From Oerskovia paurometabola (GTDB lineage Bacteria; Actinomycetota; Actinomycetes; Actinomycetales; Cellulomonadaceae), in the NCBI RefSeq assembly GCF_016907365.1, contig NZ_JAFBBV010000001.1:1116001-1180000 (forward strand): a DNA stretch of 64,000 nucleotides, written 5' to 3'. Position numbers and translations under genes: made by a program. Within the stretch, counting starts at the first letter, position 1. Every line of letters begins with the position of its first letter. This document shows positions 1-64,000 of the stretch, one piece after another. The notes under the pieces were generated by a model. The model did no database searches. It had not been told where the DNA came from and saw only the letters and a list, made by a program, of their open reading frames with translations.

Positions 1-2
1 GC

Positions 3-215
3 GGCGCCGACGACGGAGGCCTGGCGGCGACCGGCCCGCTCGACGCCGAGCCGGTCGCTGCCGGGAAGGCGCACCTCGAGGCGGACGACGCAGCAGGCCT
101 GGCGTTCACCGGGGCGGCCGTCGTGGGGGCGCTCGCCGCTGCGGGAGCGCTCGTCGTCGCGGGCGTCGTCGCGCTCACGGGAGCCCGACGCCGGCGACGC
201 GCGCGGACGACCTGA
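3..215 (+). CDS. C-terminal fragment of a LAxTG sortase-anchored surface protein
   Basis: The reading frame enters from the left edge and ends at TGA 213-215, leaving about 70 residues. They read as a classic cell-wall sorting signal: a polar spacer, the pentapeptide LAFTG (bases 99-113), a hydrophobic Ala/Val/Leu stretch of about 25 residues, and a basic tail (GARRRRRARTT). LAxTG is known as the motif preferred by class E sortases of high-GC actinobacteria, so the protein is probably joined covalently to peptidoglycan after secretion. Its catalytic or adhesive part lies outside the window and cannot be named. No sortase gene is visible here. Confidence 0.7.
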   Translation, partial: GADDGGLAATGPLDAEPVAAGKAHLEADDAAGLAFTGAAVVGALAAAGALVVAGVVALTGARRRRRARTT

Positions 216-263
216 GCGACGCCGTCGGGCCCGGGCGCCTGCGCGAGCCACCTCGGCGGGCCC

Positions 264-935
264 TCAGGGGCGGGCCGCGAACCGTTCCAGCAGCTCGGCG
301 TGCCCCGAGACGATGAGCAGGTCGTTCGCCGAGATGCGCGTGCTGGGCTCGGCGTACACGAAGTCCTGCCCCGGGGACTTCACGCCGATGATCGTCACGC
401 CGTACCGTTCGCGGACCTTCGTCTGCTCGATCGTGAAGCCCTGCGTCTCCTTCGGGGGGCGCATCTTGACGATCGTGAAACCGTCCTCGACCTCGATGTA
501 GTCGAGCAGCTTGCCCGAGACCAGGTGCGCGACGCGACTGCCCGCGTCGGCCTCCGGGAAGACGACGTGGTGCGCGCCGATGCGCTGCAGGATACGCCCG
601 TGCTCGGCGGAGATGGCCTTGGCCCAGATCTGCGGGGTCCCGAGGTCCACGAGGTTGCCCGTGATGAGCACGCTCGCCTCGAGCGACGTGCCCACGCCGA
701 CCACCGCGACGGGGAAGTCGCGCGCGCCGAGCTGCTCGAGGGCGGTCGGGTTCGAGGCGTCGGCCTCGACGAGGGGGATCTGGCCCGACCACTGCGCGAT
801 GAGCTCGGGGGAGCGCTCGACCGCGAGCACGTCCTGCCCGAGCCGGTCGAGCGTCGCCGCGATCGCGGACCCGAACCGGCCGAGGCCGATCACGAGCACG
901 CCCGCGTTCTTCTCGGGGGCCTTCTTGTCGGGCAC
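264..935 (-). CDS. trkA: Potassium uptake regulatory subunit, TrkA/KtrA family
   Basis: 223 residues from a GTG start. The N-terminal half is an RCK/TrkA-N Rossmann domain: the loop VIGLGRFGSAIA near residue 15 fits GxGxxG, and an acidic residue (VERSPE) ends the second strand, as in NAD(H)- or ATP/ADP-binding KtrA rings. The C-terminal part (about residues 140-220) has TrkA-C character. It would sit on the cytoplasmic face of the TrkH/KtrB channel and gate it. It lies 99 bases downstream of trkH on the same strand, so the two probably form one transcript. A purine-rich AAGG lies before the GTG. Length fits the family (about 220). Confidence 0.9.
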   Translation of the reverse strand: MPDKKAPEKNAGVLVIGLGRFGSAIAATLDRLGQDVLAVERSPELIAQWSGQIPLVEADASNPTALEQLGARDFPVAVVGVGTSLEASVLITGNLVDLGTPQIWAKAISAEHGRILQRIGAHHVVFPEADAGSRVAHLVSGKLLDYIEVEDGFTIVKMRPPKETQGFTIEQTKVRERYGVTIIGVKSPGQDFVYAEPSTRISANDLLIVSGHAELLERFAARP

Positions 936-1034
936 CTTGGGGGCCTTTCGTCGAGAGGGGTACTGGAGGCTGGGGTAGGTACTGGGGTCTCTGAGGGGTT
1001 CTGAGCGACCTGTGCGGCGGCCGGCCCGGGCCGG

Positions 1035-2411
1035 TCAGCCGATGATGGGGCGTTCCTCGGGATAGCGGATGACGCGGCGCCGGTCGCGCAGCGCGAGCGC
1101 TGCCGCCAATGTCATGGTCCCGGTACGGCCGATGAACATCAACACGACGAGCACGTACTTGCCGGCCGTCGGCAGGTCGGCGGTCACGCCCGTCGACAGG
1201 CCCACGGTCGCGAACGCGGAGATGGTCTCGAAGAGGATCACGTCGAGCGTCCAGCCCGTGATCTCCAGGAGCAGGAGGCTCGCGACGAGCACGGCCGTGG
1301 CGCCGATGAACGACACGGCGACCGCGAGCCGCAGGGTCTCGCGCGGGACGCGACGTCCGAAGGCCTCCAGGTCGCGGTCCCCGCGGGCTTCCGAGACGAT
1401 CGCGAGCAGCATGACAGCGAGCGTCGTGACCTTGATGCCGCCTGCGGTCGACGCGCTGCCGCCACCGACGAACATGAGCGCGTCGGTGATGAGCCAGCTC
1501 GACTCGTGCATGCCGTTGATGTCGATCGTCGAGAAGCCCGCCGACCGCGGCATGACCCCGGCGAAGAGCGAGGCGAGGACCTTCTCGTTGAGGCTCAGCG
1601 GCCCCAGGGTCTTCTCGTTGGTCCACTCGAACGCCGCGAACAGGACCACGGCCACGACGACCAGGACCGCGCTCGTCGTCAGCGTCAGCTTGGTGTGCAG
1701 GCTCCACCGCGAGGCGCGCCTGCGGTTGCGCATGATGTTGAGGATGACGGGGAAGCCGAGCGACCCGATGAAGACGCCGACGATGATCGGCATGAGCAGC
1801 ATCCAGTCGCCCACGTAGGGCGTCAGGCCCTCGGCCGTCGGGATGAAGCCCGCGTTGTTGAACGCCGAGATCCCGTAGAACAACCCGTGCCAGGCCGCCT
1901 CCCCGAACGTCTCCTCGAGCACGATGAAGCGCGGCAGGAGCAGGAGCGCGATGGTCAGCTCGATGGTGGTCGACGTGATGATGACGACCCGGACGAGCGA
2001 GCCGACCTCGCCGAGCCGCGTCGTCTTGGTCTCCGAGGCGGTGAGCAGCTTCTGCGTGAGGCCGATGCGTCGCGAGACGGCCATGCCGAGGATCGAGGCG
2101 AGCGTCATGACGCCCAGGCCGCCGATCTTGATCCCCACGAGGATCACGACCTGCCCGTAGGTGGACCAGTACGTCCCGGTCGGGACGACCACGAGGCCCG
2201 TGACGCACACGGCCGACGTCGCCGTGAACAGCGCGTCGATGAACGGCGCCGATCTCCCGGACGTCGTGGCCCACGGCGCCATGAGGAGCAGCGTGAAGAG
2301 GGAGATCACGGCCGCGAAGACCGTCACCGCGAGGCGGGCAGGGGAGTGTCGGGCGAGGCGGTCGACCAGCTCGCGACCTGCGAAGAAACGCCCGGAGACG
2401 CCCTGGGCCAT
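1035..2411 (-). CDS. trkH: Potassium transporter, TrkH/KtrB family
   Basis: 458-residue polytopic membrane protein. The four pore-loop repeats of the superfamily of K+ transporters can be read: FTATSAVCVTGLVV, ISAFNNAGFIPTAEG, FVGGGSASTAGGIKV and ETISAFATVGLSTGV, each with the selectivity-filter glycine. The start MAQGVSGRFF is chosen because a GGAGG-type ribosome site precedes it and the upstream in-frame sequence looks non-coding. It imports K+ and pairs with the TrkA-like subunit encoded just downstream. The next gene upstream is divergent, leaving a 216-base region (2412-2627) for both promoters. Confidence 0.92.
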   Translation of the reverse strand: MAQGVSGRFFAGRELVDRLARHSPARLAVTVFAAVISLFTLLLMAPWATTSGRSAPFIDALFTATSAVCVTGLVVVPTGTYWSTYGQVVILVGIKIGGLGVMTLASILGMAVSRRIGLTQKLLTASETKTTRLGEVGSLVRVVIITSTTIELTIALLLLPRFIVLEETFGEAAWHGLFYGISAFNNAGFIPTAEGLTPYVGDWMLLMPIIVGVFIGSLGFPVILNIMRNRRRASRWSLHTKLTLTTSAVLVVVAVVLFAAFEWTNEKTLGPLSLNEKVLASLFAGVMPRSAGFSTIDINGMHESSWLITDALMFVGGGSASTAGGIKVTTLAVMLLAIVSEARGDRDLEAFGRRVPRETLRLAVAVSFIGATAVLVASLLLLEITGWTLDVILFETISAFATVGLSTGVTADLPTAGKYVLVVLMFIGRTGTMTLAAALALRDRRRVIRYPEERPIIG

Positions 2412-2627
2412 CGGTCCTCCGTCTCCCTGTCCGTGCGTCCTCGTCCGGGTGGACGGGTGGTGCCGGGGCCCCTGCGGGACCGAACCGGTCGCCGTGCGTG
2501 CCGATGTGTCGCCCAACTCTGCCACAGGACGGCCGGTGCCCACCGGCTGAACCGCGGGGCGCCGTCGGGCCGTGCGGGGGATACCGTGTTCCCTGCCCGC
2601 CACCGACCACCGGACCAAGGAGCGCAC

Positions 2628-3824
2628 GTGAACGAGCCAGGCGCCGTGCCGTTCGCCGCGCAGGTCGTGTGGAGCCCGGACCTCCTGGGCTACGACTTCG
2701 GGCACGGGCACCCCATGTCCCCGACGCGGCTCGACCTGACGATGCGCCTCGTGCGCGCGCTGGGCCTGCTCGACGCGCCGGGCGTGGAGGTCGTCGGCAC
2801 GTCGCCCGCGTCCGACGAGGTGCTCGCCCTGGTCCACGACCCGGCCTACGTCGCCGCGGTCCACGAGGCCTCGGAGCACGGCGTCGAGAACCCGGCCCTG
2901 GGGCTGGGTACCGAGGACGACCCCGTCTTCGCGGGCATGCACGAGGCCGCGGCCCGCATCCTGTCCGGCTCGTACGAGGCCGCCGGGGCCGTGTGGTCGG
3001 GGCGGGCGCTGCACGCCGTCAACATCGCCGGCGGCATGCACCACGCCCAGCGCGGGGCGGCGTCGGGCTTCTGCATCTACAACGACGCCGCGGCCGCGGT
3101 CCGCCGGTTGCTCGACGACGGGGCCGAGCGCGTCGCGTACGTCGACCTCGACGCGCACCACGGCGACGGGGTCGAGCAGGCGTTCTGGGACGACCCGCGG
3201 GTCCTGACCGTCTCGGTGCACCAGAGCGGCGCGACGCTGTTCCCCGGCACGGGGCACGCCACCGACACGGGCGGCCCCCGGGCCGCGGGGACGGCCGTCA
3301 ACGTGGCCCTGCCGCGCCGCACCGACGGCTCGCGCTGGCTGCGGGCCGTCGACGCCGTGGTCCCGGCCGTCCTGCGGGCCTTCGAGCCGCAGGTCCTCGT
3401 GTCCCAGCACGGGTGCGACGCGCACGGTCACGACCCGCTCAGCGACCTCGACGTGAGCGTCGACGCGCAGCGTGCCGCCGTGCACTGGATCCACGAGCTC
3501 GCGCACGAGCTCGCCGGGGGGCGCTGGGTCGCCCTGGGCGGCGGGGGCTACTCGGTCACGTCGGTCGTCCCGTACGCGTGGTCGAACGTCGTGGCCGAGG
3601 TCGTGCACGCGCCCGTGGCCCCCTCGACGCCCGTACCGGGGGCGTGGCGGGACCACATCAGTGCGGTCGCGCACCGTGAGACCCCCGCGTTCATGGGCGA
3701 CGGCGACGTCGAGTTCAGCGCGTGGGGCAAGGGGTACGACCCCGAGGACGAGGTGGACCGCGCCGTGGTCGCGACCCGCAAGGCGGTCTTCCCGCTGCTG
3801 GGGCTGGACGCACACTTCGACTGA
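2628..3824 (+). CDS. AcuC-like histone deacetylase-superfamily protein
   Basis: 398 residues, GTG start with AAGGAG seven bases upstream. Class I HDAC/AcuC signatures: GGMHHAQRGAASGFCIYND (catalytic histidine pair), VDLDAHHGDGVEQAF (zinc-binding Asp and His), then SQHGCDAHGHDPL (second zinc Asp). The fold deacetylates lysines on proteins or small amines. Bacterial AcuC reverses acetylation of acetyl-CoA synthetase, but no acs or acuA lies nearby, so the substrate here is unknown. A possible -10 box TACCGT (2582-2587) would give a leader of about 34 bases. The gene appears monocistronic and diverges from trkH. Confidence 0.88.
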   Translation: MNEPGAVPFAAQVVWSPDLLGYDFGHGHPMSPTRLDLTMRLVRALGLLDAPGVEVVGTSPASDEVLALVHDPAYVAAVHEASEHGVENPALGLGTEDDPVFAGMHEAAARILSGSYEAAGAVWSGRALHAVNIAGGMHHAQRGAASGFCIYNDAAAAVRRLLDDGAERVAYVDLDAHHGDGVEQAFWDDPRVLTVSVHQSGATLFPGTGHATDTGGPRAAGTAVNVALPRRTDGSRWLRAVDAVVPAVLRAFEPQVLVSQHGCDAHGHDPLSDLDVSVDAQRAAVHWIHELAHELAGGRWVALGGGGYSVTSVVPYAWSNVVAEVVHAPVAPSTPVPGAWRDHISAVAHRETPAFMGDGDVEFSAWGKGYDPEDEVDRAVVATRKAVFPLLGLDAHFD

Positions 3825-3945
3825 CCCGAGCGCCTACGGCAAGCGCCGGACCGTGCGGCCCGACGACGTCACCCGGCGTCGATTTCGGGCCACCCGCCGG
3901 GAGCAGGTAGTCTAGGAGACGGACTTTTTCTCGTGTTGGTCGGTT

Positions 3946-3988
3946 CCCGATCAGCCGTGGACCACCATGATCGGGGCGATCCCGATCG
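3946..3988 (+). promoter_or_regulatory. Alternating inverted repeats in the bS22 leader
   Basis: Three complementary segments lie between a possible promoter (-10-like TAGTCT, 3908-3913) and the bS22 start: CCCGATCA (3946-3953), TGATCGGG (3968-3975) and CCCGATC (3981-3987). The middle one can pair with either flank but not both, giving mutually exclusive hairpins 25 or more bases ahead of the start codon. The pairing is read directly from the sequence; a regulatory role is inference. Confidence 0.4.
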
Positions 3989-4015
3989 CACACCGATCCA
4001 GCATTGTGAGGACCC

Positions 4016-4114
4016 ATGGGCTCCGTCATCAAGAAGCGCCGCAAGCGTATGGCCAAGAAGAAGCACCGCAAGCTGCTTCGCAAGACGCGCCACCAGCGTC
4101 GCAACAAGAAGTAG
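4016..4114 (+). CDS. Small ribosomal subunit protein bS22 (AURKAIP1/COX24-like)
   Basis: 32 codons, [20 protein letters not shown] and so on, ending RRNKK. More than half the residues are Lys or Arg. This is the conserved actinobacterial micro-protein with the AURKAIP1/COX24 motif ([13 protein letters not shown]), seen in mycobacterial ribosome structures as bS22. It is normally missed by gene callers because of its size. GTGAGGA lies about ten bases before the ATG, and a strong hairpin terminator follows at 4147-4177, so it is transcribed alone from a leader of about 100 bases that holds alternating inverted repeats. Confidence 0.9.
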
Positions 4115-4146
4115 CAGCTCTGCGCGGTCACGCGCATGCTGTCGCG

Positions 4147-4177
4147 AGAGCCCGGTCCCCGCAGGGGTCCGGGCTCT
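4147..4177 (+). terminator. Hairpin terminator after bS22
   Basis: Perfect 9-base arms AGAGCCCGG (4147-4155) and CCGGGCTCT (4169-4177), with an inner CCCC/GGGG pairing around GCA. No long U-tract follows, as is usual in high-GC actinobacteria. It lies 33 bases after the bS22 stop. Confidence 0.75.
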
Positions 4178-4231
4178 TCGCATGCCTGGACCGATCCCGC
4201 CGTGCGCGCCCGGGGCGGGCGCCAGGGCCGG

Positions 4232-5041
4232 TCAGAGTCCTGCGCGGCCCTTGATCGAGCGCCGGATGGAGCGCAGCACGAGCCCGAGGACCCACGCCGC
4301 CCCGGCCCAGCTCGCGGTCTTGAGCCCCCGCCCCGCGACCCGACGGCGCCTGCCGCGGAACTCGCGGATGGGCCAGCCCACGTCCTTGGCGTGACGGCGC
4401 AGGCGCGTGTCCGGGTTGATGGCGCACGGGTGCCCCACGGACTGCATCATGGTCACGTCGTTGAGCGAGTCCCCGTAGGCGTACGACGACGCCAGGTCGA
4501 TCCCGTGGAACTCGGCGAGCTCGCGCACACCTGCCGCCTTGGCCCGTCCGTGCATCATGTCGCCCACGAGCCGACCCGTGTAGAGGCCCTCCTCGTGCTC
4601 GGCGACCGTACCGAGGGCACCGGTGGCGCCGAGGCGGCGGGCGATGAGCTGCCCGATCTCGAGCGGGGTCGCGGACACGAGCCACACCTGGTGGCCGGCC
4701 GCGATGTGCTCGTCGAGGAGCTTCTGGGTGCCGGGGAAGATGCGCAGCGACAGGACCTGGTCGTAGACCTCCTCGCCGATCGCGACGACCTCCGCGACCG
4801 AGCGGCCCGCGACGAGGTCCAGGGCCCGGCTGCGCACCTGGTCGATCTGGCGCTTGTTCTCGCCGAGGAGGAGGTAGCGGGCCTGGTGGAGGGCGAACGT
4901 CACGAGGTCCGGCGTGGAGAAGAAGCCTCGCTGGTACAGCGCGCGGGCGAGGTGGAACGAGCTGGCGCCGCGGATGATCGTGTTGTCGACGTCGAAGAAG
5001 GCTGCCGTGGGATGGGTGGACCCAGGAGCAGACGTCGGCAT
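4232..5041 (-). CDS. HAD-IB family phosphatase (SerB-like) with basic C-terminal tail
   Basis: 269 residues. HAD motif I is AFFDVDNTII (nucleophile Asp and the +2 Asp), motif II is VSATP, and motif III/IV is YGDSLNDVTMM, all intact. Family members dephosphorylate phosphoserine or phospholipid head groups; the substrate is not determined here. After the catalytic domain comes an Arg-rich stretch and a short hydrophobic segment (WAGAAWVLGLVL) followed by more basic residues, suggesting membrane association. Start MPTSAPG is chosen over an upstream ATG because a TAGAGT -10 box lies 7 bases before it, implying a leaderless transcript. It diverges from the glutaredoxin/rex genes. Confidence 0.85.
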   Translation of the reverse strand: MPTSAPGSTHPTAAFFDVDNTIIRGASSFHLARALYQRGFFSTPDLVTFALHQARYLLLGENKRQIDQVRSRALDLVAGRSVAEVVAIGEEVYDQVLSLRIFPGTQKLLDEHIAAGHQVWLVSATPLEIGQLIARRLGATGALGTVAEHEEGLYTGRLVGDMMHGRAKAAGVRELAEFHGIDLASSYAYGDSLNDVTMMQSVGHPCAINPDTRLRRHAKDVGWPIREFRGRRRRVAGRGLKTASWAGAAWVLGLVLRSIRRSIKGRAGL

Positions 5042-5048
5042 GGCGTCC

Positions 5049-5054
5049 ACTCTA
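5049..5054 (-). promoter_or_regulatory. -10 box TAGAGT for the HAD phosphatase, leaderless
   Basis: On the minus strand TAGAGT is followed by 7 bases and then the ATG at 5041. That spacing puts transcription start at or next to the A of the start codon. No convincing -35 was seen. Confidence 0.5.
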
Positions 5055-5135
5055 TCGGCGCTCGCAGACCCTCGCCGACGGCGTTCACCGGGCACGGCCG
5101 CCGGGGGGTCGGCGGAAGGGGGTGTCCGAGATGCG

Positions 5136-5141
5136 TAGGCT
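5136..5141 (+). promoter_or_regulatory. -10 box TAGGCT for the glutaredoxin-like gene, leaderless
   Basis: TAGGCT is followed by six bases (GAGGTC) and the GTG start at 5148, fitting leaderless transcription. No clear -35. Confidence 0.5.
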
Positions 5142-5147
5142 GAGGTC

Positions 5148-5483
5148 GTGAGCCCCGCAGATCCCGCCGCAGGACAGGTTCCTGAGACCGCCGCCGGACG
5201 TGACGCAGACCAGGTCGTGAGCGCGCCCGTGCGCGTCGTGCTCTACGGCCGCGTCGGGTGCCACCTGTGCGAGGAGGCCCGCGAGGTGGTGGGCTCCGTG
5301 TGCGCGGACCAGGGGGCGGGCTGGACCGAGGTCGACGTGGACTCCGACCCGTCGGGCGCGCTCGCGGCACAGTACGGTGACTACGTCCCGGTCGTGACCG
5401 TGGACGGCGTCCAGCAGGGGTTCTGGCAGGTCGACCGGGCGAGGCTCGCCCGGGCGCTCTCGCGGGGGCGCGCCACTGGCTGA
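5148..5483 (+). CDS. Glutaredoxin-family thiol protein (DUF836-type)
   Basis: 111 residues with an unstructured N-terminus of about 25 residues, then a thioredoxin-fold domain: VVLYGRVGCHLCEEA carries the CxxC active pair (C-H-L-C), and YVPVVTVDG supplies the cis-proline. It is probably a small cytoplasmic disulphide reductase or redox relay. It is the first gene upstream of rex (88 bases between). A thiol-redox protein beside an NADH/NAD+ sensor is a common actinobacterial pairing. Substrate unknown. The GTG start is supported by the -10 box placed for a leaderless mRNA. Confidence 0.8.
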   Translation: MSPADPAAGQVPETAAGRDADQVVSAPVRVVLYGRVGCHLCEEAREVVGSVCADQGAGWTEVDVDSDPSGALAAQYGDYVPVVTVDGVQQGFWQVDRARLARALSRGRATG

Positions 5484-5571
5484 CGTTCCGCCGCGGGCGC
5501 CGAGCCTGGGATGATCCGAGACAGCAGGACAGCGAGATCGTCAACGATGACGACGACATGACGAAGCATGG

Positions 5572-6276
5572 GTGGTTCGGGTGGCAGAGACCCTGGGTGA
5601 TACCGGCATTCCTGGCGCGACCGTGGCGCGCCTCCCCGCGTACCTGCGCGCGCTGCGCGACCTCGAGGGGCGCGGCGTCGAGACGACCTCGTCGACCGAG
5701 CTCGCGGAGCTCGCGGGCGTCGGGTCCGCGCAGCTGCGCAAGGACCTGTCCTTCCTGGGGTCGTACGGCACCCGCGGGGTGGGATACGTCGTCGACTCGC
5801 TCGCGACGTACATCACGTCCGCGCTGGGGGTCGAGGACGAGCACCGGATCGCGATCGTCGGCATCGGCTCCCTGGGGCACGCCCTCGCGAACTACTCGGG
5901 CTACGGCACGCGAGGGTTCGAGGTCGCGGCGTTGCTGGACGCCTCGCCGCACGTCGTCGGCACCGAGGCCGCGGGGCTCGTGATCGAGCACGTCGACGCG
6001 CTCGAGGAGGTCTTCGCCCGCGAGAACGTGACGATCGTCGTCCTGGCGACCCCGGCGCACGTGGCGCAGGACGTCGCGGAGAGGGTCGTCGCCGCGGGGG
6101 TGCGGGAGATCCTGAACTTCGCACCGCGCGCGCTCCAGCTTCCCGAGGACGTGATCGTGCGGTCGGTCGACGTCGGGAGCGAGCTGCAGATCCTGGCGTT
6201 CCACGCGCAGGCCAGGGCGCTCGCGAACCGGGGCCGGGGCGAGGAGGGCCGAGGGGCCGAGAGCGAGGGCGCCTAG
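5572..6276 (+). CDS. rex: Redox-sensing transcriptional repressor Rex
   Basis: 234 residues. The N-terminal winged helix (about residues 10-80) contains the Rex hallmark VGSAQLRKDLSFLGSYGTRGVGY. The Rossmann domain follows with IVGIGSLGHALANYSGY (GxGxxG) and ends in the usual swapped helix. The Gly/Glu-rich tail (GRGEEGRGAESEGA) is not conserved. Rex binds TTGTGAA-N4-TTCACAA operators and leaves them when NADH/NAD+ rises, so it derepresses respiratory genes. A near-consensus operator lies in this same window at 29231-29248 ahead of the nuo operon. Start GTG 5572 is chosen; nearby downstream starts would cut the first helix. Confidence 0.95.
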   Translation: MVRVAETLGDTGIPGATVARLPAYLRALRDLEGRGVETTSSTELAELAGVGSAQLRKDLSFLGSYGTRGVGYVVDSLATYITSALGVEDEHRIAIVGIGSLGHALANYSGYGTRGFEVAALLDASPHVVGTEAAGLVIEHVDALEEVFARENVTIVVLATPAHVAQDVAERVVAAGVREILNFAPRALQLPEDVIVRSVDVGSELQILAFHAQARALANRGRGEEGRGAESEGA

Positions 6277-6292
6277 GGGCGTCCGGACAGCG

Positions 6293-6329
6293 CAGGAGCC
6301 GGCGACCCGTCACGGGTCGCCGGCTCCTG
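6293..6329. terminator. Bidirectional hairpin terminator between rex and yceI
   Basis: Nearly perfect 18-base arms, CAGGAGCCGGCGACCCGT (6293-6310) and its complement at 6312-6329. It sits between convergent genes and could end transcription from both sides. Confidence 0.85.
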
Positions 6330-6377
6330 GCACACCGGGCCGCGTCAGGACGCGGGGGCCGGTCGGGGGCGAGAGGC

Positions 6378-6929
6378 TCAGGCCTGCTTGATCGCCGAGA
6401 GGTCGAGCGCGATCTTGATCTTGTCGCCGACGAGCACGCCACCGGCCTCGAGGGCCACGTTCCAGGTCAGGCCGAACTCCTTGCGGGAGATCTCGGTCTC
6501 GGCCTCGAACCCGGCGCGCGAGTTGCCGTAGGCGTCGACTGCGGTGCCCGTGAACTCGGTCTCGAGCTTGACCGGCTTGGTCACGCCGTTGATCGTCAGG
6601 TCGCCCGCGATGACGAAGTCGTCGTCGTCGGCCTCGACGGCGGTCGAGACGAAGTTCCAGGTGGGGTTCTTCTCGGCGTCCCAGAAGTCGGCCGACTGGA
6701 GGTGGCCGTCGCGCCCTGCGTCGCCGGTGTTGACGGACTTGGCGTCGATCGCCGCGACGACGTTGGACGACTCGACGTCGTCGCCGATGTTCAGCGTGCC
6801 CTCGGCGATCGCGAGCGAGCCGCGGACCTTGGAGATGCCTGCGTGGCGGACCGTGAAGGTCGCCTGCGAGTGCGAGGGGTCGATGGCGTAGGTGCCTGCG
6901 GTCAGTCCGGCGGGAAGGGTCGTGGCCAT
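6378..6929 (-). CDS. YceI-family lipocalin-like protein
   Basis: 183 residues. Family signatures: TYAIDPSHSQATFTVRH near the N-terminus, GSLAIAEGTLNI, the central DGHLQSADFWDAEKNPTW, and ISRKEFGLTWN. YceI proteins form a lipocalin-like barrel that holds long isoprenoid ligands. That fits a genome region full of menaquinone genes, but ligand and role are inference. There is no signal peptide, so it is probably cytoplasmic. AGGAG sits 7 bases before the ATG. Its promoter region (6930-7113) is shared with the divergent MarR gene and holds the palindrome at 6991-7006. Confidence 0.88.
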   Translation of the reverse strand: MATTLPAGLTAGTYAIDPSHSQATFTVRHAGISKVRGSLAIAEGTLNIGDDVESSNVVAAIDAKSVNTGDAGRDGHLQSADFWDAEKNPTWNFVSTAVEADDDDFVIAGDLTINGVTKPVKLETEFTGTAVDAYGNSRAGFEAETEISRKEFGLTWNVALEAGGVLVGDKIKIALDLSAIKQA

Positions 6930-6990
6930 GGGTGCTCTCCTGTGGAAGTCGTGGTGCGTATGCGTCAGGCGCGCCGTCCGACGCGCCATT

Positions 6991-7006
6991 AGTTGAAGAT
7001 TCAACT
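6991..7006. promoter_or_regulatory. Palindromic operator between yceI and the MarR gene
   Basis: AGTTGAA-GA-TTCAACT, a perfect 7-base inverted repeat about 62 bases upstream of yceI and about 108 upstream of the MarR gene. Size, symmetry and position fit a MarR dimer site controlling both genes. The sequence is direct; the binding partner is inference. Confidence 0.65.
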
Positions 7007-7113
7007 TCATACGAACGCATCAACGCAAGCCCCCACCCCTCTATTCCCTGGTGGGCGGACCAGTTCTCGGATGGGAGACTGGGACGGTTGTTCGGACGGT
7101 GGGGGCGTGGCGG

Positions 7114-7635
7114 ATGAAGGCGGAGATGACGGTTCAGCAGGACAGGCGCGCGGACGCGCCGCAGGACGCACCCTGGCTCGACGAGGGACAGCAGCACTCG
7201 TGGCGCCAGTACCTCGACGGCACGGCGCGGTTCGTCGAAGCTCTCGGCAGGGACCACGAGGAGCACTCGGCCCTCACGCTCGGCGAGTACGAGCTGCTCG
7301 TACGGCTCTCGGAGGCCGGCGACCACACCATGCGCATGTCCGCACTGGCCGACGGGCTCGCCCGGTCCCGGTCCCGCGTCACGCACACCGTGCACCGCAT
7401 GGAGCAGCGCGGCCTCGTCCGCCGCTCCGCGAGCGAGACCGACCGTCGCGGGGTGAACTGCGTCATGACCGACGCGGGGTACGCCGAGCTCGTCGCCTCG
7501 GCGCCGGGGCACGTCCGTGCGGTGCGCCGCTTCATGGTCGACGTCCTGACCCCCGAGCAGCTCCGCAACCTCGGCGAGGCCATGGCGGCGATCGCCGAGG
7601 CCTGCCGCCTCGCGGAGGAGCCCGAGCCGCGCTAG
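7114..7635 (+). CDS. MarR-family transcriptional regulator
   Basis: About 173 residues. A winged helix-turn-helix is clear: LTLGEYELLVRLSEAG (helix and strand), MRMSALADGLARSRSRVTH (recognition helix), VHRMEQRGLVRRSASETDRR (wing). MarR dimers respond to phenolic, quinone or peroxide signals. No cysteine sits in the typical OhrR position, so direct peroxide sensing is not supported. ATG 7114 has GGTGGGGG upstream; ATG 7126 is an alternative start. It diverges from yceI across a palindrome it probably binds. A hairpin overlaps its stop codon (7621-7650). Confidence 0.88.
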   Translation: MKAEMTVQQDRRADAPQDAPWLDEGQQHSWRQYLDGTARFVEALGRDHEEHSALTLGEYELLVRLSEAGDHTMRMSALADGLARSRSRVTHTVHRMEQRGLVRRSASETDRRGVNCVMTDAGYAELVASAPGHVRAVRRFMVDVLTPEQLRNLGEAMAAIAEACRLAEEPEPR

Positions 7636-7650
7636 GCGCACGGGCTCGGG
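7621..7650 (+). terminator. Possible terminator over the end of the MarR gene
   Basis: CCCGAGCC (7621-7628) pairs with GGCTCGGG (7643-7650). The TAG stop lies in the loop, which also contains a short GCGC/GCGC pairing. The stem is moderate, so this is tentative. Confidence 0.4.
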
Positions 7651-7723
7651 CGCGCGGGCGCTGTGTCCGGGAGCACGCCGCCTGCGTGCACCGTGCGGGC
7701 AGAACTTTGGGACACTGGTCCCC

Positions 7724-8413
7724 ATGGTCGCAACCACGGTCCACCTCATGCGTCACGGTGAAGTCTTCAACCCGGACGGCATCCTCTACGGTCGAATCCC
7801 CGGGTACCACCTCTCGGAGCTCGGGCACACCATGGCGCGTCGCGTCGCGGGGCACCTGTCGGGCAAGCCCGCCGAGGGTGCGCCCGCGCTGCCCGACGAC
7901 GTCACGCCCGAACCCTTCGACGTCGCCCTGGTCATCGCCTCCCCGCTCCAGCGGGCGCAGGAGACCGCGACGCCCGTCGCCGAGGCCTTCGGGCTGCCGC
8001 TCGGGACGGACGAGCGCCTCATCGAGGCAGGCAACCACTTCGAGGGGATGAAGTTCGGCGTCGGCGACGGCTCGCTGCGCCACCCCGGCCACTGGCCCTA
8101 CCTGTGGAACCCGATGCGTCCGTCGTGGGGCGAGCCGTACAAGCAGCAGGTCGCGCGCATGCACGCCGCGATCCACGACGCCCGCGCCCAGGCCGAGGGG
8201 CGCGAGGTCGTGCTCGTGAGCCACCAGCTCCCCATCTGGATCTCCCGCCTGGCCTTCGAGGGCAAGCGCCTGTGGCACGACCCGCGCAACCGCCAGTGCT
8301 CGCTCGCGTCGCTCACGTCGCTGCGCTTCGACGGCGACCGTCTCGTCGGCATCCACTACACCGAGCCGGTCGCGGACCTGCTGCCCGGGGCTGCGAAGGT
8401 CTCGGGCGCGTGA
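7724..8413 (+). CDS. Histidine phosphatase (phosphoglycerate mutase-like) family protein
   Basis: 229 residues. The phosphohistidine motif LMRHGEVFNP is at residues 8-17, a second arginine lies in SPLQRAQETA, and the later catalytic histidine is in VLVSHQLPIW. It is a cytoplasmic phosphomonoesterase whose substrate cannot be deduced. It directly precedes the ResA-CcdA-ResB-ResC genes, as Rv0525 precedes Rv0526-Rv0529 in Mycobacterium tuberculosis. That conserved linkage suggests a role connected with cytochrome c maturation or haem supply. GACACT, 7 bases before the ATG, could be a -10 box for a leaderless start. Confidence 0.88.
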   Translation: MVATTVHLMRHGEVFNPDGILYGRIPGYHLSELGHTMARRVAGHLSGKPAEGAPALPDDVTPEPFDVALVIASPLQRAQETATPVAEAFGLPLGTDERLIEAGNHFEGMKFGVGDGSLRHPGHWPYLWNPMRPSWGEPYKQQVARMHAAIHDARAQAEGREVVLVSHQLPIWISRLAFEGKRLWHDPRNRQCSLASLTSLRFDGDRLVGIHYTEPVADLLPGAAKVSGA

Positions 8414-8465
8414 CGCACCAGCCGCTTCTCAGGTTGTGCCCAGGCAGGTGGGAGACAGTGCTGCC

Positions 8466-9083
8466 ATGATCCGCCCCTTCCGTGCCCGGCCAGGTCGCGC
8501 CCGCGCGACCTCCGGGATCGTCGCGCTCGTCTCGCTCGGCCTGGTCCTGTCCGCCTGCTCCCAGGAGTCGGGGGCCACGAGCCCCGACGACGTCGTGGGC
8601 CAGGGCTACGTCTCGGGCGACGGCTCGGTCAAGACCTGGGAGGTCTCCGACCGCGACGAGCCCGTGGTCCTGACCGGCACGGACTTCGAGGGCGGCGCGG
8701 TCGACACCTCGCAGTGGTTGGGCGACGTGGTCGTCATCAACACCTGGTACGCCGCGTGCGCGCCCTGCCGGGCCGAGGCGCCGGACCTGGTCGCGCTCGC
8801 GAACGACCGCGGCCCCGAGGGCGTGCACCTGCTCGGCATCAACAGCACCGACGACGCCGGTGCGGCGCTCGCGTTCGAGCGCACGTTCGAGGTGCCCTAC
8901 CCCTCGATCGAGGACACGCGCGGCGAGGCCATCGCGACGCTCGAGGGCTCGGTCCCGCTGCAGGCCGTCCCGACGACGGTCGTGCTCGACCGCGAGGGCC
9001 GGGTCGCCGCGCGCGTCATCGGCCGCGCCGAGGGCTCGACGCTCGGAGCCATCGTCGACGACCTGCTCGCCGAGAGCGTCTGA
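8466..9083 (+). CDS. ResA/TlpA-like thioredoxin lipoprotein
   Basis: 205 residues. Arg-rich N-terminus, hydrophobic segment, then the lipobox VLSAC: a lipid-anchored protein on the outer face of the membrane. The thioredoxin-like domain carries NTWYAACAPCRAEAP (C-A-P-C active pair) and the cis-proline loop LQAVPTTVVLD. The usual tryptophan before the first cysteine is replaced by Ala, giving WYAAC. By analogy with ResA it would reduce apocytochrome c haem-site cysteines using electrons from CcdA, encoded three bases downstream. The downstream in-frame ATG is preferred over an upstream one because the signal peptide starts there. Confidence 0.9.
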   Translation: MIRPFRARPGRARATSGIVALVSLGLVLSACSQESGATSPDDVVGQGYVSGDGSVKTWEVSDRDEPVVLTGTDFEGGAVDTSQWLGDVVVINTWYAACAPCRAEAPDLVALANDRGPEGVHLLGINSTDDAGAALAFERTFEVPYPSIEDTRGEAIATLEGSVPLQAVPTTVVLDREGRVAARVIGRAEGSTLGAIVDDLLAESV

Positions 9084-9086
9084 CGC

Positions 9087-9908
9087 ATGGGTCCCCTCTC
9101 GTTCGCCGGCGACGTCGGCAGCACGTTCGCCACGACCGCGTTCAGCGGCTCGATGCTCCTGGCCGTGCCCGTCGCGATCCTCGCGGGGCTCGTGTCGTTC
9201 GCGTCTCCGTGCGTCCTGCCGCTCGTCCCCGGCTACGTCGGGTACGTGAGCGGGCTCGCGGCGGCCAACGCCGGGACCGGCACCCGTGCGGGTGGCGGAG
9301 GCACCGCCCTGAAGACGGGCCGGACCACCGGGCGATGGCGCGTCGTGACCGGCGTGGGGCTGTTCGTCGCGGGCTTCACGCTCGTGTTCGTGCTGCTCAT
9401 GGTCGCCGCGGGCGCCATCGGGGTCCACGTCAAGGAGTGGGAGGGCGTCATCACGCGCGTCCTCGGGGTCGTCGTGATCCTCATGGGCTTCGCGTTCATG
9501 GGCGCCATGCCGTTCCTCCAGCGCGACCGCCGCCTGCACCTGAGCCCCACCGCCGGACTCTGGGGCGCCCCGCTGCTCGGCATCGTGTTCGGGCTCGGCT
9601 GGGCGCCCTGCATCGGCCCGACCCTCACGGCCGTCGTGGCGCTCTCGCTCGACGAGGCCACCGTGGGACGGGGGGCGATCCTCGGGATCGCCTACAGCCT
9701 GGGCCTGGGCATCCCGTTCCTGCTCATCGGGATCGGGCTCGAGCGCTCCAAGAAGGCCGTGGCGTTCCTCCGTCGCCACCGCGTCGCGATCATGCGCATC
9801 GGCGGCGGCATGCTCATCCTCATCGGCCTGGCCCTCGTGACGGGCGTCTGGGGCACCTGGACCGCGCGCCTCAGCGGGCTCATCACCGGCTTCGAGACGG
9901 TGATCTGA
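9087..9908 (+). CDS. ccdA: Cytochrome c biogenesis protein CcdA
   Basis: 273-residue polytopic protein with about six membrane segments. The DsbD-beta/CcdA signature is visible: FASPCVLPLVPGYVGYVSGL with its proline-flanked cysteine in TM1, and the partner cysteine in LGWAPCIGPTL in TM4. It carries reducing equivalents from cytoplasmic thioredoxin across the membrane to the ResA-like lipoprotein. It starts 3 bases after the resA-like stop and its own TGA overlaps the resB ATG, so translation is coupled. Confidence 0.93.
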   Translation: MGPLSFAGDVGSTFATTAFSGSMLLAVPVAILAGLVSFASPCVLPLVPGYVGYVSGLAAANAGTGTRAGGGGTALKTGRTTGRWRVVTGVGLFVAGFTLVFVLLMVAAGAIGVHVKEWEGVITRVLGVVVILMGFAFMGAMPFLQRDRRLHLSPTAGLWGAPLLGIVFGLGWAPCIGPTLTAVVALSLDEATVGRGAILGIAYSLGLGIPFLLIGIGLERSKKAVAFLRRHRVAIMRIGGGMLILIGLALVTGVWGTWTARLSGLITGFETVI

Positions 9909-11785
9909 TGAGCGACAAGGACCTGTACCGCCCCGAGGGCATCGACGACGCGTTCAGCCACCCCGAGCCCGACGCGGGCCGGACCGACGGCGAGACGACC
10001 CCGCCGACGGGAGCGGCGCCGTCGGGCCGGAAGGGGCGCGCGACGCCCACCGGCACCGACGCCGCCGGCGGACCTGCCCCGCAGCTCCCCGCGCTCGGCC
10101 TGCGCGGCACGCTGCGCTGGACGTGGCGCCAGGTGACCAGCATGCGCGTCGCGCTCATGCTGCTCATGCTGCTCGCCGTCGCCGCCGTCCCCGGCTCGGT
10201 GCTGCCGCAGCGCCCCCAGGACCCGGCCGCCGTCCTCACCTACCTCCAGGACAACCCCGGCACCGGCGAGTGGCTCGACCGGCTCGGGTTCTTCGACGTC
10301 TACGCGTCGGTGTGGTTCTCCGCGATCTACATCCTGCTGTTCGTCTCGCTCGTGGGCTGCATCCTGCCGCGCACCAAGGCGCACCTCCAGGCCGTGCGCA
10401 ACCGCCCACCCCGCACCCCCCGCAGGTTCGACCGCTTCCCGGCCAAGGCCGAGACGACCAGCACCGCGACGCCCGACGAGGTCGTGGACGCGGCGGTCAA
10501 GCACCTGCGTGGTCGGCTGCGCTGGCTGCCGACGTTCCGCGTCGACGTCGGGACCGAGCCCGCCGACCCGGCCCGGGGGCTGCCCGAGCGGCGGACCGTG
10601 GCCGCAGAGCGCGGCTACCTGCGCGAGTCCGGGAACCTCGTCTTCCACCTGTCGCTCCTCGGGCTGCTCGTGGCCGTCGCCACGGGCCAGCTCCTGCACT
10701 TCCGCGGCCAGGCGATCATCACCGAGGGGCGCGGGTTCGCGAACGCGGTCGTCGACTACGACACGTTCGAGAACGGCTCGCTGTTCAGCCCGTCCTCGCT
10801 CGTCCCGTTCTCCATGACGCTCGACTCGTTCGACGCGCAGTTCGCGATGGACGCCGTGGCGTTCGCGCAGTCGCGCGACTTCACGGCCCACGTCACGGTG
10901 CGCGACCCCGACGGCACGTCCCAGCAGGAGCAGATCAAGGTCAACCACCCCATCGTGGCCGGCGGCGCCAAGATCTACCTCCAGGGCAACGGCTACGCGC
11001 CCGAGATCACGATCCACGACGCCGAGGGCCAGGTCGCGTTCGCCGGCCGCGTGCCCTTCCTGCCCGAGGACACCATGTACACCTCGCGCGGCGTCGTGAA
11101 GGTCCCGGACACCTCGGCCGGTCTCGACCAGATCGGGCTGGTCGGGTACTTCCTGCCCACGGCCGAGGTCGACGAGGTCGGCGCGCGCTCGACCTTCCCG
11201 CAACCGATCAACCCCCTGCTGGTGCTCGAGGTCTACCGGGGCGACCTGGGTCTCGACGAAGGCCTGCCGCAGAACGTGTACCGCCTCAACACGGACACGC
11301 TCACGCCCTCGGTCGACGCCGAGGGGGAACGCGTGAGGGTGCTCGTCGCCCCGGGCGAGACCGTCGAGCTGCCCGACGGACTGGGCACCATCACGCTCGC
11401 CGAGGGCGAGGTCCCGCGCTACGTCGCGCTCGACCTGCGCCACGACCCGGCGCTCGTCTGGATCCTCGTCTTCGCGCTCGGTGCGCTCGGAGGGCTCGCC
11501 GTCTCGCTCTTCACGCCGCGCCGTCGCGTCTGGCTGCGCGTGTGGAGCGAGGAGACGCCCGACGGCGCGTCGCCCGCACGGCGTACCGTCGTGAGTGTCG
11601 CGGGCCTCGCCCGCGGTGACGACGCGGGCCTCCAGGGCGAGGTCGACCGCGTGGTGGAGTCGCTGCCCGGCGCCCCGCCCACGACCGACCCACCCGCCGA
11701 GCGCCCCGCTGCGCCACGCACCCCGTCCTCCCCCCGCTCGACCGGTCAGGCTCGCACCGACCGACCACGAAAGGCTGACCGATGA
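9908..11785 (+). CDS. resB: Cytochrome c biogenesis protein ResB
   Basis: 625 residues. A disordered N-terminal tail of about 65 residues precedes the ResB core: TM1 (VALMLLMLLAVAAVPGSVLPQ), TM2 (FSAIYILLFVSLVGCILPR), TM3 (LVFHLSLLGLLVAVATG), a large extracytoplasmic domain, and a last TM (LVWILVFALGALGGLAVSLF) near residue 520. The C-terminal 90 residues are polar. With ResC it forms the system II haem delivery and ligation complex for c-type cytochromes. The ATG overlaps the ccdA stop, and the TGA overlaps the resC ATG (ATGA). Confidence 0.93.
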   Translation: MSDKDLYRPEGIDDAFSHPEPDAGRTDGETTPPTGAAPSGRKGRATPTGTDAAGGPAPQLPALGLRGTLRWTWRQVTSMRVALMLLMLLAVAAVPGSVLPQRPQDPAAVLTYLQDNPGTGEWLDRLGFFDVYASVWFSAIYILLFVSLVGCILPRTKAHLQAVRNRPPRTPRRFDRFPAKAETTSTATPDEVVDAAVKHLRGRLRWLPTFRVDVGTEPADPARGLPERRTVAAERGYLRESGNLVFHLSLLGLLVAVATGQLLHFRGQAIITEGRGFANAVVDYDTFENGSLFSPSSLVPFSMTLDSFDAQFAMDAVAFAQSRDFTAHVTVRDPDGTSQQEQIKVNHPIVAGGAKIYLQGNGYAPEITIHDAEGQVAFAGRVPFLPEDTMYTSRGVVKVPDTSAGLDQIGLVGYFLPTAEVDEVGARSTFPQPINPLLVLEVYRGDLGLDEGLPQNVYRLNTDTLTPSVDAEGERVRVLVAPGETVELPDGLGTITLAEGEVPRYVALDLRHDPALVWILVFALGALGGLAVSLFTPRRRVWLRVWSEETPDGASPARRTVVSVAGLARGDDAGLQGEVDRVVESLPGAPPTTDPPAERPAAPRTPSSPRSTGQARTDRPRKADR

Positions 11786-12744
11786 CCGTTGCCGACCTGA
11801 GCTCCGACCTGGTGTGGGCGGCCGCGACCGCCCTCACGGTCGCGTTCGTCGCGTTCGCGATCGACCTGTCCAGGCTGGGCGCCAAGGAGCCGCTCCCGGC
11901 GGAGGTCGATACCACCGCCGCCGAGGGGGACGCCTCGGTCGCCGTGGCCCTCGCCACCCCCGCCAAGCCGGTCTCGCGCAAGGCCGCCGGCATCGGCATC
12001 TCGACGGGCTGGCTGGGCACCGCCCTGCTGCTCGCCGCGATCGTGACCCGGGGCATCGCGGCGGGCCGTGCGCCCTGGGCCAACATGTACGAGTTCACGC
12101 TCGTCGGCGCGTTCGTCGCGATGGCGGTCTTCCTCGGCGTGAGCCTGCGCCGCGACGTGCGGTTCCTCGGGGCGTTCGTCACGGGGCTCGCGGTGCTGTT
12201 CCTCGTGGTCGCGCAGAACTCGTTCTTCCTCGACGCCACGGGCGTGCAGCCCGCACTCCAGTCCTACTGGCTCGTGATCCACGTGGGGGTCGCGATCATC
12301 GCCACGGGCATCTTCACGGTCGCGTTCGTCATGTCCTCGATCCAGCTCCTGCGCGACTCCCGCGAGAACGGCAACGGCTTCCTGGGGCACCCGGCCTGGC
12401 GGTGGCTCGACACGACGCCCCGGCCCGCGCAGCTCGAAGCCCTGAGCTTCCGCCTCAACGCGGTCGCTTTCGTGCTGTGGACCTTCACGATCATCGGCGG
12501 AGCGATCTGGGCCGAGCACGCCTGGGGCCGCTACTGGGGCTGGGACCCCAAGGAGGTCTGGAGCTTCGTCGTGTGGGTCGTGTACGCGGCCTACCTGCAC
12601 GCCCGGACCACGCGCGGCTGGTCGGGGCGTCGCGCGGCGTACTTCGTGCTCGTCGGCTACGCGTGCGTGCTCTTCAACTTCACGGGCGTCAACCTGATCT
12701 TCAACGGCAAGCACTCGTACTCGGGCATCACGACGCAGGAGTGA
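11782..12744 (+). CDS. resC: Cytochrome c biogenesis protein ResC/CcsA
   Basis: 320 residues, about eight membrane segments. The haem-handling WWD motif is intact: WGRYWGWDPKEVWSFVVWVVYAAYLH near residue 250. Flanking histidines that would ligate haem are present (VIHVGVAI, YAAYLHAR). The hydrophilic insert after TM1 is typical of actinobacterial CcsB proteins. It passes haem to apocytochromes together with ResB, with which it overlaps by four bases. It ends the phosphatase-resA-ccdA-resB-resC run. Confidence 0.93.
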   Translation: MTVADLSSDLVWAAATALTVAFVAFAIDLSRLGAKEPLPAEVDTTAAEGDASVAVALATPAKPVSRKAAGIGISTGWLGTALLLAAIVTRGIAAGRAPWANMYEFTLVGAFVAMAVFLGVSLRRDVRFLGAFVTGLAVLFLVVAQNSFFLDATGVQPALQSYWLVIHVGVAIIATGIFTVAFVMSSIQLLRDSRENGNGFLGHPAWRWLDTTPRPAQLEALSFRLNAVAFVLWTFTIIGGAIWAEHAWGRYWGWDPKEVWSFVVWVVYAAYLHARTTRGWSGRRAAYFVLVGYACVLFNFTGVNLIFNGKHSYSGITTQE

Positions 12745-12848
12745 GCGGCACCTCCTGGGCGGTCCGCACCCGACCTTCACCGCACGTCGACAGGTTCCCG
12801 GTGCGACGTCCCCCGGCCGGGACCGCGGAACCGCTAGCGTGACCCCTC

Positions 12849-14159
12849 GTGAGACAAGCACGAGGGGGACGCAAGGCGTCCGGCACGGACCACGAGACGG
12901 GCGGCGGCGACATGCCGGCAGGCGGCGGGCAGGGGGAGCGCCACGTCCGGTCGCGGCGTGAGCATCGCGTCCTGAGGGTCGTCGGCCTCGTCACGACGGC
13001 GGTCCTCGCGTTCGGGGTCTCGGGGGCGACCGCGGTGCTCGTCAAGACGTTGGGGAACGTCGACCAGGTCGACAACAAGGGGCTCGTCGCCCCGGAGGCC
13101 GACCGCCCACCGGCCCCGGTGCCCGACCCCGAGGACCCGCTCGCGGGGCTGCCCGTCAACCTCGTGCTGATCGGGTCGGACGACCGGTCCGGGGCGAACG
13201 CAGCGATCGGCGGAGCCGAGGACGGCATGCGCTCGGACACCACGATGCTCCTGCACGTCTCGGCCGACCGCTCGCGCGTCGAGCTCGTCTCGGTCCCGCG
13301 CGACCTGCGGATCGCCATCCCGTCGTGCACGGTCACGGGAGGTGGGACGACGCGGGCGTCGTCCCAGGCGACGTTCAACGAGGCGTTCTCCCGGGGCTGG
13401 GTCGGGGGCAAGGACCTCGCGTCGGCGGCGACGTGCACGCAGATGACCGTCGAGAAGATGTCGGGCGTGCGGACGGACGGCTTCCTGGTCGTGGACTTCG
13501 CTGGCTTCCAGACCATGGTCGACGCCCTCGACGGGGTGCCGATGTGCATCCCCGAGGACATGGACGACAAGGAGTCGAACCTTCACCTCAGCGCGGGGAC
13601 GCAGACCCTGACCGGAGCCCAGGCGCTCGCGCTCGCTCGCGCCCGGCACGGCCTGAGCGACGGGTCCGACACCTATCGGATGGGCCGGCAGCAGGCGTTG
13701 CTCGCGGCGATGACGAAGTCCGTCCTGTCGCAGAACGTCCTCACGGACCTGCCGAACCTGCTCCAGTTCCTGGACGCCGCGACCAGCTCGCTGTCGATCA
13801 GCGGGGGAGTCGACCTCAAGGGCCTCGCGTTCTCGCTGAGGTCGGTGCGGCCCGACGCCGTGACGTTCCTGACGATCCCGTCGGGTCCTCAGCCGAGCAA
13901 CGTCAACCGCGTGATACTGACGCCGGCCGCCGCCGACGTGTGGGCGAGGCTCGCGGCGGACCAGCCGGTCGTCCCCGAGCCGGAGGTCGAACCCGTGGCA
14001 CCCACGCCCACGACGCCCCAGGAGCCCAGCACGCCGAACGGAGCCGACCCGGTCCCGCCGGCCCCGACGACCCCCGAGCCGGCGGCGCCGGTCGACCCGC
14101 TGGCCGACCGCAAGCCTGGTGAGGCGATCACCTCGGCCGACGCCCAGGCCGCGTGCTGA
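12849..14159 (+). CDS. LytR-CpsA-Psr (LCP) family cell-wall transferase
   Basis: 436 residues. Basic cytoplasmic N-terminus, one TM (about residues 40-60: VVGLVTTAVLAFGVSGATAVL), then an extracellular LCP domain with NLVLIGSDDRS, MRSDTTMLLHVSADRSRVELVSVPRDLRIAIP (catalytic Asp/Arg block) and ALALARARHGLSDGSDTYRMGRQQ. LCP enzymes transfer polyprenyl-phosphate-linked glycopolymers to peptidoglycan. The last 80 residues are Pro/Thr/Glu-rich, a likely wall-spanning linker. GTG 12849 lies 8 bases after TAGCGT (12835-12840), which could make the mRNA nearly leaderless; ATG 12912 is an alternative. Confidence 0.9.
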   Translation: MRQARGGRKASGTDHETGGGDMPAGGGQGERHVRSRREHRVLRVVGLVTTAVLAFGVSGATAVLVKTLGNVDQVDNKGLVAPEADRPPAPVPDPEDPLAGLPVNLVLIGSDDRSGANAAIGGAEDGMRSDTTMLLHVSADRSRVELVSVPRDLRIAIPSCTVTGGGTTRASSQATFNEAFSRGWVGGKDLASAATCTQMTVEKMSGVRTDGFLVVDFAGFQTMVDALDGVPMCIPEDMDDKESNLHLSAGTQTLTGAQALALARARHGLSDGSDTYRMGRQQALLAAMTKSVLSQNVLTDLPNLLQFLDAATSSLSISGGVDLKGLAFSLRSVRPDAVTFLTIPSGPQPSNVNRVILTPAAADVWARLAADQPVVPEPEVEPVAPTPTTPQEPSTPNGADPVPPAPTTPEPAAPVDPLADRKPGEAITSADAQAAC

Positions 14160-14226
14160 GCGTGCACGGCGCCCGTCGGCAGGCGCGGCGCAGGTCGCCG
14201 CTGCCAGGAGGCCTGCGAGACGTGGT

Positions 14227-14712
14227 CTAGGCGGGGTCGCCGCTGCCCGACGACGGCGTGCCGGGTGCCCCGTCCGTCTCGCCGGGCGAGGTGTCGCGCG
14301 GGCCGTCGTCGTCCGAGGTCCCGCGGGGGGAACCAGAGGGGCCTCCCGGGGTGGGGCCCGCCGTCGGGCCGGGGTCCGTGCCCTCGCCGCGGGCCTCGCG
14401 GCGGCGCTGCTGCTCGAGCTTCCACAGGAAGTCCGGGTCGTCGTCCGGGGCTACCGGGGCCGCCGGGCGTCGACGTGCCCCAGGACGGGCCCGGCCCGGC
14501 GCAGGCGAGCCGCCCGCGGTCGCGTGCCGGGCGCGCTGCGTGCGCGAGACGAGGATCCAGGCGAGCGGCCCGACGAAGGGCAGGAAGATGATCATCACGA
14601 TCCACAGGCCCTTGGGGATCCCGCTCCGGTCGTTCTCGTCGCTCGTGGCACAGTCGGAGAGGGCGTAGACCGCGAGGCCTACGGCGAGCAGGGTCAGCAG
14701 GACGCGGGACAT
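14227..14712 (-). CDS. Small membrane protein with PLD-nuclease N-terminal (PLDc_N) domain
   Basis: 161 residues. Two hydrophobic helices, LLTLLAVGLAVYALSDC and GLWIVMIIFLPFVGPLAWILVSR, form the PLDc_N module, with the conserved WxxxxxxFPxxGPxxW-like pattern here as W-IVMIIFLPFVGPLAW. The remaining 95 residues are charged and Pro/Gly/Asp-rich, with one helix (FLWKLEQQRRREARGE). No catalytic HKD motif is present, so it is not a phospholipase. Actinobacteria have many such stand-alone proteins; function unknown. It is transcribed toward the LCP gene. Confidence 0.75.
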   Translation of the reverse strand: MSRVLLTLLAVGLAVYALSDCATSDENDRSGIPKGLWIVMIIFLPFVGPLAWILVSRTQRARHATAGGSPAPGRARPGARRRPAAPVAPDDDPDFLWKLEQQRRREARGEGTDPGPTAGPTPGGPSGSPRGTSDDDGPRDTSPGETDGAPGTPSSGSGDPA

Positions 14713-14784
14713 GACCCCAGCCTATGCGTCCTGGCAACCCGGAGGCACGGGAGGGCACGGTTCGGCGCACCCAGGTAAGGCACC

Positions 14785-14790
14785 TACCCT
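14785..14790 (+). promoter_or_regulatory. -10 box TACCCT for the DUF4229 gene, leaderless
   Basis: TACCCT is followed by GGACGG and the GTG at 14797, six bases, so the transcript would start at the start codon. Confidence 0.45.
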
Positions 14791-14796
14791 GGACGG

Positions 14797-15144
14797 GTGC
14801 CTATGGTCATCTACTCCGCGCTGCGCCTGGCGATCTTCGCGGTCCTCTTCGTCGTCCTGTACGCCCTGAACCTGGGTCACTGGGTCGTGTGCGCGGTCAT
14901 CGCGGCCGTCCTGGCGTTCCTGGTCTCCTACCTCGCGCTGCGCGGCCCGCGCGAGCGTGCCGCCCAGTACCTCGCCGACCGCGCCGCGCGGCGCAGGGTA
15001 ACGGGCGAGAAGTTCTCGCGGGAGATCGAGGACGACGCGGCGTTCGAGGACGCTGCCGTCGAGTCCGCCGGGTCCACGGCCTCGGCCACCCCGGCCGAGG
15101 CGCCCGCGGACCGACCGGGGCGCACCCCGGCCACGGACGCCTAG
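14797..15144 (+). CDS. DUF4229 small membrane protein
   Basis: 115 residues. Two adjacent membrane helices (LRLAIFAVLFVVLYALNL and WVVCAVIAAVLAFLVSYLAL) are followed by a basic segment (RGPRERAAQYLADRAARRR) and an acidic/Ala-rich tail. This matches the DUF4229 family, which commonly sits beside menA in actinobacteria; its role is unknown. The stop codon TAG (15142-15144) overlaps the menA stop on the other strand by two bases, a convergent arrangement with no room for a terminator. ATG 14803 is an alternative start, but the -10 spacing favours GTG 14797. Confidence 0.75.
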   Translation: MPMVIYSALRLAIFAVLFVVLYALNLGHWVVCAVIAAVLAFLVSYLALRGPRERAAQYLADRAARRRVTGEKFSREIEDDAAFEDAAVESAGSTASATPAEAPADRPGRTPATDA

Positions 15145-16010
15145 AGCGCGAGCCCCAGGCCCAGCAGCACCCCGTACCCGAGCTCGAACATCCCCGTGCC
15201 CGCGAGGACGGGGACGAGGAGCGGGCCACGCGCCCCGGCGACCACGGGCAGGGTCAGCAGCACCGCGGGCAGCAGCAGGAGCAGCACGAGCAGCGACCAC
15301 GGCGCGGCGAACGCGCACACCACGCCCAGCAGGAGCGGGACCCAGATCATGGCGACGTACGCGCGCCGGGCCCGGAAGTCGCCGAGGCGTACCGCGACGG
15401 TGCGCTTGCCCGCGAGCACGTCCGTGGGGATGTCGCGCACGTTGTTGATCATCAGCAGCGCGCACGCGAGGAGGCCCACGGCCACGGCCCCGACCCCCGC
15501 GACCCACGTCACGCGGTCGGCCTGCGTGTACGTGGTGCCGAGGACCGCCACGAGCCCGAAGAACACGAACACGCCGACCTCCCCGAGGCCCCGGTACCCG
15601 TACGGGTTCTTGCCGCCCGTGTAGAACCACGCCGCGACGATCGCGAGCGCCCCGACGGCCAGGAGCCACCAGTGCCCCGTGAGGGCGACGAGACCCAGTC
15701 CCAGCACGGCGGCGACCCCGAAGCACGCGAACGCGGCGTTGCGCACCTGGGACGCGAGGGCCGCCCCCGAGGCCGTGAGCCGCATGGGCCCGACGCGGTC
15801 GACGTCCGTCCCACGGACCCCGTCCGAGTAGTCGTTCGCGTAGTTCACGCCGACCTGGAGCGCGAGCGCGACGCCCAGCGCCAGGAGCGCGGGCCAGAAC
15901 GCGAAGGAGTCGACCTGGGCGGCAGCGCCCGAGCCGACGAGGACGGGTGCGGCCGCCGCGGGGAGGGTCCGCAGGCGGGCGCCTGCGACCCATTCGGCAG
16001 AGGTGGCCAT
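15141..16010 (-). CDS. menA: 1,4-dihydroxy-2-naphthoate polyprenyltransferase
   Basis: 289-residue integral membrane UbiA-superfamily prenyltransferase with about nine helices. The first Asp-rich motif NYANDYSDGVRGTDVDR and the second, NNVRDIPTDVLAGKRT, mark the Mg2+-diphosphate binding sites. It attaches the polyprenyl tail to 1,4-dihydroxy-2-naphthoate, releasing CO2 and giving demethylmenaquinol. It starts 10 bases after menE on the same strand, so menE-menA is one transcript. Downstream it runs head-on into the DUF4229 gene. Confidence 0.93.
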   Translation of the reverse strand: MATSAEWVAGARLRTLPAAAAPVLVGSGAAAQVDSFAFWPALLALGVALALQVGVNYANDYSDGVRGTDVDRVGPMRLTASGAALASQVRNAAFACFGVAAVLGLGLVALTGHWWLLAVGALAIVAAWFYTGGKNPYGYRGLGEVGVFVFFGLVAVLGTTYTQADRVTWVAGVGAVAVGLLACALLMINNVRDIPTDVLAGKRTVAVRLGDFRARRAYVAMIWVPLLLGVVCAFAAPWSLLVLLLLLPAVLLTLPVVAGARGPLLVPVLAGTGMFELGYGVLLGLGLAL

Positions 16011-16020
16011 GGTGCTCCGT

Positions 16021-17238
16021 TCAGTGGGTGCGTGGTGCGGTGCGGACGGCGAGCTCGGTCACGGCCGTCCGGTCGATCTTGCCCGGCCCCCGGCGGGGCA
16101 GGGCCGACACGACGAGCAGGTCGCGTGGGGCGGCGGGCGGTCCCAGCGTAGTCGCGACCGCGTGGCGCGCCCGGGCCAGCAGCTCCCCGTCCGCCGACGG
16201 GGAGCGTCGCTCGCCGGTCGTCGTCTCGACCACGGCGACGACGCGCTGCCCCCACTCGGCGTCCGGGACGCCGACGACGCTGACCTCGCCCAGCCCGTCG
16301 GTGCCTGCGAGCGCCGCGGCGAGCACGGCCTCGACCGCTGCCGGCGCCACGTTGACCCCACCCGTGACGATCACGTCGTCCGCCCGCCCGAGCACCGTCA
16401 GGACGCCGTCCGGGGCGAGAGCGCCCAGGTCGCTCGTGCGCAGCCACCGTGTCCCGTCAGGGTCGATGCGGAAGGTCGCGGCCGTGAGCGCCTCGTCGCC
16501 CAGGTACCCCGTGGCGAGCACGGGTCCCGAGATCTCGACGACGCCCGCGGTGTCGGGCCCGAGCTCGTGCCCGGACGCCCCGTCCACGACCCGCACCCGG
16601 ACGCCCTCGAGCGCGACGCCGTCGTACACGCAGCCGCCGCTCGTCTCGGTCATGCCGTAGGTGGTGACGACCGTGGCGCCCGCCTCGCGCGCTCGCGCGA
16701 GGAGCACGGGCGACGCCGCGGCGCCGCCGAGGAGGATCGCGTCGAACGAGCGCAGCGCGGCGAGCGCGGGCTCGCTCCCCGGTCCCGGGTGCAGGAGTCG
16801 GTGGAGCTGGGTCGGGACGAGCGACACGTACCGACGGCCTGCGTCCATGCGGGCCGCGGCGGCGGCGAAGCCCGCGGCGGTGAACGGGGCGTCGAGGTCG
16901 GCGGCGACGAGCCGCGTCCCGGCGACGACCGACCGCAGGACGACCTGGAGCCCGGCCACGTGCGTGGGGGGCAGGGTCAGGAGCCACTGCCCGTCCCCAC
17001 CGAGGCGCTGGTGCGTCGAGCGCGCGGAGGCGACCAGCGCGTCCGCGCCGAGCGCGACCTCGCGGGGCAGCCCGGTCGAGCCAGAGGTCTGCAGCACGAG
17101 CGCCGTCCCCGCCGGGAGGGGGCCCGAGAACGCGAGCGGGGAGGGTGCGACGGCCGGTCCGCGCCCGGCGAGGGCGTCGGCCACCGCGGCCCGCAGGTCG
17201 GCGACGTCAGCAGGTGCGGTTCCCTCGGCGCGTGGCAT
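16021..17238 (-). CDS. menE: o-Succinylbenzoate--CoA ligase (AMP-forming)
   Basis: 405 residues, a compact ANL-superfamily enzyme of the short actinobacterial type. ATP loop TSGSTGLPREV, core motif TTYGMTETSGG, hinge aspartate in RTSDLGALAPDG, GRADDVIVTGGVNV, and the C-terminal catalytic lysine in RRGPGKIDRTAV are all present. It activates o-succinylbenzoate to its CoA thioester for MenB. The Shine-Dalgarno-like GGAGGG abuts the ATG too closely to work, but a TACGCT -10 box six bases upstream suggests a leaderless message and supports this start. Confidence 0.92.
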   Translation of the reverse strand: MPRAEGTAPADVADLRAAVADALAGRGPAVAPSPLAFSGPLPAGTALVLQTSGSTGLPREVALGADALVASARSTHQRLGGDGQWLLTLPPTHVAGLQVVLRSVVAGTRLVAADLDAPFTAAGFAAAAARMDAGRRYVSLVPTQLHRLLHPGPGSEPALAALRSFDAILLGGAAASPVLLARAREAGATVVTTYGMTETSGGCVYDGVALEGVRVRVVDGASGHELGPDTAGVVEISGPVLATGYLGDEALTAATFRIDPDGTRWLRTSDLGALAPDGVLTVLGRADDVIVTGGVNVAPAAVEAVLAAALAGTDGLGEVSVVGVPDAEWGQRVVAVVETTTGERRSPSADGELLARARHAVATTLGPPAAPRDLLVVSALPRRGPGKIDRTAVTELAVRTAPRTH

Positions 17239-17244
17239 CCCTCC

Positions 17245-17250
17245 AGCGTA
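17245..17250 (-). promoter_or_regulatory. -10 box TACGCT for menE-menA, leaderless
   Basis: On the minus strand TACGCT is followed by GGAGGG and the menE ATG (17238). The same hexamer followed by GGAG recurs before menF. Confidence 0.5.
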
Positions 17251-17305
17251 GATCGAGCCGTAGGGTGACGGGGAACCAGCGGAATCGACGAGCGTGAGGG
17301 TACGG

Positions 17306-18370
17306 ATGGACAAGGTGAGGATGTCGCGGGTCGGATGGGCCACGACGGTGGTGGCAGGTCTGCTGGTGCTCTCCGCCTGTGGCGGGGGCGCGCCGACGGA
17401 CGCCACGACGAAGGTCGTCCCGTCCGCTGTCGACGCGGCCAAGGCCTCTCCGCCCGCGCCCGTCGTGCCCGTCGTGTGGCCGCTCACGGGAGTCGCCACG
17501 GAGACCGTGGACGCACGCCCGGCGGTGGCGGTGAAGATCGAGAACCTTCCTGCGGCCCGCCCCCAGACCGGGCTGGACCAGGCCGACATGGTCTGGGAGG
17601 AGGTGGTCGAGGGCGGGATCACCCGGTTCGTCGCGGTCTTCCACTCCCAGGTCCCGGAGACCGTCGGTCCCATCCGGTCCGTGCGACCCATGGACCCGTC
17701 GATCTTCGGCCCGACCGCGGGCGTCCTCGTCTACAGCGGTGGGCAGCCGCCCTTCGTCGCGGCGGTCGGTGAGGCGGGCCTGCAGTCGATCGTCCACGAC
17801 GAGGGCGACGGCGGCTTCTTCCTCAAGAAGGGCAAGAGAGCCCCGCACAACCTGTACGGCACCATGGCCGACTTCTTCTCGCAGGCAGAAGGGGACCGCA
17901 CGGCCCCGCCCGAGCAGTTCCGGCACACGCGGACCCCGGGGCAGGGTACGGCCACGGTGGCCGGGGCGCCCTTCGCGCTCCTCGACGTCAAGCTGACCCA
18001 CTCGAGCCGGGCGCAGTGGCAGTGGGGGACCGCGGAGAACGCCTTCCTGCGGAGCGAGGGCACGACCCCCGCGGTCTCCCCCGAGGGGGTGCGTCTCTCC
18101 GCGGCGAACGTGGTCGTGCTGAGCGTCGAGATGGTCAACACCACGTTCGTGGACCCGGCGGGAACTCCCGTGCCGGAGACCAAGCTCGTCGGCACGGGGG
18201 AGGGGCTCGTGGCGAGCGGCGGCAAGCAGGTCGCGGTGACGTGGTCCAAGGACGCGGTCGAGGCGCCGCTGGTCCTCACGGGGCCCGACGGCGCCCCCGT
18301 CCTCCTGGAGCAGGGCACGACCTGGGTCGAGCTCGTCCCGCGCGGGTCCGGGAGCTACGCGGTCAGCTGA
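17306..18370 (+). CDS. DUF3048 (YerB-like) lipoprotein
   Basis: 354 residues. N-terminal signal with lipobox LVLSACGGG, so lipid-anchored on the outer leaflet. DUF3048 signatures: RPAVAVKIENLPAARPQTGL, ADMVWEEVVEGGITRF, FHSQVPETVGPIRSVRPMD, and a later KRAPHNLYG region. YerB-type proteins are of unknown biochemical function. Start ATG 17306 is chosen because GAGGG lies six bases upstream; GTG 17294 and ATG 17321 are alternatives. It is divergent from menE, and its last 8 bases overlap the end of the convergent hydrolase gene. Confidence 0.85.
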   Translation: MDKVRMSRVGWATTVVAGLLVLSACGGGAPTDATTKVVPSAVDAAKASPPAPVVPVVWPLTGVATETVDARPAVAVKIENLPAARPQTGLDQADMVWEEVVEGGITRFVAVFHSQVPETVGPIRSVRPMDPSIFGPTAGVLVYSGGQPPFVAAVGEAGLQSIVHDEGDGGFFLKKGKRAPHNLYGTMADFFSQAEGDRTAPPEQFRHTRTPGQGTATVAGAPFALLDVKLTHSSRAQWQWGTAENAFLRSEGTTPAVSPEGVRLSAANVVVLSVEMVNTTFVDPAGTPVPETKLVGTGEGLVASGGKQVAVTWSKDAVEAPLVLTGPDGAPVLLEQGTTWVELVPRGSGSYAVS

Positions 18371-19025
18371 CCGTCGTCAGGCGCTCGTCCCGGCCGGGGC
18401 GAGACACCCAGGCGTCCAGGACGTCCTCGAGGGCCGGCAGCCGGTCGAACCCTCCCCCTGCGACGAAGTGCCCGCCGCCCTCGACGACCGTGAGCTCGGC
18501 GTCGAGGACCCGCGCGAGGGCCTCGGTGTGGGCCCGCGGGACGACCGGGTCGTCGTCGGCGACCACGACGTGCCGCCGTGCGGTGCGGGCCGCGATGCCG
18601 GCCGGGTCGAGCGGACGCTCGACGAAACGGTCGACCTCGGGGATCCCCGGGACCTCGTCGACGAACCCGGCGACCAGGGCGAGCCCACCGAGCCGCCAGT
18701 CGTCCTGCCGGGCTCCGAGGTGCTGGAGGATGGTGACGCAGCCCAGGCTGTGCCCCACGAGCACGGTCCTCTCGTCGAGGGGGCCGATCACTCCGGCGAG
18801 GGTCACGAGCCACACGTCGAGGTCGGGCGCCTGCGAGTGCGGCAGGTCGGGGACGACGACCTCGAGGCCCTGGGCCGCGTAGCGGTCGCGGACCGCCCCG
18901 AACCAGTGGTTGTCGGCCGTGGCGCCCAGGCCGTGCACGACCACGACCCTGGTCACGGGTGGGAGCGTGTCGAGCGGCTGTGCGGCGGAGCGGTCGGACG
19001 CCGCGGCGTCGTCGAGAACGGTCAT
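18363..19025 (-). CDS. RBBP9/YdeN-type alpha/beta hydrolase
   Basis: 220 residues. VVVVHGLGATADNHWFGAVRDR opens the fold, LVGHSLGCVTILQHL carries the nucleophile serine elbow (GHSLG), ADDDPVVPRAH supplies the acid, and EGGGHFVAGGGF the catalytic histidine. The family are small serine hydrolases of unclear natural substrate. The ATG at 19025 starts the conserved fold after a short polar leader; upstream in-frame ATGs would add non-conserved sequence. It converges on the DUF3048 gene with an 8-base overlap. Confidence 0.85.
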   Translation of the reverse strand: MTVLDDAAASDRSAAQPLDTLPPVTRVVVVHGLGATADNHWFGAVRDRYAAQGLEVVVPDLPHSQAPDLDVWLVTLAGVIGPLDERTVLVGHSLGCVTILQHLGARQDDWRLGGLALVAGFVDEVPGIPEVDRFVERPLDPAGIAARTARRHVVVADDDPVVPRAHTEALARVLDAELTVVEGGGHFVAGGGFDRLPALEDVLDAWVSRPGRDERLTTVS

Positions 19026-19221
19026 GCCGGAACCGTATCGCCCCGCGCGAGGGGCGTGCGGGCGGTCGCCGCGGGTCGCGCCGTGAGAGGCGCCCGAAGC
19101 CCCCGCCCACCCCTCATCCTCACGGGGGAGGACGCGCTCACCCCTGAGGCTGACGGCGCACCGGTGAGGTCGAGACGCTGGACCGATGCGGCGACTGCGG
19201 GGTCCGCGGGAACGTAGAGGC

Positions 19222-19476
19222 ATGGCAACGATGAACCCCACCCAGAGCCCGTTCGAGCCCGCGCCCACGGTCACCCCGTTCCCGCCCTCGATCGCCCCTA
19301 CCCGCCCTGCCCTGCGCGCCGAGGAGCCGGACGACGACGAGACCGGCGCACGCCCGGCCGCGTCGATCGGGCCGGTCGTCGTCTCGATCGTCCTGCTGTT
19401 CGGCCTGGCCGTCGCGGTGGCCTTCGCGGGGCGCGGGATCGTCGAGATGCTCAGCGGCTTCGCCGCCGGTTCCTGA
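19222..19476 (+). CDS. Small single-pass membrane protein, unknown function
   Basis: 84 residues. A Pro/Thr-rich N-terminus (SPFEPAPTVTPFPPS) and an acidic patch (EEPDDDETG) precede one strong membrane helix (VVVSIVLLFGLAVAVAF), then a short tail. I do not recognise a family. Coding character is supported by third-position GC and the clear helix. AGAGG lies close to ATG 19222 and ten bases from ATG 19231, so the start is uncertain by three codons. The 196 bases upstream hold nothing else I can identify. Confidence 0.6.
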   Translation: MATMNPTQSPFEPAPTVTPFPPSIAPTRPALRAEEPDDDETGARPAASIGPVVVSIVLLFGLAVAVAFAGRGIVEMLSGFAAGS

Positions 19477-19511
19477 CCGGTCCGCCAGCCGACCCGTCGG
19501 GACCTGGCCCG

Positions 19512-20477
19512 TCAGAAGTAGTACGGGAACTCGTCCCACTGCGGGTCCCGGCGCTCGAGGAACGCGTCACGTCCCTCGACCGCCTCGTCGGTCATGTACG
19601 CCAGTCGGGTGGCCTCGCCGGCGAAGACCTGCTGACCCGCGAGACCGTCGTCCGCGAGGTTGAACGCGAACTTGAGCATGCGGATCGCCTGCGGAGACTT
19701 GGTCGCGATGATCCGCGCGTACTCGAGCGCGAGCGGTTCGAGGTCCGCGTGGTCCGCGACCTCGTTGACCGCGCCCCACTCGTACGCGTCCTGGGCCGAG
19801 TACTCGCGGGCGAGGAAGAACACCTCGCGCGCGCGCTTCTGGCCCACCTGCCGGGCGAAGAGCGCCGAGCCGTAGCCCGCGTCGAACGAGCCCACGTTGG
19901 CGTCGGTCTGCTTGAAGCGGGCGTGCTCGCGGCTCGCGATCGACAGGTCCGCGACCACGTGCAGCGAGTGCCCGCCGCCCGCGGCCCAGCCGTTGACGAC
20001 CGCGATCACGACCTTGGGCATGGTCCGGATGAGGCGTTGCACCTCGAGGATGTGCAACCGCCCCGCCTTGGCAGGGTCGATCGCGTCGGCCGTCTGGGCG
20101 TCCTCGCTCGTCGTGTACCGGTACCCGTCACGGCCACGGATGCGTTGGTCGCCGCCCGAGCAGAACGCCCAGCCGCCGTCCTTGGCCGAGGGGCCGTTGC
20201 CCGTGAGGAGGACGGTGCCGACGTCGGACGTCATGCGCGCGTGGTCGAGCACCCGGTAGAGCTCGTCCACGGTGTGGGGACGGAACGCGTTGCGGACCTC
20301 GGGCCGGTGGAAGGCGACACGGACGACGGGCAGGTCGCGCTCGTGCGCCACGCCGTCGCGCGTGCCGCGTTCGACACCACGGTGGTAGGTGATGTCGGTG
20401 AGCCCCTCGAAGCCGGCGACGGTGCGCCATGCCTGGGGGTCGAACGTCTCGGACACCTGTGCGGGGATGCTGCTCAC
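19512..20477 (-). CDS. menB: 1,4-dihydroxy-2-naphthoyl-CoA synthase
   Basis: 321-residue crotonase-fold enzyme. MenB-specific features: FCSGGDQRIRGRDGYRY, NGWAAGGGHSLHVVADL (oxyanion hole and bicarbonate-site region), QTDANVGSFDAGYGSALFAR (catalytic Asp/Tyr loop) and the C-terminal EFPYYF. It closes the second ring by Dieckmann condensation of o-succinylbenzoyl-CoA. Start GTG 20477 is chosen because TAGGGT lies 7 bases upstream, the leaderless spacing; GTG 20486 is the alternative. It stands alone between two oppositely oriented genes. Confidence 0.95.
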   Translation of the reverse strand: MSSIPAQVSETFDPQAWRTVAGFEGLTDITYHRGVERGTRDGVAHERDLPVVRVAFHRPEVRNAFRPHTVDELYRVLDHARMTSDVGTVLLTGNGPSAKDGGWAFCSGGDQRIRGRDGYRYTTSEDAQTADAIDPAKAGRLHILEVQRLIRTMPKVVIAVVNGWAAGGGHSLHVVADLSIASREHARFKQTDANVGSFDAGYGSALFARQVGQKRAREVFFLAREYSAQDAYEWGAVNEVADHADLEPLALEYARIIATKSPQAIRMLKFAFNLADDGLAGQQVFAGEATRLAYMTDEAVEGRDAFLERRDPQWDEFPYYF

Positions 20478-20484
20478 GACCGTC

Positions 20485-20490
20485 ACCCTA
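20485..20490 (-). promoter_or_regulatory. -10 box TAGGGT for menB, leaderless
   Basis: On the minus strand TAGGGT is followed by GACGGTC (7 bases) and the GTG at 20477. No -35 element was recognised. Confidence 0.5.
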
Positions 20491-20624
20491 GCCGCCCGTG
20501 GCGGTGGGTGAGCGGCGCGCCGGACCGGGCGCCGGACCGCGTGGCGGGGACCGCGCGGGCCCGGACCCGGGCGTCGTGGCCCGTCCTCGTGCCCTACGGT
20601 GTGGGGGTGGGGACCTTGGAGGTC

Positions 20625-20652
20625 TTGACGGCAGTGCGTGCGGTCGTGTAAT
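20625..20652 (+). promoter_or_regulatory. Housekeeping-type promoter for the TetR gene
   Basis: TTGACG (20625-20630), 16-base spacer, TGTAAT (20647-20652). This is the best -35/-10 pair in the window and predicts a 5' leader of about 85 bases. The rest of the interval 20491-20743 holds nothing else I can support. Confidence 0.65.
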
Positions 20653-20743
20653 TCGGTGAAGCCCTTTCTGTGTTCAAGATCATGTCGCTGGTCCTCGTCG
20701 TGGCGGGATCGACGGCCTCGTACCGTCCCGGAGGAAGTCACTG

Positions 20744-21352
20744 ATGGCGCCAGAGTCCGAGAAGCACGTCCCCCGCAGGCAGGCCCGAGGCACGCAGCGC
20801 CGCGACCTCATCGTGTCGGCCGCGGCCGAGCTGATCCTGCGTGACGGTCCCTCGAGCGTGACGCACCGGTCCGTGGCCGCGCAGGCCGACGTCCCGCTCG
20901 CCGCGACGACCTACTACTTCTCGGGTCTCGACGACCTCCTCGCGGCGGCGGGGCAGCGCATCGTCCGGGACTGGGCGGAGCGCGCGCAGGCGATCGGCCA
21001 TGCGGTCGCGGACGCCGTCACCGACGGCGGGGTCGACGCGCTCAGCACGCGGTCACGGGCCCTCCTGCTCGTCGACGCCGTGCTCCCGCCCGGGGACCAC
21101 GGGGAGCTCCTGGGCTTCTACGAGCACGTGGTCAGCGCGGGGCGCAGCCCGGTCCTCGCCTCGGCGTTCGCGCAGGGCAGGGGAGAGCTCGACGTCGTGG
21201 TCGACGCACTGCTCGCCCAGCTCGGTCTGCGCTTCTCCGCGGTCCTGCTGATCGCGGTCGTCGACGGCGCCGCGGTCACCGCGCTGTGCGAGGGGCGCAA
21301 CGTCCGCGACCTCGCGGTCGACTGCGTCACGGAGCTCCTCGGCACCTCCTGA
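20744..21352 (+). CDS. TetR-family transcriptional regulator
   Basis: 202 residues. Helix-turn-helix at residues 15-60: RRDLIVSAAAELILRDG, THRSVAAQADVPLAATTYYFSGLDDLL. The C-terminal ligand-binding half is not diagnostic. GGAGG stands nine bases before the ATG. It is divergent from menB and 48 bases upstream of menC, so a role in men gene control is possible but unproven. No clear palindromic operator was found nearby. Confidence 0.88.
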   Translation: MAPESEKHVPRRQARGTQRRDLIVSAAAELILRDGPSSVTHRSVAAQADVPLAATTYYFSGLDDLLAAAGQRIVRDWAERAQAIGHAVADAVTDGGVDALSTRSRALLLVDAVLPPGDHGELLGFYEHVVSAGRSPVLASAFAQGRGELDVVVDALLAQLGLRFSAVLLIAVVDGAAVTALCEGRNVRDLAVDCVTELLGTS

Positions 21353-21388
21353 CGCGGGGGCTGCGCGGCCTCGGCGCGGTCGCGGAGA

Positions 21389-21394
21389 TAGCCT
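21389..21394 (+). promoter_or_regulatory. -10 box TAGCCT for menC-menD, leaderless
   Basis: TAGCCT is followed by six bases and GTG 21401. The spacing favours that GTG over the one at 21395, which touches the hexamer. Confidence 0.5.
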
Positions 21395-21400
21395 GTGACC

Positions 21401-22405
21401 GTGCCTCCCACGTCCCCCTCGAGCCGGACCCCTCGTCTCGTCGCCTGGTCCACGCCCCTGCGCACCCGCTTCCGCGGGCTCGACGTCCGGGACGGTCTGC
21501 TGGTGCGGGGCGAGGCGGGCTGGGCCGAGTTCTCGCCCTTCTGGGAGTACGACGACGCCGAGTCGGGGGCGTGGCTGCGTGCCGCGCGGGAGGCGGCGGA
21601 CCTCGGCTGGCCGGCGCCCGTCCGGGCGAGCGTGCCGGTCAACGTCACGGTCCCCGCGACGGACCCACGGCGCGCGCACGACATCGTGACGTCGTCGGAC
21701 GGGTGCCGGACCGCCAAGGTCAAGGTCGCCCAGCGCGACGCCGCCGGCGTCGTCGAGTCCGTCGACCGGGAGATCGCGCGCCTCGAGGCGGTGCGGGACG
21801 CCCTGGGGCCGGGGGGCCGGATCCGGCTCGACGCGAACGGTGGCTGGGAGCTCGACGAGGCCCTGCGGAGACTGCCGCTGCTGGACCGCGCGGCCGGCGG
21901 CCTCGAGTACGTCGAGCAGCCGTGCGCGAGCGTCGCGGACCTCGCGACGGTGCGACGTGCGACGTCGGTCCTGGTGGCGGCCGACGAGTCGATCCGCCGC
22001 GCCGAGGACCCGTTCGAGGTGCTGCGGGCCGAGGCCGCGGACGTCGTGGTGCTCAAGGTCCAGCCGCTCGGCGGGGTCCGGGCGTGCCTCGACCTGGCCG
22101 AGCGGGTCGGTCTGCCCGTGGTGGTCTCGTCGGCGCTCGAGTCCTCGGTCGGGCTCGCGGCGGGGCTGGCGCTCGCTGCCGCGCTGCCCGAGCTGCCCTT
22201 CGCGTGCGGCCTCGCGACGTCCCAGCTCCTGGCCCACGACGTGGTCGACGAGCCGTTGCTCCCCGTGGGCGGCGAGATCGCGGTGCGGCGTCCCGAGCCG
22301 TCGGCCGCCGCACTGGCGCTCGCGCGCGCGGAGCCGGCCACGGCCGAGCGCTGGGCCGAGCGGTACCGGCGCGTGGGTGCCCTCCTCGACGGAGCAGCGG
22401 CATGA
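21401..22405 (+). CDS. menC: o-Succinylbenzoate synthase
   Basis: 334-residue enolase-superfamily enzyme. The catalytic KxK is TAKVKVAQ (near residue 110), metal ligands are in RLDANGGWELDEA, EYVEQPCAS and VAADESIRRAEDP, and the second lysine in VVVLKVQPLGGV. It dehydrates SHCHC to o-succinylbenzoate. Length fits the short actinobacterial MenC. It overlaps menD by ATGA. The exact start (21395 or 21401, both GTG) is decided here by -10 spacing. Confidence 0.93.
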   Translation: MPPTSPSSRTPRLVAWSTPLRTRFRGLDVRDGLLVRGEAGWAEFSPFWEYDDAESGAWLRAAREAADLGWPAPVRASVPVNVTVPATDPRRAHDIVTSSDGCRTAKVKVAQRDAAGVVESVDREIARLEAVRDALGPGGRIRLDANGGWELDEALRRLPLLDRAAGGLEYVEQPCASVADLATVRRATSVLVAADESIRRAEDPFEVLRAEAADVVVLKVQPLGGVRACLDLAERVGLPVVVSSALESSVGLAAGLALAAALPELPFACGLATSQLLAHDVVDEPLLPVGGEIAVRRPEPSAAALALARAEPATAERWAERYRRVGALLDGAAA

Positions 22406-24240
22406 GCGCCGCCGCGGTGCCCGCGGTGCCCGCCGTGCCCGCCGTGCCCGCCGGTTCCCCGGTGCTGCCGCCGGCCGTCGCCGCGGCGCGCGAGATCGTC
22501 GCGGGCCTGGTCGCGGACGGGGTGCGCGACGTCGTCGTGTCGCCGGGGTCCCGCAGCGCGGCGCTCGCCTACGCGCTCGCCGCGGCCGACGCGGCGGGCC
22601 TGCTGACGCTGCACGTGCGGATCGACGAGCGGGCCGCAGCCTTCCTGGCCCTGGGGCTCTCGCGCGGGTCGCAGGCCGAGGGACCGGGCGGCCTGCGCCC
22701 CGTCGCCGTGGTCACGACGTCGGGCACCGCTGCCGCCAACCTGCACCCCGCGGTGCTCGAGGCCCATCACGCGGGGGTCCCGCTCGTGCTGCTCACGGCC
22801 GACCGGCCGCACGAGCTGCGCGGCACGGGGGCGAACCAGACGACCGACCAGGTCGCCCTGTACGGGACCGCCGTGCGCCAGTCGGCCGACGTCCCGGCTC
22901 CTGACGGGCGTCCGGGCGAGCTGCGCGACCTGCGTGCGCTCCTGGTGCGGGCGCTCGTCGCGGCCCGCGGGACCCGGTCCCGGTACCCCGGGCCGGTGCA
23001 CGTCAACGTGGCGTTCCGCGAGCCCCTCGTGCCGCCCGCACCGCTGGGAGCGCTGCCGTCCGCTGCCCACGAGGCCGGGGTCTCGCCCGACCGGGCCCTC
23101 GTGGCGGGCGCGCGCGACGACGTCGGGCCGTGGCCGCTCGACCCCGCCCCGGCGACCGTGCTCGTCGCGGGCGATGGTGCCGGCGCGGACGCCCGGCGGC
23201 TCGCCGAGGCGCGGGGCTGGCCCCTGCTCGCCGAGGCGTCGTCCGGGGCGGCCGCGGGCAGCCACGCGGTCGCCGCGCACCGGCTCGTGCTGGGGAGCCT
23301 CGGTCACGGGGTCGAGCGCGTCGTCGTCCTGGGACGCCCCACGCTCTCGCGCCCGGTCCAGCAGCTCCTCGCGCGCGAGGACGTCGAGGTGCTCGTCGTC
23401 GCGCCCGGAGGAGGGCCCTGGCCCGACGCGGCACGCTCGGCGAGCGCGATCCTGCCCGGCGTCCCGGACGCGTGGTGGTCGGGGCCGACGGGTGACCGGA
23501 CGTGGCTCGACGCGTGGCGCGGTGCGGGGCAGGCGGCCCGGAAGGCCGTCGCCGACCGGGTGTCCGCCCCCGGCCCGATGACGCCGCTCGCCGTCGCCGC
23601 GGCGGTCGCCGAGGCCTCGGGCCCCGACGACGTGCTCGTGGTCGGGTCGAGCAACCCGGTGCGGGACCTCGACCTCGTCGTCGACTGGGACGTGTCGCCG
23701 CTCGTGCTCGCCAACCGCGGGCTCGCGGGCATCGACGGGATGCTCTCGACCGCGACGGGCGTCGCGCTCGCCGCGGCGCGTGCCGGGCGGCGCACGCGCG
23801 CCCTCGTGGGCGACCTCACGTTCCTGCACGACGTGGGCGGGCTCCTGCGCGGACCGCACGAGCCGGCCGCCGACCTCCAGGTCGTCGTGGTCAACGACGA
23901 CGGCGGGTCGATCTTCGCGACCCTCGAGTACGGGGCGCTCGCCGAGGACGCCCCCGAGACGGCGACCGCGTTCGAGCGCGTGTTCTCGACCCCGCACGGG
24001 GCGGACCTCGCCGCACTGTGCGCGGGGTACGGCGTCCGGCACCGGCTCGTCACGGACACCGCGGCCCTGCGGGCGGAGCTCGCGCGCCCGTCCCACGGTG
24101 TCGAGGTCGTCGAGGTGCGGGTCGAACGTGCGGGGCGCCGCGCGGAGGGCGCATCCCTCGCGGCCGACGTGGGCGCCGCGGTCGCGCGGAGCCTCCCGCG
24201 GGGGCGCGAGGGCCAGGACGCCGCAGGTCGGGACGCCTGA
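22402..24240 (+). CDS. menD: SEPHCHC synthase, thiamine-diphosphate dependent
   Basis: 612 residues. Features: VVVSPGSRSAALAYAL, HVRIDERAAAFLALGL with the cofactor-activating Glu region, TTSGTAAANLHPAVLEAHHAGVPLVLLTADRP, and the ThDP/Mg2+ motif GDLTFLHDVGGLL with NDDGGSIF. It joins isochorismate and 2-oxoglutarate in the first committed step. The first 20 residues contain a VPA run encoded by near-identical 9-base units; they precede the conserved fold and look dispensable. Translation is coupled to menC. Confidence 0.94.
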   Translation: MSAAAVPAVPAVPAVPAGSPVLPPAVAAAREIVAGLVADGVRDVVVSPGSRSAALAYALAAADAAGLLTLHVRIDERAAAFLALGLSRGSQAEGPGGLRPVAVVTTSGTAAANLHPAVLEAHHAGVPLVLLTADRPHELRGTGANQTTDQVALYGTAVRQSADVPAPDGRPGELRDLRALLVRALVAARGTRSRYPGPVHVNVAFREPLVPPAPLGALPSAAHEAGVSPDRALVAGARDDVGPWPLDPAPATVLVAGDGAGADARRLAEARGWPLLAEASSGAAAGSHAVAAHRLVLGSLGHGVERVVVLGRPTLSRPVQQLLAREDVEVLVVAPGGGPWPDAARSASAILPGVPDAWWSGPTGDRTWLDAWRGAGQAARKAVADRVSAPGPMTPLAVAAAVAEASGPDDVLVVGSSNPVRDLDLVVDWDVSPLVLANRGLAGIDGMLSTATGVALAAARAGRRTRALVGDLTFLHDVGGLLRGPHEPAADLQVVVVNDDGGSIFATLEYGALAEDAPETATAFERVFSTPHGADLAALCAGYGVRHRLVTDTAALRAELARPSHGVEVVEVRVERAGRRAEGASLAADVGAAVARSLPRGREGQDAAGRDA

Positions 24241-24353
24241 GAACCCTCCCAGGAGTCGTCCGGAACTCGCAGCGAACTCACAGGATCGTTCAAGCGACGT
24301 TCCAGCGCCGGGGTGTGAAGTAGTCCTCAGAACGAACGAGGAGGGAACACCCC

Positions 24354-25988
24354 ATGACCGAGAACACCCCGCAGGTCCCCGAGCACCAGGCTCCGCGCGA
24401 CGGCGACACCCAGCGCATCGAGGCGCAGCCCACGCAGCAGCTTCCCGTCACCCCGACGGCCCCTGCCGCCCCCGCGCCGCAGGCCCCCGCGCAGCAGCAC
24501 TTCGCGGCCCCGCACCCGGCGCCCGTGCCCGCGCCGCCCGCGCAGCACGCACCGCAGCAGCCGCAGCACGCCCCCTACGGCGCGCAGGCTCCCTACGGGG
24601 CGCAGGCTCAGCACGGCGCCCCGACGAGCACCCCGTACTCCGCGGCCGGCATGCCGCCCGCGCCGGTGGCGCCCGAGCAGCCCCAGGTCGCGACCAGGAA
24701 GAGCAAGACCTGGATCCCCGTGGTCGGCGCGGCCGCCGCGGCCGCCGTCCTCGCGAGCGCCGGCACCGCCGGTCTGCTCGGCGTGCTCGACGGCAACGGC
24801 TCGTCGCCCAGCTCGCTGGCCTCGGTCGGGGAGACCAAGGAGAACTCGACGGTCCCCGTCGCCGACTCGACGTCGGAGAACCCGAACTGGCAGGCCGTGA
24901 CGAGCGCCGTCGCGCCGTCGGTCGTCTCGATCCAGGTCACCACGGCCGCGGGTGGAGCCGAGGGATCCGGTGTCGTGATCGACACCGAGGGCCACGTCCT
25001 GACGAACAACCACGTCGTCGAGGGTGCGCAGGACGACACCGTCCAGGTCACGCTCAGCGACGGCCGCCTGTACGAGGCGAAGATCGTGGGTCTCGACCCG
25101 ACGACCGACCTCGCGGTGGTCGAGCTCGTCGACCCGCCGAGCAACCTCACGCCGGCCTCGTTCGGCGACTCCGACGACGTCACCGTGGGCGAGTCGGTCC
25201 TGGCCGTCGGCAACCCGCTCGGCCTGGCCAACACGGCCACGACCGGCATCGTGTCCGCGCTCGACCGCCCGGTCGCCGCGTCGGGCTCCGACGGCGGCAG
25301 CACCGTGGTCACGAACGCGATCCAGATCGACGCCGCGATCAACCCCGGCAACTCCGGCGGGCCGCTGTTCAACGCGCAGGGCGAGGTCATCGGCATCACC
25401 TCGTCGATCGCGACGACCTCGAACCAGTCCGGCTCGATCGGCCTGGGCTTCGCCATCCCGGTGAACCTCGCGAAGAACATCAGCGCGCAGCTCATCGAGA
25501 ACGGCACGGCCGAGCACGCGTTCCTGGGCGTGAGCATGACGGACGCGACGGCCACGGCCGACGGCGTCACGCGCCGCGGCGCCGAGGTCAAGTCCGTCTC
25601 GGACGGCTCCCCGGCCGCCGAGGCCGGCATCAAGACCGGTGACGTGATCGTCGCGATCGACGGCAACCCCGTGAGCGGCGCGGAGTCGTTGACCGGGTTC
25701 GTGCGCGAGCGTGCGACCGGAGACGTCGCGAAGGTCACTCTGGTCCGGGACGGCAAGACGGTCGACGTCGACGTGACGCTCGCCGCGAAGCCGACCGAGA
25801 CGAGCACGGACGGCCAGAGCGGCTCGGGCCAGCAGGGCTCGGGTTCCGACCAGGGCGGTTCCGGCCAGCAGCTCCCGGGCTCCGGCCAGGACGGTTCGAG
25901 CCAGGACGGCTCCGGTCAGGGGCAGTCCGACCAGACCAACCCGAACAACCTGCCCAACCCCTTCGACTGGTTCAACGGTCAGGGCTGA
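24354..25988 (+). CDS. HtrA/DegP-like membrane-anchored serine protease with PDZ domain
   Basis: 544 residues. A Gln/Pro/Ala-rich cytoplasmic tail of about 115 residues precedes one TM (WIPVVGAAAAAAVLASAG). The trypsin-like domain has the triad His (VLTNNHVVEG), Asp (TTDLAVVEL) and Ser (NPGNSGGPLFN). A PDZ domain follows (AFLGVSMTD ... GIKTGDVIVAIDG). The C-terminal 70 residues are Gly/Ser/Gln/Asp repeats ending in DWFNGQG. It would degrade or refold damaged extracytoplasmic proteins. GAGGAGGG sits before the ATG. A strong terminator follows at 26168-26203. Confidence 0.93.
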   Translation: MTENTPQVPEHQAPRDGDTQRIEAQPTQQLPVTPTAPAAPAPQAPAQQHFAAPHPAPVPAPPAQHAPQQPQHAPYGAQAPYGAQAQHGAPTSTPYSAAGMPPAPVAPEQPQVATRKSKTWIPVVGAAAAAAVLASAGTAGLLGVLDGNGSSPSSLASVGETKENSTVPVADSTSENPNWQAVTSAVAPSVVSIQVTTAAGGAEGSGVVIDTEGHVLTNNHVVEGAQDDTVQVTLSDGRLYEAKIVGLDPTTDLAVVELVDPPSNLTPASFGDSDDVTVGESVLAVGNPLGLANTATTGIVSALDRPVAASGSDGGSTVVTNAIQIDAAINPGNSGGPLFNAQGEVIGITSSIATTSNQSGSIGLGFAIPVNLAKNISAQLIENGTAEHAFLGVSMTDATATADGVTRRGAEVKSVSDGSPAAEAGIKTGDVIVAIDGNPVSGAESLTGFVRERATGDVAKVTLVRDGKTVDVDVTLAAKPTETSTDGQSGSGQQGSGSDQGGSGQQLPGSGQDGSSQDGSGQGQSDQTNPNNLPNPFDWFNGQG

Positions 25989-26167
25989 GGCAGCACGAGC
26001 CGGACCCGGTGGCGTCGGCGGTGACGGTGGGAACCTCCCCCTGTGCCCGCCGTGGGCCGACGCCACCGCGGTCCTTCGACCGTCCCCCGGTCCGCGTTCC
26101 CCCCTGTCGACCGGCGGGACCGCCGAGGTGCGGCACTGTTCCCCTGCAGGTGCCCCTCGGCACGGAT

Positions 26168-26203
26168 GCCCCGGTCCGTACGGTTCGCCGTACGGGCCGG
26201 GGC
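26168..26203. terminator. Strong hairpin terminator after htrA
   Basis: A 16-base stem, GCCCCGGTCCGTACGG (26168-26183) with its partner 26188-26203, one G-U pair, closed by a TTCG tetraloop. It lies between the htrA stop and the convergent GNAT gene and probably serves both. Confidence 0.85.
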
Positions 26204-26228
26204 GTCGTCGTGCTCGGGGCGGCCAGGC

Positions 26229-26789
26229 CTACTGGTCGCGGACCGGCAGCGCCTCGTCGTCCGGGGTCGGCCGGGCGGGCACGGCGGGTCCGTCCCACGG
26301 AGAGGTGAGGACGGGGTCGGCGTCGAGCAGCACGAGGGCCTTGGTCGAGCGGACCTCGGTCGTCGTGTACCCGAGCCCGTCGGCGACCTCGCGGGGCAGG
26401 ACGTCGGCGAGCGTGACGCGCGTCGCGCGGAACTCCTGGCCCCACGCCTCGACCGCGGCGACGAGCTGGCTGGCGACGGTCGTCCGGTCGGCGGCGGGGT
26501 CGACCGCGATCTCGTCGATCTCGACGACGGCTCCGTTGGCCGTGAACGTCAGGCGCTGGCTGGCCAGGAGGTAGCCGACGACGCCCGTCGCGTCCTCGGC
26601 GACCAGCAGCAGCGTGTCGAGGGCCCGGAGCAGGGGGCCGACGACGCGGTCGTGGGTGGCGCGGTCCGGCGCGTCCGGCTGGAGACGGACGACGAGGAGC
26701 CAGAGGTCCTCGCGGTCGGCGGTGGTGGCGCGACGTACGGTGACGTCGTCGTGCGTGGGGGCCAGAGTCATCGTCGTCGCGTCGGTCAC
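26229..26789 (-). CDS. GNAT-family N-acetyltransferase
   Basis: 186 residues. The GNAT core is recognisable: VVEIDEIAVDPAADRTTVASQLVAAVEAW corresponds to motif A (strand 4, acetyl-CoA loop, helix 3), and LADVLPREVADGLGYTTTEV to motif B with its usual late Tyr. The acetyl-CoA loop is looser than the RxxGxG/A consensus (DRTTVAS), so activity is less certain. Substrate unknown. It converges on htrA and is followed upstream by a 149-base interval (26790-26938) in which I see only a short TTCCGGAA palindrome. Confidence 0.75.
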   Translation of the reverse strand: MTDATTMTLAPTHDDVTVRRATTADREDLWLLVVRLQPDAPDRATHDRVVGPLLRALDTLLLVAEDATGVVGYLLASQRLTFTANGAVVEIDEIAVDPAADRTTVASQLVAAVEAWGQEFRATRVTLADVLPREVADGLGYTTTEVRSTKALVLLDADPVLTSPWDGPAVPARPTPDDEALPVRDQ

Positions 26790-26938
26790 CGGGTGAACTT
26801 AACAGGCGGAACCGCACACTTCCGGAAGGTGTCCGTCGAACGGTCCATTCGTCGCGTACTTCACGAAACTACCGGTGGAGTTCGGCGTCCTGACGCCATT
26901 CCCAGGGTGGTCACGCGTCCACCGTGCGGACGCCCGTC

Positions 26939-28351
26939 TCACTCCCCGAGCGCGTACCGCATGGGTTCGAGCTTGGCCTCGGACTCCGCGAGCTCGGCCG
27001 CCGGGTCGGAGGCCGCGACGATCCCGCAGCCCGCGAAGAGGCGCACGTGGTGCGGGTCGCCGGAGGACAGCTCGGCCGAGCGCAGCGCGATGCCCCACTC
27101 TCCGTCACCGTCCGCGCCGAACCAGCCGACGGGAGCCGCATAGCGGGCCCGGTCCATGCCCTCGATCTCCCGGATGAGGTCGCGTGCCGCGAGGGTCGGC
27201 GTCCCGCACACCGCGGCCGAGGGGTGCAGCGCGGCGGCGAGCGCCAGGCTCGTGGGCGCGGGGCCGCCGTCGGTCCCCGACGCGAGGACGCCCGTGACGT
27301 CGGACGCCAGGTGCAGCACGTTGGGCAGGTGCAGCACGAACGGCGCGTCGGGGACGTTCATGGACGAGCAGAAGGGCGCGAGCGCGTCGGCGACCGACGC
27401 GACCGCGTACTCGTGCTCCTCGAGGTCCTTGGACGAGCGGGCCAGGTGCGCTGCCCGCAGCAGCGAGTCGTCGTCGGCCTCGGCGCCGCCCGAGCGACGG
27501 ATCGTCCCGGCCAGCACGCGCGAGGTCACGAGCCCCTTCTCGCTGCGCACGAGCAGCTCCGGGGTCGCGCCGACCATGCCGTCGACCGAGAACGTCCAGC
27601 ACGCGTCGTAGGCCACCGCGAGGCGCCCGAGCATCCAGCGGGGGTCCACGGCGTGCTCGGCGGTCGCGACCACGTCGCGTGCGAGCACGACCTTCTCGAG
27701 CTCGCCCCGGCGGATCCGTTCGACGCCCTCGGCGACGACCGCGGTCCAGTCGCCCGCGCTGAGCGAGCCGTCGACCGTGGTCACGCGGCCCGGCCCGACC
27801 ACGGGCGTGCGGTGCGCCGGGTCGAGGACCGACGCGACGTCGTCGGGCAGGGAGTCGCCCTCCGCGATGCTGGTCACCCACGCCGTGCCGCCCGGCCCGC
27901 CCCGACGCCCGACGACGACGCGCGGCACCACGATCGTCCCGCCCGGTCGGGCGTCGCCCGAGGTCCCGGACGCGTCGTCGAACGCGAACGACCCGAACGC
28001 GACGAGGCCGCTGCCGGGCAGCGAGACGTCGTCGTGCACGACGGCCGCGCCCAGCACCTCCTGCCACGCGGCCTCGGCGTCCGCGAAGCGGCCCGGCCCC
28101 CACGCCTCGAGCCGCAGGGTCTCGCCCCACCCGACGAGGCCGTCGCCGCGCCGCACCCAGGCGAGCGGTCGGGCGTCGGGCAGGAGGTCGGTCAGCGCCG
28201 TGAGGTCGTCGGGCAGCCCGCCGGGCAGCCGCGTCGTGCGCACGACGAGGCGAGGGACGGCGGGGGACCCGGGGGAGCCGGTGCGGGGAGAGCCTGCCGG
28301 GGGAGCACCGAGGTCGTCGGAGCCCGCCGGGAGGTGGGAGTGCTCAGTCAT
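26939..28351 (-). CDS. menF: Isochorismate synthase
   Basis: 470 residues of the chorismate-binding (MST) fold. C-terminal signatures: [47 protein letters not shown], the base/Mg2+ region [26 protein letters not shown], and the final [20 protein letters not shown] / [14 protein letters not shown] / [12 protein letters not shown]. It converts chorismate to isochorismate for MenD. An N-terminal Gly/Ser/Pro-rich stretch precedes the fold. The ATG lies 7 bases after TACGCT and diverges tightly from menG. Confidence 0.92.
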
Positions 28352-28358
28352 CGTCTCC

Positions 28359-28364
28359 AGCGTA
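28359..28364 (-). promoter_or_regulatory. -10 box TACGCT for menF, leaderless
   Basis: On the minus strand TACGCT is followed by GGAGACG (7 bases) and the menF ATG. Its TA dinucleotide overlaps the proposed menG -10 box on the other strand. Confidence 0.5.
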
Positions 28365-28368
28365 GGCG
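28363..28368 (+). promoter_or_regulatory. Weak -10 box TAGGCG for menG, leaderless
   Basis: TAGGCG is followed by 7 bases and ATG 28376, mirroring the menF arrangement. The last base departs from TANNNT, so this is weaker than its partner. Confidence 0.35.
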
Positions 28369-28375
28369 TGAAACG

Positions 28376-29080
28376 ATGGGCGGCATGTCGCGAGCCAGCC
28401 TGGACAAGAAGCCCACCGAGGTCGCCTCCATGTTCGACGGGATCGCCCGTCGCTACGACCTCACGAACGACCTCATCTCCCTCGGGCAGGACCGGCGGTG
28501 GCGCAAGCACACGGTCGACGCCGTCGCGGCCCTGCCGGGCGAGCGCGTCCTGGACCTCGCGGCCGGGACGGGCACGTCGAGCGAACCGTTCGCGGACGAG
28601 GGCGTCGAGGTCGTCCCGTGCGACTTCTCGGTCGGCATGCTCCAGGTCGGCAAGCGCCGCCGCCCCGACATGCCCTTCGTCGCGGGGGACGCCACGGCGC
28701 TGCCCTTCGCCGACGCGTCGTTCGACGCCGTCACCATCTCGTTCGGGCTGCGCAACGTCGTGGACACGAGCGCGGCGCTGCGCGAGATGCTGCGCGTGAC
28801 ACGCCCGGGCGGGCGCCTGGTCGTCTGCGAGTTCTCCGAGCCGACGTGGAAGCCGTTCCGCGTGCTCTACACCGACGTCTTCATGCGGATGCTGCCGGTC
28901 GTGGCCGGGGCCGTGACCAAGGAGAAGGGCTCGTACGAGTACCTCGTCGAGTCCATCAAGTCCTGGCCCACGCAGCCCGAGCTCGCGCACCTCATGCTCG
29001 ACGCCGGCTGGGAGGGCGTCGCGTACCGCAACCTCAGCGGTGGCCTCGTCGCGCTGCACCGCGGGATCCGCCCCGCCTGA
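28376..29080 (+). CDS. menG: Demethylmenaquinone methyltransferase
   Basis: 234 residues (UbiE/MenG family). [28 protein letters not shown] is the family N-terminal motif, [15 protein letters not shown] the SAM-binding loop, and [26 protein letters not shown] the second signature. It C-methylates demethylmenaquinol in the last head-group step. ATG 28376 fits leaderless spacing; ATG 28385 (MSRASLDKK) is equally possible as neither has a Shine-Dalgarno. Its promoter must lie within the 24 bases shared with menF. A hairpin terminator follows. Confidence 0.92.
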
Positions 29081-29089
29081 CGCACCAGC

Positions 29090-29132
29090 ACGGAGCGAGG
29101 CGGGCCCGACGCACGGACCCGCCTCGCTCCGT
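29090..29132 (+). terminator. Hairpin terminator after menG
   Basis: Perfect 15-base arms ACGGAGCGAGGCGGG (29090-29104) and CCCGCCTCGCTCCGT (29118-29132), ten bases after the menG stop. It separates menG from the nuo transcription unit. Confidence 0.85.
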
Positions 29133-29213
29133 CGTACCCTCCTGCCCCTGCGACCAGGGTGTTCGTCGCTCAAGGAAGGGTTGCCTTGCTACACAATCGC
29201 GAGCATGTGTGGC

Positions 29214-29219
29214 TAGAGT
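29214..29219 (+). promoter_or_regulatory. Possible -10 box of the nuo operon
   Basis: TAGAGT between the menG terminator and the Rex site would place the transcript start near 29226, just upstream of the operator. TTGCCT or TTGCTA further up are at poor spacing, so this is tentative. Confidence 0.35.
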
Positions 29220-29230
29220 GGCGATGTCCA

Positions 29231-29248
29231 TTGTGAGCGACTTCACAA
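29231..29248. promoter_or_regulatory. Rex operator upstream of the nuo operon
   Basis: TTGTGAGCGACTTCACAA. Against the known Rex consensus TTGTGAA-N4-TTCACAA it has one mismatch (A to G in the left arm), with six-base outer arms TTGTGA/TCACAA perfectly symmetric. It lies 43 bases before the first gene of the operon, where a bound dimer would block initiation or early elongation. Confidence 0.85.
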
Positions 29249-29291
29249 GGGTCTTTCCGAGGTGTGCCCCAGGGCGGAACGAGGTGAGAAC

Positions 29292-30593
29292 GTGCGTGAT
29301 CGGACCGACGACGCGGACGTCATCGTCGTGGGCGCAGGCCCCGCCGGTGCCACCGCGGCCCACTACTGCGCCGCCGCCGGCCTGAGCGTCCTCCTCCTCG
29401 AGAAGGCCTCCTTCCCCCGCGACAAGATCTGCGGCGACGGCCTCACGCCGCGCGCCGTGGGTGAGCTCGTGCGCATGGGCGTGCCCACGCGCGCCGAGGA
29501 CGGCTGGATCCGCAACAAGGGACTGCGCGTCGTCGCGAGCGGTCGCCAGTGGGAGCTGCCCTGGCCCGAGCTCAAGGCGTACCCCTCCTACGGCCTCGCC
29601 CGCTCCCGCATGAACCTCGACCAGACGCTCGCCGAGCACGCCCAGCGCACGGGGGCCAAGCTCCTCGAACGCACCAACGTGACCGGGCCGCTCCTCGACG
29701 AGCGCACCGGCCGGGTCGTGGGCGTCACGGCCCGCCCCCTCGACGAGAACGGTCGCCGCGCCGGCGACGAGTACGAGCTGCGCGCCCCGGTCGTGATCGC
29801 GGCCGACGGCGTCTCGTCCCGCTTCGCGCTCGCGCTCGGCCTCGAGAAGCGCCAGGACCGGCCCATGGGCGTCGCGGTCCGCACCTACTTCACGACCCCT
29901 CGTCACGACGACGAGTGGATGGAGTCCCACCTCGAGCTGTGGGACGGCCCGGCCGGAAGGTCGAACCTGCTGCCCGGCTACGGGTGGATCTTCGCGCTCG
30001 GCGACGGCACCGCGAACGTCGGGCTCGGCTCGGTCAACTCGACCCCGGCCCGCCAGTCCGCGGCGAACGTGGACTACAAGGACCTGTTCGCCAGGTGGAT
30101 GGCGAACGCTCCCGCGGAGTGGGAGTTCACCCCGGAGAACCAGCTCGGCCCCGTGCGCGGCGCCGCGCTCCCCATGGGCTTCAACCGCAAGCCGCTCTAC
30201 TCGCGCGGGGTCGTGCTCGTGGGCGACTCGGGCGGCATGGTCAGCCCGTTCAACGGCGAGGGCATCGCCTACGCCATGCAGGCCGCGCGCGTGGCGGCCG
30301 ACGTCGTGGCCCAGTCCCGGGCCCGCAGCACCGACGCCGCCCGCGAGCGCACGCTCGCGACCTACCCCGACATCATGCGCCGCGACCTGGGCGGGTACCA
30401 CACGCTCGGCCGGTACTTCGTGCGGCTCATCGAGCACCCCGAGATCATGCGGCTGTGCACCAGGTACGGCCTGCCTCGACCGCTCGTCATGCGCTTCGTC
30501 CTCAAGCTGCTGTCCGACTGTTACGAACCCCGCGGGGGCGACGTCGTCGACCGCGTCATCGCGGGCCTGACGAGGGTGGTGCCATCGGCATGA
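29292..30593 (+). CDS. Geranylgeranyl reductase-family FAD protein (menaquinone reductase MenJ-like)
   Basis: 433 residues. The FAD fold opens with VIVVGAGPAGATAAHYCAA (GxGxxG), followed by PRDKICGDGLTPRAV and the distal FAD motif VLVGDSGGMVSPFNGEGIAYAM. Homologues reduce isoprenoid double bonds; mycobacterial MenJ saturates one unit of the menaquinone tail. As first gene of the nuo operon and beside menG it most likely makes partially hydrogenated menaquinone, but archaeal-type or chlorophyll substrates cannot be excluded by sequence. GTG 29292 follows GAGGTGAGAA. Its stop overlaps the next ATG (ATGA). Confidence 0.85.
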   Translation: MRDRTDDADVIVVGAGPAGATAAHYCAAAGLSVLLLEKASFPRDKICGDGLTPRAVGELVRMGVPTRAEDGWIRNKGLRVVASGRQWELPWPELKAYPSYGLARSRMNLDQTLAEHAQRTGAKLLERTNVTGPLLDERTGRVVGVTARPLDENGRRAGDEYELRAPVVIAADGVSSRFALALGLEKRQDRPMGVAVRTYFTTPRHDDEWMESHLELWDGPAGRSNLLPGYGWIFALGDGTANVGLGSVNSTPARQSAANVDYKDLFARWMANAPAEWEFTPENQLGPVRGAALPMGFNRKPLYSRGVVLVGDSGGMVSPFNGEGIAYAMQAARVAADVVAQSRARSTDAARERTLATYPDIMRRDLGGYHTLGRYFVRLIEHPEIMRLCTRYGLPRPLVMRFVLKLLSDCYEPRGGDVVDRVIAGLTRVVPSA

Positions 30594-30745
30594 CCGATCC
30601 TGGTGCGACGGCAAGGAAGCCGTCATCGCTGTTCACGCAGTCACCACCCAGCCCCTCGGACCCGGGCCGACGCAACGATGCGCGGACGCCCGGCGGCAGC
30701 ACTCCCGACTTGCCCCAGCGCGCCCCCCGGAGAGCAGACCGATGA
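30590..30745 (+). CDS. Hypothetical 51-residue protein linking the reductase gene to nuoA
   Basis: ATG overlaps the reductase stop by ATGA, and its own TGA overlaps the nuoA ATG by ATGA, so it fills the gap exactly in a chain of coupled genes. The product is polar, Pro/Ser/Arg-rich (MTDPGATARKPSSLF ... APRRADR), with no helix or motif I recognise and no Cys. It could be a real small protein or merely a translated bridge that keeps ribosomes moving from the reductase gene to nuoA. Supported by position, not homology. Confidence 0.5.
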   Translation: MTDPGATARKPSSLFTQSPPSPSDPGRRNDARTPGGSTPDLPQRAPRRADR

Positions 30746-31104
30746 CCAACCCGTACGTGCCCGTCCTCGTCCTGATGGGGATCGGAGCCGTCCTGGCTCT
30801 CGGCGGGGTCGCCGCGAGCGCCGTGATCGGCCCCAAGAGGTACAACCGCGCCAAGCTCGACGCGTACGAGTGCGGCATCGAGCCCACGCCGCACGCGGTC
30901 GGCGGAGGGCGCTTCCCGATCAAGTACTACCTCGTCGCGATGACCTTCATCATCTTCGACATCGAGGTGGTCTTCCTCTACCCGTGGGCGGTGGACTTCA
31001 CGGTCCTGGCCACCTTCGGGCTCGTCGCCATGCTGAGCTTCCTCGCCCTGATCACCGTGCCGTTCGTCTACGAATGGCGCCGTGGCGGGTTCGAGTGGGA
31101 CTAG
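30742..31104 (+). CDS. nuoA: NADH-quinone oxidoreductase subunit A
   Basis: 120 residues, three membrane helices. Conserved [19 protein letters not shown] loop (Cys-bearing, conformationally active near the quinone site), [27 protein letters not shown], and the final helix before [13 protein letters not shown]. Part of the membrane arm of complex I, next to the quinone tunnel. ATG overlaps the preceding small ORF. A 25-base gap, the longest inside the nuo run, separates it from nuoB. Confidence 0.95.
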
Positions 31105-31129
31105 CCGGAACCAGTTAGGGAGAACGCAG

Positions 31130-31681
31130 ATGGGGATCGAAGAGGCTCCCTCGGGCTTCTTGCTCACGAGCGTGGAGAACCTCGCGGGGTACTTCCGCAA
31201 GGCGTCGCTGTGGCCGGTGACGTTCGGCCTGGCGTGCTGCGCCATCGAGATGATGGCGGCCGGCGCGTCGCGCTACGACCTGTCCCGCTTCGGCATGGAG
31301 GTCTTCCGGGCCTCGCCGCGGCAGGCCGACCTGATGATCGTCGCGGGTCGCGTGAGCCAGAAGATGGCGCCTGTGGTGCGCCAGGTCTACGACCAGATGT
31401 CCGAGCCCAAGTGGGTGCTGTCGATGGGCGTGTGCGCGTCGAGCGGCGGCATGTTCAACAACTACGCGATCGTGCAGGGCGTCGACCACATCGTGCCGGT
31501 CGACATCTACCTGCCCGGCTGCCCGCCGCGCCCCGAGATGCTCATCAACGCGATCCTCGCGCTGCACGAGCAGATCCAGGCCGAGCCGCTGGGCGTGAAC
31601 CGGCGCGAGGCGGCGAAGGCCGCGGAGGCCGCGGCCCTCGAGGCGACCCCCACGTTCCAGATGAAGGGACTGCTGCGGTGA
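31130..31681 (+). CDS. nuoB: NADH-quinone oxidoreductase subunit B
   Basis: 183 residues. Ligands for the terminal cluster N2 are present: [11 protein letters not shown] (tandem Cys), a Cys in [16 protein letters not shown], and [12 protein letters not shown]. It passes electrons to menaquinone at the NuoB-NuoD interface. TAGGGAGAA lies before the ATG. The C-terminal 35 residues ([21 protein letters not shown]) are Ala-rich, as in other actinobacteria. GTGA overlap with nuoC. Confidence 0.96.
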
Positions 31682-32475
31682 CGAGCACCAACGACGGCTC
31701 GACGGGCCGGCCCGCGGACGACGTCCAGCGCGAGAAGGTCGCGAAGGGCGACGTCCCCGGCGACGAGCTCGTGACCGGGCCGGAGACGGGCGGCCGCGAG
31801 CCGCTCGAGGTCGTCGAGGTCCGCACGGGCATGTTCGGGGCCAAGGGCTCGGGCGACACCTCGGGGTACGGCGGGCTCGTGCGGCCCGTGGTGCTGCCGG
31901 GGCCGAGCGCTCGCCCGTACGGCGGCTGGTTCGACGAGGCCGTCGACGTCCTGGCCGAGGTCCTCGCCGAGGGCGGCGTGCGCTTCGAGGACGCGGTCGA
32001 GCAGGTCGTGGTGGACCCCCCGGGGCGCCACGCCGAGCTCACGCTGCACGTGCGCCGCGACCACGTCGTGACGGTCGCCCGCGCGCTGCGCGACGAGCAG
32101 GACCTGCGCTTCGAGCTGAGCATGGGCGTGAGCGGCGTGCACTACCCGCACGACGTGGGCCGTGAGCTGCACGCCGTCTACCACCTGACGTCGGTGACCC
32201 ACGGGCGCAGCCTGCGCCTCGAGGTCTCCGTCCCCGACGCGGACCCGCACATCCCGTCGAGCACGTCGGTCTACCCGTCCAACGACTGGCACGAGCGCGA
32301 GACGTGGGACTTCTTCGGGATCGTGTTCGACGGCCACCCGGCCCTCGCCCGCATCGAGATGCCCGACGACTGGCCGGGCCACCCGCAGCGCAAGGACTAT
32401 CCGCTCGGCGGCATCCCGGTCGAGTACAAGGGCGCCACGGTGCCCCCGCCGGACCAGAGGAGGTCGTACTCGTGA
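31678..32475 (+). CDS. nuoC: NADH-quinone oxidoreductase subunit C
   Basis: 265 residues, GTG start overlapping the nuoB stop. An N-terminal extension of about 75 polar residues precedes the 30-kDa-subunit core, which ends with the family signature [27 protein letters not shown] and the C-terminal [14 protein letters not shown]. Peripheral-arm subunit without cofactor. GTGA overlap with nuoD. Confidence 0.94.
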
Positions 32476-33821
32476 GCACCACCACCCCCCACGCCACGAA
32501 GGCGCCGTACGGGGACTTCGACCCGAGCATCCCCAGCTTCGAGGCCTCGGGCGGCGACTGGGCGGACATCGCCGCAGAGGCCACCCAGCTGGGCGAGGAG
32601 CGCATCGTCGTCAACATGGGCCCCCAGCACCCGTCCACGCACGGCGTGCTGCGGCTCATGCTCGAGATCGACGGCGAGACGGTGACCGAGGCCCGCTGCG
32701 GCGTCGGCTACCTGCACACGGGCATCGAGAAGAACATGGAGTACCGGACGTGGACCCAGGGGGTCACGTTCTGCACCCGCATGGACTACCTCGCCCCCCT
32801 CTTCCAGGAGACCGCGTACTGCCTCGCGGTCGAGAAGCTCCTCGGGATCACGGACGACGTGCCCGAGCGCGCGAGCATCATCCGCGTCCTCATGATGGAG
32901 CTCAACCGGATCGCGTCGCACCTCGTCTGCCTGGGCACGGGCGGCAACGAGATGGGCGCGACGACCGTCATGACCATCTCCTTCACGGCGCGCGAGGAGA
33001 TCCTGCGCGTCTTCGAGGCCGTCACGGGCCTGCGCATGAACCACGCGTACGTGCGCCCCGGCGGCGTGGCGCAGGACGTCCCGCCGGACGTCGTCGCCCA
33101 GATCCGCAAGGCCGACCCGCTGATCCGCGGCTACCTCGGCCAGCTCGGCGACCTCATGCTGGCCAACCCCATCTTCAAGGGACGCCTCCAGGGCGTCGGG
33201 CACCTCAACCTCTCGGGCTGCATGGCGCTCGCGATCACGGGCCCGGTGCTGCGCTCGACCGGCCTGCCGTACGACGTGCGCAAGGCCGCCCCGTACTGCG
33301 GCTACGAGACGTACGACTTCGACGTCCCCACCTCGGACGAGGCCGACTGCTACTCGCGCGTCGTGCTGCGCCTCGAGGAGTGCTACCAGTCGTTGCGGAT
33401 CGTCGAGCAGTGCCTCGAACGCCTCGAGGCCACGGCGGGCCAGCCCGTCATGGTCGCCGACAAGAAGATCGCGTGGCCCGCTCAGCTCGCGGTCGGCGCG
33501 GACGGTCAGGGCAACTCGCTCGACCACATCCGCGAGATCATGGGCACCTCGATGGAGGCCCTGATCCACCACTTCAAGCTGGTCACCGAGGGCTTCCGGG
33601 TCCCGGTCGGGCAGGTGTTCCAGTCGGTCGAGCACCCTCGTGGCGAGCTCGGCGTGCACCTGGTGTCCGACGGCGGCACGCGCCCCTACCGGGCCCACTT
33701 CCGTGATCCTTCGTTCAACAACCTGCAGGCGGTCGCCGTGATGTGCGAGGGCGGCCAGGTCGCCGACGTCGTCGTCGCGGTCGCCTCGCTCGACCCGGTG
33801 CTGGGAGGGGTGGACCGATGA
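32472..33821 (+). CDS. nuoD: NADH-quinone oxidoreductase subunit D
   Basis: 449 residues. [21 protein letters not shown] carries the quinone-site histidine, [16 protein letters not shown] and [14 protein letters not shown] are family blocks, and the C-terminus has [15 protein letters not shown]. It forms the quinone pocket with NuoB. GTG start in the nuoC stop (GTGA) and ATGA overlap with nuoE. Confidence 0.96.
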
Positions 33822-34677
33822 CGCTCGAGGCCAGGAGGTCCGGATACGACGAGGCGACGTACGCGCGCCTCGCCACGGACACCGCGGCGATCATCGCCCG
33901 GTACCCGGAGAAGAGGTCCGCGCTGCTGCCCATGCTGCACCTGGTGCAGTCGGAGGACGGCTACGTCTCGCGCGACGGCATCGCGTTCTGCGCCGAGCAG
34001 CTCGGCATCACGGCCGCCGAGGTGTCGGCCGTCGCGACCTTCTACACGCAGTACAAGCGCCACCCCAACGGCACCTACACCGTCGGCGTGTGCACCAACA
34101 CGCTGTGCGCGATCATGGGCGGCGACGAGATCTTCGACGAGCTCTCGGAGCACCTGGGCGTCGGGCACGACGAGACGACGGACGACGGCGCGATCACCCT
34201 CGAGCGCGTCGAGTGCAACGCGGCGTGCGACTACGCGCCCGTCGTGATGGTCAACTGGGAGTTCTTCGACAACCAGACCCCCGCGGGTGCCACGCAGCTC
34301 GCCGACCGCCTCCGGGCTGGAGAGGACGTCGCCCCCACGCGCGGCGCGGCCTCGGTCTGCACGTTCAAGCAGATGAGCCGCGTGCTCGCCGGGTTCTCGG
34401 ACGGCCGCGCGGACGAGGGCGTCGGGGCCGGCGGCCCCACGCTCGCCGGGCTACGGCTCGCGCGCGAGCACGACTGGACCGCACCGGGCGGGGCAGCTCC
34501 GGAACAGGTCGACGAGCCGGCCACGGACACGGGTGCGGCGGCCGCGGCGGGCGCCTCCGCCGTCGGGCGTGAGCAGTCCAGCGCCGAGCGCACGCCCACC
34601 ACGCCCGCCGACGCCACGGGCGAGAAGCCAAGGACTCGGGCCTGCGCGGCCGAGGCGGCGCCGGGTTCCCCACGGGC

Positions 34678-34681
<4 letters not shown>
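33818..34681 (+). CDS. nuoE: NADH-quinone oxidoreductase subunit E, C-terminus replaced at a junction
   Basis: 287 residues. Thioredoxin-like [2Fe-2S] domain with ligands in [11 protein letters not shown] and CNAACDYAP (cluster N1a), then a helical THTF-like segment ([15 protein letters not shown]) and a Pro/Ala-rich tail. Residues 1-271 look native. The last 16 ([16 protein letters not shown]) are nuoF coding sequence read in the wrong frame: the same bases in the nuoF frame give [16 protein letters not shown]. The true stop is therefore missing. The core domain should still fold; the altered part is a disordered tail. Confidence 0.88.
34621..34680 (+). other. Apparent deletion junction between nuoE and nuoF
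   Basis: From 34630 the nuoF frame reads [16 protein letters not shown] and runs straight into MKWGF; upstream of 34630 that frame has no NuoF-like sequence. The nuoE frame stays open across this point until 34681. About 50 N-terminal NuoF codons, the nuoE stop and the nuoF start codon are missing compared with the family. Breakpoint is within roughly 34621-34632. It could be a real deletion or an assembly collapse. Confidence 0.8.
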
Positions 34682-35822
<1,141 letters not shown>

Positions 35823-35823
<1 letters not shown>

Positions 35824-38558
35824 TGACGACCACGACGCCCGGCCCGTCGAGCGCGGTCGCGGCGGGAGGCGCGAAGCCCCCCGCCCGCCCCGACGACGTG
35901 TCGTTCACGATCGACGGCATCGAGATGGCCGTGCCCAAGGGCACCCTGGTCATCCGTGCCGCCGAGCAGGTCGGCATCCAGATCCCGCGGTTCTGCGACC
36001 ACCCGCTGCTCGCCCCCGCGGGCGCGTGCCGCCAGTGCCTCGTCGAGGTCGCCACCCCCGACCGCGAGGGCAACGTCCGCCCCATGCCCAAGCCGCAGGC
36101 CTCGTGCACGCTCGAGGCCACGCCGGGCATGGTCGTCAAGACCCAGCACACCTCCGCTGTCGCCGACAAGGCGCAGCACGGCGTCATGGAGCTCCTGCTC
36201 ATCAACCACCCGCTCGACTGCCCGGTGTGCGACAAGGGCGGCGAGTGCCCCCTGCAGAACCAGGCCATGAGCAACGGGCGCGCGACGAGCCGCTTCGTCG
36301 ACGTCAAGCGCACGTTCCCCAAGCCCATCGCGATCTCGACCGAGATCCTGCTCGACCGCGAGCGCTGCGTCCTGTGCCAGCGCTGCACCCGGTTCTCCGC
36401 AGAGATCGCGGGCGACGCGTTCATCGACCTGCAGAAGCGCGGCGCGCAGCAGCAGATCGGCCGGTACGACGCGCGCGTCCTGGGGTTCGCGGACGGTGAC
36501 GCGGAGCCGAGCACTCCCGCGGCGGCGATGCCCTACGGCGCGCAGGCCGGGTTCGAGGCCCCCGTCGGGGCGGCCCTCGAGGACGAGTCCGGTCGCCCGT
36601 TCGCGTCCTACTTCAGCGGCAACACCGTGCAGATCTGCCCGGTCGGGGCCCTCACGGGCGCGGCGTACCGTTTCCGCTCGCGGCCCTTCGACCTGGTCTC
36701 CACCCCGGGCGTCGGCGAGCACGACGCGTGCGGGTCCGCGATCCGCGTCGACCACCGCCGCGGCGTCGTGCTGCGGCGCCTGGCGGGCGAGGACCCGCTG
36801 GTCAACGAGGAGTGGATCACCGACAAGGACCGCTTCGCGTTCCACTGGCAGGACGCACCGGACCGCCTGACCCACCCGCTCGTGCGCGACCGCGAGGTCG
36901 ACACCGAGGGCCGTGTCACGCGCGGCGAGCTGCGCCCCGCGAGCTGGGCCGAGGCCCTCGAGGTCGCGGCCGACGGACTGTCTCGGGCCCGCGCGGCGGG
37001 CGGCGTCGGGGTCCTCCCCGGCGGTCGCCTGACCGTCGAGGACGCCTACGCGTACGGCAAGTTCGCCCGCGTGGTCCTGGGCACCAACGACGTCGACCAC
37101 CGCGCCCGCGTGCACTCGGCCGAGGAGGCCGACTTCCTGGCCCACCGCGTCGCGGGCACGGGGCTGGGCGTGACGTTCGACGAGCTCGAGAAGGCTCCCG
37201 CCGTGCTCCTCGTGGCCCTCGAGGCGGAGGAGGAGGCGGGCGTCACGTTCCTGCGCCTGCGCAAGGGCGTGCAGAAGCGTGGCCTGCGGGTCTTCTCGAT
37301 CGCCCCCTTCGCGAGCCGGGGCGTGCAGCGCCTCGACGGCACGCTCCTGCGGGCAGCGCCCGGCACCGAGCCCGAGTGGCTCGACGCGCTCGCCTCGGGC
37401 ACGCAGACCCTGTTCGGCCACGAGGGCGCCGTGGGCCCCGACGCGCCCGAGTCGGTCGACGAGCCCACCGAGGTCTCGGCTCTGCGCGAAGCGCTCGCAC
37501 GGCCCGGAGCCGTGGTCCTCGTGGGCGAGCGTCTCGCCGGCGTCCCGGGCGGGTACTCGGCGCTGCTGCGCCTGGTCGAGAGCACGGGAGCACGGCTCGC
37601 GTGGGTCCCGCGCCGGGCGGGGGAGCGCGGCGCGGTCGAGGCAGGCACGCTGCCGGGCCTCCTCCCGGGCGGACGCCCCGTGCCCGACGCCGCAGCACGC
37701 GTCGACGTGGCCGTCACCTGGGGCGTCGAGCACCTCCCGGAGGCGACCGGACGCGACACGGGGGAGATCCTCGACGCGCTGTCCGTGGGGCAGCTCGGCG
37801 GGGTGCTCGTCGGCGGCCTGCACACCGACGACCTGCCCGACCCCGACCACGCGCGTCGCGCGCTGGGCGCCGCAGGCTTCGTCGTGTCCCTCGAGGTCCG
37901 TGCCTCGGACGTCACGGCGCTCGCGGACGTGGTCCTGCCCGTGGCCCCGCCGGTCGAGAAGGCCGGGGCGTTCGTGAGCTGGGAGGGCCGCGTGCGGACC
38001 TTCCCCGCGGCGCTCGCCACGACCGCGATGCCCGACCACCGCGTCCTGGACGCGCTCGCCGACGCCGCGGGAGTCACGCTCGGGACCCGGACGCTCGACG
38101 AGGTCCGGTCCGAGATCGACCAGCTCGGCACCTGGGACGGCGAACGCTCGGCGGCACCCGCCGCCGCGGCCGCCGAGCCGCCCGCAGTCGCGCCGGGCAC
38201 CGCGGTGCTCGCCGGGTGGCGGCTGCTCCTCGACGCAGGCCGCGGCCAGGACGGCGAGCGGTTCCTCGCCGGCACCGCCAAGCGCCCCGTCGCCCGCCTG
38301 TCCGCGACGACCGCCGCTGCGGCCGACCTCTTCGAGGGCGACGTCGTGCGGGTCTCGACCGACCGCGGGTCGATCGAGCTGCCCGTCGTGGTGACCGACA
38401 TGGTCGAGCACGTCGTGTGGCTCCCGCTCGGCTCGCAGGGGTCGCAGGTCCACCGCGACCTCGGCGTCGCGCCGGGGACGCTCGTGCGGATCGAGCCCGC
38501 CGCGCGGTCCACCGTGACCGCACGGTCCACCCAGCCCACCGACGGGGGAGCATCATGA
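35823..38558 (+). CDS. nuoG: NADH-quinone oxidoreductase subunit G
   Basis: 911 residues. The N-terminal ferredoxin-like domain has Cys ligands in [17 protein letters not shown] and ASCTLEA (N1b), then [17 protein letters not shown] (His-ligated N5), [10 protein letters not shown] with CPVGALT (N4). A molybdopterin-oxidoreductase-like domain fills the rest. It also has a long Ala/Val-rich C-terminal half somewhat longer than the usual 790-850. Relays electrons from NuoF to NuoI. ATGA overlap with nuoH. Confidence 0.95.
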
Positions 38559-40012
38559 CCGGTCTGCTGAACCTGGCCCTGGCCTCCGAGGCGGCCCTGG
38601 TCACGGAGACTCCGGGAGTACCGGGGATCGCGGCCGACTTCTCGCAGGACAACGGCTGGACCTACCTGGTCAAGGCCGTCCTCATCATCGTGTTCCTGCT
38701 CACGAGCGTGCTCATCGCCATCTGGTTCGAGCGCAAGGTCGTGGCCCGCATGCAGGTCCGTCCCGGACCCAACGTGCACGGGCCCTTCGGGCTGCTCCAG
38801 TCGCTCGCGGACGCCATGAAGCTGCTGCTCAAGGAGGACCTCACGGTCTCCGCGGCGGACAAGTTCGTGTACATCCTGGCGCCCATGATCGCGGTGTTCT
38901 GCTCGTTGCTGACGTTCGCGGTCATCCCCTTCGGGCCGAACGTCACGATCCCGTTCACGGACTACTCGACGCCCGCACAGCTCACCGACTTCCCCGTCGC
39001 GGTGCTCTACATCCTGGCGTGCGCCTCGGTGGGCGTGTACGGGATCGTGCTCGGCGGCTGGTCCTCGGGCTCCACCTACCCGCTGCTCGGCGCGGTCCGC
39101 TCGACGGCCCAGGTCATCAGCTACGAGCTCGCGATGGGCCTGGCCCTGGTGAGCGTGTTCATCATGGCCGGCTCGATGTCGACCTCGGAGATCGTCGACT
39201 CCCAGACGCGCGTCTGGTGGGCCCTCATCCTCATCCCGAGCTTCGTCATCTACATCATCGCGATGATCGGCGAGACGAACCGCCTGCCGTTCGACCTCCC
39301 GGAGGCCGAGGGCGAGCTCGTCTCGGGCTACATGACCGAGTACTCGTCCATGAAGTTCGCCTGGTTCTTCCTCGCCGAGTACATCAACATGATCAACGTC
39401 TCGGCCGTGGCGACCACGCTCTTCCTGGGCGGGTGGCGCGCCCCCTGGCCGCTGTCCGCGATCAACGACGGCATGTTCAACGAGGGCTGGTGGCCCATCC
39501 TCTGGTTCCTCGTCAAGGTCTGGGCCTTCATGTTCGTGTTCGTGTGGGTCCGCGGGACGCTCCTGCGCCTGCGGTACGACCAGTTCATGAAGTTCGGCTG
39601 GAAGATCCTCATCCCGGCCGCGCTCGCCTGGATCGTCGTGCTCGCGGTCGTCCAGGGCATGATCCGCTTCGGCGACGTCGACAACCGCACGATCCTCGTC
39701 GCTGCCGGTGCGCTGTTCGCCGTCGCGCTGCTCGCGATCTTCCTGTGGCCCGCCCGCAAGGAACCCGGAGGGGGAGCCGGAGACGCCGGGGGAGCGACGC
39801 CGTCGGGCACCTCGCCCTACCGCAAGGCGGCCACCGCCTCGCCCGAGCCCTTCGACGCCTTCGCGGGCGGCTTCCCCGTCCCGCCGCTGCCCGGCCAGTC
39901 CCTGCCCAGCGCCTCGCGCCGAGCCCGGCGCCTGGTCCCCGAGGGCAGCCCGCCATCCGGCGGGGGCCCCGCAGCTCCCGACGCCCAGGACGAGGAGGTC
40001 CCCCGTGGCTGA
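38555..40012 (+). CDS. nuoH: NADH-quinone oxidoreductase subunit H with long C-terminal tail
   Basis: 485 residues, eight membrane helices ending near residue 400. Quinone-tunnel motifs [17 protein letters not shown] and [21 protein letters not shown] are intact. An extra hydrophilic tail of about 85 residues ([14 protein letters not shown] ... QDEEVPRG) follows. The tail also contains the ribosome-binding site for nuoI, whose GTG lies 8 bases inside this gene. Subunit of the membrane/peripheral arm interface. Confidence 0.95.
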
Positions 40013-40673
40013 CTACGAGTCGTTGATCCCCCAGAGGAAGGGGCTCGGCGGGCTGCTCGCGCCCGTCGCCGGATTCGGGGTCACGTTCTCCTCGATGTTC
40101 AAGCCGACCGTGACCGAGCAGTACCCGTTCGAGAAGGTGCCGACCAAGCCCCGCTACCACGGTCGCCACCAGCTCAACCGGTACGAGGACGGCCTCGAGA
40201 AGTGCATCGGGTGCGAGCTGTGCGCCTGGGCCTGCCCCGCGGACGCGATCTACGTCGAGGGAGCGGACAACTCCGCGCTGCCCGACGGGGCGCACCGCTC
40301 GCCCGGCGAGCGCTACGGCAGCGTCTACCAGATCAACTACCTGCGCTGCATCTTCTGCGGGCTGTGCATCGAGGCGTGCCCCACGCGGGCCCTGACGATG
40401 ACCAACGAGTACGAGCTCACCGGACCGACCCGTGAAGGGCTGATCTGGGAGAAGGAAGACCTGCTCGCGCCGCTGCGCGAGGGCATGCTCGCCGCCCCGC
40501 ACCCCATGGTGCCCGGGACGACCGACACCGACTACTACCGGGGAGAGGTGACCGGGCCCGTGCCCGAGCAGATCGACTGGGTGCGCGAGCACAGGCCCGA
40601 CGACCCGACCTTGCCGCCCGTCGAGGACCCCGCCGCCGCACGGCGCCCCGAGGTCCGGAAGGTGGTCCGGTGA
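40005..40673 (+). CDS. nuoI: NADH-quinone oxidoreductase subunit I
   Basis: 222 residues, GTG start. Two 4Fe-4S motifs, [12 protein letters not shown] and [12 protein letters not shown] (clusters N6a and N6b), carry electrons to NuoB. The C-terminal 60 residues ([19 protein letters not shown] onward) are an actinobacterial extension. GAGGAGG inside nuoH precedes the start. GTGA overlap with nuoJ. Confidence 0.96.
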
Positions 40674-41593
40674 CCGTCAGCGGGGGAGAGGTCGTCCTGT
40701 TCTGGGTCCTCGCCCCGCTCATGGTGCTGGCCGCGCTCGGCCTGCTGTTCGCCCGCAAGGCCGTGCACGCCGCGATCTGCGTCGTGTTCGTCATGATCAG
40801 CCTCGCGATCCTCTACATCGCGCAGGAGGCGGCGTTCCTGGGCGTCGTGCAGATCGTGGTCTACACGGGCGCCGTCATGATGCTCTTCCTGTTCGTGCTC
40901 ATGCTCGTGGGCGTCGACGCGTCGGACTCGCTCGTCGAGACCATCCGCGGCCAGCGCCTCATCGGGGTGCTGCTCGGGCTGGGGCTCGGCTCGGTGCTGG
41001 TCGGGGTCGTCGCACAGGCGACGTTCCCGCCCTCGGTCGGGCTCACGGCGGCCAACGCCGAGTCCAACCCCGTCGCGCTCGCCCGCATCCTGTTCGCCGA
41101 CTACGTGTTCGCGCTCGAGGTCGTCGGCATCCTGCTCGTGACCGCGGCGATCGCGGCCCTCGTCCTGACGCACCGGCGCCGGCTCGTGCCGCGCGTCGGG
41201 CAGCGGCAGATCTCCGACGCCAAGGTCGCCGCGCTCGCCGAGGGCGGGCTCCTGACCCCGCTGCCGGCGCCGGGCGTCTACGCGCAGAACAACGCGATGG
41301 ACACCCCCGCGCTCGACCCGCAGGGTCGCCCCATCGAGCACTCGGTCTCGCGCATCCTGCGCATCCGCGGGCAGGAGCGCTCCGCGGGACGGATCCTCGC
41401 CAAGGAGCGGGCCGTGCTCGCCGAGCACGAGCCCGAGCTGACGGCCCGGCGCTTCCCCGAGCTCACGGCCGCCACCGACGAGGAGGCCGCCGCGGACCTG
41501 TCGGGCGAGGCGCCGGTGCCTGCGGCCGAGCCGGGGGCCTTCCCGACCGACACCACGTCCGGGCCGACCACCGAGCACGGGAAGGAGAGCTGA
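40670..41593 (+). CDS. nuoJ: NADH-quinone oxidoreductase subunit J with long cytoplasmic tail
   Basis: 307 residues. Five membrane helices; TM3 holds the pi-bulge region [24 protein letters not shown] involved in coupling. The remaining 140 residues after LVLTHRRR are hydrophilic, far beyond the usual 160-200-residue NuoJ, and end in a Pro/Glu/Thr stretch. Several actinobacteria have such tails; role unknown. Confidence 0.94.
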
Positions 41594-41594
41594 C

Positions 41595-41894
41595 ATGGAG
41601 CTGACCAACTACCTGGTGCTCGCCGCGATCCTCTTCGCGATCGGCGCGACGACCGTGCTGCTGCGACGCAACGCGATCATCGTCTTCATGGGCATCGAGC
41701 TCATGCTCAACGCCACCAACCTGACGTTCGTGACGTTCGCCCGCATGCACGGTGACCTCCACGGTCAGGTCATCGCCTTCTTCGTGATGGTGGTGGCCGC
41801 GGCCGAGGTCGTCGTGGGGCTCGCGATCATCGTGGCCATCTTCCGTACCCGCCGCTCGGCCTCGGTCGACGACGTCAACCTGCTGAAGAACTGA
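41595..41894 (+). CDS. nuoK: NADH-quinone oxidoreductase subunit K
   Basis: 99 residues, three helices. The conserved membrane Glu residues are visible in [14 protein letters not shown] and [16 protein letters not shown], part of the central proton path. Starts 1 base after nuoJ with GGAGAGC as ribosome site. Confidence 0.96.
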
Positions 41895-41904
41895 GAGGGC
41901 AGGC

Positions 41905-43944
41905 ATGCCAACGGTGACTCTGCTTCCAGCCCTCGCGCACGTCGTGCCGGCCGCGCTGCCGACCCAGGAGATCGTCCCGGCCTCGACCGTCGTGCCCGGG
42001 CCGTTCCTGCTGGCCCCGCTGCTGATCCTGCTGCCGCTCCTGGGGGCCGCGGTCCTGCTGCTCGCGGGACGGCGCAGCGACCGGTGGGGCGCGTGGTTCG
42101 GGGTGCTCATGTCGGGCGGCGCGTTCATCGTCGCGCTGGTGGTGTTCTTCTCGATGCTGGGCCTGCCCGCCGACGAGCGGGTGGTCGACCACCGGCTCTT
42201 CGACTGGATCGCTGCAGGCGGGCTCGACGTGGGCGTGGGCCTGCGGCTCGACCCGCTGTCCATGACGTTCGTGCTGCTCGTGACGTTCGTCGGCACGCTC
42301 ATCCACGTCTACGCGGTCGCGTACATGGAGCACGACAAGGACAAGCGCCGGTTCTTCGCGTACCTCAACCTGTTCGTCGCGGCCATGCTGGTCCTGGTCC
42401 TCGCGGACTCCTACCTCGTGCTGTTCGTCGGCTGGGAGGGCGTGGGCCTGGCCTCGTACCTGCTGATCGGGTTCTGGAACCACGAGCGGGCCAACGCGGT
42501 GGCCGCCAAGAAGGCGTTCATCATGAACCGCGTGGGCGACCTCGGCCTGATCGTCGCGCTCATGCTCATGTTCGCGGGCTTCGGCGCGGTGGACTTCGCG
42601 ACGGTCTTCGCCGACGCCCCGGGGGCGGGCACGGCGCTGCTGACCGCGATCGCCCTCGCGCTCCTGGTCGCCGCGTGCGGCAAGTCGGCGCAGTTCCCGC
42701 TCCAGGCGTGGCTCGGTGACGCCATGGCGGGCCCCACGCCCGTCTCGGCGCTCATCCACGCGGCCACCATGGTCACCGCGGGCGTCTACCTGGTCGTGCG
42801 CTCGGCGCCGATCTTCGACGGAGCCCCGACGGCGCAGCTCGTCGTGGTCCTCGTCGGCGCGGTCACGCTCCTGTTCGGGGCGATCGTCGGCTGCGCCAAG
42901 GACGACATCAAGAAGGTCCTGGCGGCCTCGACGATGTCGCAGATCGGCTACATGATGCTCGCGGCCGGGCTGGGACCGATCGGGTACGCGTTCGCGATCT
43001 TCCACCTCGTGACGCACGGCTTCTTCAAGGCAGGCATGTTCCTCGGGGCGGGCTCGGTCATGCACGGCATGGACGACGGGGTCGACATGCGCCGCTTCGG
43101 CGCACTGTCGAGGTACATGAAGGTCACCTGGGTCACGTTCGGCCTGGGCTGGCTCGCGATCCTCGGGATCCCGCCGTTCTCCGGGTTCTGGTCCAAGGAC
43201 AAGATCATCGAGGCGGCGTTCGTGCCGATCGACGGCCAGGAGTGGCGCGCGTGGGTCTTCGGCGGCGTCGCGCTGCTGGGAGCGGGCATCACGGCGTTCT
43301 ACATGTCGCGCCTGTTCTTCATGACCTTCCACGGGCACAAGCGCTGGAACGACGGGTCGGGCAACCCCACGGGGCCTCTCTCGACCGACGGCCCCGTGCA
43401 GCACCCGCACGAGTCGCCCGCGCTCATGACGGCGCCCATGATCGTCCTCGCGGTCGGCTCGGTGGCACTGGGCGGGCTGCTCGCGATGGGCGACGTGTTC
43501 GTCGACTGGCTCTCGCCCGTCACGGGCCATGCCGAGCACGCCGAACCGGTGCTGCCGGTGTGGTCGCTCATCACGCTGACCCTGGTCCTCGTCCTGCTGG
43601 GCGTGCTCCTGGCCTGGCGTCAGTTCGCGGTGTCCCGTGTCCCGATCGTCCCGCCGCACGGTTCGGTCCTGACCCGCGCGGCCCGCAAGGACCTCTATCA
43701 GGACCAGGTCAACGAGGCCGTGTTCATGCGGCCCGGGCAGTACCTCACGCGGTCCCTCGTCTACGGGGACCGGCAGATGGTCGACGGCGGCTGGATGGGT
43801 CTTGCCGGCCTCGTCGGCGCGACAGGGGAGAAGTTGCGCGGCATGCAGAACGGATTCGTCAGGTCGTACGCGGCGACGATGCTCGCCGGCCTGATCGTGA
43901 TCGTCGCGGTGGTCCTCGCCGTGACCACCGGAACAGGGAGCTGA
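41905..43944 (+). CDS. nuoL: NADH-quinone oxidoreductase subunit L
   Basis: 679 residues, antiporter-like subunit with about 16 helices. Motifs [19 protein letters not shown] (key Glu), [37 protein letters not shown] (Lys and His residues of the proton channel), and [14 protein letters not shown] (broken helix). The C-terminal portion forms the lateral helix and an anchoring TM ([16 protein letters not shown]). Distal proton pump of complex I. Confidence 0.96.
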
Positions 43945-43951
43945 GGGACCG

Positions 43952-45517
43952 ATGACCACCGAGATTCCCTGGCTGACTCTCCTGATCGTCCTGCCGCTCG
44001 TCGGCGCGGCCGCCGTCTGGGGGCTGGGCGCCACGTCGGCGCGCAAGCACCTGCGGACCGTGGCGGTCGTGTTCGGCCTCGCCGAGCTCGTGCTCCTGGG
44101 CCTCGCGATCAGCGCGTTCGACACCGCCGACGCGGGCACGTACCAGCTCACCGAGACGCACGCGTGGATCCCGCAGCTCGGCGTGAGCTACGCGGTGGGG
44201 GCCGACGGGGTCGCGCTCCTGCTGGTCGGGCTGGCGGTCCTTCTCGTCCCGCTCGTGATCCTGGCGGCGTGGCGCGAGCAGGACGGCGACCTCGCGAAGC
44301 TCCGCCACTACCTGGGGCTCGTGCTGCTGCTCGAGGCGTTCATGGTCGCGGTCTTCGTGGCCCGCGACGTGTTCTTCTTCTACGTGCTGTTCGAGGCCAT
44401 GCTGATCCCGGTCTACTTCATGATCGGCGGGTTCGGGGGCGGGGCGCAGCGGCGCTACGCGGCCGTGAAGTTCCTGCTGTTCTCGCTCGCGGGCGGGCTC
44501 GTCATGCTCGTCGCGGTCATCGCCCTGTACCTCAACGGGCCGGGCGGTGAGCAGGGCTTCCTGACGCAGAACCTGGTCGACCACCTCGCCGCGAACCCGC
44601 TGGCGGTGAGCACCGAGAGGCTGCTCTTCCTGGGGTTCTTCCTGGCCTTCGCGATCAAGGCGCCGCTGTTCCCGGTCCACACCTGGCTGCCCGACGCCGC
44701 CGAGCACGCCCCCGCGGGCACCTCGACGCTGCTCGTGGGCGTCCTGGACAAGGTGGGCACGTTCGGCATGCTGACGCTGTGCCTGCCGCTCTTCCCGAAC
44801 GCGAGCCAGTGGGCGGCGCCCGTGGTCGTGGTGCTCGCGGTCGTCTCGATCCTCTACGGCGCGCTCATGGCGATCGGTCAGAGCGACATCATGCGGCTCA
44901 TCGCCTACACCTCGGTGTCGCACTTCGGCTTCATCGTCCTCGGGATCTTCTCGTTCACGTCGCTGAGCGTCTCCGGTGCCTCGTTCTACATGTTCAACCA
45001 CGGGATCTCGACGGGGGCGCTGTTCCTGCTCGCCGGGTTCCTGGTCGCGCGGCACCCCGCACGCTCGCAGCGCCTGGCCGACTACGGCGGGCTCCAGCGG
45101 GTCACGCCGGTCCTCGCGGGCACGTTCCTCGTGGCGGGTCTCTCTGCCCTGTCCCTGCCCGGTCTCTCGACGTTCGTCTCGGAGATCATGGTGCTCGTGG
45201 GGACGTTCTCCCGCAGCCACCCGGCAGCTCTCGTGGCGGTCCTGGGCGTGGTGCTCGCGGCCCTGTACGTCCTGCTGACCTACCAGAAGGTCTTCACGGG
45301 CAAGGCCCCGCAGGACCTCCTGGGAACCCCGGACCTCGGGGCGCGCGAGAAGTGGGTCGTCGCACCCCTGGTCGTGGCCCTGCTCGTCCTCGGCTTCTAC
45401 CCGGCCCCGGCGCTCGACCTCGTGCGCGAGCCCGCGGACGCGACCATGACGGCCGTGGGCGTCGAGAACCCGCCCACCACCCCTGATCTCCTCAGCGTTG
45501 AAGGGAGCGACTCGTGA
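43952..45517 (+). CDS. nuoM: NADH-quinone oxidoreductase subunit M
   Basis: 521 residues, 14 helices. Signatures FFFYVLFEAMLIPVYFMIGGFGG (key Glu), AIKAPLFPVHTWLPDAAEHAPAGTSTLLVG (Lys), and YTSVSHFGFIVLGIF. Second antiporter-like proton channel. GTGA overlap with nuoN. Confidence 0.96.
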   Translation: MTTEIPWLTLLIVLPLVGAAAVWGLGATSARKHLRTVAVVFGLAELVLLGLAISAFDTADAGTYQLTETHAWIPQLGVSYAVGADGVALLLVGLAVLLVPLVILAAWREQDGDLAKLRHYLGLVLLLEAFMVAVFVARDVFFFYVLFEAMLIPVYFMIGGFGGGAQRRYAAVKFLLFSLAGGLVMLVAVIALYLNGPGGEQGFLTQNLVDHLAANPLAVSTERLLFLGFFLAFAIKAPLFPVHTWLPDAAEHAPAGTSTLLVGVLDKVGTFGMLTLCLPLFPNASQWAAPVVVVLAVVSILYGALMAIGQSDIMRLIAYTSVSHFGFIVLGIFSFTSLSVSGASFYMFNHGISTGALFLLAGFLVARHPARSQRLADYGGLQRVTPVLAGTFLVAGLSALSLPGLSTFVSEIMVLVGTFSRSHPAALVAVLGVVLAALYVLLTYQKVFTGKAPQDLLGTPDLGAREKWVVAPLVVALLVLGFYPAPALDLVREPADATMTAVGVENPPTTPDLLSVEGSDS

Positions 45518-47343
45518 CCACCGCAGCCGCCTTCGTGGCCCCCGTGATCGAGTGGGCCTACCTCGTCCCGGTCATCGTCGTGCTGGGTGCGGGCGTCGTC
45601 GGGGTGCTCGTCGAGGCCTTCGTGCCCGACCGTGCCCGCCGGGTGGTGCAGGTCGTGCTCGCGCTCGCCGCGCTCGCCGGGGCGCTCACGTCGATCGTCC
45701 TGCTCTGGCCCGACGTGCTCGAGCAGAGCGGTGTGAGGGTGCTCGGCGGCTCGCTCGTGGTGGACCCGTTCGGGCTGGCCGTGCAGGGGATCGTCGTGGT
45801 CCTCGCGCTCCTGGCGACGCTCGTGATCGCCGACCGCACCTCGACCAAGCAGGACGCGTTCGCTCCCACGGCCGCGGCCGTGCCGGGCTCGGCGTACGAG
45901 GACCTCGCGCGGCGGCGCGGTCTCGAGCAGACCGAGGTGTTCCCGCTCGTGCTCTTCGCGGTCGGCGGCATGATGATCTTCCCCGCGACGGGCGACCTGC
46001 TGACGATGTTCGTCGCGCTCGAGGTGCTCTCGCTTCCGCTGTACGTGCTCACGGCGCTCGCGCGGCGCCGTCGGCTCCTGTCGCAGGAGGCGTCCTTCAA
46101 GTACTTCCTGCTGGGGGCCTTCGCGTCGGCGATCTTCATCTTCGGGGTCGCGCTGGTCTACGGCTTCGCCGGTTCGGTGCGGCTCGCGGACGTGCGTGGC
46201 GCCCTCCTGGAGGGCGGCGGTCTCGACGGCATGACGAGCCTCGTGCTGCTCGGCCTCGTCATGGTGCTCGCCGGGCTGCTGTTCAAGGTGGGGGCCGCGC
46301 CGTTCCACTCGTGGACCCCTGACGTCTACCAGGGCGCCCCCACGCCTGTCACAGGCTTCATGGCGGCCTGCACCAAGGCCGCGGCCTTCGGGGCGCTCCT
46401 GCGCGTGCTGTACGTCGTCGGCTCGGCGCTGCCGCCCGACCTCCAGGAGAAGCTCGTGGTCGCGCTGTGGGTCGTCGCGATCCTCACGATGATCGTCGGG
46501 ACCGTGATCGGTGTCATCCAGACCGACATGAAGCGCCTGCTCGCGTACTCGTCGATCGCGCACGCGGGCTTCCTGGTCGTGGCGCTCGTCGGGTTCGGCG
46601 AGCTGAGCGGGTTCGGCGTGCGCGCGCTGCTGTTCTACCTGCTGGCGTACGGCCTGGCGACCGTGGGAGCGTTCGCGGTCGTGACGCTCGTGCGAGAGCG
46701 CGCCCCGCAGCCCGTCGTGGTCCCCGCCGAGGCGGAGCTCGCGACGGTCGGCGCGGTGCCGGGCGCCACGGCAGCCGGGTCCGCGGGGACGTCCACCACC
46801 TCGCCCGACGGCGGAGCGGTCCTGGGCGAGGCCACGCACCTCACGGAGTGGGCCGGGCTGGGCAGGCGGAGCCCGTGGCTCGCGGGCGCGTTCGCGCTCT
46901 TCCTGCTGTCGATGGCCGGGATCCCGCTCACGGCGGGGTTCATCGCCAAGTTCACGGCGTTCCAGTCGGCCGTCGCGGTGGGCGCCTGGCCGCTCGCCCT
47001 GATCGGTGTGATCGCCTCGGCCGTCGCGGTCTTCTTCTACGTGCGGGTCATCGTGCTGATGTTCTTCACGCCCTCGCCGCGGGCCGCGTCGGACGCCGTC
47101 ACGGAGCCCGGTGCAGCCGCACCGCGCGCGGACCAGGACGGCGAGCAGGTCGTCGAGGCGACAGGGGCGACAGGCGGACAGGCCCGCTCCGTGGCCGCGT
47201 TCGTGAGCCGTGTCACGGTCGTCCGGTCGGAGGGATTCACCACGATCGCCATCACGATCTGTGTGATCGGCGTCATCCTTCTCGGCGTTTTGCCGTCCTC
47301 GGTTCTCGATCTGGCCTTCGAGGCGGCTAAGTTCAGACCGTGA
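45514..47343 (+). CDS. nuoN: NADH-quinone oxidoreductase subunit N with two Ala/Gly-rich inserts
   Basis: 609 residues against about 480-530 in most bacteria. Core motifs LEVLSLPLYVLTALARR, KVGAAPFHSWTPDVYQGAPTPV and AYSSIAHAGFLVVALVG are normal. The extra length sits in polar loops: one near residues 120-145 (SAYEDLARRRG), one near 400-445 (VVVPAEAELATVGAVPG ...), and one near 525-565 (AASDAVTEPGAAAPR ...). Such loops are common in high-GC actinobacteria. Third antiporter-like channel. GTGA overlap with the synthase gene. Confidence 0.95.
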   Translation: MTTAAAFVAPVIEWAYLVPVIVVLGAGVVGVLVEAFVPDRARRVVQVVLALAALAGALTSIVLLWPDVLEQSGVRVLGGSLVVDPFGLAVQGIVVVLALLATLVIADRTSTKQDAFAPTAAAVPGSAYEDLARRRGLEQTEVFPLVLFAVGGMMIFPATGDLLTMFVALEVLSLPLYVLTALARRRRLLSQEASFKYFLLGAFASAIFIFGVALVYGFAGSVRLADVRGALLEGGGLDGMTSLVLLGLVMVLAGLLFKVGAAPFHSWTPDVYQGAPTPVTGFMAACTKAAAFGALLRVLYVVGSALPPDLQEKLVVALWVVAILTMIVGTVIGVIQTDMKRLLAYSSIAHAGFLVVALVGFGELSGFGVRALLFYLLAYGLATVGAFAVVTLVRERAPQPVVVPAEAELATVGAVPGATAAGSAGTSTTSPDGGAVLGEATHLTEWAGLGRRSPWLAGAFALFLLSMAGIPLTAGFIAKFTAFQSAVAVGAWPLALIGVIASAVAVFFYVRVIVLMFFTPSPRAASDAVTEPGAAAPRADQDGEQVVEATGATGGQARSVAAFVSRVTVVRSEGFTTIAITICVIGVILLGVLPSSVLDLAFEAAKFRP

Positions 47344-48362
47344 CCACTGTGCCACCCGTCTCCACGACGGCGATCCCCCTGACCGATCCGGAGCTCGCCG
47401 CGACGCTCACCGCACGCCTCACGACCGTCGAGGCGAGGCTGAGCGACGCCGTCGCGCACTCCGACGGGCTCGCGGACTCCGCGTCCCGCCACCTCGTCAA
47501 CGCCGGCGGCAAGCGCCTGCGCCCGCTCCTCGCGCTGCTGTGCGCGGAGCTGGGCGACGGCGCCAGGCCGGAGGTGGTGGAGGCGGCCGTCGTCGTCGAG
47601 CTCACCCACCTGGCCTCGCTCTACCACGACGACGTCATGGACTCCGCGCCCGTGCGCCGCGGTGCTCCGTCGGCGCACGCCGTGTGGGGCAACTCGGTCG
47701 CGATCCTCATCGGAGACCTGCTCTTCGCCCGTGCGGCGTCGACGGTCGCGGCGCTGGGGCCCGAGGCCGTCCTCATCCAGGCGCGCACCTTCGAGCGGCT
47801 GTGCCTCGGCCAGCTCCACGAGACGACGGGCCCCTCGGAGTCCGACGACCCGGTCGAGCACTACCTGGGCGTCCTCGCGGACAAGACCGCTTCGCTGCTC
47901 GCGACCTCGGCCCGGCTCGGCGCGATGTTCGGCGGTTGCGACCAGGCCGTCGTCGAGGTCGTCGCCGAGTACGGCGAGAAGCTCGGTGTCGCCTTCCAGC
48001 TCGCCGACGACGTGCTCGACCTCGCTTCCTCGGGCGCCGAGTCCGGCAAGACACCGGGCACGGACCTGCGGGAGAAGGTGCCGACCATGCCGGCGCTGCT
48101 GCTGCGCGCACGCGTCGCGGCAGGGACGGGGACCGCGGCCGACGCCGCTCTCGTCGACCTCCTGGACTCGGATCTCTCGGGGGACGAGGAGCTCGCTGCC
48201 GCGGTCGCCGCGCTGCGGGCCCACGAGGTCCTCGGGGAGACCCGGGCGCTGGCCGTCGGGTGGGCTCGCGCGGCGATCGACGAGCTCGAGCCCCTGCCGG
48301 CCGGACCGGTCAAGGAGGCGCTCGTCGCGTTCGCCCAGGCACTGGCGGACCGCGCGGCCTGA
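47340..48362 (+). CDS. Long-chain polyprenyl diphosphate synthase
   Basis: 340 residues, trans-isoprenyl synthase fold. First Asp-rich motif LYHDDVMDSAPVRRG and second QLADDVLDLAS bind Mg2+ and diphosphate; GGKRLRPLL is the homoallylic-substrate motif. The chain-length residues before the first motif (THLASLYHDD) are small, consistent with a long product such as the menaquinone tail, but length cannot be fixed from sequence. Translational coupling to nuoN (GTGA) makes it the last gene of the nuo operon, followed by a strong terminator. Equivalent genes (for example grcC-like) sit near menG and menJ in mycobacteria. Confidence 0.88.
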   Translation: MTTVPPVSTTAIPLTDPELAATLTARLTTVEARLSDAVAHSDGLADSASRHLVNAGGKRLRPLLALLCAELGDGARPEVVEAAVVVELTHLASLYHDDVMDSAPVRRGAPSAHAVWGNSVAILIGDLLFARAASTVAALGPEAVLIQARTFERLCLGQLHETTGPSESDDPVEHYLGVLADKTASLLATSARLGAMFGGCDQAVVEVVAEYGEKLGVAFQLADDVLDLASSGAESGKTPGTDLREKVPTMPALLLRARVAAGTGTAADAALVDLLDSDLSGDEELAAAVAALRAHEVLGETRALAVGWARAAIDELEPLPAGPVKEALVAFAQALADRAA

Positions 48363-48396
48363 GACCTCTCGCCACCGCAGCAGCACGAACCCCTGG

Positions 48397-48434
48397 GGGC
48401 GGTGCGCACGACCCACGGGTCCTGCGCACCGCCC
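48397..48434 (+). terminator. Terminator of the nuo operon
   Basis: GGGCGGTGCGCA (48397-48408) pairs with TGCGCACCGCCC (48423-48434), with an inner GACCC/GGGTC pairing and a two-base loop. It is an almost unbroken stem of 17 pairs, 35 bases after the synthase stop. Confidence 0.88.
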
Positions 48435-48605
48435 TCGGTCGTGGTGCGCGGGCGGTGGGCGGGCGGCCGGTGGCCGCGTGGGGTGCAGGGCCGTCCGGCA
48501 CCGTCTCGGCTCGTGGACGTGGGCCGGACCTCCCGGGGCCCCGGCGCGACGTCCGGCAGCGCGACGTCGGGCGCTGCCGCCTGCGGAGATGCCCAGGGAA
48601 ATCTA

Positions 48606-48647
48606 CTGCCAGTTGAGAACTGGGCAGTTCTCCCCATCCAGTGGATG
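48606..48647 (+). promoter_or_regulatory. Overlapping palindromes upstream of the giant surface-protein gene
   Basis: The gene-free stretch 48363-48754 (392 bases) holds the nuo terminator and, here, three nested inverted repeats. CTGCC-AGTT-GAG-AACT-G-GGCAG (48606-48627) and GAGAACTG-GG-CAGTTCTC (48615-48632) share an arm and so exclude each other. CATCCA-G-TGGATG (48635-48647) follows. A possible -10 TATCCT (48671-48676) lies downstream, so these may be operators upstream of the start rather than RNA elements. Confidence 0.5.
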
Positions 48648-48754
48648 TCAGAGCACCCCGCTCGTGCCGCTATCCTCGAACCCGCGACGGGTAGGGGCAC
48701 CTGGCAGGAACGGCCCTGGACACCGGTGGCACCACTCGCACCCACGGAGATTCT

Positions 48755-51700
48755 GTGACCTTCCTTTCCCGGCTCTACGACAAGCGGCGCACCGTCGCCT
48801 CGGTCGGCACCGTGTCGATCTTCTCGACGCTCCTGGTCGCGTTCGCGGTGACCTACGAGGGTCAGGCGACCGCGGACGTCGAGCTGAACGACTCCGGCGT
48901 GTGGGTCACCCGGACGTCGGGAGGTGCGCTGGGGCGGTTCAACTTCGAGTCCCAGGCGCTCGACGGCTCCCTGCTCGCGGGCTCTGCGTCGTTCGACGTG
49001 CTCCAGGACGCCGGCAGGGTGCTCCTGGTCGACGACGGCGCGGGATCGGTGAGCCCCGTCGACGTGGCGCGGCTCAAGCTCGACGGGTCCGTCCGTCCTC
49101 CGACCGGTGCGCAGGTCGCGATGGGAGGCTCCACGGTCGCGGTCCTGGACGGCAAGGAGGGCCTGCTGTGGGTCATGCCGTTCTCGGCCGCGCCAGGCTT
49201 CGACGCCGAGTCGACCGAGCCGACCGCGGAGGTCGGTGGCGACGGTGAGGTCCAGGTCTCCCAGGACGGCACGGCCTACGTCGTGGTCCCGGCGACGGGC
49301 AAGCTCACCAAGGTCGTGACCTCGCCTGCCGGGGAGGCGCAGGAGGTCACGACGACGAGCGTGCCGGTCAAGGACGGGGACGACGTCGAGGTCACGACCG
49401 TCGGCGCCGAGGCAGTGGTGCTCGACCGGACGTCCTCGCGGCTCGTGCTGCCCGGGGGCGAGACCGTCGACCTCGCGGACGGCGCGGACGCGCGGCTCCA
49501 GCAGCCGGGTGCGAAGACGCCCGACGTCGCGGTCGCGACCGCGTCCGGGCTCGTGCTGCAGCCGCTCGGCGGTGGGAAGGCCGTGACGCGGGCCGCGTCG
49601 GGGACGCCGTCGGCACCCGTGCAGCTCGGCGGGTGCACCTACGGTGCCTGGTCGCAGACCGGTCAGGTGCTCCGTGACTGCGAGGGGACGGACGACGACG
49701 TCGACCGGCGCCTGGAGGGCGTGGACCCCCAGGGGCGGCTCGAGTACCGGGTCAACCGCAAGGCGATCGTGCTGAACGACCTGGCCGCCGGCACGCTGTG
49801 GATGGCCGCCGACCAGTACGAGAAGGTCGAGGACTGGGAGCTGGTCCTGCCGGAGCAGGCCGAGGGCGAGGAGTCCGACGCCGAGCTCACGACCCCGGAG
49901 CAGGTCGACCAGTTCGTCCTCGACCGCAGCCAGCCCAACCAGCCGCCGCAGCCCCAGGACGACGTGTTCGGCGTCCGCCCCGGACGTACCACGCTCCTGC
50001 CCGTGCTGGGCAACGACGTCGACCCCGACGGTGACGTCATGACGGCGACGCTCGTGGGCGAGGGGCCCGGCAGCGCCGAGATCCAGTCGGTGCTGGGGGG
50101 TGCGGCCCTCCAGGCCGTCGTGGGCGCGGACGCGCAGAAGGGGCACTCGACGTTCCGGTACTCGGTGAGCGACGGTCGTGGCGGGGTCGCAGAGGCCGGC
50201 GTGCAGCTCCAGGTCTCGCCGTGGGGCGAGAACGCGGCGCCCGTGCAGACGGGGGAGCCGGTGCTGGTCGTCGAGCAGGGCAAGTCGGCCCAGATCAAGG
50301 TGCTCCCGTTCTTCCGGGACCCGGACGGTGACGACCTCTACCTCGCGGCCGCGTCGGCGACCTCGGCCGGCGACGAGGTGCGCTCGCGGCCGGACGGGTC
50401 GGTCGAGTTCCGCGACGGCGGCACGTCGACGGGGCGCAAGACCGTCAAGATCATGGTCGCCGACGGGCAGGGCGAGGTCTTCGAGGGCATCCTGCACGTC
50501 GACGTGTCCGGCGCCGGCCAGCTCGCGCCGGTGGCGGTCGCCGACCACGTGGTCGTCCCGGCCGGTCAGCCCGTGACCGTCGAACCCCTGCGCAACGACT
50601 ACGACGCCAACGGGGACGATCTGCGCCTGACCACGGTCGCCGAGTCCGCCCCCGCCCAGATCACGCCGAACTACGACGCGGGCACGTTCCAGTTCCTCTC
50701 GAACGAGCCCCGGTCCTACGACCTGACGTACCAGGTCTCCGACGGTCCGAACGCGACGACGGGCCTGGTCCGCGTCGACGTCCTGCCGGCCTCCGCGGCC
50801 GAGGGCCCGCCCATCGTGGTCTCCGACACGGCTCTGCTGCCCTCGGGCGGGAGCACCCTCGTGGACGTGCTCGCCAACGACTCGGACCCCGCAGGCGGGG
50901 TCCTGGTGGTGCAGTCGGTCAGGGTGCCCGACGACGCGGGCGTCTCGGTCGCCGTCCTGGCCCACCAGATGCTGCGGATCACCGAGATCCGTCGCCTCGA
51001 GGCGCCCGTCACGGTCGAGTACACGGTGTCCAACGGAAACCAGTCCACGACCGGTCAGGTGCGGATCGTCCCGGTCCCGGCGCCCGTCAAGCTCCAGCCG
51101 CCGAACGCCGCGGCCGACGAGGCCACGGTGCGTGTCGGTGACGTGGTCACGATCCCGGTCCTGAAGAACGACACGCACCCCGACGGCCTCGAGCTGTTCC
51201 TCCAGGACGAGCTCGAGCAGGGGGTCGCGCCCGAGCAGGGCGAGATCTTCGCGTCCGAGGGGAACCTGCGGTTCAAGGCGGGGGCCGAGGCCGGCACCGC
51301 GTACGCGATCTACCGGGTCCGGGACAAGAACGGCCAGGAGGACTCGGCCCAGGTCACGATCCACATCCGCGACGGCGAGGAGAACTCCCCGCCGCAGCCC
51401 CTGCCGGTCCAGATGCGCGTCCTGACCGGTGCGAGCGTGCGCACGGTCGTGCCGCTCGACGGGATCGACCCCGACGGCGACTCGGTCCAGCTCACCGGGA
51501 TCGCCTCCCAGGCGAGCCAGGGCAGGGCCTACGTCGAGGACGGGTACCTCGTCTACGACGCCTCCGACCAGGCGACCGGTTCCGACTCGTTCACCTACTC
51601 GGTGCAGGACGCGCGCGGTGCGGTCGCGACCGGGACGGCGCAGGTCGGGATCTCCCGACCGCCTTCGGCGAACCAGCCGCCCGTCGCGATCGACGACGAG

Positions 51701-54700
51701 GTCACCGTCCGGCCGAGCCGGACCGTCTCCGTCGCCGCGCTGGCCAACGACACCGACCCCGACGGCGACCAGATCGCCCTGCGCTCCGCCGGGCTCGAGG
51801 CGCCCGAGGAGCTCGACGCGGAGGTCGCGGGCGACCGCATCGTGATCACCAGCCCTGCCGAGGCAGGCTCGACCTCCTTCTACTACGGCATCGAGGACGC
51901 CTACGGTGCCCGCGCCGCGGCCTCGGTCACGGTGAACGTGGACCAGGCGGCTCCGCTGCTGGCGCCCATCGCCCGCGACGACGCCGTGCCGGTCGACTCG
52001 ATCCTCGGCAAGACCAGCGTGAGCGTGCCCGTACTGGAGAACGACGACGACCCCGACGGGTCCGGGGACGAGCTCACCGTGTCCACCGACGCCGTCGGTG
52101 TGAGCGTCGACAAGGACGGCGTGCTGACGGTGCCCCTCACGCAGGAGCGCCAGGTCGTCACGTACACCGTGACCGACGTCGACGGGCTGACGTCGAAGGC
52201 CTTCGTCAAGGTGCCCGGCCTGACCGAGCAGATCCCGCAGCTGCGGCCCGGGATCGCGCCGCTCGAGGTGCATGCCGGTGAGACCCTCCCGATCGACATC
52301 ACCGACTACGTCCTCGTCCTGGAAGGACGCACCCCGCGACTGACCGAGGAGTCCAAGGTGTCGGCGCTCGAAGGCACCGTCGCGGTCACGGACCCCACGA
52401 ACCTGACGTACACCCCGCGGGTGGACTACGCGGGCGATGCCGCGGTGTCGTTCGAGGTCACGGACGGCAGCGGCCCCGACGACCCGGACGGGCACAAGGC
52501 CCTGCTCACGCTGCCGGTCGTGGTCCTCGCGCCGAAGAACCTCCCGCCCGTGCTCTCGGCCTCCAACGTGGACGTCGCCGCCGGGGAGGAGGCGACCGTC
52601 GACCTCGCCCGCTTCGTCGACGACCCGGACGACGACCCGGTCACCTTCAAGGCCGGCGCCGTGCCGGACGGTCTCTCGCTCTCGTTCAGCGGCACGACCG
52701 CGACCGTCCAGGCCACCCCGGCGATTCCCAAGGGCACCGTGCTCAACGTCCCGATCAGCGTGACCGACGGCGAGCACCCCCCGGTCGAGGGGCAGCTCGT
52801 GGTCAAGGTCGTGGCGTCGACCCGTCCGCTGGCCAAGGCCAACGCGGACACGGTCGACAAGGCCCACCAGGGCAAGGACGTCCCGGTGGACGTCCTGTCC
52901 AACGACTCGAACCCGTTCCCCGAGACCCCGCTCAAGGTCGTCGGCGTGCCGGTGGTCGACACGGGGTCGGGCACCGCCCAGATCTCGGGCGACAAGGTCG
53001 TCGTGACACCCAGCGACACGTTCTTCGGAGTCATGGTCGTGCGCTACCGCATCCAGGACGCGACCGGTGACCCCGACCGCGAGGTCGAGGGAAGGATCCA
53101 GGTCACCGTCCAGGGGCGTCCCGACGCGCCGTCGACTCCACGGGTCGTCGAGGTGCGTTCCAAGACGGTCGTCCTCACGTGGGACCCGCCCGCGAACAAC
53201 GGTGCGGAGATCACCTCGTACACCGTGCGCTCGTCGGCGGGGGACGAGCGCACGTGCGGGACGACCACGTGCACCATCGACGGCCTGACCAACAACGTGA
53301 CCTACACGTTCACGGTCGTCGCCACGAACGAGGTCAACGACTCGAACGCCTCGCCGGCCTCCGCGGAGGCGCGTCCGGACGAGAAGCCGAACCGGCCCGC
53401 ACCTCCCACGCTCGAGTTCGGTGACAAGTCCATCAAGCTCGCGTGGGTCAACCAGACCTACACGGACCGCTCCCCGATCACGTGCGTCAACATCCGGATC
53501 TCCGGGCCGGGCGGGAGCGCCGACAAGACCTGCGTCGCCGGGACCACCTACGAGTGGACCGGGCTGCAGAACGGTGGGTCGTACACCTTCGAGATCCAGG
53601 CGGTCAACGCGGCCCCCGACCCGTCGGAGTGGTCGGGAGCCTCGCGTCCGGAGATCCCGGCGGGCAAGCCTGCCGCCCCCGCGAAGCCTTCCGCGGCGAG
53701 GACCTCGCTGGGTGCGACGTCGCAGATGAAGATCACCTGGACGGCGCCCGACGCCAACGGTGGACCGATCAGCGGGTACACGGTGGAGGCGCTGCGCGGG
53801 GGAGCGGTCGTCTCGACGGCCTCTGCCACGGCGACGACCGCCACGATCGGCGTGCCGGCCGACAGCACCGACTACACGTTCCGGGTCAAGGCCCACAACA
53901 AGGCCACGGTGAAGTTCGGCGAGGCGGAGTTCAGCCCCGAGTCGAACCCGCAGCGCGCGTTCGCCGCGCCCGGAGCCGTCGCGGGGCTCACGGCCAAGGC
54001 CACGGGCGCCAACGGCACGGTGCAGCTCGCGTTCGGCAACGTCTCGGCGGCCGGCGCCAGGGACGGGGAGATCAGCTACGAGTGGAGCCACAACGGCTCC
54101 GGCTGGTCCGCCCTGGGAGCGAACAAGGTCGTCAGCGGTCTCAAGAACGGGATCGGCTACGACTTCTTCGTCCGCGCCGTGGTGAAGGCCGACGGCGGTC
54201 GGGGGGACGGAGCCGCCTCGAACAAGGCCAGCGCCAACCCGTACGGCCCGATCCCCACCCCGAACGTGAGCGCCTCCGGTGGGAACCAGGCCGTCGGCTT
54301 CGCGTGGAGCACCTCGGGCAACGGTCGCGACTACACGACCACGGTCACGGGAGCGGTCTCGAGCGGGGCGGCGAGCGGGAACGTCAACGTCCCGGCGGGC
54401 TACTCCGACACCAAGGAGATCTGCGTCACCGTCAAGGACACCGAGGGGCAGACGGCCCAGAGGTGCGCGGCCGCGACCTCGGACGCCAAGCCCGCACGCG
54501 ACATCTGGACCTCACGAGGCAGCTCGGTCAACAACTCCCAGTGCGGCGACCCGGCGTGCGCCTACCTCGTGCTGAACATCCGCAACGCGGAACCGAACAC
54601 CTCCTTCAGCACCCAGTGCTGGTCGAGCTACGGCGGCAACCACGCGTTCAGCCCGACCTCCGGCGGGTTCTCGAGCACCGCGCTGAACGGCGCCTCGCAG

Positions 54701-54817
54701 CGGACCGACGGGGACGGCAACTGGTCCGGGACCATGTGGTGCTTCCACGGGAACGCCGGGACCACGATCTGGGTCAAGACGAACGTGTGGGGCGACTCGA
54801 GAGCGGCGATCTGGTGA
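48755..54817 (+). CDS. Giant membrane-anchored Ig-like/fibronectin type III surface protein
   Basis: 2020 residues. A short basic N-terminus and one TM (about 13-33) make it a type II membrane protein with the bulk outside. Residues 40-390 form a repetitive beta region (propeller-like). From about 397 to 1450 there are roughly ten Ig-like/cadherin-like repeats, each with a VLxNDxDPDGD-type calcium-binding-like motif (e.g. residue 417, 1093, 1379). Five Fn3-like domains begin near 1455, 1547, 1640, 1738 and 1832. A Cys-containing C-terminal domain (1925-2020) has QCGDPAC, TQCW and MWC. No LPxTG. GTG start with GGAG upstream. First gene of the MoxR/DUF58/FHA cluster; adhesion or wall-spanning function is inference. 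Confidence 0.88.
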   Translation: MTFLSRLYDKRRTVASVGTVSIFSTLLVAFAVTYEGQATADVELNDSGVWVTRTSGGALGRFNFESQALDGSLLAGSASFDVLQDAGRVLLVDDGAGSVSPVDVARLKLDGSVRPPTGAQVAMGGSTVAVLDGKEGLLWVMPFSAAPGFDAESTEPTAEVGGDGEVQVSQDGTAYVVVPATGKLTKVVTSPAGEAQEVTTTSVPVKDGDDVEVTTVGAEAVVLDRTSSRLVLPGGETVDLADGADARLQQPGAKTPDVAVATASGLVLQPLGGGKAVTRAASGTPSAPVQLGGCTYGAWSQTGQVLRDCEGTDDDVDRRLEGVDPQGRLEYRVNRKAIVLNDLAAGTLWMAADQYEKVEDWELVLPEQAEGEESDAELTTPEQVDQFVLDRSQPNQPPQPQDDVFGVRPGRTTLLPVLGNDVDPDGDVMTATLVGEGPGSAEIQSVLGGAALQAVVGADAQKGHSTFRYSVSDGRGGVAEAGVQLQVSPWGENAAPVQTGEPVLVVEQGKSAQIKVLPFFRDPDGDDLYLAAASATSAGDEVRSRPDGSVEFRDGGTSTGRKTVKIMVADGQGEVFEGILHVDVSGAGQLAPVAVADHVVVPAGQPVTVEPLRNDYDANGDDLRLTTVAESAPAQITPNYDAGTFQFLSNEPRSYDLTYQVSDGPNATTGLVRVDVLPASAAEGPPIVVSDTALLPSGGSTLVDVLANDSDPAGGVLVVQSVRVPDDAGVSVAVLAHQMLRITEIRRLEAPVTVEYTVSNGNQSTTGQVRIVPVPAPVKLQPPNAAADEATVRVGDVVTIPVLKNDTHPDGLELFLQDELEQGVAPEQGEIFASEGNLRFKAGAEAGTAYAIYRVRDKNGQEDSAQVTIHIRDGEENSPPQPLPVQMRVLTGASVRTVVPLDGIDPDGDSVQLTGIASQASQGRAYVEDGYLVYDASDQATGSDSFTYSVQDARGAVATGTAQVGISRPPSANQPPVAIDDEVTVRPSRTVSVAALANDTDPDGDQIALRSAGLEAPEELDAEVAGDRIVITSPAEAGSTSFYYGIEDAYGARAAASVTVNVDQAAPLLAPIARDDAVPVDSILGKTSVSVPVLENDDDPDGSGDELTVSTDAVGVSVDKDGVLTVPLTQERQVVTYTVTDVDGLTSKAFVKVPGLTEQIPQLRPGIAPLEVHAGETLPIDITDYVLVLEGRTPRLTEESKVSALEGTVAVTDPTNLTYTPRVDYAGDAAVSFEVTDGSGPDDPDGHKALLTLPVVVLAPKNLPPVLSASNVDVAAGEEATVDLARFVDDPDDDPVTFKAGAVPDGLSLSFSGTTATVQATPAIPKGTVLNVPISVTDGEHPPVEGQLVVKVVASTRPLAKANADTVDKAHQGKDVPVDVLSNDSNPFPETPLKVVGVPVVDTGSGTAQISGDKVVVTPSDTFFGVMVVRYRIQDATGDPDREVEGRIQVTVQGRPDAPSTPRVVEVRSKTVVLTWDPPANNGAEITSYTVRSSAGDERTCGTTTCTIDGLTNNVTYTFTVVATNEVNDSNASPASAEARPDEKPNRPAPPTLEFGDKSIKLAWVNQTYTDRSPITCVNIRISGPGGSADKTCVAGTTYEWTGLQNGGSYTFEIQAVNAAPDPSEWSGASRPEIPAGKPAAPAKPSAARTSLGATSQMKITWTAPDANGGPISGYTVEALRGGAVVSTASATATTATIGVPADSTDYTFRVKAHNKATVKFGEAEFSPESNPQRAFAAPGAVAGLTAKATGANGTVQLAFGNVSAAGARDGEISYEWSHNGSGWSALGANKVVSGLKNGIGYDFFVRAVVKADGGRGDGAASNKASANPYGPIPTPNVSASGGNQAVGFAWSTSGNGRDYTTTVTGAVSSGAASGNVNVPAGYSDTKEICVTVKDTEGQTAQRCAAATSDAKPARDIWTSRGSSVNNSQCGDPACAYLVLNIRNAEPNTSFSTQCWSSYGGNHAFSPTSGGFSSTALNGASQRTDGDGNWSGTMWCFHGNAGTTIWVKTNVWGDSRAAIW

Positions 54818-54875
54818 CCCGCAGCACGGCCCACGCCCTACCGACAGAACGATCGACACGACGAGGAACCCCCTG

Positions 54876-55850
54876 ATGACCACCATGACCCCCGAGCAGG
54901 CCACCTGGTTCGCTCAGACCTTCGACCGCCTGGTCGGCAACGTCGGCCAGGCCGTCCTGGGCAAGGCGCACGTCGTGCGCCTGGTCCTGACCTGCATGCT
55001 GTCGGAGGGGCACATCCTCCTCGAGGACGCCCCGGGCACGGGCAAGACGTCGCTCGCGCGCGCCCTCGCTGCGAGCGTCCAGGGAACCCAGAACCGCATC
55101 CAGTTCACGCCGGACCTGCTGCCGTCCGACGTCACTGGTGTGACGATCTACGACCAGAAGACGGCGAAGTTCGAGTTCCACCAGGGCCCGATCTTCGCGT
55201 CGATCGTGCTCGCGGACGAGATCAACCGCGCGTCGCCCAAGACGCAGTCCGCGCTCCTGGAGGTCATGGAGGAGGGGCAGATCACGGTCGACGGCGTGAC
55301 GCACTCGGTCGGCCGCCCGTTCATGGTCATCGCGACGCAGAACCCGATCGAGCAGGCGGGCACGTACCGCCTGCCGGAGGCACAGCTCGACCGCTTCCTC
55401 ATGAAGACCTCGCTCGGCTACCCGGACCACGCGGCCACGGTCGAGATCCTCCAGGGCGCCTCGGTGCGGGACCGCAGCGCGACCCTGCAGGCGCTCATCA
55501 CGACGCAGGCCGTCGCGGAGATGGCCGACCTCGCCGCGGGCGTCCACGTCGACGGCGCGGTGCTCGAGTACATCTCGCGCCTGGCCGAGGAGACGCGCAA
55601 CGCGGCCGAGTGCCGGGTCGGCGTCTCGGTGCGAGGGGCGCTCGCCCTGGTGCGCTGCGCCAAGGTGTGGGCCGCCGCGCACGGACGCAACTACGTCCTG
55701 CCCGACGACGTCAAGCAGCTCGCGCTGCCCGCCTGGGCGCACCGCCTGGTCCTCGACCCCGAGGCCGAGTTCGCCGGCGCGACCAACGACGGCGTGCTCG
55801 CGCGCATCCTCGGTGACGTCGCCGCACCGCAGGAACGCCGGTCGGCCTGA
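54876..55850 (+). CDS. MoxR-family AAA+ ATPase
   Basis: 324 residues. Walker A EDAPGTGKTS (near 50-59), Walker B SIVLADEINRASPKTQSALLEVMEEGQ (near 109-130), sensor 1 VIATQNPIEQAGTYRLPEAQLDRF, and a helical lid (VGVSVRGALALVRCAKVWAA with sensor-2 arginine). MoxR ATPases act as chaperones that insert cofactors or assemble membrane and surface complexes, usually with DUF58/vWA partners, and such a gene follows directly. It starts 58 bases after the giant gene with no terminator between, so it is likely co-transcribed with it. Confidence 0.94.
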   Translation: MTTMTPEQATWFAQTFDRLVGNVGQAVLGKAHVVRLVLTCMLSEGHILLEDAPGTGKTSLARALAASVQGTQNRIQFTPDLLPSDVTGVTIYDQKTAKFEFHQGPIFASIVLADEINRASPKTQSALLEVMEEGQITVDGVTHSVGRPFMVIATQNPIEQAGTYRLPEAQLDRFLMKTSLGYPDHAATVEILQGASVRDRSATLQALITTQAVAEMADLAAGVHVDGAVLEYISRLAEETRNAAECRVGVSVRGALALVRCAKVWAAAHGRNYVLPDDVKQLALPAWAHRLVLDPEAEFAGATNDGVLARILGDVAAPQERRSA

Positions 55851-55854
55851 CCCG

Positions 55855-57351
55855 ATGACCACGACCGAATCTCCCGTCGCGGCGCACGGCGGACCGACTG
55901 GCGCGAACGGCCCGGGCGGCGTGCCCCGGGACGACGCGTCCCGGGCGGCGTCGCGCCCCGGCCAGGGCTCGGCCCAGGCGCCCGGCACCCCTTCCGGACG
56001 CCCGGCGCGGTCACGGCTCCTCGGACGCCGGCGCACGGCGACGGCTTCTCCGGCGTCGGCCGCCTCGCCCCTCGGCTCGGCGGCACCCGCGCGCCCGAGG
56101 TTCGCGACGCCGTCGGGCACGAGCGGGGACGAGGGCCTGGGCGCACGCCTGCGCTCGCTCCTCGCTCCGGTGACGGAGTCGGCGACGAAGGGCCTGTCCG
56201 TGGTGGCCGCGGTCGTGAGCCCCTTCGGCTGGGCGGTCCTCGTGGGGCTCGTCGCCGCCTGGTGGAGCGGACTGGCCTTCTCGTGGGTCGAGCTGCTCGC
56301 CGTCGCGGTCGTGGCGACCGTGGCGATGCTCGGTGCGATCGCGTTCGTCCGCGGGACGTTCCGCTACACCGTGAACCTCGACCTGGGGCAGCGCCGCGTC
56401 ACGGTGGGGGACCGGGCCGTCGGCACACTCGAGGTGAGCAACGAGTCTCAGCGACCGCTGCTGCCCGCCGTGATGGAGCTGCCCGTCGGGGCGGGGGTCG
56501 CGTCGTTCCCCGTACCGCGGCTGCGGCCGGGGGCGAGCCACGAGGAGATCTTCACGATCCCGACCCACCGGCGCTCGGTCATCCCTGTGGGCCCGGTGCG
56601 GTCGGTGCGAGCCGACCCCCTGGGCCTGCTGCGCCGAGAGGTGGTCTGGACGGACCCCGAGGAGCTGTTCGTGCACCCGCGGACCAAGAACCTGTCGGGT
56701 TCCTCGACGGGCTTCCTGCGCGACCTCGAAGGCCGGGTCACCCAGGACATCTCCAACTCCGACGTGTCGTTCCACGCGCTGCGCGACTACGTCCCCGGCG
56801 ACGACCGTCGCCACATCCACTGGAAGACCACCGCCCGCACGGGGCAGCTCATGGTCCGGCAGTTCGAGGAGACGCGGCGGTCGCACCTCGCGGTCGTGCT
56901 CTCGACCCGCGCCGAGGACTACGCCCACCCGGACGAGTTCGAGCTCGCGGTGAGCTCGTGCGGCTCGCTCGGCCTCCAGGCCATCAAGGAGGACCGCGGT
57001 CTGACCGTCCTCGTCAACGACGGCAGCCTGCGCGGGGACAACCGCGTGCGGCTCCTCGACGACCTGGCTCGGGTCGAGACGAGGTCCTTGCGCACGAGCC
57101 TCGTGGACCTGGCGCGCGTGGCCGGTGCGGCCGTCACGGACGCGTCGGTCGTCGCGCTCGTCGTGGGGAGCTCGGTCTCGCCCACCGAGCTGCGCGCCGC
57201 CTCGGCCCGGCTCCCCCAGGACGTGCGGGTCATGGCGATCCAGTGCGTCCCGGGGGCGAAGGTCAGCCGTCACCGGATCGCCGAGCTCGTCGTGCTCACC
57301 ATCGGGGAGCTCGGCGACCTCCCCCTCGCGCTGCGGAGGCTGAACGACTGA
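55855..57351 (+). CDS. DUF58 domain protein with paired membrane helices
   Basis: 498 residues. A disordered Pro/Ala/Gly-rich N-terminus of about 100 residues precedes two TMs (WAVLVGLVAAWWSGL and ELLAVAVVATVAMLGAIAFV). The DUF58 signature is RDYVPGDDRRHIHWKTTARTG, followed by a vWA-like fold (VVLSTRAEDYA; VVALVVGSSVS). Typical partner of MoxR. ATG 55855 is four bases after the MoxR stop; GTG 55813 inside moxR is less likely. TGATG overlap with the next gene. Confidence 0.9.
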   Translation: MTTTESPVAAHGGPTGANGPGGVPRDDASRAASRPGQGSAQAPGTPSGRPARSRLLGRRRTATASPASAASPLGSAAPARPRFATPSGTSGDEGLGARLRSLLAPVTESATKGLSVVAAVVSPFGWAVLVGLVAAWWSGLAFSWVELLAVAVVATVAMLGAIAFVRGTFRYTVNLDLGQRRVTVGDRAVGTLEVSNESQRPLLPAVMELPVGAGVASFPVPRLRPGASHEEIFTIPTHRRSVIPVGPVRSVRADPLGLLRREVVWTDPEELFVHPRTKNLSGSSTGFLRDLEGRVTQDISNSDVSFHALRDYVPGDDRRHIHWKTTARTGQLMVRQFEETRRSHLAVVLSTRAEDYAHPDEFELAVSSCGSLGLQAIKEDRGLTVLVNDGSLRGDNRVRLLDDLARVETRSLRTSLVDLARVAGAAVTDASVVALVVGSSVSPTELRAASARLPQDVRVMAIQCVPGAKVSRHRIAELVVLTIGELGDLPLALRRLND

Positions 57352-59855
57352 TGACCGAGAACGACACGCGGGGCCGGCAGGCCCCGCCGACCGGTCCCGG
57401 TACGGAACCCGGGCACACGGGCGGCACCGGCACGCGGTCGAACGTGACGACCGCACGCTCCTCGACCCGCCTGCGCGGGGCCGACGCGCCGCGTGCGGTG
57501 CGGGCGACGGGGGCCGTCGACGCGCTCGCCCTCGTCGTGATGCTGGGGGCCGCCGTGGTCGGCTTCGGCCCGGCGTGGGGTTCGGCGGGCTACCTCCTGC
57601 CCGCGCTCGGTGGCCTGGGCCTGGGGCTGGGCGTCGCGTGGCTCGGTGCCTGGCGACGCTGGGGCACCGTCACGGTCACCGCCGTGGCCATGGTCGCGTA
57701 CGTGGTCCTCGGTGGGCCGTTCGCGCTGCCGGGCACGACGGTCGCCGGGGTCCTGCCGACCCTCGAGACCGTCCGGGGCCTGCTGCTGGGCTCGGTCACC
57801 GGCTGGAAGGAGAGCGTGACCTCGGTCCCGCCGCTCCAGTCCTTCCCGGAGCTGGGCGTCGTGCCCTTCCTGCTGCTCTTCCTGGCGTCGCTGGTCGCCG
57901 GCACGATCGCCTGGCGCGTCCGTGCCGGGCAGTGGGCGCTCGTCCCGGTCGTGGTCGTGTTCGTCGCCGTGATCCTGCTGGGGACCGTCGTCCCGGCGCT
58001 CCCCGTGGTCCAGGGACTCGTGCTGGTCGTCGTCGGGCTCCTGTGGGGCGCGTGGCGCGCGACCGAGGCGCGCCTCGGCGAGCGGCAGGTCCTGACGGCT
58101 GCGAGCGTCGTCGCGACCCGGCGCCTGCGCTGGCACCGTGCGCGCGGCGGCGCGGCGATGCTCGCGCTCGGGGCGGTGGCCGCGGTCCTGCTCGTCCCGC
58201 TCGTGACCCCGGACACCGAGCGGATGGTCCTGCGAGAGCAGATCGTCCCGCCGCTCGACCTGCACGAGTACGTGAGCCCGCTCGCGTCCTTCCGCAAGTA
58301 CGCCAAGGAGATGACGGACGACGAGCTGTTCACGGTCGACGGGCTCCCTGCCGGGGCCCGTGTACGACTCGCGACCCTCGATACGTACAACGGGGTGGTC
58401 TACGACGTCTCGAGCGGTGCGGGCTCGGGAGTCTTCACGCGCGCCGGCGACCAGATCGCGACGGTCGCGAAGGGCACGCCTACCGACCTGACGATCACCG
58501 TCGGCGACTACCGGGGCGTCTGGCTGCCCGACGTCGGCGCCCTCGCGGGCATCGAGTACACGGGAGACCGCAGCGAGGCGCTGCGGGGGACCACCTTCTA
58601 CAACTCGGAGACGGGCACCGGGGTCGTGACCGCGGGCCTGCGCCCCGGCGACACGTTCCGGCTCGACGCGATCGTCGCGCCGACGCCCTCTCCCGAGGAC
58701 CTGGAGTCGTCGCACATCCTGGACGCGAAGCTCCCGAGGTCCCTCAACGTCCCGGACTCGGTCGGGGGCAAGGCCGCGCAGTTCATGGCCGAGGAGACCG
58801 ACCCGGTCGTCCAGCTCAAGAACCTCGAAACGGGGCTCGAGGCGAGCGGGATCTTCTCGAGCGGCCTCGAGACCCAGCTCCCCTCGCGTCCCGGCCACTC
58901 GGCCGAGCGTATCGACACGCTGCTCGCGGCCGACGAGATGGTCGGCGACGACGAGCAGTTCGCGGTGGCCCTCGCCCTCATGGCGCAGTCGGCGGGCATC
59001 CCCGCGCGCGTCGTCATGGGCTTCTACCCGGACCAGGAGGTCTGGGAGGAGGGCACGCCGTTCGTCGCGACGGGGGCAGACGTGCACGCGTGGGTCGAGG
59101 TCCCGTTCGCGGGCTACGGCTGGGTGCCGATCGACGCCATCCCCGAGGAGGACAACAAGATCGAGCCCGAGCCCAAGAGCGACCAGGTGCCCAAGCCGCC
59201 GGTCCTCGAGGACCCGGAGCCGCCCGAGGAGCCTGCGGACGCGGAGGCAGGCACGATCGACGACGAGGAGAAGAAGGACGACGCCGAGTCTGACGCCTTC
59301 GACTGGGGACGGGCAGCCCTGGTCGCCGTCACGGTGGCCGTCCCGCTGCTCGTCCTCGCGCTGCCCCTGCTCCTGGTCCTGCTGCTCAAGTCGCAGCGCC
59401 GCAAGAGGCGCAGGTCGGCCGACAGGCCCGTCGACCGCATCAGCGGTGGCTGGCGCGAGGTGCTCGACGCCGCCACGGACCTGGGTGCTCCCGTCCCCGC
59501 GGGCGCGACCCGCCGCGAGGGCGCAGGCACGCTCGCCGAGGCGTTCCCCGTGGCGGCGGCGCCCACCGTGACCCTCGCACGCTCGGCCGACGCCACGGTG
59601 TTCGGCACCGGGGACCCGAGCGCCCAGGAGGTCGACGCCTTCTGGAGCGAGGTGGACTCGGTCCTGGTGGGCATGCGCTCCACGAGGCCGCGCGGACAAC
59701 GCCTGCGTGCAGCGGTGTCGCTACGATCCCTGCGGGGTGCTCGACCGGCATGGGTCCCCTCCTGGGTCCCGGCGCTGCGCCGGTCGGCCCGATCGCCCGT
59801 CCGGACCGTGAAGAGACCACCGACCGGTTCCGGCCCGAAGCCAGGGGAGTCCTGA
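57351..59855 (+). CDS. TgpA-like transglutaminase-fold membrane protein lacking the catalytic cysteine
   Basis: 834 residues. About six N-terminal helices, then an extracellular region with a transglutaminase-like core, a TM (ALVAVTVAVPLLVLALPLLLVLLL) near residue 660, and a polar C-terminal cytoplasmic part. In the core the family pattern G-x-C-E-Q-[FY]-A reads VGDDEQFAVALA here: the nucleophile position (534) is Asp. The His (GADVHAWVEV, H579) and Asp (GWVPIDAIP, D595) remain. It therefore looks like a binding module rather than an enzyme. Third member of the MoxR-DUF58-TgpA trio; TGATG overlap on both sides. Confidence 0.88.
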   Translation: MTENDTRGRQAPPTGPGTEPGHTGGTGTRSNVTTARSSTRLRGADAPRAVRATGAVDALALVVMLGAAVVGFGPAWGSAGYLLPALGGLGLGLGVAWLGAWRRWGTVTVTAVAMVAYVVLGGPFALPGTTVAGVLPTLETVRGLLLGSVTGWKESVTSVPPLQSFPELGVVPFLLLFLASLVAGTIAWRVRAGQWALVPVVVVFVAVILLGTVVPALPVVQGLVLVVVGLLWGAWRATEARLGERQVLTAASVVATRRLRWHRARGGAAMLALGAVAAVLLVPLVTPDTERMVLREQIVPPLDLHEYVSPLASFRKYAKEMTDDELFTVDGLPAGARVRLATLDTYNGVVYDVSSGAGSGVFTRAGDQIATVAKGTPTDLTITVGDYRGVWLPDVGALAGIEYTGDRSEALRGTTFYNSETGTGVVTAGLRPGDTFRLDAIVAPTPSPEDLESSHILDAKLPRSLNVPDSVGGKAAQFMAEETDPVVQLKNLETGLEASGIFSSGLETQLPSRPGHSAERIDTLLAADEMVGDDEQFAVALALMAQSAGIPARVVMGFYPDQEVWEEGTPFVATGADVHAWVEVPFAGYGWVPIDAIPEEDNKIEPEPKSDQVPKPPVLEDPEPPEEPADAEAGTIDDEEKKDDAESDAFDWGRAALVAVTVAVPLLVLALPLLLVLLLKSQRRKRRRSADRPVDRISGGWREVLDAATDLGAPVPAGATRREGAGTLAEAFPVAAAPTVTLARSADATVFGTGDPSAQEVDAFWSEVDSVLVGMRSTRPRGQRLRAAVSLRSLRGARPAWVPSWVPALRRSARSPVRTVKRPPTGSGPKPGES

Positions 59856-61399
59856 TGTCCGAGCAGCTGAGCTGCAGCGCCTGCGGGACGGCGCAGCCGG
59901 CGGGTTCGTCGTTCTGCGCCGTCTGCGGGACGAAGATGCCCAGCACCGCGGTGCCGTACGGCGCAACCGTCGGCGACGCACCGTCGTCGGGCCGCGAGCC
60001 GTCGATCGCGGTCACGACCGAGCGCGACGTCGCTGCGGCGACCCAGCGCGCGGTGCCGTTCCTGCGACGGACGGACGCCGCCGCGCCCCGGGCAGGGCTC
60101 GACGGGGCGCCGGTGGCCGGCACAGGACGCAGGTTCCTCGCGTTCCTGGTCGACGCCGCCGCGGTCTCCGTGGTCTTCGCGGCCGTCCTGCTCGGCGGCG
60201 GCGCGGTGGCCGGGGTGTCTGCGACCGCGCTGGCCTCGGTCACGACCCAGGCCGACGCGCAGGAGCTGCTCGGCCGACTGCTGTTCGTGTACGCGGTAGC
60301 CGGAGCGGTGTCCCTCGCGTCCTGGGTCGGTATCTGGGTCTGGGAGGGAAGCACCGGCCGGACGCTCGGCAACCTCGCGACGGGTGTCCGGTCCGTCCGG
60401 GCCGAGGACCGGTCGCCCCTGGGCTTCGGGCGGGCGGCGCTGCGCTGGATCATCACCTTCCTCGGAGCCCTCGCCCTGGGCATCGGCGAGCTGCTCGTCG
60501 TCCTCTCCCCGGCCTTCGACGGCTCGGGACGGAACCAGGGATGGCAGGACAAGGCAGCCAAGGCGCTCGTGCTCGACGTCCGCGGACTCCAGGACGGGAG
60601 CGCCACGGTCGGCGTCGTCGGGAAGCCGAGCACCCAGCCGGTCGCGGCGAACCCGAGCGGGTACGGCGGCTCCTCGGCGTCGGGACACGTGCCCGTCACC
60701 GGGGCGTTCGCCGCGCAGCCAGCGAGCCCGGCCCCGGGGGCCGGGCCCGCTCCCGTCGGTGACCCGTGGGCCTTCCCGCAGCAGCCGCAGCAGCCCTCGC
60801 ACGTGCCCGCGGACGGGCTGATCACGGGTGTGCCAGGCGCCGTCCCGCAGCCGGGCCCCGCACCGGTCGCGCCGCAGCCGGGCCCCGCACCGGTCGCGCC
60901 GCAGCCGGGCCCCGCACCGGTCGCGCCGCAGCCGGGCCCCGTTCCCCTCGGGGGCCCTGCGACCACGGCGACACCGGCACCTGCCTACGAGGAACCCGAC
61001 TGGGACTCGACGCGTCTGAGCGCCCGGGAGATCCGGCGCGAGGCGCACGAGGCGGCCCGCACGCCCGGGGCGGTGCTCGAGCTCGAGTCCGGACAGCGGG
61101 TCCCCCTCTCCGGACCCGCGCTCGTCGGACGCAACCCCCAGGCGACGGGGGCCGAGGCCACGACTCTCGTCCGGGTCGAGGACCCGACGCGGTCCGTCTC
61201 CAAGACGCACGCCGAGCTGGGCTTCGACGCCGACGGCCTGTGGGTGCAGGACCGTGGGTCGACGAACGGGACCGTCCTCCTGCCGCCCGGCGGGGCGCCG
61301 GTGGCGCTCGACCCGGGCGTGCGCGTGCCCGTGCCCGTCGGCTCGGTGATCACCGTCGGGGACCGGCGCATCGTCGTCCACCCGGGACCTGTCGCATGA
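59855..61399 (+). CDS. Zinc-ribbon/RDD/FHA fusion protein
   Basis: 514 residues. Residues 7-27 form a zinc ribbon (CSACGTAQPAG ... FCAVCG). Residues 90-250 are an RDD membrane domain with three helices (RRFLAFLVDAAAVSVVFAAVLL begins with the RD-type motif; WEGSTGRTLGNLATGVRSV). A Pro-rich linker with three 9-residue PQPGPAPVA repeats follows, then a C-terminal FHA domain: VGRNPQ, RSVSKTHAEL, DRGSTNGT. FHA domains read phosphothreonine, so this protein probably links kinase/phosphatase signalling to the membrane complex encoded upstream. ATGA overlap with the phosphatase gene. Confidence 0.88.
   Translation: MSEQLSCSACGTAQPAGSSFCAVCGTKMPSTAVPYGATVGDAPSSGREPSIAVTTERDVAAATQRAVPFLRRTDAAAPRAGLDGAPVAGTGRRFLAFLVDAAAVSVVFAAVLLGGGAVAGVSATALASVTTQADAQELLGRLLFVYAVAGAVSLASWVGIWVWEGSTGRTLGNLATGVRSVRAEDRSPLGFGRAALRWIITFLGALALGIGELLVVLSPAFDGSGRNQGWQDKAAKALVLDVRGLQDGSATVGVVGKPSTQPVAANPSGYGGSSASGHVPVTGAFAAQPASPAPGAGPAPVGDPWAFPQQPQQPSHVPADGLITGVPGAVPQPGPAPVAPQPGPAPVAPQPGPAPVAPQPGPVPLGGPATTATPAPAYEEPDWDSTRLSAREIRREAHEAARTPGAVLELESGQRVPLSGPALVGRNPQATGAEATTLVRVEDPTRSVSKTHAELGFDADGLWVQDRGSTNGTVLLPPGGAPVALDPGVRVPVPVGSVITVGDRRIVVHPGPVA
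60848..60941 (+). repeat. 27-base tandem repeat in the RDD/FHA gene
   Basis: Three exact 27-base units starting with CAGCCGGGCCCCGCACC (60848-60874, 60875-60901, 60902-60928) plus a partial fourth. They encode PQPGPAPVA repeats in the linker. In-frame length keeps the protein open if the copy number changes. Confidence 0.9.
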
Positions 61400-62238
61400 G
61401 CGGATGGCCCGCCGGGGTGAGCCTCGTCTGGGGCGCGAGCTCGCACCGGGGGGCGCGACGGCTCCTCAACGAGGACAGGTTCCTCGCCGACCGTTCGGTC
61501 TTCTTCGTCGCCGACGGCATGGGCGGGCACGACGCCGGCGAGGTCGCGAGCTCCGCGACCATCGACGCCCTCCGCCCGCTCGGCGCGCTGGCCACGGTCT
61601 CACCCGAGGACGTGCGTGACCGGCTCGTCGTGGCGCAGGACGACGTCCGCGCCATCAGCACCGAGCCCGGCCGAGGCGCCGGGACGACCGTGACCGGCGT
61701 CGTCGTGGCCCAGATGGAGGGCATGCCCTACTGGCTCGTGGTCAACATCGGCGACTCGCGGACCTACCAGATGTCGCACGGGGTGCTCGAGCAGCTGAGC
61801 GTGGACCACTCGGAGGTCCAGGAGATGGTGGACGCGGGGATGCTCACGGCGACCGAGGCGCTGACCCACCCGCGACGCCACGTCGTCACGCGCGCCGTCG
61901 GGGCCTCGCTCCCGCCCGAGCCGGACTTCTGCTGGGTGCCCATCGCCGCGCGGGACCGGATGCTCGTGTGCTCCGACGGCCTGACGGGCGAGCTCTCGGA
62001 CGAACGGATCACGGAGATCCTGCTCGCACAGCCGGACCCCCAGGCCGCAGCCGACCGTCTGGTCAACGAGGCCATCGTCGCCGGAGGGCGGGATAACATC
62101 ACTGTCGTCGTCGTCGACGCGACCGGGGCGTGGGGGGACACCGACGACGGCTCCACGGCCCCCCGCGAGAACCTCGGGTATGCCGACGAGGACACCTTGC
62201 CGCGAGAGATTCGCCTGCAGATGGGGGAGAGGTCGTGA
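61396..62238 (+). CDS. PP2C-family serine/threonine phosphatase
   Basis: 280 residues. The metal and catalytic motifs are intact: RLLNEDRFLADRS, FFVADGMGGHDAGEVAS, GAGTTVTGVVV, VVNIGDSRTYQ, MLVCSDGLTGELSD and GGRDNITVVVVD. There is no TM, so it is cytoplasmic. It removes phosphate from Ser/Thr, and lies between two FHA genes, so it most likely resets a phosphothreonine signal read by them. No kinase is in the window; one may lie just past the right edge. ATGA before and GTGA after give coupled translation. Confidence 0.94.
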   Translation: MSGWPAGVSLVWGASSHRGARRLLNEDRFLADRSVFFVADGMGGHDAGEVASSATIDALRPLGALATVSPEDVRDRLVVAQDDVRAISTEPGRGAGTTVTGVVVAQMEGMPYWLVVNIGDSRTYQMSHGVLEQLSVDHSEVQEMVDAGMLTATEALTHPRRHVVTRAVGASLPPEPDFCWVPIAARDRMLVCSDGLTGELSDERITEILLAQPDPQAAADRLVNEAIVAGGRDNITVVVVDATGAWGDTDDGSTAPRENLGYADEDTLPREIRLQMGERS

Positions 62239-64000
62239 GACTGCGCTACGACACCGGGAGCGCGTTCGGGTTCGTCCGGGGTGGTGCGATCGTCGTCCTC
62301 CCGGAGGGAGCGACGAGCGAGCTGGTCGGACGCCTGTGGGACGGCCTCGACGCGGCAGGAGACGCCGACGTCGAGGTCATCGAGGTCATCCAGCTCCTGA
62401 CCGTGGTCCTCGGGGCGACCTTGCGGACCATGCCGCCGTTCGCCGTCGCGGTCGTGTCGGGGCGACGCGCCCAGGTCGCCGTCCGTGGCGCGGTCTCCGT
62501 CACGCTCAGCACGTCCTCGTCCCGGGTCCACGTGGACGGCGACGACGTGACCACCTGGTCCGAGCGTCTCGTGGACGACGTCGAGGAGGTCTCCGTCCAG
62601 CTCGGGGTCGAGGACGCCCCGGCCCTGGAGGCGGGTCCTGGACAGGTGGCGCTCGTCGGCCTGCCGCTCCACGAGGGCGTGGTGCTGGCGTCGCGGATCG
62701 TCCGGCACCTCGTCGGGACGTCCGCCGTGCCCGCGGCCACCCCTCGTGCGGAGCACACCGGGCAGGCGACCGCCGAGCCCCCCGTCGCCCCTGCTGCGCG
62801 CCCGGCGTCCGCGTTCGAGCCGGTCCTGGTGGGGAGCGCGGCGTTGGCCGAGGACGACGACCTGGAACCACCCCTCGTCGCGGTACCGAGCCTGGCCGCC
62901 GTCGCCGTCGGGCCCGACGACGACGCCGCCCCGGTCGCCCTGGTCGCAGCAGTACCGGGCCTCGACGCCGCGCCGGACGACGAGGTCGTGCCGACCCGCT
63001 CGCCGGTCGACGAACGGTCGGCCGAGACGATCGTCTCGATGGAGACGATCGCGCCCGAGCTCACGGTCGTCCCTCCGGTCGACGACCTCGACGACCTCGA
63101 CGACGCGGTGGCGGCCGTCGACGACGGCTACGGGCACCTGTGGGAGTCCACCGTCCTGCGGACCGTCGAGGACGCCGCGATCCGCATCGACGAGGAGGAC
63201 GAGCAGGACGACGTGCCTCCCGTCCCCACCCCCGTCTCCGTGGCGTCGGTCGAGAACGCGACCCCCGTGCCGCCCGCTGCGACGCCCGAGCCTGTTGCGA
63301 GCATGATCGACGGCATCCCTCGGGAGTGGACCGGGTCGACGCCCGCCGCGTCGGTGCGCGCCGCCACGGTCACGGGCGACAAGGCCCGGCGACCGGGCCC
63401 CCCGGTGGACCTCGCGCCCGCCGGCGGCCACTCGACGACCGGGCACGAGGTGGCGGTCGGAGAAGACCTGGCGGGGGACGACCACGACGGGCACACCGTC
63501 TTCTCCTCGGTCATCGCCGACCTCCGCGCCCAGGTGTCCGGAGCCGGTGCGGGCATCGCCGTCCCTGCGCCGCCCGCACCTCCCGTGCCGCCCGCACCTC
63601 CCGTGCAGCCCGGAGCGGCCGTGCCGCTCGGCGGTGTGCCGCTCCCGACCGGCGTCCCGGCGCCAGGTCCCGCACCGGTCGACGGCCGGGCCTCGGCCGC
63701 AGGCCCGACCTTCGCGCCGCCCGCGCCTCCGGGCTCCCAGCAGATCCTGGCCCGCGTGTGCGTGGACGGTCACGCGAACCCTCCGTCGCGGGACACCTGC
63801 GGGAGCTGCGCACACGTCCTGGTGGGGGACGCCCACCTCGTGACCCGGCCCTCGCTGGGCCGGTTCACGCTCTCCAACGGGCAGGTCGTGGAGCTCGACC
63901 GCCCGGTGGTGCTCGGACGCCGCCCCCGCACGACGCGAGCGCAGAGCAACGACCTGCCGCGCCTGGTCGCGGTGCCGAGCCCGGAGCAGGACATCTCGCG
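62235..64000 (+). CDS. FHA-domain protein with zinc-ribbon-like motif, cut by the window end
   Basis: At least 588 residues, open at the right edge. GTG overlaps the PP2C stop. Residues 1-160 form a folded domain (MRLRYDTGSAFGFVRGG ...) that I do not recognise. A long acidic and Pro/Ala-rich linker with DDLDDLDDA and APPAPPVPPAPP stretches follows to about residue 505. Then comes CVDGHANPPSRDTCGSCAH, a four-ligand zinc-ribbon-like motif, and the start of an FHA domain (VVLGRRPRT ... RLVAVPSPEQDIS). The rest of the FHA domain is beyond the window. Likely a phosphothreonine-reading scaffold. Confidence 0.85.
   Translation, partial: MRLRYDTGSAFGFVRGGAIVVLPEGATSELVGRLWDGLDAAGDADVEVIEVIQLLTVVLGATLRTMPPFAVAVVSGRRAQVAVRGAVSVTLSTSSSRVHVDGDDVTTWSERLVDDVEEVSVQLGVEDAPALEAGPGQVALVGLPLHEGVVLASRIVRHLVGTSAVPAATPRAEHTGQATAEPPVAPAARPASAFEPVLVGSAALAEDDDLEPPLVAVPSLAAVAVGPDDDAAPVALVAAVPGLDAAPDDEVVPTRSPVDERSAETIVSMETIAPELTVVPPVDDLDDLDDAVAAVDDGYGHLWESTVLRTVEDAAIRIDEEDEQDDVPPVPTPVSVASVENATPVPPAATPEPVASMIDGIPREWTGSTPAASVRAATVTGDKARRPGPPVDLAPAGGHSTTGHEVAVGEDLAGDDHDGHTVFSSVIADLRAQVSGAGAGIAVPAPPAPPVPPAPPVQPGAAVPLGGVPLPTGVPAPGPAPVDGRASAAGPTFAPPAPPGSQQILARVCVDGHANPPSRDTCGSCAHVLVGDAHLVTRPSLGRFTLSNGQVVELDRPVVLGRRPRTTRAQSNDLPRLVAVPSPEQDIS

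Follow-up and report, generated by a model that had tools for sequence, protein, structure and literature searches.

The nuo operon and its nuoE-nuoF junction

The window analysed here is a stretch of 64,000 nucleotides (G000:C1:1116001-1180000) from a genome of Oerskovia paurometabola that is assembled as a single contig of 4,326,429 bp and is listed as 99.99% complete. On its forward strand lie 14 nuo genes, of which nuoF encodes the 51 kDa (Nqo1, NDUFV1) subunit of respiratory complex I, where NADH is accepted. Both the upstream part of the operon, nuoA-nuoD (30742..33821), and the downstream part, nuoG-nuoN (35823..47343), are open. GGCAGGAG is kept upstream of the nuoG ATG, and the downstream genes should therefore still be translated. 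An earlier note on this DNA held that every complex I subunit other than NuoF is intact, and indeed all 13 other nuo genes are open, each matching its own Pfam family.

The gene for the [2Fe-2S] subunit, nuoE (33818..34681, forward strand; 287 aa; PF01257, E 4.4e-49), reads from ATG 33818 through to TGA 34679-34681, its residues past 34629 being a run-on into the former nuoF region. In this genus NuoE carries a long C-terminal tail rich in alanine, proline and glutamate beyond the [2Fe-2S] domain (34310-34628 in the window); the Pfam match stops at residue 165 and the length of the tail varies between genomes. In the nuoF frame, a stop at 34570 leaves the frame open only from 34573, and the sequence up to 34629 is not NuoF-like. 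At 34630..34677 (forward strand) there follow 16 residues of NuoF, forming the glycine-rich flavin loop, and then MKWGF. The first ATG, GTG or TTG of the frame is the ATG at 34678, with no in-frame start upstream of the loop, and the open reading frame from it (34678..35823, forward strand) encodes 381 aa, without residues 1-68 of the intact 449. The flavin loop is thus encoded but lies 5' of the first usable start and is absent from the predicted product. Translation and alignment therefore agree with the earlier note, which had the nuoE frame running through to a stop at 34681, nothing NuoF-like upstream of 34630 and a product from ATG 34678 lacking the glycine loop for FMN.

What remains of NuoF is readily recognised. 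The truncated frame aligns to the solved chains 8e9g_F, 8qby_F and 2fug_1 and matches PF01512 and PF10589 above their cut-offs. The PF01512 (Nuo51 FMN-binding) match starts at profile position 23 for the product from ATG 34678 (115 bits) and at position 2 when the frame is read with the loop (148 bits). A 15-residue motif region and the CGKCTPC region are retained; the flavin/NADH motifs of the Rossmann domain and the N3 cysteine motif are present, in the form of the 15-residue motif and a 10-residue motif. The N-terminal domain preceding the glycine-rich loop is missing. Of the solved chains, 8e9g_F (NADH-quinone oxidoreductase subunit F; E 5.1e-195) scores best and aligns from KDSGLRG on, with query residues 1-381 on chain residues 48-436 and the later flavin/NADH and cluster motifs kept. 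The first 47 residues of that chain have no counterpart in the window, and translation from ATG 34678 leaves out the glycine-rich flavin loop as well. Judged from its sequence, this NuoF belongs to the known family in damaged form and does not represent a new kind.

The truncated nuoF ATG overlaps the run-on nuoE TGA as ATGA (34678..34681, forward strand), which the earlier note ascribed to chance. The overlap is real. It is less of a coincidence than was claimed, because the ATGAAG at this site is already present in all seven genomes of the genus compared (the window and six congeners), and because the missing length, a multiple of three, keeps the old offset between the nuoE and nuoF frames. 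The bases before ATG 34678, GGGTTCCCCACGGGC, contain no purine-rich ribosome-binding site.

A 180-bp segment is missing relative to six congeners

The earlier note proposed aligning the junction with that of the closest relatives, and the nucleotide alignment revealed a clean gap: 180 bp carried by all six congeners (G001-G006) are absent at 34629..34630 (forward strand). Counted from the M of MKWGF, position 34619 of the window corresponds to -239 in the congeners and position 34630 to -48. In five of the six the alignment is otherwise gap-free; in G005 the nuoE tail is longer by 24 bases, at a point about 100 bp 5' of the junction. A second alignment method recovered the same event in all six pairs, placed as 182 beside -2, net 180. 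The breakpoints share a single nucleotide (C), so the junction may equally be written 34628|34629.

The segment comprises the 24 bp before the nuoF GTG and the first 156 bp (52 codons) of nuoF. Its loss deprives nuoE of its end and stop, and further removes the ribosome-binding-site-like GAAGGGGAAG, which in the congeners lies within those 24 bp and is followed by the GTGA overlap of the nuoF start with the nuoE stop, the GTG start itself and NuoF residues 1-52 of 449. This fits the earlier claims that the nuoE stop and nuoF start are gone and that about 50 residues, or 150-250 bp, are missing. In the six congeners the segment has the same length and is nearly identical, and this genome is the only one of the seven without it. 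At 72-74%, its G+C content matches the window's 73%, and no extreme single-strand folding is predicted for it (z +0.8 and -1.1). In congener G006 a 12-nt repeat with a spacing of 182 bp ends 16 nt before the left breakpoint and 14 nt before the right one. A two-step deletion, hinted at by some aligner placements, is possible but less parsimonious, since the neighbouring codons of the nuoE tail are GAG in G006 and AAG in the outgroup G017.

Neither the segment nor a second NuoF turned up elsewhere in the genome. With 40 of 194 first-look candidates scored, the congener segment gave only short matches to the rest of the genome, the best being 50 bp at 80%; the 68-aa NuoF N-terminus matched the residual loop and three chance-level places (E >= 0.34), with no second copy; and a PF01512 profile search of the genome found one locus.

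NuoF among relatives

Over the 397 aa shared, NuoF of the window is 97-99% identical to those of the six congeners. Full-length NuoF of the genus has 449 aa (P0001, P0002), and the closest named NuoF, that of Oerskovia turbata (P0002), is intact and 97% identical, in contrast to the truncated protein of the window. All six congeners have an intact NuoF with a GTG start in the GTGA overlap, both of which the window lacks. Close relatives sharing the short NuoF would, according to the earlier note, have marked it as natural; none of the six does, and a genus trait is ruled out.

More widely, the N-terminus was intact in all 109 comparison loci, scoring at least 84, against 9 for the window and 46 for the top-scoring of 300 shuffled versions of one N-terminus. 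The 110 loci are 30 from relatives' genomes (the window included) and 80 kept out of at least 595 scan matches; species may overlap between the two sets, and the 80 may omit records from the window's own genome or from one very close to it. The nearest named loci among these 80 were from Cellulosimicrobium and Sanguibacter. Among 99 genomes (the window's own included) 80 had a NuoF match, 76 of them close (>= 428 bits). The open NuoF frame has 416 aa in the window's genome and at least 443 aa in each of the other 75 with a close match. Two genomes (G041, G057) have nuoH and no close nuoF, but their contigs stop before the position of nuoF is reached and nothing is inferred from them. Two irregular NuoF records were also seen. 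In G018 (L223, G018:C1:145500-149500) about 474 bp interrupt the match within a single open frame; an intein was ruled out there, the 'insert' being a run of unknown residues. A 574-aa metagenomic NuoF (P0003) runs through a first, almost complete copy of the middle part, then re-enters NuoF near a 15-residue motif, and is probably a chimeric assembly.

Constraint on the nuo genes and quality of the assembly

Changes private to one genome were counted codon by codon and summed over the 14 nuo genes. The window's genome has 8 nonsynonymous and 77 synonymous private changes, compared with 12/87, 12/104, 5/55, 17/54 and 11/97 in G001 to G005, respectively, and 24/94 in G006, for which nuoJ-nuoN were not covered. 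The nuoF remnant itself has no nonsynonymous and four synonymous private changes. With no excess of amino-acid changes, the lesion must be either very recent, at the tip of the branch, or an error; if it is real, the operon would have been under normal constraint almost until now.

We also compared 400 kb of this genome with its congeners, about 190 kb of which could be chained to at least three of them (including about 23.5 kb absent from G002), using home-made gene calls. Private small frameshifting indels in predicted genes numbered 1 in the window's genome (about 190 kb), 1 in G002 (176 kb), 2 in G001 (155 kb) and none in G005 (155 kb). Private losses of at least 20 bp numbered 5 in this genome and 1 each in G002, G001 and G005. 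Of the four besides the nuoE-nuoF event, the three that were aligned all lie in stretches that vary among the congeners; at the fourth the congeners themselves range from 161 to 1022 bp. Within the part of the genome compared, only the nuoE-nuoF event cleanly removes conserved sequence. Gene-by-gene tblastn flagged 11 of 237 G002 genes, 4 of 64 G001 genes, 2 of 72 G005 genes and 2 of 83 G004 genes as disrupted in the window's genome, and in the reverse direction 18 of its 234 genes as disrupted in G002; we judge that these flags stem mostly from over-extended starts in the home-made gene calls and that the genome does not stand out.

Some features of the wider genome were noted along the way. 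At a variable stretch near G000:C1 position 1014048 (L112; position 14048 of the 400 kb), flanked on either side by a conserved coding-like block, three congeners exceed this genome by about 123-132 bp; G001 and G005 agree with each other there, and G002 is different from both. Two stretches outside the window, at about 1090220-1113769 (L116-L117, about 23.5 kb) and at 1205432-1233622 (L122-L123, about 28 kb), are absent from the otherwise collinear G002 and are possibly mobile elements.

Deletion or error, and what the remnant could still do

We lean towards a genuine, recent, strain-specific loss-of-function deletion of 180 bp. The main competitor, to which we give an appreciable though less than even chance, is a sequencing, consensus or assembly error in an otherwise good genome, with an intact nuoE-nuoF junction in the living strain. 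No such gap is seen in any of the 75 relatives whose NuoF match is close, the private losses of at least 20 bp speak somewhat for an error, and the lack of excess amino-acid changes is predicted equally by an error and by a very young lesion. The 12-nt repeat near the breakpoints points the same way, but it is not at the junction. Because the breakpoints share only 1 nt, a collapse at a repeat is not indicated, and slippage at the 12-nt repeat is rejected because a clean exchange there would yield another product; a looser role of that repeat is possible. Against an error, too, stands the absence of any excess of private frameshifting indels, and the three other aligned private losses sit where the congeners also differ, so that a generally error-prone assembly is unsupported by the frameshift counts despite the difference in private losses. 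Dropout driven by G+C content is ruled out, since that of the segment equals that of the window, and the folding of the segment is not extreme. That the missing length is a multiple of three is a one-in-three chance and decides nothing between the two readings. Ku is encoded in the genome, and end-joining with 1 nt of homology fits.

Two further readings would leave a working complex despite the gap. We think it very unlikely that a functional NuoF is still made, from a non-standard start or by a frameshift from nuoE giving a NuoE-NuoF fusion, with the flavin loop kept and the N-terminal 52 residues absent. The 16 loop residues are still in frame with the remainder, the remnant has no private amino-acid change, and the nuoE and open nuoF frames share a stretch of more than 100 nt in which a -1 shift would fuse the two. 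Yet no ATG, GTG or TTG lies in frame upstream and the ribosome-binding-site-like stretch is deleted; the nuoE frame contains no X XXY YYZ slippery heptamer between 34400 and 34681, and rescue by a programmed -1 frameshift is rejected on this ground. Moreover, the N-terminal domain, found in every comparison locus, wraps the Rossmann domain and leads to the flavin loop according to passages of PMC4614703. More improbable still is that the deletion was favoured, with complex I no longer dependent on NADH but taking electrons from ferredoxin or another donor: the complex without its flavin entry would then be a donor-fed, quinone-reducing proton pump, the 14-to-11-subunit step run backwards. All genes outside the NADH module are open, and 11-subunit and flavodoxin- or ferredoxin-fed complexes are described elsewhere (in excerpts of PMC11238625); the 11-subunit complexes would share with that of the window the absence of NADH oxidation. 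However, in those complexes NuoEFG is wholly absent, whereas the window keeps most of nuoF as well as open nuoE and nuoG genes that match their families, with private amino-acid changes no more numerous than in the congeners. No subunit gene is inserted at the junction, the nuo genes being continuous, and the loss is private to one genome, with an ordinary nuoE-nuoF arrangement in all six congeners.

Predicted consequences for complex I

On the favoured reading of a genuine deletion, a joint nearly free of homology would link the 3' end of nuoE to codon 53 of nuoF, and nuoF would have lost its ribosome-binding site and start codon along with the first 52 residues of its product. NuoF may then be poorly made, with translation at ATG 34678 coupled to the run-on nuoE stop, or it may not be made at all; the ATGA overlap makes some coupled re-initiation possible. 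Any truncated NuoF would be without the N-terminal wrap and the flavin loop, and complex I would lack FMN or fail to assemble. NADH would be oxidised by NDH-2 instead, and proton pumping at the complex I site would be lost. A disease variant supports this by analogy: in extracts of PMC4614703, NDUFV1 R88G, which hits the same glycine-rich loop, left no detectable complex I in Yarrowia. R88 corresponds to the window codon 34651-34653 if the alignment is gap-free there (query residue 1 being residue 81 of the 464-aa mammalian chains). The yeast change is a single substitution, whereas the product from the ATG in the window lacks the whole loop and the N-terminus. We infer that complex I could not oxidise NADH, and it is probably dead in the sequenced strain unless the gap is a sequencing error.

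Possible respiration without complex I

Survival of a strain without complex I is plausible. The genome encodes two NDH-2-like proteins, one of 460 aa whose best solved match is 9mqy ('NADH:ubiquinone reductase (non-electrogenic)', E 2.9e-57) and one of 518 aa whose best solved match is 5na1 ('NADH dehydrogenase-like protein', E 2.3e-38), as well as cytochrome bd subunit I. Both NDH-2-like proteins fall below the cut-off of every NCBIfam model among the matches listed, and we therefore keep the label 'NDH-2-like'. In Mycobacterium tuberculosis, killing requires inactivation of both types of NADH dehydrogenase, according to an excerpt of PMC10746327. Among the 99 genomes (the window's own counted), 18 have neither a NuoF nor a NuoH match, which makes complex I dispensable in the order. 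Among them are all the genomes sampled from two genera of this family, three each, g5 (G010, G034, G050) and g11 (G016, G040, G056), and this suggests that complex I was lost inside the family.

No title among the top matches listed from the open-licence literature concerned a nuoE-nuoF lesion; complex I mutations arising in laboratory evolution are known in principle (PMC8795404). To conclude, this is a local lesion of one gene in one strain, an event of a known kind and not a new system, and the understanding of complex I is unchanged by either outcome. Automatic annotation can hide such a lesion, as the ATGA formed by ATG 34678 and the run-on nuoE stop looks normal. If the gap is an error, the sequence record is in need of correction. 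If it is real, the strain would be a complex I mutant of natural origin, and comparison with its intact sister strains could show how far actinobacteria depend on complex I as opposed to NDH-2.
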